Below are positions 1 through 28,951 of a stretch of DNA of 28,951 nt, one piece after another. The notes beneath the pieces are model-generated. The model ran no database searches, was not told where the DNA came from, and saw only the letters and a program-made list of their open reading frames with translations. The position numbers were made by a program, and so were the translations under genes. The stretch is from positions 1 through 28,951 of the IMG/VR virus record IMGVR_UViG_3300031566_000275; one strand, written 5' to 3'. The number at the start of each line of letters is the position of its first letter. The stretch's first letter is position 1. The DNA is from a virus.

Positions 1-157
1 CACCGGCGATAGAGAGCAAGCCCCCCTCAGCAGATAGGACTACAGGAGTCGGCAGGGTAGGAATCAGGGAAGTCTTACCAGCTCCGGCTTGGCCGTACAC
101 CAGCAACTTGACACCAGCGGAGGCCAGTTGGCCGGTTGATTTGAGATTGATTGCCAT
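1..157 (-). CDS. Phage ATP-binding protein, RecA/Sak4-like or AAA family (partial, N-terminus only)
   Basis: The first 52 codons are present; the gene continues beyond the left edge. The peptide opens with about 15 polar residues, then a beta strand (VKLLVYG) leading into a P-loop, GQAGAGKTS, at about residues 23-31, followed by a strand ending LSAEGG that fits the sensor region of phage RecA-like NTPases. Phage proteins of this type (Sak4-like recombinases or AAA_24 ATPases) bind ATP and act in annealing or recombination during replication. The start is an ATG preceded by an AAGGA Shine-Dalgarno. It is the last of four leftward genes, 8 nt after its upstream neighbour, so probably co-transcribed. 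The P-loop is seen directly; the family is inferred because the rest of the protein is missing. Confidence 0.75.
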   Translation of the reverse strand, partial: MAINLKSTGQLASAGVKLLVYGQAGAGKTSLIPTLPTPVVLSAEGGLLSIAG

Positions 158-165
158 GGTTTTCC

Positions 166-390
166 TTAGTAGCCAATGAGTAAATAGGATTTGATTAGGT
201 CGCTTGATATACCAAGACCGCTTTCACAAGGATTAATAAGACTGCAATCCGCAATCGGCTTGCCTTCAACAATTTCTGCTGTGTCTGCTTTGATGTACTC
301 TCCACAGTTGTAGTCGCTTGGATCAAAAACAACAACCTCCATTTCGTCTGGGAAATTGTTAAGCAATTCTTTGAGTTCTTTGACGTTCAT
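166..390 (-). CDS. Small conserved phage protein of unknown function (74 aa)
   Basis: A 74-residue acidic protein starting MNVKELKELLNNFPDEMEVVV. The pattern of an amphipathic helix, then NFPDEMEV, then a hydrophobic strand recurs in small phage early proteins of unknown function. There is no signal peptide or membrane segment. It lies between a terminator-like hairpin upstream (435-472) and the ATP-binding gene downstream. No clear Shine-Dalgarno precedes the ATG; the leader is CCCCTTTTTAAA, so it may be weakly translated. I cannot assign a function. Confidence 0.65.
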   Translation of the reverse strand: MNVKELKELLNNFPDEMEVVVFDPSDYNCGEYIKADTAEIVEGKPIADCSLINPCESGLGISSDLIKSYLLIGY

Positions 391-434
391 TTTAAAAAGG
401 GGCCAAAGGGGCCGGTTGTTGTGGGGATTGACGG

Positions 435-472
435 AAGGGGGTGGGCTTAGGCTTGGGCAAAGCCACCCCCTT
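435..472 (-). terminator. Strong intercistronic hairpin without a U-tract
   Basis: AAGGGGGTGG at 435-444 is the exact reverse complement of CCACCCCCTT at 463-472: a 10-bp GC-rich stem with an 18-nt loop in which partial GGCTT/AAGCC pairing is possible. It sits in the 105-nt gap between two leftward genes. No run of U follows in the leftward transcript, so it is more likely an attenuator, processing site or 3'-end stabiliser than a complete intrinsic terminator. Confidence 0.5.
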
Positions 473-495
473 GTAAGTTGGGAATGGCCAGTCTT

Positions 496-681
496 TCAAA
501 ACGCCACCCCGTTATTGATGCAATCAGCATAAAGTTCAGCGGCTTGCTTTGCTTCCTCAATGTTGTCGCAAGTGGTAATCATCCGGTCACGGCAAGGATA
601 GTCAGTCTCCCAGATACATACATAGTTGCCAACTTGAGCCGCGTACACTTTTACGTAACCATCTTTGTGAATCATTTGCAT
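496..681 (-). CDS. Small hypothetical phage protein (61 aa)
   Basis: The best start is the ATG at 681 (MQMIHKDGYVKVY), because GGAGATAGACAA directly precedes it; an upstream in-frame ATG at 702 has no such site. The product has an N-terminal beta-rich half (YVKVYAAQVGNYVCIWETD) and a C-terminal helix rich in Glu and Ala (NIEEAKQAAELYADCI). That layout suggests a small beta-beta-alpha fold, but I recognise no family. The gene lies 13 nt after its upstream neighbour, which uses the same leader motif. Confidence 0.65.
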   Translation of the reverse strand: MQMIHKDGYVKVYAAQVGNYVCIWETDYPCRDRMITTCDNIEEAKQAAELYADCINNGVAF

Positions 682-694
682 TTGTCTATCTCCT

Positions 695-880
695 TCAGTC
701 AAATTTGTTCACAAGGGCGGCCATGTGGCGCTTACCATCTGCGCTTGAAATGAAAGCCGAGCTTTGTTGCTCAAAATGGGCATGTAGTTTGGCTTGCAAC
801 TCTTCGGCCACGGCCAGATCGTTGCGTTGGTGCGCCGCATTGATAGCCGCTCTTATTTGACTAATTTGTGTTTTGGTCAT
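695..880 (-). CDS. Small hypothetical phage protein (61 aa), first gene of the leftward operon
   Basis: A 61-residue, mostly helical protein (MTKTQISQIRAAINAAHQ...) with no membrane segment or Cys motif. It is the first gene after the leftward promoter at 934-963. A CGGAGATAGACAA leader ends at its ATG, nearly identical to the leader of the following gene. The two helices (about residues 3-18 and 21-38) may form a helical hairpin. Function unknown. Confidence 0.65.
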   Translation of the reverse strand: MTKTQISQIRAAINAAHQRNDLAVAEELQAKLHAHFEQQSSAFISSADGKRHMAALVNKFD

Positions 881-924
881 TTGTCTATCTCCGTTGGCTG
901 CACCGTCAGGGAATCTGTTTGTGC

Positions 925-972
925 AGTGTTTACACTATAACTTGTTGTGGTGTAGGATGTCAACACCTCAAC
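925..972 (-). promoter_or_regulatory. Leftward early promoter overlapped by two inverted repeats (candidate operators)
   Basis: Read on the minus strand, TTGACA (963-958) is a perfect -35 and TATAGT (939-934) a good -10, 18 nt apart, 54 nt upstream of the first leftward start codon. Two inverted repeats overlap it. AGTGT-TT-ACACT at 925-936 covers half of the -10. GTTGTGGTGT (944-953) pairs at 9 of 10 positions with ACACCTCAAC (963-972) around a 9-nt spacer and covers the spacer and -35. This is the arrangement of a repressor-controlled early promoter. The regulator is inferred; the two adjacent HTH proteins are the obvious candidates. Confidence 0.65.
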
Positions 973-989
973 GCAACTTTTTTAACAAC

Positions 990-1178
990 ATGCTTACACT
1001 AGAACAGATCAGGGAACAACTTCAGGACCGACGTTTGACAGTCATTGCAGAGCGTACGAAGCTGCATCCCAACACCCTGCGCGACATCAGAAACAATCCC
1101 GACTGCAATCCATCTCACCGAGTGCTGGCGGCGTTGAGTGAATATTTGACAAATAGCGCGAAATTAGTTCAAACCTAA
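990..1178 (+). CDS. Helix-turn-helix phage regulator (62 aa)
   Basis: The peptide MLTLEQIREQLQDRRLTVIA continues through ERTKLHPNTLRDIRNNP to a C-terminal helix (HRVLAALSEYL). It has the shape of a small XRE-like HTH domain: helix 2 near RLTVIAERTKL and recognition helix near HPNTLRDIRN, about residues 15-36. The frame is open further upstream (ATG at 957), but that start lies inside the promoter/operator region; neither start has a convincing Shine-Dalgarno, so the 990 start is uncertain. It is divergent from the leftward operon and upstream of the Cro-like gene, and so probably controls the flanking promoters by DNA binding. Exact role unproven. Confidence 0.65.
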   Translation: MLTLEQIREQLQDRRLTVIAERTKLHPNTLRDIRNNPDCNPSHRVLAALSEYLTNSAKLVQT

Positions 1179-1206
1179 TAGCGTAGTCATTGCTTTCCTG
1201 TTAGTA

Positions 1207-1224
1207 TTTCATGCCAACATGAAA
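1207..1224. promoter_or_regulatory. Perfect palindrome ahead of the Cro-like gene (candidate operator)
   Basis: TTTCATG at 1207-1213 and CATGAAA at 1218-1224 are exact inverted repeats around CCAA. The right arm runs into the Shine-Dalgarno of the Cro-like gene (AAAAGGAG, 1222-1229). It could be an operator for autoregulation, or an RNA hairpin masking the ribosome site. I see no convincing -35/-10 pair just upstream. Confidence 0.45.
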
Positions 1225-1237
1225 AGGAGTGCGGAAA

Positions 1238-1420
1238 ATGACGACGCAAGAAGCGATAGAGTTTTTTGGGGGGCGCAGACAGCTAGCCGAGCGGCTTGGT
1301 GTTTGGCCCCAAGTGATTTACGGGTGGAAAGACGAACCACCGATGGCCCGGCAGTATGAGTTAGAGGTTAAGACCAACGGCGCACTGAGGGCACGAAATG
1401 ACGCAACGAACGAAGCTTGA
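1238..1420 (+). CDS. Cro-like transcriptional regulator (60 aa)
   Basis: A 60-residue protein with the layout of P22-type Cro: short N-terminal helix (TQEAIEFFG), HTH at about residues 13-31 (RRQLAERLGVWPQVIYGWK), then a PP turn and the LEVKTNGAL segment that matches P22 Cro LEIVTAGAL. Cro proteins bind operators as dimers and repress early promoters. The ATG at 1238 follows AAAAGGAG by 8 nt; an in-frame GTG at 1229 is less likely because it lies within that site. The last 23 nt overlap the primase-helicase gene, so the two are translationally linked. No divergent CI-type repressor gene is adjacent, which is unusual for a Cro. Confidence 0.8.
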   Translation: MTTQEAIEFFGGRRQLAERLGVWPQVIYGWKDEPPMARQYELEVKTNGALRARNDATNEA

Positions 1421-3284
1421 GGTTGCGTTGACTTATGCCTCCTGGGGCTGGAAGGTTCTTCCCATTGTGCCCAATGGCAAAGAGCCTGCGACAAGACACG
1501 GGGTTCATGACGCGACGGACGACCCCGAGCAAATCAAGGCGTGGTTTACATCAAATTCTCGTCTTAACATCGGCATAGCAGCGGGTCAAGCTTCCGGCCT
1601 TGTTGTGTATGACATAGACCCTCGCAACGGCGGGCAAGATAGTTGGGACGAATGGACAGCAAAGCACGGGAATCTGCCCGACGGAATCACAGCCTTGACG
1701 GCAGGCGGTGGCTATCACTATCTTGCCGCATATCAAGAAGGAATCAAATCTTGCAAGCTTTTAGATGGCGTTGATCTTCTTGCGAATGGCCGGTACTTTG
1801 TAGCGTATCCTTCTGAGATTGAAGGTAAAACTTATCAGTGGGAAGCCTCAAGCGACCCATTTGATGGAGTTGCGCCCACTAGAACACCGGCAAATTGGCT
1901 TGCGTCAATGATGCCGATTAAGAAAGAACGAACAGCCTCAAATGATTCGTCAATCATTAAGGGCAATCGCAACAGCGGATTGACTAGTCTTGCTGGGGCA
2001 ATGCGCTCATACGGCATGAGCGAAGCGGAAATTCTGGCGGCTCTTAGCGTAGCGAATGAAACTCGCTGTGAGATCCCATTGCCAAGTTCAGAGATTAGGC
2101 AAATTGCTCATTCGGTTTCGCGTTATGAGCCGAACAACAATGTTGCAAGCTCTTCAGCTCTTGGCTCAGAAGCGGCCGAGGAATTGCTAGAAAATTTAGC
2201 CGCTCCATCAAGTGATTACTTTTTGACCCGTGGGAGCTCGTGCATTGATGAGCCTTCGCCCACAAAGTGGATAATCAAGGAGTGGCTAGCGGCTCATTGC
2301 GTTGCAATGATTTTTGGCCCATCAGGCGCCGGCAAAAGCTTTATTGCTTTGGATATTGCTTGTTCAATCGCGGCGGGGATTCCTTGGCAAGGCATCAAAA
2401 CAAAGCCTGGTGTGGTGGTCTATTTGGCAGGCGAAGGCAACTACGGCATTCGCAAGCGTATTGCATCTTGGGCAATAGAGCACGACACAAAGCAGCTCGA
2501 TAATCTTCTCATCAGCAATCGGGCCGTTGATCTAGACACCCCACGCGCAGCAGCAGAAGTTATAAAGCTCGTTCGCTCAATCACACAAGAGCAGATCAGC
2601 TTGTTGATTGTGGACACGGTAAACAACCACATGAGCGGCGACGAGAACGCGGCGAAGGACGTCCGCGCCATGGTCAATTCTTGCAGCACAGCAGCTTCTG
2701 CCCTAGGGGCCACAACCGTATTCATCCACCACACTGGAGTGAGCGAGACAGCACAGGGAAGAGAACGAGGATCCAGCGCATGGCGTGGCGGTCTTGATTT
2801 CTCAATATATGTTTCACGCACAACCGACAAGGCAATTAAGATTGAGGCAAAGAAAGTAAAGGACGACAAAGAGCCAGAGCCTATATACGGATTGCTCAAA
2901 CCAGTCCCTTTAGGGTGGCACGACGAAGACGGCGAAGAGATATCTGGCGCAGTATTTTCAGTGACAGAAGATTATCAGGTTAAAGAAAAAAGTAAAGAAT
3001 CCGATTACTCAAGGGATATTAAAAAGTTTACATCGGCTTTTCTTGCAACAGGACAAGAGACAAGGAACGGCCAACCGTATTTGTCCCGCAGCGCCCTCAT
3101 TGATTACTTGGTAAAAGATGGCCTCAGCCAAGCAACAGCCAACACTTACGCACAAGCCGGGAAGAGGGGGAGATTGATAAACAACCTACTTTTGGCCGAA
3201 GTAATAGCCCCTTTCGAGAACGGCTGGGTCGTGGTTGAACCCGTCACTGCCAGCTCAATGATGCTTCGAACCAATGGCAGATAG
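1398..3284 (+). CDS. Primase-polymerase/helicase fusion: Prim-Pol + PriCT + RepA-like AAA ATPase (628 aa)
   Basis: This is probably the central replication protein. Residues 1-170 form a bifunctional primase/polymerase (archaeo-eukaryotic primase) domain: the metal-binding DxD is in VVYDIDPRNGG (D72, D74), the catalytic His in GGGYHYL (H107), and a further Asp in DGVDLLANGRYF (D126). Residues 188-245 fit a PriCT linker. From residue 285 a RepA/RecA-type helicase domain follows, with Walker A GPSGAGKS (307-314), Walker B LLIVD (402-406) and an FIHHTG motif (443-447) typical of RSF1010 RepA-like hexameric helicases. The C-terminal 90 residues are unassigned and may bind DNA. It would synthesise primers and unwind DNA, probably from the adjacent repeat cluster. 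It overlaps the Cro-like gene by 23 nt. Confidence 0.92.
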   Translation: MTQRTKLEVALTYASWGWKVLPIVPNGKEPATRHGVHDATDDPEQIKAWFTSNSRLNIGIAAGQASGLVVYDIDPRNGGQDSWDEWTAKHGNLPDGITALTAGGGYHYLAAYQEGIKSCKLLDGVDLLANGRYFVAYPSEIEGKTYQWEASSDPFDGVAPTRTPANWLASMMPIKKERTASNDSSIIKGNRNSGLTSLAGAMRSYGMSEAEILAALSVANETRCEIPLPSSEIRQIAHSVSRYEPNNNVASSSALGSEAAEELLENLAAPSSDYFLTRGSSCIDEPSPTKWIIKEWLAAHCVAMIFGPSGAGKSFIALDIACSIAAGIPWQGIKTKPGVVVYLAGEGNYGIRKRIASWAIEHDTKQLDNLLISNRAVDLDTPRAAAEVIKLVRSITQEQISLLIVDTVNNHMSGDENAAKDVRAMVNSCSTAASALGATTVFIHHTGVSETAQGRERGSSAWRGGLDFSIYVSRTTDKAIKIEAKKVKDDKEPEPIYGLLKPVPLGWHDEDGEEISGAVFSVTEDYQVKEKSKESDYSRDIKKFTSAFLATGQETRNGQPYLSRSALIDYLVKDGLSQATANTYAQAGKRGRLINNLLLAEVIAPFENGWVVVEPVTASSMMLRTNGR

Positions 3285-3360
3285 CATTGAAAATGCTTAA
3301 AAAAGAGGCAAATGTTTGAAAATTAACAATGCTCAACGGATGTTGATATGTTAACAAAGA

Positions 3361-3646
3361 CTGGGACAAACTTACAAAAGTTAACAGGGACAAGGGTGGG
3401 ACAAGTGGGACAACTGGGACAAATGTTAAAAAGCCAATTGTCCTTCGTTGATAAACTAATAGAGGTAAAAAAGGTTAAAAAGGCATCGTTTGTTGAGTGT
3501 GTTTGAAATTTAACCCCTGGCTGTTAGAATATGAAGTGGGACAACTGGGACAGGGTGGGACAAACTGGGACAAATGTCCCATTGGCAAGGCAGAACGACT
3601 GGGACAGGACAGGACAATATATTTATATATTGTCCGTTGTCCCAGT
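3361..3646 (+). other. Candidate replication origin: iteron-like GGGACA cluster and AT-centred palindrome
   Basis: The 393 nt after the primase-helicase gene hold no credible gene. Cluster one carries GGGACA starting at 3363, 3387, 3398, 3407 and 3416; cluster two at 3538, 3547, 3557, 3567 and 3601. Spacing within the tight runs is 9-11 nt, about one helical turn. Inverted copies (TGTCCC) start at 3575 and 3638. The common core is (A/C)(A/G/C)(G/T)TGGGACAA-like. Between the clusters is an A/T-rich stretch with repeated GGTTAAAAA-like and GTTAAC motifs. Repeats phased with the DNA turn, A/T-rich DNA and a replication gene next door are the classic signs of an iteron origin; binding by the adjacent protein is inferred. 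Confidence 0.65.
3598..3646. repeat. Large imperfect palindrome with AT-rich centre
   Basis: ACTGGGACA (3598-3606) and TGTCCCAGT (3638-3646) are perfect outer arms; GGACAATATAT and its complement ATATATTGTCC form 11-bp inner arms around a 2-nt TT centre. A bulge of GGACA on the left against two nt on the right separates outer and inner arms. The two sides together pair over 20 bp. The outer arms carry the GGGACA iteron core, so the palindrome belongs to the same array. It could extrude as a cruciform, act as a DNA-unwinding element, or fold in RNA upstream of the small gene at 3678. Confidence 0.75.
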
Positions 3647-3677
3647 CCTGATGCGGAAATAGACATAGGAGAGAGAG

Positions 3678-3845
3678 ATGGAAAAGAGTGAAGAGCTTAG
3701 GTTGGAAATGGAAACCCGAATGACCGAAGAAATGCAGCTTTGGTTCAGGAAGCTTATCGAGGCAACTCATGCCGGAGATGAGCTTGGAGTCGCCCGAGCC
3801 GGTAAGCGGTACAACGATTTATGTGACAAAGTTAAGGAGCACTAA
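3678..3845 (+). CDS. Small charged helical protein (55 aa)
   Basis: ATG at 3678 follows AGGAG (3667-3671) by 6 nt. The peptide begins MEKSEELRLEMETRMTEE and continues with MQLWFRKLIEATHAGDELGVARAGKRYNDL; it is highly charged and predicted to be almost entirely helical. It ends TAA one nt before the next start. It lies between the candidate origin and the converging terminator. Function unknown; a role in replication is only suggested by position. Confidence 0.6.
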   Translation: MEKSEELRLEMETRMTEEMQLWFRKLIEATHAGDELGVARAGKRYNDLCDKVKEH

Positions 3846-3846
3846 C

Positions 3847-3981
3847 ATGTTTGATGGTCTTAAAGAGGTAGAACAAAAAATTGGCGCTCTTGGATGGAGT
3901 CAGCCTGAGCTGCCTGCTAGTGTTTCCATTCTGGAAATACCCTTGTTGACTGATATTGTTGAAATTGAATATCAAGAATAA
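3847..3981 (+). CDS. Small hypothetical protein (44 aa)
   Basis: The start is the ATG at 3847, 7 nt after AAGGAG, which lies at the end of the preceding gene; an upstream in-frame ATG at 3769 is inside that gene and lacks a ribosome site. The peptide is an N-terminal amphipathic helix (FDGLKEVEQKIGALGW) followed by a hydrophobic strand-rich tail (VSILEIPLLTDIVEIEYQE). Last gene before the terminator. No family recognised. Confidence 0.55.
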   Translation: MFDGLKEVEQKIGALGWSQPELPASVSILEIPLLTDIVEIEYQE

Positions 3982-4009
3982 TCTTGATTAAAAGATGGGA
4001 GACGTAAAA

Positions 4010-4029
4010 AAAGGCCCGTGAGGGCCTTT
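4010..4029. terminator. Bidirectional intrinsic terminator between converging operons
   Basis: AAAGGCCC (4010-4017) and GGGCCTTT (4022-4029) form a perfect 8-bp stem with a GTGA loop. It is preceded by an A-run (4006-4012) and followed by TTTGGTTTT, so it can end transcripts from either side. It lies 28 nt past the last rightward replication gene and 18 nt past the last leftward cassette gene. Confidence 0.85.
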
Positions 4030-4047
4030 GGTTTTAATTGGTTATTG

Positions 4048-4125
4048 TTAATCATCGTCCCTTCTAAAGATTATGAAAGACAGGCCGATGGCTAAGATGC
4101 AAGCAAAGGTCGGATCAATGTTCAT
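4048..4125 (-). CDS. Tiny single-pass membrane peptide (25 aa)
   Basis: Minus strand: AAAGGAGCTCTT precedes an ATG encoding MNIDPTFACILAIGLSFIIF followed by RRDDD and a stop. One hydrophobic segment (residues 7-20) followed by a charged tail fits an inner-membrane peptide with the tail in the cytoplasm. It is the last gene before the terminator. The strong ribosome site and clean membrane topology support it despite its length. Function unknown. Confidence 0.45.
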   Translation of the reverse strand: MNIDPTFACILAIGLSFIIFRRDDD

Positions 4126-4188
4126 AAGAGCTCCTTTGATCTGGATTCTTTCGGCTTGGCGCCCCCCCGTCTGTCAGGCTGTTTCTGT

Positions 4189-4525
4189 TTAGAAAGTAGT
4201 CTGAATTCCTACGAAGTCTTTTCTAATGATTAACCATGAGGCGTAAGAACCAGCAGCAGCCCCTAAAACGGTCACTACGAGGTCTTTTGCGCTTGGTGTG
4301 TGGGTAGACCTATGCTGAGTGTCGTAAAGCTCCTTGGCGAGCCCTACAGCGGCCCCAGCGGCTATGCCGTACATGGGACTATCGGTGGCAAGTGTCACGG
4401 CGGCCCCAACTGCCGCACCACCAACGAAGTGGAGGGAGGGTTTTATCTGGGCCGGTCCAGCTGTCAGCGTGAGCTGAAGAAGCAAGGGCAAGGGCAACGG
4501 CTGCGAGAATGTGGAAGAGTTTCAT
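4189..4525 (-). pseudogene. Exported membrane protein with WTGPDK...HF motif, split by a 4-nt duplication frameshift
   Basis: An ATG at 4525 after AGAGGAAAATC begins a clear signal peptide (MKLFHILAAVALALASSAHA, cleavage after residue 20) and DSWTGPDKTL, then runs into an unrelated frame and stops at 4379. The +1 frame then carries HFVGGAAVGAAVTLATDSPMYG and more hydrophobic Gly/Ala segments to 4189. Removing one copy of a CTCC tandem duplication (within 4433-4440 on the plus strand) joins the frames into about 110 residues with TGPDKxxHFxxG, the spacing of YfiM-like small envelope proteins. Two further hydrophobic stretches suggest membrane insertion. It is either a fresh frameshift or a sequence/assembly error. 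Its start overlaps the stop of the zinc-ribbon gene (ATGA). Confidence 0.65.
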
Positions 4526-4665
4526 GATTTTCCTCTGTAGGCGTCGTTTATCAGTGTGAAGCGGTAAAGGCAGGTTTTGCAGCGTAGTCGGCGGCGGACG
4601 CCCCCCCGCTTCTTGCATTCGCGGGTCTCAAGAACTTTTGCGGGACATTTGCAAAGCGGGCACAT
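4522..4665 (-). CDS. Zinc-ribbon protein resembling the NrdR N-terminus (47 aa)
   Basis: The peptide has CPLC at residues 2-5 and CKTC at 29-32, with VLETR and VRRRLRC between and YRF after. This is the pattern of the NrdR zinc ribbon (CPFC...SR...RRR..C..C..RFTT) without the ATP-cone domain. It probably binds one zinc ion and may touch nucleic acid. The start at 4665 has GAGGT upstream and overlaps the preceding stop (TGATG); its own stop overlaps the next start (ATGA), so three genes are translationally coupled. In-frame sequence further upstream overlaps the neighbouring gene and was not used. Confidence 0.65.
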   Translation of the reverse strand: MCPLCKCPAKVLETRECKKRGGVRRRLRCKTCLYRFTLINDAYRGKS

Positions 4666-4805
4666 CACAGACCTCGATAAAAAAGCTGCTCCACGTAGAC
4701 TTGGGGTACGCTGAATTGCCTGGCAGTCAAGAGGGCCGCTACTTTGAAAGGGGCTTGGTGATTGCTCATCAAGCAAAGTAGGTGAGAAAGAATGGTTTGG
4801 GGCAT
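4665..4805 (-). CDS. Small hypothetical protein (46 aa)
   Basis: The ATG at 4805 (MPQTILSHLLCLMSNHQAPF) follows GAGGTGCAAC, whose GAGG overlaps the end of the preceding tiny gene region. A longer in-frame start at 4883 would run across that gene and has no ribosome site. The C-terminal part (LLTARQFSVPQVYVEQLFYRGL) looks like a small HTH-type segment: 'AALLTARQFSVPQVYVEQL' could be helix-turn-helix, but this is weak. Stop and next start overlap as TGATG. Confidence 0.5.
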   Translation of the reverse strand: MPQTILSHLLCLMSNHQAPFKVAALLTARQFSVPQVYVEQLFYRGL

Positions 4806-4813
4806 GTTGCACC

Positions 4814-4903
4814 TCAAAAGTAAATTGCTATCACATAGCCGGCAAGTGACCCAAGGATAAGAGCGAAAGCTACTTCTGACCAAAATTCGTTGGGGTTTTT
4901 CAT
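4814..4903 (-). CDS. Tiny single-pass membrane peptide (29 aa)
   Basis: An ATG after AAGGAACATC encodes MKNPNEFWSEVAFALILGSL and AGYVIAIYF, then a stop. Residues 9-28 form one hydrophobic helix with a short polar N-terminus. The leader AAGGAACATCATG is shared with the 57-aa gene at 5391, and a UUCG-type hairpin lies just upstream (4918-4931). Function unknown; leader conservation and topology argue that it is translated. Confidence 0.5.
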   Translation of the reverse strand: MKNPNEFWSEVAFALILGSLAGYVIAIYF

Positions 4904-4917
4904 GATGTTCCTTGGTT

Positions 4918-4931
4918 GGGGCCGAAGCCCC
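4918..4931 (-). repeat. Intercistronic UUCG hairpin, copy A
   Basis: On the transcript strand, GGGGC-TTCG-GCCCC: a 5-bp stem with the very stable UUCG tetraloop, between the 77-aa gene and the 29-aa gene. It is part of a repeated unit that runs from the upstream stop codon (GCC TAA CACCC) to the AAGGAACATCATG leader. Copy C at 5407-5418 shares nearly the whole unit. There is no U-tract. Confidence 0.7.
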
Positions 4932-4937
4932 TGGGTG

Positions 4938-5171
4938 TTAGGCTGCAAGGCGAATCGCTTGACTCAGGTTCTCGCACCATGTCCCGGCGCTGTAGTCGCT
5001 CATCACATCATCTTGATCGTTTACAGATCGAACCCGGATGCAAATGATTTTGCCGTCTTGCTGGTAAAATTCAATGACGTTACGCCCAGTCTTGGCGCTG
5101 TAACGATTGCCGTCTTGCATGACCGAAAACCCGGCTTTGTTCAGCTTCTTGATTGCGTTGGTTGCTTGCAT
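4938..5171 (-). CDS. Small conserved phage protein of unknown function (77 aa)
   Basis: ATG at 5171 follows AAGGAGACGATC. The peptide begins with a helix (MQATNAIKKLNKAGFSV), then alternating strands (RYSAKTGRNVIEFYQQDGKI, ICIRVRSVNDQDD) and a helical tail (CENLSQAIRLAA): an alpha-beta-beta-beta-alpha layout. The pattern KAGF..., YSAK..., VIEF, CIRVR...D..DYSAG is one I associate with small phage proteins of unknown role. It is flanked by UUCG-type hairpins on both sides. Confidence 0.7.
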   Translation of the reverse strand: MQATNAIKKLNKAGFSVMQDGNRYSAKTGRNVIEFYQQDGKIICIRVRSVNDQDDVMSDYSAGTWCENLSQAIRLAA

Positions 5172-5194
5172 GATCGTCTCCTTGTTTGGTTGCT

Positions 5195-5208
5195 GGGGCC
5201 GGAGCCCC
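5195..5208 (-). repeat. Intercistronic hairpin, copy B (UCCG loop)
   Basis: Transcript strand GGGGC-TCCG-GCCCC, between the 57-aa gene and the 77-aa gene. It has the same stem as copy A with one loop change that keeps a UNCG-class tetraloop, which suggests selection for RNA structure. The flanking sequence differs from copies A and C. Confidence 0.65.
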
Positions 5209-5217
5209 TGGCGTGGT

Positions 5218-5391
5218 TTACGCTGCTTTGACTTCTACAGTGTTGCCGCCGAATTCCTCGGCTTGCTCGACCATTGCGGCCCAGCTCTGATAGCCAGCGT
5301 CTTGAGCAAATATCTCTTGCGCATCTTCTTGTGAGCCGGCTTCGTAGTCGCCAAAATCGAGACCGTTTGCGCTGAATTTGAATGTGTTCAT
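5218..5391 (-). CDS. Small acidic hypothetical protein (57 aa)
   Basis: The ATG at 5391 after AAAGGAACATC starts MNTFKFSANGLDFGDYEAGS; the longer in-frame start at 5496 lies inside the upstream gene. The peptide is strongly acidic and has a helical centre (QEDAQEIFAQDAGYQSWAAM). The N-terminal FKFSANGLDFGDYEA then AQEIFAQDAGY pattern appears in other phage small proteins of unknown function. It sits between hairpin copies B and C. Confidence 0.65.
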   Translation of the reverse strand: MNTFKFSANGLDFGDYEAGSQEDAQEIFAQDAGYQSWAAMVEQAEEFGGNTVEVKAA

Positions 5392-5406
5392 GATGTTCCT
5401 TTGATG

Positions 5407-5418
5407 GGGCCGAAGCCC
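5407..5418 (-). repeat. Intercistronic UUCG hairpin, copy C
   Basis: Transcript strand GGGC-TTCG-GCCC, a 4-bp version of copy A. The flanks match copy A at 28 of 31 aligned positions from the TAA CACCC of the upstream gene through the hairpin. It lies between the 92-aa gene and the 57-aa gene. Confidence 0.65.
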
Positions 5419-5425
5419 TTGGGTG

Positions 5426-5704
5426 TTAGGCTGAAGTGACTTCAAACGTAGCCAGTTGATAACCGCGACGTGGCTCAAGTTTGAATTGATAAGCACAGGA
5501 CTTGCGCATGAGTTGGTTTAACTCCACACGGTCACGAAAAGCCCCTGCACCGACCTTTGCCTTAATGCCTGTGCCGCTTTGTTCAGACATCTTGAGCAGC
5601 TTCGAGAATTTGCCGTCATCGGATAGAGCCGTAAATCCAACGATGTCGCCGAAGCCTGTGAAAAACTGCTCGCTCAGATCTTTAAGCGTAAAGGTGATTT
5701 TCAT
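5426..5704 (-). CDS. Hypothetical phage protein, first gene of the leftward cassette block (92 aa)
   Basis: ATG at 5704 follows TAAGGAATATC. The peptide starts MKITFTLKDLSEQFFTGFGD and continues through KLLKMSEQSGTGIKAKVGAG to a Tyr/Arg-rich strand tail (QFKLEPRRGYQLATFEV). It looks like a small mixed alpha/beta domain with no membrane segment. An in-frame extension to 5827 crosses the promoter region and was rejected. It is the promoter-proximal gene of eight leftward cassettes. Function unknown. Confidence 0.65.
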   Translation of the reverse strand: MKITFTLKDLSEQFFTGFGDIVGFTALSDDGKFSKLLKMSEQSGTGIKAKVGAGAFRDRVELNQLMRKSCAYQFKLEPRRGYQLATFEVTSA

Positions 5705-5825
5705 GATATTCCTTAGTTGGTTGCTGCGAGGTCCGGTAATTCGTGTTCCGCAGTGATTCCAATGTAAACGATTTTTTTGCGCTTGTGTGTAGGTAGAAAC
5801 ACTTAGATGCCATCTTTTTGCGTGC

Positions 5826-5868
5826 ATTGTTCACAAAATGATACGATCGGGTCAACAAACGATCGGGT
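5826..5868 (-). promoter_or_regulatory. Candidate leftward promoter and paired ACGATCGGGT repeats
   Basis: The 170-nt divergent gap between the cassette block and the terminase genes contains, on the minus strand, TTGACC (5855-5850) and AACAAT (5831-5826) 18 nt apart, a moderate promoter match. ACGATCGGGT occurs at 5843-5852 and 5859-5868, spaced 16 nt; one copy overlaps the -35, which suggests an operator. No convincing rightward promoter for the terminase genes was found. Confidence 0.4.
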
Positions 5869-5874
5869 TGCAAA

Positions 5875-6294
5875 ATGGGCGTGAAATACAGCAAAGAGGA
5901 TAAAGAGCGCATTTCTACAGAAGTGCTTAAAGAAATGCGCAACGGCTTGAGCGCGTTTAAAGCGTGCAAAGCTGCCGGAGTTCCGCAGAGTACTTTTTCA
6001 AGATGGGTTGACGAAGACGCGCAGCTTGCGGAAAACTACGCACGCGCGCGCGAGGATCTGATTGAGCGAATGGCGCAAGAGGTCTTAGAGCTGAGTGATT
6101 CAGACGTCGGACTTCTGCCGGACGGTAAAAAGGATTGGGCAGCAGTGCAAAAGCACAGACTGCAAGTGGACACGAGGAAATGGCTGCTTTCTAAGCTGGC
6201 TCCGAAGAAGTACGGCGATAAGCTGGAGCTGTCTGGAGATGCAGCTAACCCGCTTGTGACTCGCATTGAGCGCGTTATTGTCAAGAATGGCTAA
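5875..6294 (+). CDS. terS: Terminase small subunit, Sf6 gp1-like (139 aa)
   Basis: It recognises phage DNA and brings it to the large terminase at the start of packaging. Residues 24-48 (GLSAFKACKAAGVPQSTFSRW) form an HTH, followed by a helical oligomerisation segment (AENYARAREDLIERMAQEV) and the family signature RLQVDTRKWLLSKLAPKKYG (95-114), which closely matches Sf6-type small terminases (RLRVDTRKWALARMNPRKYGDK). Length fits the family (about 140 aa). The ATG at 5875 has only a weak GGG upstream. It overlaps the large terminase gene by 8 nt. Confidence 0.92.
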   Translation: MGVKYSKEDKERISTEVLKEMRNGLSAFKACKAAGVPQSTFSRWVDEDAQLAENYARAREDLIERMAQEVLELSDSDVGLLPDGKKDWAAVQKHRLQVDTRKWLLSKLAPKKYGDKLELSGDAANPLVTRIERVIVKNG

Positions 6295-7513
6295 AACGCT
6301 TCAACTACAAACACCCGAATGGGCCTTGCCCCTGCTCAACCCCTCGCGCTACAAAGGCGCATGGGGTGGACGAGGCTCCGGCAAGTCACACATGTTTGCC
6401 GAGCTGATGATTGAGGCGCACATCATTGACCAGAAGCGGCGAAGCGTTTGCGTTCGTGAGATTCAGAAGTCTCTAAGCCAGTCAGTTAAGCGGCTGCTAG
6501 AGAACAAAATTGAGGCTATGAATGCTGGCGCTTACTTCGAGGTGCAAGAGGCTTGCATCAAGTCAAAGAAGGGCGACGGCTTGATCATCTTCCAAGGTAT
6601 GCAGAATCACACCGCTGACAGCATCAAGTCGCTGGAGGGCTACGACTGCGCCTGGGTCGAAGAAGCCCAGTCCCTGAGCCAGACTAGCCTTGACCTGCTG
6701 CGCCCTACGATCCGCAAGCCAAACTCTGAGCTGTGGTTCACTTGGAACCCACGCCAAGCCGCTGACCCAGTTGATCATTTACTGCGCGGTCCGACTCCGC
6801 CCAAAGATGCAACGGTCCTAAAGGTTAACTTTAACAACAACCCATGGCTTCCTGACGTCCTGCGCGACGAAATGGAGTACGACAAGCGCCGCGATCCAGA
6901 CAAGTATCAGCATGTCTGGATGGGCAGCTATCTCACTAACAGCAATACCCGCGTCTTCAAAAACTGGAAGGTTGAAGAGTTCGACGCACCACGCGACGCT
7001 ATCCACCGCCTAGGCGCTGACTGGGGCTTTGCCGTTGACCCGACCACGCTGGTGCGCTGCCATATCATCGGGCGCACGCTATACATTGATTACGAGGCGT
7101 ACATGGTGGGCTGCGAGATTGTGAACACTCCGGATTTATTCATGACTGTGCCCGAGTCAGAGAAGTGGCCAATCGTGGCCGACTCAGCCAGACCTGAAAC
7201 TATTAGCCACATGAAGAAGAATGGCTTTCCAAAGATCATGACGGCAGTCAAAGGGCCTCGATCAGTTGAGGAAGGTATCGAGTTTCTGAAGAATTACGAT
7301 ATCGTGGTTCATCCTCGGTGCATCCACACAATTGATGAACTCACCCTTTACAGTTACAAAACAGACCAGCTCACAGGCAAGATCCTGCCTGTGCTTGAAG
7401 ACAAGAAGAACCACGTTATTGACGCGCTTAGATATGCTTGCGAAGCCGTGCGCAGGTCTAACACAATAAAGCCTAAAATGTTCGTACCGTTGCCCACAAT
7501 AAACAAGTGGTAG
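6287..7513 (+). CDS. terL: Terminase large subunit, PBSX/Sf6 family (408 aa)
   Basis: ATP-driven packaging motor and nuclease. From the ATG at 6287: Walker A GGRGSGKS (27-34), ESLEGYD-type segment KSLEGYD, Walker B CAWVEE (121-126) and coupling motif WFTWNP (150-155). The C-terminal RNase H-like nuclease carries D245 (LGADWGF), D299 (VADSARPE) and D379 (HVIDALRYA). The order and spacing match Terminase_3-type enzymes such as Sf6 gp2. An upstream TTG at 6266 is in frame but lies within the small terminase gene and adds 7 unlikely residues. Sf6-like terminases support headful packaging; that mode is inferred here. Confidence 0.95.
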   Translation: MAKTLQLQTPEWALPLLNPSRYKGAWGGRGSGKSHMFAELMIEAHIIDQKRRSVCVREIQKSLSQSVKRLLENKIEAMNAGAYFEVQEACIKSKKGDGLIIFQGMQNHTADSIKSLEGYDCAWVEEAQSLSQTSLDLLRPTIRKPNSELWFTWNPRQAADPVDHLLRGPTPPKDATVLKVNFNNNPWLPDVLRDEMEYDKRRDPDKYQHVWMGSYLTNSNTRVFKNWKVEEFDAPRDAIHRLGADWGFAVDPTTLVRCHIIGRTLYIDYEAYMVGCEIVNTPDLFMTVPESEKWPIVADSARPETISHMKKNGFPKIMTAVKGPRSVEEGIEFLKNYDIVVHPRCIHTIDELTLYSYKTDQLTGKILPVLEDKKNHVIDALRYACEAVRRSNTIKPKMFVPLPTINKW

Positions 7514-7539
7514 ACAATCAGACAAAACAAAGGGTTTCC

Positions 7540-9579
7540 ATGTCTAGGCTTTCAAACAGTCAGAAATTATCGAATCTTCACGCAGAAGCGATGGCGCAGT
7601 TTGACGAGGTGCAAAGTGCACTGCGCGATGAACGGCTTCAGTGCCTGCAAGACCGCAGGTTCTATTCCATTTGTGGCGCACAGTGGGAAGGCCCGCTCGA
7701 GGATCAATTCGAGAATAAGCCAAAATTTGAAGTAAACAAGATTCACTTGTCTGTCATCAGGATCATCAACGAATACCGCAACAACCGGATCACTGTCGAC
7801 TTCGTTTCTAAAGATGGCAAAGCAGACGACCGCCTTGCGGATGTTTGTGACGGCCTGTACCGGGCCGATGAGCAAGACTCAGTAGCTACCGAGTCCTACG
7901 ACAACGCCTTCGAGGAAGCTGTGGGCGGAGGATTTGGAGCCTGGCGCATTCGTACAGCATACGAAGACGAAGAAGACGCCGAGGATGAGCGCCAGCGTAT
8001 TCGTATCGAACCAATCTTTGACGCTGATAGCTCCGTGTTCTTTGACCTCGGCGCGAAACGTCAAGACAAGTCAGACGCAAAGTTCTGCTTTGTTGTCACT
8101 AGCATGACGCGCCAAACATACAAAGATACTTGGGGCGATGATCCTACTAATTGGCCAAAGATCATCCATCAGTATGAGTTTGACTGGTGCACGCCCGACG
8201 TTGTGTACGTTGCCGAGTACTACAAAGTAGAGGAGAAGTCTGAGACTATTCGCATATTCCAGACTATTGCAGGCGAGGAAGAGCGATATAGGCAATCAGA
8301 CTTTGAGAATGATGAAACCCTAGAGGAAACTTTGCTAGCTGTTGGCAGCAAAGAAGTTCGGCAGAAGAAGATCAAGAGCAAGCGCATTCGCAAGTACATT
8401 ATGTCGGGCGGTCAAGTACTTGAAGACGCTGGATATATCGCAGGAAAATGCATCCCCATCGTGCCGGTGTACGGTAAACGCTGGTTCGTGGACAACGTCG
8501 AGCGTTGCATGGGTCACGTTCGCTTGGCGAAGGATGCCCAGCGGCTCAAGAACATGCAGCTCTCTAAGCTGGGTGAGATAAGCGCACTATCTTCTGTTGA
8601 GAAGCCCATCCTTAGCCCCGAGCAAGTTGCAGGTCACCAAATGATGTGGGCCGAGGATAATATCAAAGATTACCCATATCTATTGATTAACCCAGTTACT
8701 GACCAAAACGGCAATATGTCGCTCAGTGGGCCAGTCGCATACACAAAGAGCGCACAGATTCCACCAGCCATGGCCGCACTGTTGCAGATCACAGAAACGG
8801 ACATGCAAGACATCCTCGGCAACCCCCAGGGCGCTGACAAAATGGTTAGCGGTGTATCTGGCAAAGCCGTTGAAATGATTCAACAGCGTGTGGATATGCA
8901 GACGTTTATCTACATGAGCAACTTTGCCAAAGGCATGAAACGCTGCGGTGAGATTTGGCTATCAATGGCGAAAGACATCTACACCGAAAACAAACGAAGC
9001 ATGAAGGTGGTTTCAGAGGTTGGCGATACTGATTCAGTTGAGCTTATGAAGCCGATGATTGATTCAGAGACTGGCGCGGTCGTCGTTGAAAACGATATTA
9101 CCTCGGCTGCATTTGACGTTGCTGTGGACGTCGGCCCATCCAGCTCGAGCAAGAAGGCTGCAACCGTCAGGGCACTGACTGGCATGCTCCAAATCACGCA
9201 AGACCCCGACACGATGCAGGTTCTTGGGGCCATGGCGATGATGAACATGGAAGGCGAAGGCATTGCCGACGCGAACAAATACTTCCGCAAGAAGCTGCTC
9301 CGCATGGGCGTTGTTGAGCCTACGGACAAAGAATCTAAAGAACTCATGGCCGAGATGCAAAACGCTCCACAAGATCCAAACTCTATGTATCTGCAAGCGG
9401 CGGCAGAAGAAGCCACGGCAAAAGCAGCCAAAGCAAGGGCCGACACTGTTGAGACAATTGCATCGGCTGAACTCAAGAATGCTCAGACTGTTGAAACCAT
9501 GAGTAAGACAGATCTTGCAAATGCCGAGGCCGTGCAGAAGCTGATGGGTAGCTTAAATACACAGCAGCCCATGGAATAA
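7540..9579 (+). CDS. Portal protein, P22 type (679 aa)
   Basis: It forms the dodecameric DNA channel at one capsid vertex. Diagnostic stretches: AQWEG (48-52), KFEVNKIHLSVIRIINEYR (62-80) with NNRITVDF after, and about residues 425-480, where ILGNPQGADKMVSGVSGKAV is followed by a long helix (MIQQRVDMQTFIYM). These match P22-type portals, as does the length (P22 about 725 aa). The C-terminal 60 residues are Ala-rich helix (AAEEATAKAAKARADTVET), a probable barrel. The start is the ATG at 7540 after AAAGGG; an in-frame GTG at 7507 overlaps the terminase gene and was not used. Confidence 0.93.
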   Translation: MSRLSNSQKLSNLHAEAMAQFDEVQSALRDERLQCLQDRRFYSICGAQWEGPLEDQFENKPKFEVNKIHLSVIRIINEYRNNRITVDFVSKDGKADDRLADVCDGLYRADEQDSVATESYDNAFEEAVGGGFGAWRIRTAYEDEEDAEDERQRIRIEPIFDADSSVFFDLGAKRQDKSDAKFCFVVTSMTRQTYKDTWGDDPTNWPKIIHQYEFDWCTPDVVYVAEYYKVEEKSETIRIFQTIAGEEERYRQSDFENDETLEETLLAVGSKEVRQKKIKSKRIRKYIMSGGQVLEDAGYIAGKCIPIVPVYGKRWFVDNVERCMGHVRLAKDAQRLKNMQLSKLGEISALSSVEKPILSPEQVAGHQMMWAEDNIKDYPYLLINPVTDQNGNMSLSGPVAYTKSAQIPPAMAALLQITETDMQDILGNPQGADKMVSGVSGKAVEMIQQRVDMQTFIYMSNFAKGMKRCGEIWLSMAKDIYTENKRSMKVVSEVGDTDSVELMKPMIDSETGAVVVENDITSAAFDVAVDVGPSSSSKKAATVRALTGMLQITQDPDTMQVLGAMAMMNMEGEGIADANKYFRKKLLRMGVVEPTDKESKELMAEMQNAPQDPNSMYLQAAAEEATAKAAKARADTVETIASAELKNAQTVETMSKTDLANAEAVQKLMGSLNTQQPME

Positions 9580-9601
9580 TGTATTATGAAGTAACGGCAA
9601 C

Positions 9602-9622
9602 CACCCAGCCGCTCAATGGGTG
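9602..9622. repeat. Small hairpin between portal and scaffold genes
   Basis: CACCCA (9602-9607) and TGGGTG (9617-9622) are exact inverted repeats with a 9-nt loop in the 59-nt gap ahead of the scaffold gene. No U-tract. It may modulate the portal-to-scaffold expression ratio, since scaffold is needed in much larger amounts, but this is inference. Confidence 0.35.
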
Positions 9623-9638
9623 AGTTTGATAGGGTCTG

Positions 9639-10529
9639 ATGATGAACAAAATGGCAGTCGGAGAAGAGGATAAGTTTGAAGACGAATCTTTTGTAGATGA
9701 GGCTTCTGAGCAAGAAGAAAACATTGACGAAGGCGACTCCGTTAATGATGAATCCAACTCAGATGAATCAGAATCAAAAGATGATGAATCAGATGAAATC
9801 ATCGTATCTATCGGGGAGGAAGCGCCACCTCCAGAGGAACAATCTCACGCCCCAGAATGGGTTCGCGAGTTGCGTAAGACGAACAGGGAATTGCAAAGAC
9901 AGAATCGAGAGCTTCACAGCAAGTTGCAAACCACAGCGCAGACTGAGACCAAGCCAGTCACGCTGGGAGCAAAGCCTAAGCTAGAAGATCACGATTATGA
10001 CGTGGATCAATTTGAGTCTGCTTTAGCAAACTGGTTTGACAAAAAGCGTCAAGTGGAGGATGTAGTAGCAAAGCAAGAAGCTGAAGTTGTAAATCAGCAG
10101 AAAGCATGGCAATCTAAACTTGATGGCTACAGCAAAGCAAAAGCAGAGTTAAAGGTCAAGAACTTTGAAGACGCTGAACTTGTTGCTCAAGAATTTCTGA
10201 GCGTTACCCAGCAAGGGATCGTTCTCCAAGGTGCAGATAACCCAGCCCTCATCGTCTACGCACTCGGAAAAAACTCAAAGAAGGCAAAAGAGCTGTCCGA
10301 AATCACAGACCCCGTAGAGTTCGCTTTTGCGGTTGCAAAACTGGAGAAAGATTTGAAAGTTACCAGCCGTAAATCCGCACCACCACCTGAGCGTGTTGTA
10401 TCTGGAACCGGACGTTCTTCCGGTGCAGTTGACTCAACACTTGAACGACTGCGAGAAGAAGCAGCGCGTACTGGCAACATGACGAAAGTCATTCAGTACA
10501 AAAAGCAGAAACAAGCGGCATCTAAATAA
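9639..10529 (+). CDS. Scaffolding protein, P22 gp8 analogue (296 aa)
   Basis: Internal procapsid assembly scaffold, identified by position between portal and coat and by composition. Residues 6-60 are extremely acidic (long runs of E, D and S), followed by PPPEE and a coiled coil (WVRELRKTNRELQRQNRELH, about 73-92), a helical centre, and a basic C-terminus (TKVIQYKKQKQAASK). P22 scaffold has about 303 residues and a basic C-terminal helix-turn-helix that binds coat. There is no Ser protease signature. Two adjacent ATGs (9639, 9642) and one at 9651 could all serve as start; the first was kept. Confidence 0.8.
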   Translation: MMNKMAVGEEDKFEDESFVDEASEQEENIDEGDSVNDESNSDESESKDDESDEIIVSIGEEAPPPEEQSHAPEWVRELRKTNRELQRQNRELHSKLQTTAQTETKPVTLGAKPKLEDHDYDVDQFESALANWFDKKRQVEDVVAKQEAEVVNQQKAWQSKLDGYSKAKAELKVKNFEDAELVAQEFLSVTQQGIVLQGADNPALIVYALGKNSKKAKELSEITDPVEFAFAVAKLEKDLKVTSRKSAPPPERVVSGTGRSSGAVDSTLERLREEAARTGNMTKVIQYKKQKQAASK

Positions 10530-10556
10530 TTTACTTTTCACTTTGGAATATTAATC

Positions 10557-11831
10557 ATGGCTAATGCATTCAGTAAAGAAGAGCGCGTTGCGTTTGAAGA
10601 CATCCTTGAAGGCTTTCAAGACGCACTCGTTTTGAGCAAAAACGTCGCGGTGTACAACACCGATCAGACGATGATGGAGCGCACCAACAACGTTATCTGG
10701 CGTCCCCAGCCTTATATCGCTACCAGCTACAACGGTACCGATATGACATCCAATTTCGGCGACAACACCCAGCTGGCCGTGCCTGCAACCATTGGTTTCA
10801 GCAAGTCTGTACCTTGGGTTATGACATCGACCGAGCTGCGTGATAGTCTGCAAGAAGGTCGTTTGGGCGATGCTGCCAAACGAAAGCTGGCCAGCGATAT
10901 CAACGTTGCAATCATGAACGTGGCCGCAAACCAAGGTACCTTGTTTGTCAAGCGCACCTCGACGGCTTCTGGTTTTGATGACGTCGCCCAGTGCGAAGCC
11001 ATCATGAACGAGCAAGGCGTGCCTTCTTATGAGCGTTATTTGGCTCTGTCTACCCGTGACTATAACGGCATGGCCAATGATCTTTCTAAGGCTTCGCGCT
11101 CTTTCGGCAACGAGATCAGCGACAAGGCTTTGCGCAAAGCGTTTGTGGGTGAGATGGCTTCCTTCTCTACCTACAAGTTTGACAACTCCAATCGCAAGGC
11201 TGCTGCTGCTGGTGGCGGTGCTCTGACGACCAGCACGCTGACTGCTGCCGCTCGTTACTACACCCCAAGCGCCACGTCTACCGCTGGCACTGGTGAAGTG
11301 GCTAACGTTGATAACCGCTATCAAACCTTGACCGTTTCTAGCACCACTAACGTAGCCGCTGGCGATGCGTTCACGATTGCTGGCGTTAACGCTGTGCATC
11401 ACATCACCAAGGGCGACACGGGCCAACTGAAGACCTTCCGCGTCATCAGCGTAGTTAATGCTACCTCGATGGTCATCAGCCCCCCAATCATCTCTAACCA
11501 AGGTGGTACGGATGCTGAAGCCCAGTACCAAAACGTTGTTGTCACGGCCCAAAGCGGTACGGCGGCGATTGTGTTCCTGAACACCGTTTCCAACTTCGTG
11601 AACCCCTTCTGGCAACGTGACTCCCTGGAAATCCTCCCAGGTCGTTACGCGATTCCTTCGGACGCTGGCGCGGCTATTATGCGCGCAAGCACCGATCAAG
11701 GCATCGAGCTGGTGATGCAAAAGCAGTTTGACATCAACACCATGAAAACCAAGTATCGTCTTGATACCCTTTTCGGCGTGGTGAACAAGCAGCCTGAGAT
11801 GTCTGGCGTGATTATGTTCTCGCAGACCTGA
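10557..11831 (+). CDS. Major capsid protein, P22 coat (gp5) family (424 aa)
   Basis: Forms the icosahedral shell. The family is visible in NTDQTMMERTNNVIWRP (34-50; compare P22 MQRSSNTIWMP), TELRDSLQEGRLGDAAKRKL (92-111), and above all NVDNRYQTLTVSSTTNVAAG (250-269) leading to DAFTIAGV and FRVISVV, which matches the P22 inserted-domain region [20 protein letters not shown]. Length 424 versus about 430 in P22. It is followed at once by a strong terminator, as expected for the most highly expressed virion gene. Confidence 0.94.
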   Translation: MANAFSKEERVAFEDILEGFQDALVLSKNVAVYNTDQTMMERTNNVIWRPQPYIATSYNGTDMTSNFGDNTQLAVPATIGFSKSVPWVMTSTELRDSLQEGRLGDAAKRKLASDINVAIMNVAANQGTLFVKRTSTASGFDDVAQCEAIMNEQGVPSYERYLALSTRDYNGMANDLSKASRSFGNEISDKALRKAFVGEMASFSTYKFDNSNRKAAAAGGGALTTSTLTAAARYYTPSATSTAGTGEVANVDNRYQTLTVSSTTNVAAGDAFTIAGVNAVHHITKGDTGQLKTFRVISVVNATSMVISPPIISNQGGTDAEAQYQNVVVTAQSGTAAIVFLNTVSNFVNPFWQRDSLEILPGRYAIPSDAGAAIMRASTDQGIELVMQKQFDINTMKTKYRLDTLFGVVNKQPEMSGVIMFSQT

Positions 11832-11836
11832 TAGAC

Positions 11837-11860
11837 AAGAGGGGCTTCGGCCCCTCTTTT
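11837..11860 (+). terminator. Intrinsic terminator after the coat gene
   Basis: AAGAGGGGC-TTCG-GCCCCTCTT with TTTT: a 9-bp stem, UUCG tetraloop and U-run, starting 5 nt after the coat stop codon. It probably ends part of the late transcript, so genes beyond are read at a lower level by readthrough. The core GGGGCTTCGGCCCC equals the hairpin used between the small leftward cassettes. Confidence 0.9.
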
Positions 11861-11873
11861 AATGGAGAAAGTG

Positions 11874-12038
11874 ATGCCACTCGTTAAAGGCTATTCGCAA
11901 AAGTCTATTAGCAAGAACATTTCAAAAGAGATGAAATCAGGTATGCCGCAAAAGCAAGCTGTTGCCGTTGCATTGTCTACTGCAAAGAAAGCTGCAAAAG
12001 TTGCTGGCAAACCAAGCAAGGCAAAGGCTAAAAAGTGA
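11874..12038 (+). CDS. Small basic conserved phage protein (54 aa)
   Basis: ATG at 11874 after ATGGAGAAAGTG. The peptide begins MPLVKGYSQKSISKNISKEM and continues KSGMPQKQAVAVALSTAKKAAK with a Lys/Ala-rich tail. The pattern KG.S..ISKNI..E...G.PQKQAVA.AL is common among small phage proteins of unknown function. It is strongly basic and possibly binds nucleic acid. Its stop TGA overlaps the GTG start of the next gene (GTGA). It lies between the terminator and the head-closure genes. Confidence 0.75.
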   Translation: MPLVKGYSQKSISKNISKEMKSGMPQKQAVAVALSTAKKAAKVAGKPSKAKAKK

Positions 12039-12355
12039 GTTTTCCAACAATTGTTTATAAGTGCCCAGGCGCTCATTTTGGCCCTAATGGCACAACCTAT
12101 GAATCAATTGGCGTTAACGATGAATCTCAATTGCAATCTGCCGTGCAAGACGGCTGGAGCAAGACCCTCATTGAGGCGGTCATTGAATTCATTGAGCCTA
12201 AAGAGTCACTTGACTCTGCAAAAGAAGTTTCTAGTTCCGCGCCAACTCGTGATGAGATGATCCAGCAAGCTGATAAGATCGGCCTAAAGATAGATCGTCG
12301 CTGGAGCGATGCAAGGCTCGTTGAGAAGATCAATGAAGCAATGAAACTGATTTAA
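12035..12355 (+). CDS. Small head-region protein of unknown function (106 aa)
   Basis: Starts at GTG 12035, overlapping the previous stop. Residues 1-60 (MSFPTIVYKCPGAHFGPNGT and following) look like a beta-rich, connector-associated domain; the C-terminus (IQQADKIGLKIDRRWSDARL then VEKINEAMKLI) resembles a small HeH/LEM-like helix-extended loop-helix domain seen at the ends of phage head proteins. Acidic middle. Placed between coat and gp4-like genes, so probably virion-associated; not proven. Confidence 0.65.
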   Translation: MSFPTIVYKCPGAHFGPNGTTYESIGVNDESQLQSAVQDGWSKTLIEAVIEFIEPKESLDSAKEVSSSAPTRDEMIQQADKIGLKIDRRWSDARLVEKINEAMKLI

Positions 12356-12378
12356 ATCATAAATTATTGGGGCAGAAA

Positions 12379-12861
12379 ATGGGATGGAGCAAGCGTCAAT
12401 TTGTTACGCAAGCATTTGATGAAATTGGGCTTGCTTCATACGTTTTTGATCTGAACCCAGATCAGTTGCAGTCGGCTTTGCAGAGGTTGGATATGATGAT
12501 TGCATCGTGGAATGCGCTCGGCATCCGCCTTGGGTATCCTTTGCCGTCAAACCCTTTGGATAGCGATTTAGACGAACAAACAAACGTGCCTGACTCGGCA
12601 AATCAGGCGATCTATACAAATCTTGCAATCAAGTTGGCACCAAGTTACGGTAAGCAAGTGATGCCTGACACCAAGGCAACCGCCAAAGAGTCTTACAACA
12701 CGCTTCTTTCTCGTGCAGCCATGCCTCATGAGCAGCAAATGCCCGGCTCAATGCCTGCTGGTGCTGGCAACAAGCCTTGGCGCGTATATGATGATCCATT
12801 CTTGCGCAGGCCGGTTGATCCGCTATTGGCGGGGCAAGATGGGCCAATTGAATTCAATTAA
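12379..12861 (+). CDS. Head completion/tail adaptor protein, P22 gp4-like (160 aa)
   Basis: In P22, gp4 (166 aa) binds beneath the portal ring, closes the packaged head and begins the tail; it also has a reported peptidoglycan hydrolase activity. Here the helical N-terminus (FVTQAFDEIGLASYVFDLNP, then QLQSALQRLDMMIASWNALG) and the 'P..SALD..E..NV.D.AN.AI..NLAIKLAP.YG' pattern fit the family. The C-terminus has the typical Pro-rich tail. The start is the ATG at 12379 after TTGGGGCAG; the upstream TTG at 12367 is less likely. Length and gene order agree with P22. Confidence 0.85.
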   Translation: MGWSKRQFVTQAFDEIGLASYVFDLNPDQLQSALQRLDMMIASWNALGIRLGYPLPSNPLDSDLDEQTNVPDSANQAIYTNLAIKLAPSYGKQVMPDTKATAKESYNTLLSRAAMPHEQQMPGSMPAGAGNKPWRVYDDPFLRRPVDPLLAGQDGPIEFN

Positions 12862-12870
12862 GGAAATAAA

Positions 12871-13326
12871 ATGCCTACGATTAACCAACTATCCGGCCTG
12901 AGTCAGGTATCAAGTGGCGACTTACTTCCTGTCTATGTGCCAAACAATGGCGACGCTCGCAAGGTTTCAGTTAGCCAGTTGCTGGAATATTTTCAGACAA
13001 CGTTTGCAGCCCCTACTGTAGCAACCAATCTTTATACCCCTGGCACCGGGTTCAATGTCACGGTTCCCACTCCAATCAGCGAACAGCAATGGATGATTCT
13101 TCAGCCTGCCGGTACGTTGGCGACTGGGACGATTACGCTACCATTGAATACCGGCGTACCTGATGGCACCGAGGTGCTAATCACCACCACGCAGATTATT
13201 ACGGCGTTTACACTGGCGCTCAATGGTGCATCGGCGGCTTTTGGCGCACCTACAACGCTGGCGGCTAATGACTTTTTCCGCGTGCGCTTCTATCAATCAA
13301 CGAATTCTTGGTATCGCATAGCCTAA
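12871..13326 (+). CDS. Beta-rich virion-associated protein (151 aa)
   Basis: ATG at 12871 after AAGGAAATAAA. The N-terminus (MPTINQLSGLSQVSSGDLLP, then NNGDARKVSVSQLLEYF) is a recurring phage head/tail fibre anchor pattern: 'TI.QL......GD.LP......DARKVSVSQL'. The rest is almost purely beta with Thr/Gly/Ala-rich strands and ends SWYRIA, like a small jelly-roll. It has no equivalent in P22 between gp4 and gp10. A decoration or fibre role is inferred. Confidence 0.65.
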   Translation: MPTINQLSGLSQVSSGDLLPVYVPNNGDARKVSVSQLLEYFQTTFAAPTVATNLYTPGTGFNVTVPTPISEQQWMILQPAGTLATGTITLPLNTGVPDGTEVLITTTQIITAFTLALNGASAAFGAPTTLAANDFFRVRFYQSTNSWYRIA

Positions 13327-13343
13327 TATTTAAAGGAATCAAA

Positions 13344-13643
13344 ATGGCAATTGATGTAACATTTAATCCGGCTTATACAAAAGGCATCACTGTTGCCCCG
13401 ACAGCCTCATCTGCGTCGTCGGCTATTGGTTTCGGATCAAAGGCTTTGTGCATTACAAATCTTGGCTCAGTTGTTGTATATGTCAGAGTAGGAGATTCTA
13501 GTGTTGCGGCAACGGCAGCAGATTATCCAATTTTGCCGCTTACTCAGTTATCAATTAGCAAAGAACAAGATGCAACGCACGTTGCGTATTTGGCGGCATC
13601 TGGGACTGGTTCTTTGCACATTATCCCAGGCGAAGGATTCTAA
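13344..13643 (+). CDS. Small beta-sandwich-like virion protein (100 aa)
   Basis: Start at ATG 13344 after AAAGGAATCAA; the longer in-frame start at 13308 lies within the previous gene. The chain is Ser/Ala/Val-rich with alternating strands (SKALCITNLGSVVVYVRVGD, then PILPLTQLSISKEQDATHVA) and ends HIIPGEGF. The pattern 'L.ITNLG...VYVRVGDS...A...D.P......' is known in phage proteins of unknown role near head/tail junctions. Probably structural. Confidence 0.6.
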   Translation: MAIDVTFNPAYTKGITVAPTASSASSAIGFGSKALCITNLGSVVVYVRVGDSSVAATAADYPILPLTQLSISKEQDATHVAYLAASGTGSLHIIPGEGF

Positions 13644-13645
13644 AG

Positions 13646-14512
13646 ATGTTTCGCAGGCGAACAAGAGACAGAGCTAGGGCTAGAGCCTCGGGCCAATCCG
13701 CTTGGACCCCTGCGCAACTCGGCGCAGCCCTGGCCCTGTGGCTTGATGCTGAGGATGCGGATACGATCACGCTGAACGGCAGCAACGTGAGCCAGTGGGA
13801 TGACAAAAGTGGGAACGGTCGCAATCACGTTCAGGCCACGGCTGCGAGTCAACCGCCGCTCATCTCTGCTGCCATCAACGGGAAGCCTGCCTTGCAGGCG
13901 ACGACGGCTGCGCAATTCGTCGAGATAGCCGACGGCAATCCGACGTTTGGCACGACCGACCTCGACGCAATCGCTGGCGATCTCCACTCTGTGTTTACCG
14001 TGATGAATGGTGGCAACGGAACAGGTTTCTATCAGTCTAACGGAGGCCGCGCTGGTATCGGGTACGGCAAAGCGGGCGGCATCGGCAGTGCGGGCACGTT
14101 TGTAGTGGGGCTGCTCACTCATGACGGGTCGAATGTGGCTCTCACACCGCCACGTTGGTTTGTCCAGCAGAAAGGCTGGAACGGAGTTTCTACGAACGGT
14201 GCAGCAAACAACGCAAACTGGCACCCCGGTGCTCTGAGCACAAATGCTGTGGTGGGCATGGTGTGGAACGGGTCAACCACTGTTGCAACGGTCAACGGCA
14301 CACTATTCGCAAACAGCGGCGCACCGTTTACTTCGCCAAACCAAAACGCTCCCGCACGAATCGGATCAACCGCAAGTACGTTCGGAGGTGCTGGAACCGC
14401 TGGTGGCGGCAACGCTCAGGTCGGTGAGGTTGTCATCTGTGGCACCGCGCTGTCTGTAGCAGACCGCCAGCGCCTCGAAGGCTACCTAGCATGGAAATGG
14501 GGAGGCATCTAA
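13646..14512 (+). CDS. LamG/concanavalin-like adhesin, upstream paralogue (288 aa)
   Basis: A very basic N-terminal tail (MFRRRTRDRARARASG) is followed by the lectin-like signature LALWLDAEDADTITLNG (29-45), SQWDDKSGNGRNHVQAT (49-65) and a C-terminal RLEGYLAWKWG. This is the pattern of phage LamG-type jelly-roll domains that bind glycans or decorate virions. It ends in a TAA directly followed, in the same frame, by the ATG of its paralogue. The NLPxxHPY motif that normally follows WKWG is missing here but occurs at the start of the next protein. Replaceable adhesin or decoration protein; target unknown. Confidence 0.75.
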   Translation: MFRRRTRDRARARASGQSAWTPAQLGAALALWLDAEDADTITLNGSNVSQWDDKSGNGRNHVQATAASQPPLISAAINGKPALQATTAAQFVEIADGNPTFGTTDLDAIAGDLHSVFTVMNGGNGTGFYQSNGGRAGIGYGKAGGIGSAGTFVVGLLTHDGSNVALTPPRWFVQQKGWNGVSTNGAANNANWHPGALSTNAVVGMVWNGSTTVATVNGTLFANSGAPFTSPNQNAPARIGSTASTFGGAGTAGGGNAQVGEVVICGTALSVADRQRLEGYLAWKWGGI

Positions 14513-15286
14513 ATGGCACTCGAACTAGTAAATAACCTCCCCTACGACCACCCCTATCGCTGGGATGGCACCGCTGTTGGCGGGCAGAAGCTATGGCGTC
14601 CTGATGAGCTGGGAGCATCACTTGCACTTTGGCTGGATGCTGAGGATACGGCGAGCATCACGCTGAATGGATCAACGGTTAGCCAGTGGGATGATAAGAG
14701 TGGCAATGATCGTCACGTTTCTCAAGCAACTGCGGCCGCACAGCCGTCGTACCAGACTACAGGCTTGAACGGTAAGCCAGCTCTGGCTTGGGGTGCTGTC
14801 GCCAACTCAAAATTCCTAAAAGCAACAGCCGTCACAAATTACTCTCCAAAACGATTTTTTGGCGTAGCTGATTACGACGGCTCAGATCCTTTTTCCAATT
14901 TTGTAACTGTTTTTTCTCACGACGTAGTTGTGAGTCAAGATTTTCTTCGCTCGAATAACACTGGAACAAGTTGGGTCAACGTCAACCCCGTGTTTCAGAA
15001 TGGTTCGTCAGCATCGACTTTGGTCGCTCTGCCGGAAATTAGCAACCCCTTTGTATTTTCAACCGACTACGAACAAACTGCTAATCGGCCAAACATCTGG
15101 ATTGGGTCAGATCGCGCCATTACTGACCGATCTTGGAAAGGAAATATTTCGGAAGTCATTGCGTTGAGCGTAGTTCCAACTGCCGAAATTAAACAGCAAA
15201 TTGAAGGCTACCTAGCATGGAAGTGGGGCCTGACTGCCAACCTGCCCGTATCGCACCCCTATAAAACCACTCCACCCACAGCATGA
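14513..15286 (+). CDS. LamG/concanavalin-like adhesin, downstream paralogue (257 aa)
   Basis: Paralogue of the gene before it: LALWLDAEDTASITLNG, SQWDDKSGNDRHVSQAT and EGYLAWKWGLTANLPVSHPY. The first 20 residues carry NNLPYDHPYRW, which looks like the lost C-terminus of the upstream domain. The ATG touches the preceding TAA, and its Shine-Dalgarno GGGGAGG (14499-14505) lies in the codons for the upstream WKWGG. A 20-nt stretch (14477-14496) recurs exactly at 15203-15222, so the duplication is recent or kept alike by gene conversion. Probably a second virion-surface lectin-like domain. Its stop overlaps the next start (ATGA). Confidence 0.75.
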   Translation: MALELVNNLPYDHPYRWDGTAVGGQKLWRPDELGASLALWLDAEDTASITLNGSTVSQWDDKSGNDRHVSQATAAAQPSYQTTGLNGKPALAWGAVANSKFLKATAVTNYSPKRFFGVADYDGSDPFSNFVTVFSHDVVVSQDFLRSNNTGTSWVNVNPVFQNGSSASTLVALPEISNPFVFSTDYEQTANRPNIWIGSDRAITDRSWKGNISEVIALSVVPTAEIKQQIEGYLAWKWGLTANLPVSHPYKTTPPTA

Positions 15287-15675
15287 ACGACTACCTAATT
15301 TTTGATACGCAAGCTGCTGCTGACACGGCCCTTGAGACGATCTATGCCAACATGATTGGGGAAATTGATTCTCCCGATCTGCTTGATGTGGCCACGGGCC
15401 AGGTAGTAGACAAAGACAGCTTGACCCCTGAGCAAGCCGTGCAGACTGACTCTAGCTCGCGGCATTTCCCGATCTTCGGAGTGAATGCAGCTACTGGGGT
15501 TAAGAGTGAGACAGCAGGCTACACAACTGCTTGGGCAGTGGCGCAAGAAACGGTCGATAGTAAATGGGTGTTCCAAAAGCCTGCCGATGCACTGATGGTG
15601 GGCGTTACCGGGTACACGGTTGAGCCTTATGATCCAGACTGGTTCCCACAGCCAGCGGAGTTGACGCCAGAATGA
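15283..15675 (+). CDS. Hypothetical protein linked to adhesin genes (130 aa)
   Basis: ATG overlaps the previous stop by 4 nt, so it is coupled to the LamG genes. The sequence (MNDYLIFDTQAAADTALETI and so on) has an N-terminal strand-helix, then an acidic loop region, SETAGYTTAWAVAQETVDSK and a KPADALMVGVTGYTVEPYDP segment near the end. This arrangement is familiar from small phage proteins next to tail fibre genes that may act as fibre accessory or assembly factors. No catalytic motif. Role inferred from coupling only. Confidence 0.65.
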   Translation: MNDYLIFDTQAAADTALETIYANMIGEIDSPDLLDVATGQVVDKDSLTPEQAVQTDSSSRHFPIFGVNAATGVKSETAGYTTAWAVAQETVDSKWVFQKPADALMVGVTGYTVEPYDPDWFPQPAELTPE

Positions 15676-15717
15676 TCGCCAACAAACTAAAAAGTGGTTG
15701 ATGAGAAGTAATTAAAG

Positions 15718-17124
15718 ATGCAAATTCCAATTCTCTCCGGCATATACGCTGACAGTACGCCAGAACTTCGCACGGCTTACCCGGTTAACTTGGTGCCTGT
15801 GCCAAAGACATCGGGCATCAGCAATGGGTTTTTGCGTCCAGGCGATGGGATCATTGCAAATGGCACGGGGCCAGGCATTGATCGAGGCGGGATTGATTGG
15901 AATGGTGCATGCTATCGAGTGATGGGCACCAAATTGGTGACCGTCTCTAGTGCCGGAGTTATCACACAGCTTGGTGATGTTGGTGGTTCTGAAACTGAAT
16001 TGGTCACGTTTGACTATAGTTTTGACCGGCTGGCCATAGCATCAGGTGGGAATCTTTATTATTGGAATGGCACCCTTACGCAAGTTGTGACAGATCCAGA
16101 CCTAGGCAACGTTGTAGATTTTGCTTGGGTCGATGGTTACTTCATGACGACCGACGGAGAGTTTCTAATCGTCACGGAGTTGAATGATCCGTTTAACGTT
16201 AACCCCCTGAAATATGGTTCGTCAGAAGTTGACCCTGATCCAATTCTTGCCATCCTGAAGTTAAGAAATGAAATCCATGCGCTGAATAGGCACACCATTG
16301 AGGTCTTTGACAACGTTGGTGGTGAGCTGTTCCCATTTCAAAGAATTGATGGCGCTCAGATTCAAAAGGGCGTAATTGGGACTCATGCCTGTTGCGTCTA
16401 CATGGACCGGGTGGCGTTTTTGGGCAGTGGGAGAAATGAAGCGCCAAGTATCTATGTAGGCGCATCATCCACTACTCAAAAAATCAGCACTCAAGAGATT
16501 GATAGCCTGTTGTTGACATATACAGAAGAACAACTATCAAAAGTCAAACTTGAGTCAATAAACGATAAGAGCAATCAATACCTCTATATTCATCTGCCAG
16601 ATAGAACGATTGTCTATGACGCAGCCGCGTCCGAAACACTTGGTGAACAGGTTTGGTTTACGCTGAGTTCCTCACTGGTTGGCTTCTCACAGTACAGAGC
16701 GAGAAACTTCGTTTGGGCTTACGATAAGTGGCTGGTTGGCGACCCACAATCAGGCAATGTTGGCTATCTTTCTCAATCTATCGGGCATCATTGGGGTCAA
16801 CAGGTTAGATGGGAATTTGGCACTGTCATCGTTTACAACGAGGGCAAGGGCGCTCTATTCAATCAGCTTGAATTGGTTAGCCTTACCGGAAGCATTGCAC
16901 TGGGCAAGAACCCACAGATTAGCACCAGCTACTCATTTGATGGCCTATCTTGGAGCCAAGACAGATCAATTTCCGTAGGAACATCAGGCAACACCAAGAA
17001 AAGGCTATCTTGGTTTCAGCAAGGGCACATGAGAAACTGGCGCATCCAACGATTCCGAGGAGACAGCGATTCGCACGTTTCCTTTGCCCGTCTTGAAGCG
17101 CAAATTGAGCCATTGGCGTTCTGA
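15718..17124 (+). CDS. Packaged DNA stabilisation / tail hub protein, P22 gp10-like (468 aa)
   Basis: P22 gp10 (472 aa) forms the hexameric hub under gp4 that holds tailspikes and needle and keeps packaged DNA in. The match is visible at the start (PILSGIYADSTPELRTAYPV, then NLVPVPK...GFLRPGDGI), at GIDWNGACYRVMGTKLV, at IEVFDNVGGELFPFQRIDGA, at QKGVIGTHACCVYMDRVAFL and at IHLPDRTIVYDAAAS (compare P22 IHLPRHVLVYDASSS). A beta-propeller-like repeat pattern is expected for the family. Length and position agree. Start ATG 15718 with a weak GAGAAG upstream. Confidence 0.92.
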   Translation: MQIPILSGIYADSTPELRTAYPVNLVPVPKTSGISNGFLRPGDGIIANGTGPGIDRGGIDWNGACYRVMGTKLVTVSSAGVITQLGDVGGSETELVTFDYSFDRLAIASGGNLYYWNGTLTQVVTDPDLGNVVDFAWVDGYFMTTDGEFLIVTELNDPFNVNPLKYGSSEVDPDPILAILKLRNEIHALNRHTIEVFDNVGGELFPFQRIDGAQIQKGVIGTHACCVYMDRVAFLGSGRNEAPSIYVGASSTTQKISTQEIDSLLLTYTEEQLSKVKLESINDKSNQYLYIHLPDRTIVYDAAASETLGEQVWFTLSSSLVGFSQYRARNFVWAYDKWLVGDPQSGNVGYLSQSIGHHWGQQVRWEFGTVIVYNEGKGALFNQLELVSLTGSIALGKNPQISTSYSFDGLSWSQDRSISVGTSGNTKKRLSWFQQGHMRNWRIQRFRGDSDSHVSFARLEAQIEPLAF

Positions 17125-17126
17125 CC

Positions 17127-17996
17127 ATGCCAGCAGCGCCAACATCCAAAAAGCTAAACCTTACACGCGATCAGCTTGCGGAGTTCTTGACCGACCAGCA
17201 GCAGATAAGGCAGTTTGAGCTGTTGTTTAAAACTGTTGATACATTGTTGCCAATTGCGGGAACGGATATTGAGTATCAGGCTGACACGGCATCGGCCACA
17301 GCAAACCAGTCGCTGGCATTGCTGGCGGCTTTGGCTCAAGATGCGGCAATAAGCGAAGCTGCAATTGATAGTAAGGCCACGCTTGCACTTGACAAAATAT
17401 CTACGTTGGAGCAACAAACATCTATTGGCATAGCGTCAGCAGAAAATAAGGCAAACCAAGCGCTTGAGCTGCTGGAAAAACTGACCGCAGCCGTTGAAGG
17501 CTTGCAGATGGTTCCGCCGCAACGCGAGTTTAAGCGTAGCCGTTACGGTTCGTTCTACGACACTACAACGCAAACAGCTACGGTCATCAACACCGCCACA
17601 GCAATCACTTTTAACACCACCGACCTGAGCAATGGCGTTTACATTGGAAGCCCATCATCTAGGATTGTTGTTGACAGTGATGGCGTCTACAACTTCGCAT
17701 TAAGTTTTCAGATTGACAAAACATCTGGTGGCGTTGGCCAGTTCTTTATCTGGTTCAGGTTAAACGGCGTAAACGTTGCAGACAGCGCCGGACTGATACG
17801 AATACAAGGTAACAATGCTGAAATTTTCTCTGCTTTCAACATATTTTTAAAGCTCAAGGCTAATGATTATGTTGAGATAATGTTTTCAGTTGACGATTTA
17901 AGTGTTGAGCTTCATGCAATCCCAGCATCTGCGCCAGTCCCGTCTATCCCATCCATCATCCTGACCGTAAACAACAATATTGAAGGTGTCCAATGA
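17127..17996 (+). CDS. Trimeric fibre/needle candidate: coiled coil plus C1q/TNF-like knob (289 aa)
   Basis: Residues 8-30 (LNLTRDQLAEFLTDQQQIRQ and so on) are helical; about 45-130 form an Ala-rich coiled coil (ISEAAIDSKATLALDKISTL, ENKANQALELLEKLTAAVEG). From about 140 the chain turns to beta (RYGSFYDTTTQTATVINTAT, VDSDGVYNFALSFQI, FIWFRLNGVNVADS), a C1q/TNF-like jelly-roll. It sits right after gp10, where P22 has its needle gp26; the Sf6 needle also has a coiled coil tipped with a TNF-like knob. The needle role is a position-and-architecture inference; a general virion fibre is the alternative. It overlaps the next gene by 4 nt. Confidence 0.6.
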   Translation: MPAAPTSKKLNLTRDQLAEFLTDQQQIRQFELLFKTVDTLLPIAGTDIEYQADTASATANQSLALLAALAQDAAISEAAIDSKATLALDKISTLEQQTSIGIASAENKANQALELLEKLTAAVEGLQMVPPQREFKRSRYGSFYDTTTQTATVINTATAITFNTTDLSNGVYIGSPSSRIVVDSDGVYNFALSFQIDKTSGGVGQFFIWFRLNGVNVADSAGLIRIQGNNAEIFSAFNIFLKLKANDYVEIMFSVDDLSVELHAIPASAPVPSIPSIILTVNNNIEGVQ

Positions 17997-18328
17997 CTGT
18001 CATCATCAAAGTGCTGATCCCAGCAAAACAGGCTGAAAACAGCCAAACAACCCAATACACCGCCACAAATGTTAAGGCGATTATTGACAAGTTCACAGTG
18101 ACGAACACCAGCGCGGCTAATGTGACTTTTAGTTGCAACTTAGTCACGCAGGGAGGAACGGCTGGCGCATCAAATCTGATTGTTGATAACAGAAGCCTAG
18201 TTCCTGATGAGACGTACACTTGCCATGAGTTGGTTGGCCAAGCATTGGAGCCAGGCGGCTTCATTTCTACGATTGCAAGTGCAGCTACTTCTCTTACCAT
18301 TCGCGCCTCTGGCCGAGAAATTACATAG
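17993..18328 (+). CDS. Beta-rich hypothetical virion protein (111 aa)
   Basis: Coupled to the previous gene through an ATGA overlap. The chain is a run of beta strands: MTVIIKVLIPAKQAENSQTT, IIDKFTVTNTSAANVTFSCN, SNLIVDNRSLVPDETYTCHE and ISTIASAATSLTIRASGREI. The repeated 'TVTN.S...VTF' and 'NRSL.P.ETY' patterns resemble a small immunoglobulin- or fibronectin-like sandwich used as a virion decoration. Function unknown. Confidence 0.65.
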   Translation: MTVIIKVLIPAKQAENSQTTQYTATNVKAIIDKFTVTNTSAANVTFSCNLVTQGGTAGASNLIVDNRSLVPDETYTCHELVGQALEPGGFISTIASAATSLTIRASGREIT

Positions 18329-18336
18329 GACATGCC

Positions 18337-18738
18337 ATGAAAGACTTCATGATGATGCCCAAAGGCTTTATCGGCCTGCCGATGGAAGAAGAGTTCATCA
18401 CGGCATCTGAGAACAAGAAAAACACTCAGGTTGTGATTGATGATTGGATGCTAGGTCCAGAGAAGCCTAGCAATCAGCCAACGGCCAATAAAGTCTACTG
18501 GGTTGCACTCGGCAAGGCCATGCAAGTTGATGAGAAAGAGGCTAGGCGTCGTCGTTGCTCAAATTGTGAGTACTACGACAACAGCACTATGACCCAAGCC
18601 AAGATGGAGCGTATTCCGCGCAATGAATGGGACACGGAGGCCGGGTTCAGAGGCTACTGCAACAAGTTTGATTTTATCTGCCACGACCTTCGTTCTTGCC
18701 AAGCATGGGAAGAGCGCGAATATGAGATGGAAGACTGA
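18337..18738 (+). CDS. Cys-rich phage protein, probable metal binder (133 aa)
   Basis: Five cysteines are confined to the C-terminal half: C74 and C77 (RRRCSNCEYYDN), C108 (GYCNKFDFICHD, with C115) and C121 (LRSCQAW). The CxxC-x30-C-x6-C-x5-C spacing fits a zinc- or iron-sulfur-binding fold. The N-terminal half is acidic and probably flexible, with VVIDDWMLGP and KVYWVALGKAMQVDEKEARR before the Cys domain. It has no P22 counterpart in this slot. Similar small Cys proteins exist in podovirus-like genomes but I know no function. Confidence 0.65.
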   Translation: MKDFMMMPKGFIGLPMEEEFITASENKKNTQVVIDDWMLGPEKPSNQPTANKVYWVALGKAMQVDEKEARRRRCSNCEYYDNSTMTQAKMERIPRNEWDTEAGFRGYCNKFDFICHDLRSCQAWEEREYEMED

Positions 18739-18753
18739 TTACTGTGGCAAAAT

Positions 18754-18776
18754 AAAACCGTCAGACTGGCGGTTTT
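18754..18776. terminator. Probable intrinsic terminator inside the late cluster
   Basis: AAAACCGTC (18754-18762) pairs with GGCGGTTTT (18768-18776) through a single T-G wobble, loop AGACT, ending in a T4 run. It falls in the 57-nt gap before the gp14-position gene and separates the tail accessory genes from the ejection protein genes. The A4/T4 ends could let it work in both directions. Confidence 0.7.
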
Positions 18777-18795
18777 CATAGCGTAAGGTTTGCCT

Positions 18796-19248
18796 ATGCC
18801 ATTCGTTACCGAAGGGATCACAGAAGAAAACTTATCAATTGTTTATTCTGATCCGTACATCACGAAGGTAGGCCATGACCACAGAAAAGCCGAGCCAATC
18901 ATCCACCCTAATGTTTTATATCTTTCTGCTTGGGTTGGCGATGTGTTTGCTGGTGCGTTTATTGTCATCCAGCAAAGTGATGTTGAGTTTGAGCTCCATG
19001 CTTTGCTTAAAAGATCGGCAATAAAGCATTCAAGAGAGCTTGGGGATGCGTGTTTGAGATGGGCTTTTGATCATCCGATTCTCAGGGTCACGGCGTACAT
19101 CATCGAGGGGCTTGAGGCAGCAAAGAACTATTGCCTCAAGTTAGGCTTTAAAGAAGAAGGTTGCAGGCGCTGTGCATGTGTACAGAATGGCGTTGTTAAA
19201 GATGTTTATGTGCTGGGCATGACTCGGCAGGAATGGGAATCAAAATGA
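18796..19248 (+). CDS. GNAT-fold protein at the P22 gp14 position (150 aa)
   Basis: The start is the ATG at 18796, 8 nt after GTAAGG; an in-frame TTG at 18790 lacks support. The chain shows a GNAT acyltransferase layout: LYLSAWVGDVFAGAFIVIQQ (strands 2-4), ELHALLKRSAIKHSRELGDA (strand 4 and helix 3), RVTAYIIEGLEAAKNYCLKL then GFKEEGCRR (strand 5 to motif B). The acetyl-CoA P-loop (Q/R-x-x-G-x-G/A) is not intact, so catalysis is doubtful. P22 places gp14 here, just before gp7/gp20/gp16; I infer a homologous head or ejection role. It overlaps the next start by 4 nt. Confidence 0.65.
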   Translation: MPFVTEGITEENLSIVYSDPYITKVGHDHRKAEPIIHPNVLYLSAWVGDVFAGAFIVIQQSDVEFELHALLKRSAIKHSRELGDACLRWAFDHPILRVTAYIIEGLEAAKNYCLKLGFKEEGCRRCACVQNGVVKDVYVLGMTRQEWESK

Positions 19249-20009
19249 GTTTCATCGGCAATGTTCTTGGCAAAATAACTGGTGCAAGCCAAGCTGGAAA
19301 AGCAGCCGAGCGTGCTGGTCAAACACAAGCGGCAGCATCCCAGGCGGGCATTGAAGAGCAGCGTAGGCAGTTTGATGCCTTGGTTGAGCTGATGTCCCCT
19401 TATGTCCAGGCTGGGACCGGGGCAATGTCCAGATTGGCCCCTTATGAGCAGGCAGGACAACAAGCATTTGGGCAACAACAAGCATTGGTTGGACTGCAAG
19501 GACCACAAGCGCAGCAGCAAGCAATGGCAGGGTTTGAGCAGTCTCCTCTGTTTCAATCTTTGATGCAGCAGGGTGAGGGCGCAATTCTTCAGAATGCGTC
19601 AGCTACTGGCGGCCTTCGAGGTGGCGATGTTCAGGCTGCACTGAGCCAGTTTAGGCCCCAATTGCTGAATCAGCTTATTGAGCAGCAATATGGCCGTTTA
19701 GGTGGCATTGCAGGAACTGGGCTGGGTGTCACAACTAATTTGTTTAATACTGGTCAGGCATCAGCCGCAGGTCAAGCCGGAGCCGGAATGCAATCAGCCA
19801 GCAATGTAGGCAATTTGCTTGCAAATCAGGCTCAAGCAATCGCTGGCGGGCAGGTGGCAAGGGGCGGCGTGCAAAGGCAAGTATTTGGCGATCTTCTTGC
19901 AATCGGCACTATGGCGGCCGGTGCGGGGGGATTTGGTAAAGCTGGGGCAGGTGCAGGCGCAGGTGGTGCGCCAGTAGGTGGAAGCGGAATTTCATTCAAA
20001 GGTTTTTAA
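19245..20009 (+). CDS. DNA ejection protein, P22 gp7 position (254 aa)
   Basis: P22 gp7 (229 aa) is packed in the head and ejected with DNA. Here the N-terminus MSFIGNVLGKITGASQAGKA resembles a membrane-active helix. It is followed by a Gln/Ala/Gly-rich body (QPFGQQQALVGLQGPQAQQQ-like stretch) and TGGLRGGDVQAALSQFRPQL, a motif common in phage gp7-like injection proteins, then a long Gly/Ala tail (GAGAGAGGAPVGGSGISF). The low complexity and amphipathic profile fit a disordered, ejectable protein. The ATG at 19245 overlaps the previous stop. Confidence 0.75.
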   Translation: MSFIGNVLGKITGASQAGKAAERAGQTQAAASQAGIEEQRRQFDALVELMSPYVQAGTGAMSRLAPYEQAGQQAFGQQQALVGLQGPQAQQQAMAGFEQSPLFQSLMQQGEGAILQNASATGGLRGGDVQAALSQFRPQLLNQLIEQQYGRLGGIAGTGLGVTTNLFNTGQASAAGQAGAGMQSASNVGNLLANQAQAIAGGQVARGGVQRQVFGDLLAIGTMAAGAGGFGKAGAGAGAGGAPVGGSGISFKGF

Positions 20010-20018
20010 GGTACCCAT

Positions 20019-21332
20019 ATGGCAATCAATCCACTTCAGCCCCCCGTCAACTATTTGGCCGCGCTTCCCCAGGTAGATTTAGGCCAACAATTCGCTGCGT
20101 TTGGCCAAGCTCTTGCACAAAGGCAAGAAAGAGAGGCGGCGCTCAATGCTCGGAAACAATACGCAGCAGACCTCCAGAGCACGTTAGACAATCCAACACA
20201 AAAGGCTTGGAGCACATTGATTGCCAAATATCCAAGCCAGCGGGAGGCGTTTAAGGATGCACGCGAAAGCTTTGGAAAAGAACAGCTTAAGAATGAATTT
20301 AATGCAGGCGCAAAGATATCAGCGGCTTTTGAAAATGGAAATATTGAGGTTGTAAAGTCGCTGGTGCAACAGGCTGTTGATGCAAGAAATAATTCGGGTG
20401 AAGATGCTGGAATTTATGAGCAGGTCTTAGATGCCTTGAATTCTGGCAATATTAAAGGCGCTCAGGCTCGCGCAAACATGGCCTTGTCTCTCTTGGACCC
20501 TGACAAATTCCAGAAGATGGTTGATGCACAAGGTGCAGCAGCGGCAGCGCCATTTGCGCTGACCAAGGCAGAAGCGGAATCAAAAGAGGCTTTGGCAACT
20601 GCAAAATTAAAAGCCATTGAGGCTGGTGTTGCAGAAGAATTCGCAGAGCCAATGGCAAGGGCAACACTTGCAAAGACCAAGGCTGAGACGCTTGCCCCAT
20701 CCGTGCGTGAATCAATTGACTTTGCTAATTTGGAACCGGGTCAGCAAGCAACTTTCCAGGCTTTGCAAATTCTCAAAAAGCCACCTGCGGCAGTAACCAA
20801 TGTCAACGTGTCAAACATTGATAAGTCAGCATCCGCAGAACTCGGGAAATTGTTGCCAGACCTTTACAACCAAGCCAACTCAGCAGCGAGTCAGCTTGCT
20901 GAAATTCCTCGGTACATAAAAGCATTGGATAGCGCAATTACCGGGCCGCTTGCAGAGGAGCGCCTAGCGGCCGCAAAGGTGGCGAACATTTTCGGATTTA
21001 CTGGAACTAAGGCAATTAACGCCACCAGAGAAGTTATCCAAGGCTTATCTGAAATGGCCTTGAAGGCTCGCACTATGTTAACTGGCCAGGGGCAGATTAC
21101 AGAATATGAGCAGAAGCTTCTTATTAAAGCCAAAAGCGCCGACATAACATTTACTAAGGGTGAGCTGCAAACCATTCTCGGTGTTGCTGATCGCGCAGCA
21201 AAAGCAAAATACAACCAGAGTAGAAAACTGCTTGAATCAGCCTCAAAGGTGAGCCCAGCGGCGAAAATGTTTCTTGAAAATACGCAGCCAATTGAAACTG
21301 ATCGTCCTAAAAATGTGACGGTGGATTACTAA
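20019..21332 (+). CDS. DNA ejection protein, P22 gp20 position (437 aa)
   Basis: Second of the three ejection proteins (P22 gp20, 471 aa). After a short Pro-rich head (MAINPLQPPVNYLAALPQVD) the chain is almost all helical and rich in Ala, Gln, Glu and Lys: AAFGQALAQRQEREAALNAR, WSTLIAKYPSQREAFKDARE, then EAESKEALATAKLKAIEAGV. The early part resembles P22 gp20 (an ALAAKYPDQFESI-type segment). The long helical C-terminus (residues about 300-425) is consistent with trans-envelope channel helices. It is coupled closely to the next gene (1-nt gap). Confidence 0.75.
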   Translation: MAINPLQPPVNYLAALPQVDLGQQFAAFGQALAQRQEREAALNARKQYAADLQSTLDNPTQKAWSTLIAKYPSQREAFKDARESFGKEQLKNEFNAGAKISAAFENGNIEVVKSLVQQAVDARNNSGEDAGIYEQVLDALNSGNIKGAQARANMALSLLDPDKFQKMVDAQGAAAAAPFALTKAEAESKEALATAKLKAIEAGVAEEFAEPMARATLAKTKAETLAPSVRESIDFANLEPGQQATFQALQILKKPPAAVTNVNVSNIDKSASAELGKLLPDLYNQANSAASQLAEIPRYIKALDSAITGPLAEERLAAAKVANIFGFTGTKAINATREVIQGLSEMALKARTMLTGQGQITEYEQKLLIKAKSADITFTKGELQTILGVADRAAKAKYNQSRKLLESASKVSPAAKMFLENTQPIETDRPKNVTVDY

Positions 21333-21333
21333 C

Positions 21334-23349
21334 ATGGCCTATTCGATTACAACAAAAGACGGCATCACCATTAATAACATCCCTGATGATGTCGCGCCTG
21401 ACTCTCCCGATCTAAAGGCTAGAGTTGCAGCAATTCGTGCAGGTGGCGGGGCTGGTGCGCTTGAGGCTCCTGCGACTGACCCACAAGCTCCAGCACAACA
21501 AGAACAGCCTGGATTCTTTGCAGGGTTGGCAGAGCAGATCACAGGCAGGGAGCGTGCCACTCCTGAGACCCAGACTCTGCCTGAGTGGACTGGAATGCCA
21601 GAACTCAACCAAATGAGCATGGCCTCATTAAAATCTGCCCTTGGAACTTTGGCCACAAACCCAAAGGAAACGGTGCAGATTCTGCAATCAAATTTCCCTG
21701 GCATTCAAGTTCGCCAAGACGAAAAAGGCAATTATTTGCTTAGGTCTTCTTTGGATCAAAAAGAATATGCTATTCCTCCCGGTGTGTCTGTTGGTGACAT
21801 CCCCAGAATACTCGGAGGCATGTTGGCATTTACGCCAGCTGGAAGAGCTAAATCACTTGTCGGAATGGGTCTGAAGTCTGGGGCTACTCAAGCGGCTATT
21901 GAGGCTTCACAATTAGGATTACCGCAATTTGAATCAACAACTGTTGGTGGAGAATTCAATCCAAGTGAAATACTGATCGCAGGAGCCGGGGCTCCAATCC
22001 TTCCTGGAATTATTAAAGCGCCATCCGCAATCAAAGCATTAGCTCAACCAATTGTTGAGCCAATCAAAGGCGCACTTGAGGCAGCAGAGCGGTCAGGAAT
22101 CCGCGTGATGACGTCAGACGCTGTTAGGCCAGAAACATTCATTGGCAAGACGGCGCAACAAACTAGCGAACGCATCCCAATTGCAGGAACTGGTCCTGTG
22201 CGTGCGGCGCAGCAAGCCGAAAGAGTTTCAGCGGTTAAGAATTTATTCTCTGAATATGGCGTGACAGGGGCAGAAAACTTTTCAGACAGCATCATTTCCG
22301 ATGTTGTCTCAAAACGTTCTGATTTTCTGAAGAAATATACGTCAATGAAAAAAGACGTATTTAATAGGCTTGATAGTCAAGGAACGGTGCCATTAAACAG
22401 GACTGTTCAAAAGATTGATGACGAAATGAATCGTTTGTCATCTATTGCAGGTTCTCAACCTCTCATTGGCAAATTGCAAGAGTTAAAGGTTACTTTGCAA
22501 AACAATCCAAACATCAGCTCAGTTGAGGCAAACCGTAAAGTTATTGGCAATTGGATGGACGATCAAGGACTGGCATCTATAAAAGATGAAGCCGACAAGG
22601 TAGCAAGAAGAATTTATCAGCCTTTGAGAGAAGACATGACAGACTTTATTTCTGCCAATGGCGCAAGAAATGATTTAACCAAATGGAAAGTTGCAAACAA
22701 AAGATTGGCTGAGTCTAGTGGGGATATTAAGAAATCTGCATTTAAATCTGCTTTGGATAAAGCAGAGTCAACTCCTGAACAAGTACTTAATCTTTTGTTG
22801 AGCAATAAGCCAAGTGATTCAGCGATGCTATATAAATCGCTTACCCAAGAGGGTAGGGATTTTGCAAAGGCTGCGATTGTTAATCAGATTGCGAACAAGG
22901 CTGGCGTCCCTGATGCAACTGTTGCCGGTGGGAAAATATACAGCCCAGAGGCGTTCAGGAATGAACTTGAAAGGCTTGGCCCCTCCGTTAAGTCGTTTTT
23001 CAAGGGTGAAGATCTTAAGCAGTTAGAGGGCCTCTCAAAGGCTATTACATTGACGCAAAGAGCATCACAGGCAGGCGTTAGCCCAGCAACTGGTGCCCAG
23101 GCTGTTCCTTTCCTTGCCGCAAGCGGTCTTGGGCAAATGTTTTCGGACCTTGGTTTTCTGGGAAGTATGCTTGCATCTACTGCAACCGCTGCGACAATCG
23201 GCGGAGCTGCAAGAATTTATGAATCTGCCCCAGTCAGAAATGCAATGATAAAGTTGGCTCAATCTCCGGCAAACACTCCGAAGGAAGCAATCGCCTTGAA
23301 CAAACTGATTCTTTCCATTCAGCAGATGGAAAGAGAGAATCAGGAATGA
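21334..23349 (+). CDS. DNA ejection protein, P22 gp16 position (671 aa)
   Basis: Largest ejection protein; P22 gp16 (609 aa) is needed for DNA to cross the inner membrane. The first 40 residues (YSITTKDGITINNIPDDVAP, DSPDLKARVAAIRAGG) form the start typical of podoviral ejection proteins. Residues about 150-260 are hydrophobic and Gly/Pro-rich (DIPRILGGMLAFTPAGRAKS, EILIAGAGAPILPGIIKAPS), probably membrane-active. The rest is helical, with another Gly/Ala-rich stretch near the end (LGFLGSMLASTATAATIGGA, about 610-629). No lytic transglycosylase motif is seen. It ends with QQMERENQE and is followed by 60 nt before the tailspike. Confidence 0.75.
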   Translation: MAYSITTKDGITINNIPDDVAPDSPDLKARVAAIRAGGGAGALEAPATDPQAPAQQEQPGFFAGLAEQITGRERATPETQTLPEWTGMPELNQMSMASLKSALGTLATNPKETVQILQSNFPGIQVRQDEKGNYLLRSSLDQKEYAIPPGVSVGDIPRILGGMLAFTPAGRAKSLVGMGLKSGATQAAIEASQLGLPQFESTTVGGEFNPSEILIAGAGAPILPGIIKAPSAIKALAQPIVEPIKGALEAAERSGIRVMTSDAVRPETFIGKTAQQTSERIPIAGTGPVRAAQQAERVSAVKNLFSEYGVTGAENFSDSIISDVVSKRSDFLKKYTSMKKDVFNRLDSQGTVPLNRTVQKIDDEMNRLSSIAGSQPLIGKLQELKVTLQNNPNISSVEANRKVIGNWMDDQGLASIKDEADKVARRIYQPLREDMTDFISANGARNDLTKWKVANKRLAESSGDIKKSAFKSALDKAESTPEQVLNLLLSNKPSDSAMLYKSLTQEGRDFAKAAIVNQIANKAGVPDATVAGGKIYSPEAFRNELERLGPSVKSFFKGEDLKQLEGLSKAITLTQRASQAGVSPATGAQAVPFLAASGLGQMFSDLGFLGSMLASTATAATIGGAARIYESAPVRNAMIKLAQSPANTPKEAIALNKLILSIQQMERENQE

Positions 23350-23409
23350 CGCTCTTAACGCTTTGCCGATTGCAAATCCTTAAACAAAATACAAGGTAGA
23401 ATTTCCATC

Positions 23410-25824
23410 ATGCCAGCACTATCAGTCAGCGTTCCCTTTCCAGTTTTCCAAAACCGTGACGGTCAGCCGTTGGACAATGGATATGTTTACATCGGTACCG
23501 TCAACCTTGATGCACAAACGAATCCTGTGCAGGTGTATTTTGATGAGGCTTTGACGATCCCGGCAGCGCAACCTCTACGCACCATTAACGGCTACGTGTC
23601 AAACGCTGGCACACCTGCCCAGTTGTATGTGAACGCAGTTAACTTTTCCATCAAGCTGCTAGATGCAAAAGGGACGTTTGTTTACAGTTTCAACAATGGA
23701 ACCCAAAGCGCACAGGGCACCTACACCGACTGGATAGCAGACACGTTTACGGGCAATGGCGTACAAACCTTGTTTGTTCTTGAGCGAGCGCCTGGCTCAG
23801 TTGGCAATTGCGATGTTTCAGTCAACGGCCTTACTCTGGTCCCAAATACAGAATTTAGCCTGTCTGGTGCCATTCTGACGTTCGTTACGGCCCCTGCGAA
23901 TGGGGCTACTATTCTTGTTCGCTACGGTGCCGCAGCTACTCAAATTTCCGCGACGTTTAGCACAGAATTACAGACTGCTACCGCTGGGCAGACCGTCTTT
24001 TCGTTGAACGATCTAATTTACGATCCAGGCACCAATGCGCTGGCGGTGTATGTCAACGGGCTGCGCATGGTGAGTGGCGTCGACCTGCTTGAGAGCAACG
24101 TCGACGAGGTGACGTTTACCAGCGGGCTATCGCTTGGTGATGAGGTGCTGTTTATTGCCGGTCGCACGATAAACGAGTCAATTGACGCAAATTCAGTAAG
24201 CTATTTGCCAGGCGGCACGGGCGCTGTTGCCACGACTGTGCAGACGAAGCTGCGCGAGTCGGTGAGCGTGAAGGATTTTGGGGCTGACCCCACGGGCGCG
24301 ACCAACTCAACAACAGCCCTGCTCAACTTCTTCAATTATTGCATTGCGACTGGCACGCCAGGGCACATAGCCGCAGGTGAATACTTGGTGACTGCCGGTG
24401 TTTTGGCGTTCGACAACGGGCACGTTGACACGCCTTGGCCGAACATTACAACGGACGGATACCTAAACGTAATCTTCAAGCGCGCAGACGCAACTGATGC
24501 GCCAATGATCTCAATTACCAACGGCACAGCGGTGAGCGGCGCTGGCAATTGGTGGCAAGGTGGCTCTCTAGGAGGCATTTTGTTTAACCAAAACGGTCAA
24601 GCGAAGGCCGCAAACCAACACGGTCTGTTGCTGATTGGGATGGTCGGAACGCATTTCGGCCACATGAGAATGGACGATGGTGGCGGCTCTTGCATTTACC
24701 TTCAAGAAAAACTGTATCTCGGCTTCAATCCTGACCCCTACAACATAGGTTCTTGCGTCTTTGACGCGGCAGAAGCAAACCGCTGCGGTGGGTATGCGTT
24801 CCACAACAACAACGGCGTTGGTCTTACACACTGCACCATAAAATACGTTCGCGCAATTGAGAATGTTGGCGGCGCGTTTTTCGGATTCGGGACATCGACA
24901 ACAGTTAATGTCATTTCGGCTGGCTCTTGCTCGGGCTGGGCGCTGGGAAACAGAAACGACAGTATTGGGGCCGCGCAGCGATTCATACTTTTAAGCGCAG
25001 AGCTTGACGACATGCAGTATGGCATTGATATGCGCCGTGTCAGCAACTCCGTATTTGGCGTCGGTGCGGTACGGTTCGTTCATCGCTACAACTTTGGGCC
25101 GCTGAACCCTGCTGGTGGGTACTGGCCCCGCATTGTTGTGCAGTGCTCGACAAACTCTGTCGCGATGAACAACCTTCGCATCATTGACCGCATTCAATCT
25201 GGCGGCACCAAGCCAGATTTGGGACAGTTTTTTGATTTTGGAAGTGGTGGCGCTAACACAGCTGATATTCAAATCCAGCGTCAGATCATTGACAACGCTG
25301 GTTTTGGCTTCACGGTGGCTGACTATTACACCAATTTTAACGCCAACTCCACAATTCAATACACCGACGCAAAAAGTCTGCCAATCATTGATACGTTAAA
25401 GAAGACAGTTGCTTTGGCGCGTGCCCCGACGACTTTTGCAGTCCCGACTGGCGGCTTTACAACTAGCCCCAACACGGTTCAATACAGCACAGAGTTGACA
25501 GATATGTCGGGCTCTTATGACCCGGCTACGTGGACCTACACGTGTCGCAGCCCAGGCGTTTATAGAATTGCAGGGCGTATTGTTTTGGCTGTTGCCATCG
25601 GCACTCGAATTCGTATGGCGATCATGGTTAACGGATCGGCCGCACTTACCCGGTTTTATTACGCCACCACGGCAAACGCCCAATGCTATTTTGTTGAAGG
25701 GGAATTGGATTTAGCTGCCGGTGCCACTATTAACATCAACGCAGATCAAAACACCGCTGGCGCGGTAAACCTTACGACCATGACCGCTGCAATGGAAAAT
25801 CAATTGTCTATTACGCAAGTCTAG
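23410..25824 (+). CDS. Tailspike with P22-type head-binding domain, pectate-lyase beta-helix and C1q-like tip (804 aa)
   Basis: Receptor-binding tail protein. Residues 1-110 (PVFQNRDGQPLDNGYVYIGT, VNLDAQTNPVQVYFD, INGYVSNAGTPAQLYV) match the head-binding domain of P22 tailspike (PIFTESRSF...NGKIYIG; QPLIINAAGKIVYNGQ). Residues about 105-260 hold two copies of a beta module (FTGNGVQTLFVLERAPGS; TATAGQTVFSLNDLIY). VSVKDFGADPTG (285-296) opens a pectate-lyase-type beta-helix to about 660. The tail (665-804, PTTFAVPTGGFTTSPNTVQY, RSPGVYRIAGRIVLA) is a C1q-like trimerisation or glycan-binding domain. Polysaccharide cleavage is likely but no catalytic residues could be fixed. AAGG precedes the ATG by 13 nt. 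Confidence 0.9.
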   Translation: MPALSVSVPFPVFQNRDGQPLDNGYVYIGTVNLDAQTNPVQVYFDEALTIPAAQPLRTINGYVSNAGTPAQLYVNAVNFSIKLLDAKGTFVYSFNNGTQSAQGTYTDWIADTFTGNGVQTLFVLERAPGSVGNCDVSVNGLTLVPNTEFSLSGAILTFVTAPANGATILVRYGAAATQISATFSTELQTATAGQTVFSLNDLIYDPGTNALAVYVNGLRMVSGVDLLESNVDEVTFTSGLSLGDEVLFIAGRTINESIDANSVSYLPGGTGAVATTVQTKLRESVSVKDFGADPTGATNSTTALLNFFNYCIATGTPGHIAAGEYLVTAGVLAFDNGHVDTPWPNITTDGYLNVIFKRADATDAPMISITNGTAVSGAGNWWQGGSLGGILFNQNGQAKAANQHGLLLIGMVGTHFGHMRMDDGGGSCIYLQEKLYLGFNPDPYNIGSCVFDAAEANRCGGYAFHNNNGVGLTHCTIKYVRAIENVGGAFFGFGTSTTVNVISAGSCSGWALGNRNDSIGAAQRFILLSAELDDMQYGIDMRRVSNSVFGVGAVRFVHRYNFGPLNPAGGYWPRIVVQCSTNSVAMNNLRIIDRIQSGGTKPDLGQFFDFGSGGANTADIQIQRQIIDNAGFGFTVADYYTNFNANSTIQYTDAKSLPIIDTLKKTVALARAPTTFAVPTGGFTTSPNTVQYSTELTDMSGSYDPATWTYTCRSPGVYRIAGRIVLAVAIGTRIRMAIMVNGSAALTRFYYATTANAQCYFVEGELDLAAGATININADQNTAGAVNLTTMTAAMENQLSITQV

Positions 25825-25840
25825 CCCCCACCAAAAAACC
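25823..25840 (+). repeat. Repeat following the first tailspike gene (partner at 27456-27472)
   Basis: AGCCCCCACCAAAAAACC lies across the stop codon and spacer after the first tailspike; AGCCCCCACTAAAAACC lies in the spacer after the second (27456-27472). One substitution and one deletion separate them. Such repeats at module edges can serve as homology for swapping or duplicating tail genes. Confidence 0.6.
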
Positions 25841-25853
25841 TTAAGGTCACAAG

Positions 25854-27428
25854 ATGAGTAAAGCACTAAACAACAAGGTCAAGTTGAACGATGCCGTGAG
25901 CGTCAAAGACTTCGGGGCTGTGGGGGATGGCGTGGCTGATGACACGGTGGCGATTGCATCCGCATTAGATGCGGTAACTGCCACTGGTGGTGGTGTTGTC
26001 TACGCACCACCTGGAACCTATTTTATTGCCGGTGATGGAATCATCAATATCAAGGCTGGCGTAACGCTCCGTGGCGCAGGTGCTGCTACTCGTTTTGTGT
26101 CTGGCACAGGCGGACGTAACGCAAACCACGTTTTTGTTTACTTGAAAGATGGCTCTGTCATTGAAGATTGCAGATTATCGGGGGCCAATTTTGCTCGGCA
26201 ATCTGGCGGTGCTAGCGGCATTGGATTCAACAAAATCGGAATCACAACTCAAGGCGCATCCGTTGGGCAGAACTTCCGAGTTTCTCGCGTTGGTTTTGAG
26301 AAGTTCGCAAATAGTCATGTGTTTGTATTTGACGCGCACCGCGCTGCAATCATTGACGGTTGCTATACGTTTGGGCAACAAGCTGGAAGTTACGTTGATA
26401 TCGATGCCAATTACGCTGTGACAAATTGGAATGCAACGTATGACTTGGCAAGGATCACAGCGGGAACACAAGTATACGCATTGACCAATTTTTACAACAG
26501 CGGATCAAACACGAAAGATGTAATCATCACCAACGGCAGGCACTTCAACATTAACGACGCCTTCTGTGGGGTTAACAGCGGGTCTAGCCGTCACACAATC
26601 ACAAACAATATCTTCGTCAAGAACGCGACCGGATATTACGGCGGATGGGGCTTGGACATGAATGCAGCAGGCGACTTCTGCGTCATGACCGGCAACTACA
26701 TTGAAGGCGGAACAGCAGGATGTCATTTAGTTGGCAGCAACAGCGCAACCGTCACGGGTAACACGTTTGCGTGTGATAGAGGCGTCTGGATCGAAGACCC
26801 GAACAGCGTTGAGAACACAATAACCGGCAACACAATCACGCTAACAAACTTCACACCTGCGGTTCAGAAGGTCGGGATACGAATCGACGGCGGCAGAAAC
26901 AATTTGCTTTCCGGGAACGCGATCAATTGCAACAGCATTGCAACGGCCAAAGGCGTGCTGTTTTCAAACCTCGGCGGCTCGGCGTCAAGCGGAAACTTTG
27001 TTGTTTCAAACATCATTACCAATGCCGCAACTGGAATTGAGTCTGCTGATGCAAACAACGATGCAAATTGGGCCGTTGCGAACGTGTTTAGGATCGTAAC
27101 AACGCTTTTCCCTCGTCAGGTAAACAGTAACTATTTCCAGAATATTAAAGGATTGTCTGGAACATCAAGCAACGCTAACAACTTTGGCGGCACCGTTACT
27201 GTCTCTGGGACAAATACGTCACAAGCGGTTTCTTTCACAAATGTAGAACCTGACACAAATTACAGAATTATTCTTACTGTTCGTTCGGTGTCTGGTTCGC
27301 CAGCAGCTTCTTCATATGTGCCAGTGGCCCCAAGTGCGTTAACAACGGGCGGCTTTACTGCAAACCTACAAGCAGCCCCCGGAGTCGGCACAGCCATAAG
27401 TTTTAACTGGTTGCTTTTTAGAGCGTAA
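25854..27428 (+). CDS. Second tail protein: pectate-lyase beta-helix without head-binding domain (524 aa)
   Basis: It begins MSKALNNKVKLNDAVSVKDFGA, so the chain enters the VSVKDFGAVGDGVADD motif (15-30) at once; no head-binding domain precedes it. Residues 30-430 are Asn/Gly-rich with repeating right-handed helix coils (ITNNIFVKNATGYYG, VTGNTFACDRGV, ITGNTITLTNFTP, LLSGNAINCNS). The last 85 residues (FGGTVTVSGTNTSQAVSFTN, VEPDTNYRIILTVRSVSGSP, GFTANLQAAPGVGTAISFNW) are a C-terminal domain common to phage fibres. It must either attach through another protein, perhaps the first tailspike, or act as a free depolymerase. AAGG lies 7 nt before the ATG. Confidence 0.85.
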   Translation: MSKALNNKVKLNDAVSVKDFGAVGDGVADDTVAIASALDAVTATGGGVVYAPPGTYFIAGDGIINIKAGVTLRGAGAATRFVSGTGGRNANHVFVYLKDGSVIEDCRLSGANFARQSGGASGIGFNKIGITTQGASVGQNFRVSRVGFEKFANSHVFVFDAHRAAIIDGCYTFGQQAGSYVDIDANYAVTNWNATYDLARITAGTQVYALTNFYNSGSNTKDVIITNGRHFNINDAFCGVNSGSSRHTITNNIFVKNATGYYGGWGLDMNAAGDFCVMTGNYIEGGTAGCHLVGSNSATVTGNTFACDRGVWIEDPNSVENTITGNTITLTNFTPAVQKVGIRIDGGRNNLLSGNAINCNSIATAKGVLFSNLGGSASSGNFVVSNIITNAATGIESADANNDANWAVANVFRIVTTLFPRQVNSNYFQNIKGLSGTSSNANNFGGTVTVSGTNTSQAVSFTNVEPDTNYRIILTVRSVSGSPAASSYVPVAPSALTTGGFTANLQAAPGVGTAISFNWLLFRA

Positions 27429-27455
27429 CGCACCCAACACCGATGGCTCAAGGCA

Positions 27456-27472
27456 AGCCCCCACTAAAAACC
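27456..27472 (+). repeat. Repeat following the second tailspike gene (partner at 25823-25840)
   Basis: AGCCCCCACTAAAAACC, a near copy of the sequence after the first tailspike, inside the 58-nt gap before the lysis genes. No U-tract or hairpin is associated, so it is not a terminator. Confidence 0.6.
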
Positions 27473-27486
27473 AAACTGTAAACAAC

Positions 27487-27711
27487 ATGGACACTCAAGT
27501 TTTATTCAACATTGCAGTCTCCACCGCCGGATTCTTTGGGGGTTGGACATTGAATAACATCTACCGGTCCATTGAGAAGTTGGACAAGGATGTAAGGGCC
27601 ATGCCTCATACCTATGTTGCAAAGGGTGACTACAAAGATGATGTTTCAGAGATCAAGGGTATGCTTACCAAAATCTTTGACAAGCTCGAACACAAGGTGG
27701 ACAAGCCATGA
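27487..27711 (+). CDS. Single-pass membrane protein of the lysis region (74 aa)
   Basis: MDTQVLFNIAVSTAGFFGGW leads into one membrane helix at about 5-24, followed by a charged helical domain (IYRSIEKLDKDVRAMPHTYV, then KDDVSEIKGMLTKIFDKLEH). This N-in, short-TM plus coiled tail layout recurs in proteins directly ahead of phage endolysins and could be a holin accessory or antiholin. The stop overlaps the endolysin start (ATGA), so the two are coupled. No ribosome site is clear ahead of the ATG. Confidence 0.65.
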   Translation: MDTQVLFNIAVSTAGFFGGWTLNNIYRSIEKLDKDVRAMPHTYVAKGDYKDDVSEIKGMLTKIFDKLEHKVDKP

Positions 27712-28175
27712 ATTTTGATGCTGCTTTTGTCAGACTGATCGGCCATGAAGGCGTCGTTTCAAATCATCCATTGGACGGTGGTGGCCTGACCAAGTACGGC
27801 ATCAGCAAACGCGCTTATCCTGGCGAAGACATCATCAACCTGACTCTTGACCGTGCAAAGCGGATTTACCACCAGGATTACTGGGGGCCAGCAGGTTGCG
27901 ATACGGTGCCAGAAGCCATCAAGTTTGATCTCTTTGATATGGCTGTGAACTCAGGCGTAAAGACAGCCATCAAGACATTGCAAAAGGCTGTTGGCGAGTT
28001 TGAGGATGGCATCCTCGGCCCTAGAACACTTCAAGCGATCCAATCCATGCCTGGCCCGCGCCTTGTAGCTCGGTTCAACGGGTCTCGATTGATGTTCATG
28101 ACTGACCTCGGCGTATGGCCTACCTTTGGCAAAGGTTGGGCTCGGCGCATTGCTTCAAACTTGCTGGAGTCTTAA
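27708..28175 (+). CDS. Endolysin, glycoside hydrolase family 108 (155 aa)
   Basis: N-acetylmuramidase that cleaves the cell wall at lysis. The catalytic Glu is E14 in LIGHEGVVS; the family signature continues NHPLDGGGLTKYGIS (19-33), LTLDRAKRIYHQDYW (45-59). The C-terminal half (KFDLFDMAVNSGVKTAIKTL, then QKAVGEFEDGILGPRTLQAI) matches the peptidoglycan-binding PG_binding_3 domain typical of family 108. Full length for the family, with no signal peptide, so it depends on a holin. It ends in TAA touching the holin ATG. Confidence 0.92.
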   Translation: MNFDAAFVRLIGHEGVVSNHPLDGGGLTKYGISKRAYPGEDIINLTLDRAKRIYHQDYWGPAGCDTVPEAIKFDLFDMAVNSGVKTAIKTLQKAVGEFEDGILGPRTLQAIQSMPGPRLVARFNGSRLMFMTDLGVWPTFGKGWARRIASNLLES

Positions 28176-28580
28176 ATGGCACTTGATCCTATTTCTGCAC
28201 TGCTTGAGATTGGCGGCAAAGTCATTGATAGGGTTTGGGCTGACCCAGTGCAAGCCTCGGCAGCACGGCTTGAACTTATCAAGATTCAGCAAAACGGCGA
28301 ACTGGCCCAGATTGTCGGCCAAATGGACATCAACAAAGCAGAGGCCGCAAGCCCGCATTTATTTGTTGCAGGCTGGCGGCCATTCATCGGCTGGACATGC
28401 GGCTCTGGCTTTGCCGTGCAGTTTGTTATCGGACCGCTCGGGGAATGGATAACAAACATCTACGGGAATCCTGTTCAGTTCCCTCAAATGGACATCGGCA
28501 CAATGATGCCTCTGCTATTTGGAATGTTGGGGCTTGGCGCATACCGTACGGCAGAGAAGATTCAAGGCGTTACCAAGTAG
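28176..28580 (+). CDS. Holin, GTA/3TM superfamily (134 aa)
   Basis: Inner-membrane protein that lets the endolysin reach the wall. The N-terminal half is amphipathic and helical (ISALLEIGGKVIDRVWADPV, RLELIKIQQNGELAQIVGQM). The signature PHLFVAGWRPFIGWTCGSGF starts the first membrane helix (about 69-89); a second lies at about 108-124 (IGTMMPLLFGMLGLGAY). The FVAGWRPFIGW motif is diagnostic of 3TM phage holins. GGAG lies 9 nt before the ATG at the end of the endolysin gene. Its last codons and stop lie in a 14-bp repeat found again at 28789-28802. Confidence 0.9.
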   Translation: MALDPISALLEIGGKVIDRVWADPVQASAARLELIKIQQNGELAQIVGQMDINKAEAASPHLFVAGWRPFIGWTCGSGFAVQFVIGPLGEWITNIYGNPVQFPQMDIGTMMPLLFGMLGLGAYRTAEKIQGVTK

Positions 28581-28581
28581 C
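28568..28581 (+). repeat. Direct repeat, left copy, at the holin 3' end (partner at 28789-28802)
   Basis: CGTTACCAAGTAGC spans the last codons and stop of the holin and recurs exactly 221 nt further on. The DNA between contains a complete minus-strand gene. The arrangement looks like an insertion or recombination scar. Confidence 0.75.
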
Positions 28582-28606
28582 AACCAGGGTTTTTTGATGT
28601 AGCAAA

Positions 28607-28786
28607 TCACGCCAAGTCACCATGTTCTTTGGTCTTGCTGCGCAAGTAAGGGCACATGCCGCGCTCCGGCGCGTAGGTCCAGCAGGCGACATAGTTGTGC
28701 GGCGGTGCGCAATCCTCGTCGTGATCAAGGCAGTCCGGCGTGCAGGACACCTTCTCGGCAGCAATCGGGATAACAGCGGTTTTCAT
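28607..28786 (-). CDS. Cys-rich small protein on the opposite strand (59 aa)
   Basis: MKTAVIPIAAEKVSCTPDCL, then DHDEDCAPPHNYVACWTYAP and ERGMCPYLR: five Cys (15, 19, 26, 35, 45) with DHDED and a central His, suggesting a compact metal-bound or disulfide-rich domain. It is translated opposite to the late genes, 4 nt after the stop of a membrane peptide gene, and lies between two 14-bp direct repeats. The ATG at 28786 is used; the upstream TTG frame crosses the neighbouring gene. Ribosome site is weak, so coupling to the upstream gene is likely. A moron-type accessory gene is possible; function unknown. Confidence 0.6.
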   Translation of the reverse strand: MKTAVIPIAAEKVSCTPDCLDHDEDCAPPHNYVACWTYAPERGMCPYLRSKTKEHGDLA

Positions 28787-28788
28787 AA

Positions 28789-28802
28789 CGTTACCAAGTA
28801 GC
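28789..28802 (+). repeat. Direct repeat, right copy (partner at 28568-28581)
   Basis: Exact copy of CGTTACCAAGTAGC. On the minus strand it encodes the last residues of the 42-aa membrane peptide (ATW and stop) and the spacer before the Cys-rich gene. The left copy encodes the holin end in the opposite sense. Confidence 0.75.
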
Positions 28803-28919
28803 GACAAGATTGACCATCATCAAAGTAGCAATTACAACCAGCAAAACCAAAGCAGATTTTGGAAGATCGGAGCATTTCTCATCTTCTTTGCGTCTGCCAA
28901 ACTTCCTGCGATCAATCAT
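28791..28919 (-). CDS. Single-pass membrane peptide on the opposite strand (42 aa)
   Basis: ATG at 28919 follows TTGGAGTCAAAAAA, a good GGAG ribosome site. The peptide begins MIDRRKFGRRKEDEKCSDLP and continues with one hydrophobic helix (SALVLLVVIATLMMVNLVAT, about residues 22-41), ending TW. A basic N-terminus puts the N-terminus inside. The gene ends 4 nt before the start of the Cys-rich gene, so the two form a small operon that runs into the holin from the other side. No family recognised. Confidence 0.55.
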   Translation of the reverse strand: MIDRRKFGRRKEDEKCSDLPKSALVLLVVIATLMMVNLVATW

Positions 28920-28951
28920 TTTTTTGACTCCAAGCGGTTGGCTACGAGAGT

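What the first reader, a model, noticed from the sequence alone, without database searches (positions are those of the whole stretch)
13646..15286. Tandem LamG paralogues separated by one in-frame stop with an embedded ribosome site
From 13646 to 15286 the frame is open except for TAA at 14510-14512, directly followed by ATG. The C-terminal motif WKWG..NLPxxHPY of the first domain is cut by the stop: its NLPYDHPY part now begins the second protein. GGGGAGG inside the WKWGG codons acts as the Shine-Dalgarno. Thus a two-domain adhesin seems to have been split into two products, possibly with some readthrough yielding the fusion.
Basis: partly seen in the sequence, partly recalled or inferred. 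Interest (0 to 1): 0.68.

Follow-up and report, generated by a model that had tools for sequence, protein, structure and literature searches.

The report
Phage lectin-like pair split mid-domain
A phage makes two neighbouring sugar-binding-type proteins from what elsewhere is one chain, and the cut always leaves the end-piece of the first protein on the front of the second, which suggests that the two must fit together on the virus particle.

Summary
Genes 13646-14512 and 14513-15286 are LamG/ConA-like paralogues in one frame, separated only by TAA, with a GGGGAGG ribosome site in the WKWGG codons. Two other metagenome contigs carry the same junction, so it is not a sequencing error. The homology claim also holds: the start of gene 2 (LPYDHPYRWDGT.FGG..LWRP) matches the linker between domains in single-chain LamG tandems. 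The readthrough idea does not hold. Among 33 distinct relatives of this junction the second gene is in frame in only 9, in +1 in 8 and in +2 in 16, with all three stop codons; every start lies within 8 nt of the stop and every ribosome site is strong. This is conserved gene fission with translational coupling. The cut is obligate: in IMG/VR all 26 LamG genes ending AWKWGGx-stop are followed by a gene with the displaced tail, and all 26 tail-first matches follow a LamG gene end. The displaced peptide is under strong purifying selection, while the domain cores are hypervariable and swapped between near-identical phages. The fold resembles gp15, a separate subunit of the solved Pan3 tailspike. 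My inference: gene 2's N-terminus docks on the gene 1 protein, forming one receptor-binding appendage.

The parts
13646..14512 (+). gene 1: LamG/ConA-like protein, 288 aa, ends ...EGYLAWKWGGI with no LPxxHPY tail
   Evidence: ORF; PHROG 10356 virion structural protein, E 2e-28; tail-less end conserved in 33 junctions
14499..14505 (+). GGGGAGG ribosome-binding site of gene 2, inside codons W-G-G of gene 1
   Evidence: sequence; anti-SD duplex of split junctions mean -9.5 kcal/mol, all -6.6 or lower, against mean -6.4 for unsplit WKWG ends
14510..14512 (+). TAA stop of gene 1
   Evidence: identical in two other contigs
14513..15286 (+). gene 2: LamG/ConA-like protein, 257 aa, begins with the displaced tail and ends with its own LPVSHPYK tail
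   Evidence: ORF; PHROG 10356, E 1e-36; AlphaFold2 pLDDT 74, pTM 0.77; Pan3 tailspike chain 9vyh_p, Z 11.8
14537..14584 (+). displaced tail and linker at the start of gene 2 (LPYDHPYRWDGTAVGG)
   Evidence: invariant or nearly so in 19 aligned; 3.5 bits per column against 1.5 in the core; pS 0.76, pN 0.18
14768..15178 (+). hypervariable core of gene 2 (about residues 86-222)
   Evidence: 27% identity to the close relative L010 where the ends are 80% and 69%; L007/L018 core swap
15242..15265 (+). gene 2's own C-terminal tail LPVSHPYK
   Evidence: 121 of 163 domain ends found with a tail-independent HMM carry the tail in cis
15283..15675 (+). third gene of the cassette, 130 aa, start overlaps gene 2 stop (ATGA)
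   Evidence: a homologue follows gene 2 in most relatives; no family match
13344..13643 (+). upstream small protein often travelling with the cassette
   Evidence: tblastn hits directly before gene 1 in several relatives

Best explanation
The locus is a translationally coupled pair of LamG/ConA-like virion proteins, made by gene fission inside the linker of a two-domain chain. Shown: the stop falls between the last helix of domain 1 (EGYLAWKWG) and its tail (LPxxHPY), so the tail starts gene 2; the WKWGG codons supply a strong ribosome site; gene 2 starts within 8 nt of the gene 1 stop in every relative, in any of the three frames. Inferred: two separate products are made by termination followed by reinitiation; gene 2's N-terminal tail docks back on the gene 1 product as the same peptide would in a single chain, holding the two subunits together non-covalently as a tail-associated receptor-binding appendage. 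The cores between the conserved ends are exchanged by recombination, which would change what is bound without breaking the docking.
For: Frame, stop and distance vary while the split is kept. The association is obligate both ways in IMG/VR. The same linker is found in unsplit tandems L049, L058 and L039, and fused and split states interconvert. The displaced peptide is as conserved as a C-terminal tail (3.5 and 3.4 bits), and its region is not conserved in LamG proteins that do not carry it, so domain 2 itself does not seem to need it. In the AlphaFold2 model of the read-through chain, tail residues 301-320 reach pLDDT 83, among the best of that model; in gene 2 alone residues 1-20 reach 68-69 while the core near them reaches 94 and its own C-tail 92. 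Fold match to Pan3 tailspike gp15, which has 3 chains beside 3 chains of gp14. Core swaps.
Against: No coordinates could be read from the models, so the docking contact itself was not seen, and the two models used different alignments. Tail-less gene 1 and tail-first gene 2 lie within about 40 nt, so linkage and shared descent could keep them together without docking. In L010 and L016 the domain directly upstream of gene 2 carries a full tail, although a tail-less domain lies further upstream in the same chain. The match to Pan3 is by fold only (10% identity).
Confidence: 0.6

Rival explanations
1. Split and coupled as above, but the N-terminal peptide of gene 2 serves gene 2 itself or the virion (oligomer formation or attachment to the neck), and the likeness to a displaced tail is only its history.
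For: The conserved peptide extends beyond the tail motif (RWDGT.FGG); L010 and L016 keep it although the domain directly upstream has its own tail.
Against: The same peptide links domains in unsplit tandems of other phages; single LamG proteins do without it; the cassette sits in different genome places and phage types, which argues against a fixed virion partner.
Confidence: 0.27
2. Stop-codon readthrough makes a minor functional fusion.
For: The frame is open across the stop in the window and in 8 other distinct junctions.
Against: 24 of 33 junctions are out of frame, and TAA, TAG and TGA all occur; TAA followed by A is not known as a leaky context (general knowledge).
Confidence: 0.03
3. 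Two ordinary paralogous genes; the split is kept by physical linkage and common descent alone, with no role for the displaced tail.
For: The two traits lie under 50 nt apart; gene 1 and gene 2 cores are correlated in descent (Mantel r 0.59).
Against: Strong purifying selection on the displaced peptide (uncorrected pN/pS about 0.23); repeated fused/split changes.
Confidence: 0.08
4. Sequencing error or decaying pseudogene.
For: A single in-frame stop between two halves of a tandem is what a decaying gene would show.
Against: Identical in other contigs; a strong ribosome site and conserved starts in 33 junctions.
Confidence: 0.01

Closest known systems
Laminin_G_3 / ConA-like lectin superfamily (PF13385) proteins of phages; PHROG 10356 (virion structural protein)
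   Same: Same fold class; 8 of 89 family members match PF13385 directly; both window proteins match PHROG 10356
   Different: Neither window protein reaches Pfam by itself; here the domain is cut before its tail and the tail sits on the next gene
Pseudanabaena podophage Pan3 tailspike gp14/gp15 (PDB 9vyh)
   Same: A separate ConA-like subunit, gene directly after its partner gene, three copies beside three of gp14 in a solved tailspike; the fold matches gene 2 at Z 11.8; the window's gp10-like protein matches the Pan3 stabilization protein
   Different: 10% identity; no WKWG or HPY motif in gp15; the window cassette lies between the adaptor and gp10 genes, away from the window's own tailspike genes
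Translationally coupled gene pairs with adjacent or overlapping stop and start (PMC3711429, PMC6728339)
   Same: Start within 10 nt of the stop in all 33 junctions; 10 of 33 are ATGA overlaps
   Different: Here the boundary runs through a protein domain and the two products are paralogues
Single-chain tandem LamG proteins (L039, L049, L058)
   Same: Same inter-domain linker WKWG..LPxxHPYRWDGTLFG
   Different: Unsplit

Membership tests
LamG/ConA-like (Laminin_G_3, PF13385) | profile match above the curated cut-off | tested here: inconclusive
   no match for the two window proteins; 8 of 89 family members match, best 8.9e-11
LamG/ConA-like (Laminin_G_3, PF13385) | ConA-like jelly-roll fold | tested here: met
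   AlphaFold2 model pLDDT 74; best matches GH54 arabinofuranosidase and Pan3 tailspike gp15, Z 11.9 and 11.8; low confidence in the middle of the core; gene 1 was not modelled alone
Programmed stop-codon readthrough | frame kept open across the stop in relatives | tested here: not met
   9 of 33 in frame, 24 of 33 out of frame
Programmed frameshift | conserved phase between the two frames | tested here: not met
   three phases and several stop-start distances; at least 8 phase changes on the tree
Translational coupling | start within about 10 nt of the upstream stop, conserved | tested here: met
   33 of 33; criterion from PMC3711429
Translational coupling | translation of gene 2 depends on gene 1 | not testable with these tools
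   needs a reporter or ribosome profiling
Receptor-binding tail appendage | located on the tail and binds the host surface | not testable with these tools
   only fold, gene neighbourhood and core swapping point to it
Receptor-binding tail appendage | modular, hypervariable region between conserved ends | tested here: met

The most novel reading that the evidence does not exclude
A split lectin domain completed in trans: gene 1's LamG domain lacks its C-terminal tail and obtains it from the N-terminus of the next subunit, so that subunits with freely exchanged binding cores always dock through one constant peptide, a plug-and-socket system for combinatorial receptor binding in phages.
Probability: 0.42. 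Interest if true: 0.62.

Novelty: new variant of a known kind. Interest (0 to 1): 0.48.

Why it matters
It would show how gene fission can turn a covalent multi-domain fibre into a two-subunit one without losing the interface, with the ribosome site arising from the codons of a conserved motif. It also gives a recognisable signature (WKWGG-stop followed by LPxxHPYRWDGT) for a probable receptor-binding cassette whose cores are swapped between phages.

Tried and rejected
Readthrough or frameshift as a conserved mechanism (phase 9/8/16). Sequencing error. Host by integrated copies: genome contigs gave only three distant LamG loci in bacterial bins; host stays unknown. The first mixed alignment A3 placed single gene 1 rows on domain 2 and was dropped. 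Sequence search against PDB found no close relative; the profile's one hit below E 0.001 is an S-layer domain protein, 4qvs. Foldseek matches of the read-through model are all weak. A first collection pattern was one base short and is not used. Model coordinates are not exposed, so contacts between the tail and domain 1 could not be measured. The invariance of HP in alignments A7/A8 is partly by construction, because rows were chosen by that motif; the tail counts rest, which used a tail-independent HMM. Literature searches found no description of this split.

Full report
The window is a P22-like podovirus contig: terminase 6266, portal 7507, major head protein 10557, a gp4-like adaptor 12367 (PHROG 637), a gp10-like stabilisation protein 15718 (PF11134, PHROG 578), ejection and DNA-transfer proteins and two tailspike-like genes further on. 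The reported pair lies between the adaptor and the gp10-like gene.

Observation. The frame 13646-15286 is interrupted only by TAA 14510-14512; ATG 14513 starts the second gene; GGGGAGG 14499-14505 ends 7 nt before it. Two contigs from other metagenomes agree base for base at the junction. The two proteins are paralogues, related to PHROG 10356 'virion structural protein'; Pfam Laminin_G_3 is reached by 8 of 89 relatives.

Homology of the gene 2 start. In L049 and L058 (contigs of 100-200 kb), LamG domains follow one another in one chain through the linker WKWG..LPxDHPYRWDGTLFGY..W.P, and L039 has the two domains of this very family in one 555-aa frame: EGYLAWKWGLVSSLPYTHPYRWDGRVFGGVQLWRP. Its split relative L035 reads EGYLAWKWSGLI-stop and MILRNLPYTHPYRWDGRVFGGPQLWRP.

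Frame and stop. Over 33 distinct junctions the second gene is in phase 0 in 9, +1 in 8 and +2 in 16; stops are TGA 17, TAA 15, TAG 1; starts 32 ATG and 1 GTG; stop-to-start offsets are -1 (ATGA, 10), 3 (9), 4 (8) and 2, 5 or 8. A fusion by readthrough is thus not what is conserved. Starts so near the stops are the signature used for translational coupling (PMC3711429). The anti-SD duplex energy averages -9.5 kcal/mol with none weaker than -6.6; the same place in unsplit WKWG ends averages -6.4. The codons UGG-GGN of the WKWG motif are nearly a Shine-Dalgarno sequence already, and one more Gly codon (GGA GGN) completes it, which may be why the cut lies here (inference).

Obligate association. 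With an HMM of the core that does not include the tail, 121 of 163 domain ends carry the tail in cis. All 34 ends of type EGYLAWKW[GS][GS]x-stop are followed by a tail-first gene (32 by the automatic count, 2 more with HPH in place of HPY). Only two tailed ends precede a tail-first gene, L010 and L016, and in both a tail-less domain is fused upstream, as if an extra domain had been inserted at the old junction. DNA patterns over all of IMG/VR gave 26 LamG ends, all followed by the tail-first gene, while 6 unrelated AWKWGG proteins matched by chance and none of them is followed by it; and 26 tail-first matches, all after a LamG gene end. Several contigs in these lists are near-copies of each other, so these are not 26 independent events.

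History. On the gene 2 tree fused and split states change at least 3 times, phase at least 8 times, and one clade of all split forms is rejected (p-AU 2e-5); L039 sits inside a split clade. Many inner branches are weakly supported.

Selection. In proteins that carry it, the displaced peptide holds 3.5 bits per column, the C-terminal tail 3.4, the core 1.5. pS is 0.76 and pN 0.18 over its 17 codons. In LamG proteins without it, this stretch is not conserved.

Core swapping. L007 and L018 are 93-97% identical over nearly 7 kb around the pair (82% further downstream), except for about 455 nt inside gene 2, where no DNA similarity remains; their gene 1 proteins are 99% identical, and the gene 2 ends 87% and 89%, the core 28%. 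The window and L010 show the same for both genes: adaptor and gp10-like proteins 94% identical, gene 2 ends 80% and 69%, core 27%. Conserved ends with exchanged centres fit receptor-binding domains. Pairs such as L006/L032 (gene 1 38%, gene 2 82%) and L032/L041 (76%, 40%) show that the two genes are exchanged apart from each other.

Structure. Gene 2 with 89 sequences gives pLDDT 74 and pTM 0.77, with a poor middle. The best solved matches are GH54 arabinofuranosidase (Z 11.9) and gp15 of the cyanopodophage Pan3 tailspike (Z 11.8, 167 residues, 3.5 A; Foldseek E 5e-4). Pan3 gp15 is the gene right after the tailspike gene gp14, and three copies of each chain are in the solved spike. Pan3's stabilisation protein also matches the window's gp10-like protein. 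So a ConA-like protein as a separate tailspike subunit has a precedent, by fold only. In the model of the chain read through the TAA, the tail and linker 301-320 are among the most confident residues (83, model mean 58), but when gene 2 is folded alone the same peptide falls to 68-69 while its surroundings reach 94 and its own C-tail 92. This suggests that the peptide packs on domain 1. It is indirect: the alignments differ and coordinates could not be inspected.

Conclusion. A conserved gene fission with translational coupling, in a modular, probably tail-bound LamG cassette. The trans-docking of the displaced tail is my best reading and is not shown. Readthrough is not supported.

Noticed in passing
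L007 and L018, 4233-4688: Closely related phages differ by replacement of about 455 nt, the core of gene 2 alone; the same kind of replacement separates the window from L010. Looks like recombination-driven exchange of binding cores.
   Followed up: partly
window 23410-25824 and 25854-27428: Two tailspike-like genes in tandem: the first has a borderline P22-type head-binding domain and a weak C1q match, the second begins directly with a pectate-lyase-like domain. Both contain the motif VSVKDFGA, so this may be another duplicated or split spike.
   Followed up: no
L010 2466-3995 and L016 1-1140: An extra LamG domain with its own tail has been inserted in frame after the tail-less domain, at the old fission point.
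   Followed up: partly
Pseudanabaena phage Pam2 ON014754, about 57604-58305: A homologue is annotated 'botulinum neurotoxin type A'. The likeness is to the ConA-like jelly roll shared by many lectin folds; nothing here indicates a toxin.
   Followed up: partly
window 15283-15675: A 130-aa protein without any family match follows gene 2 in most relatives, including phages without detectable P22-like neck genes nearby; perhaps a chaperone or a third subunit.
   Followed up: partly
window 13646-13700: Gene 1 begins with an arginine-rich stretch, MFRRRTRDRARARA, nearly shared with L010; purpose unknown.
   Followed up: no
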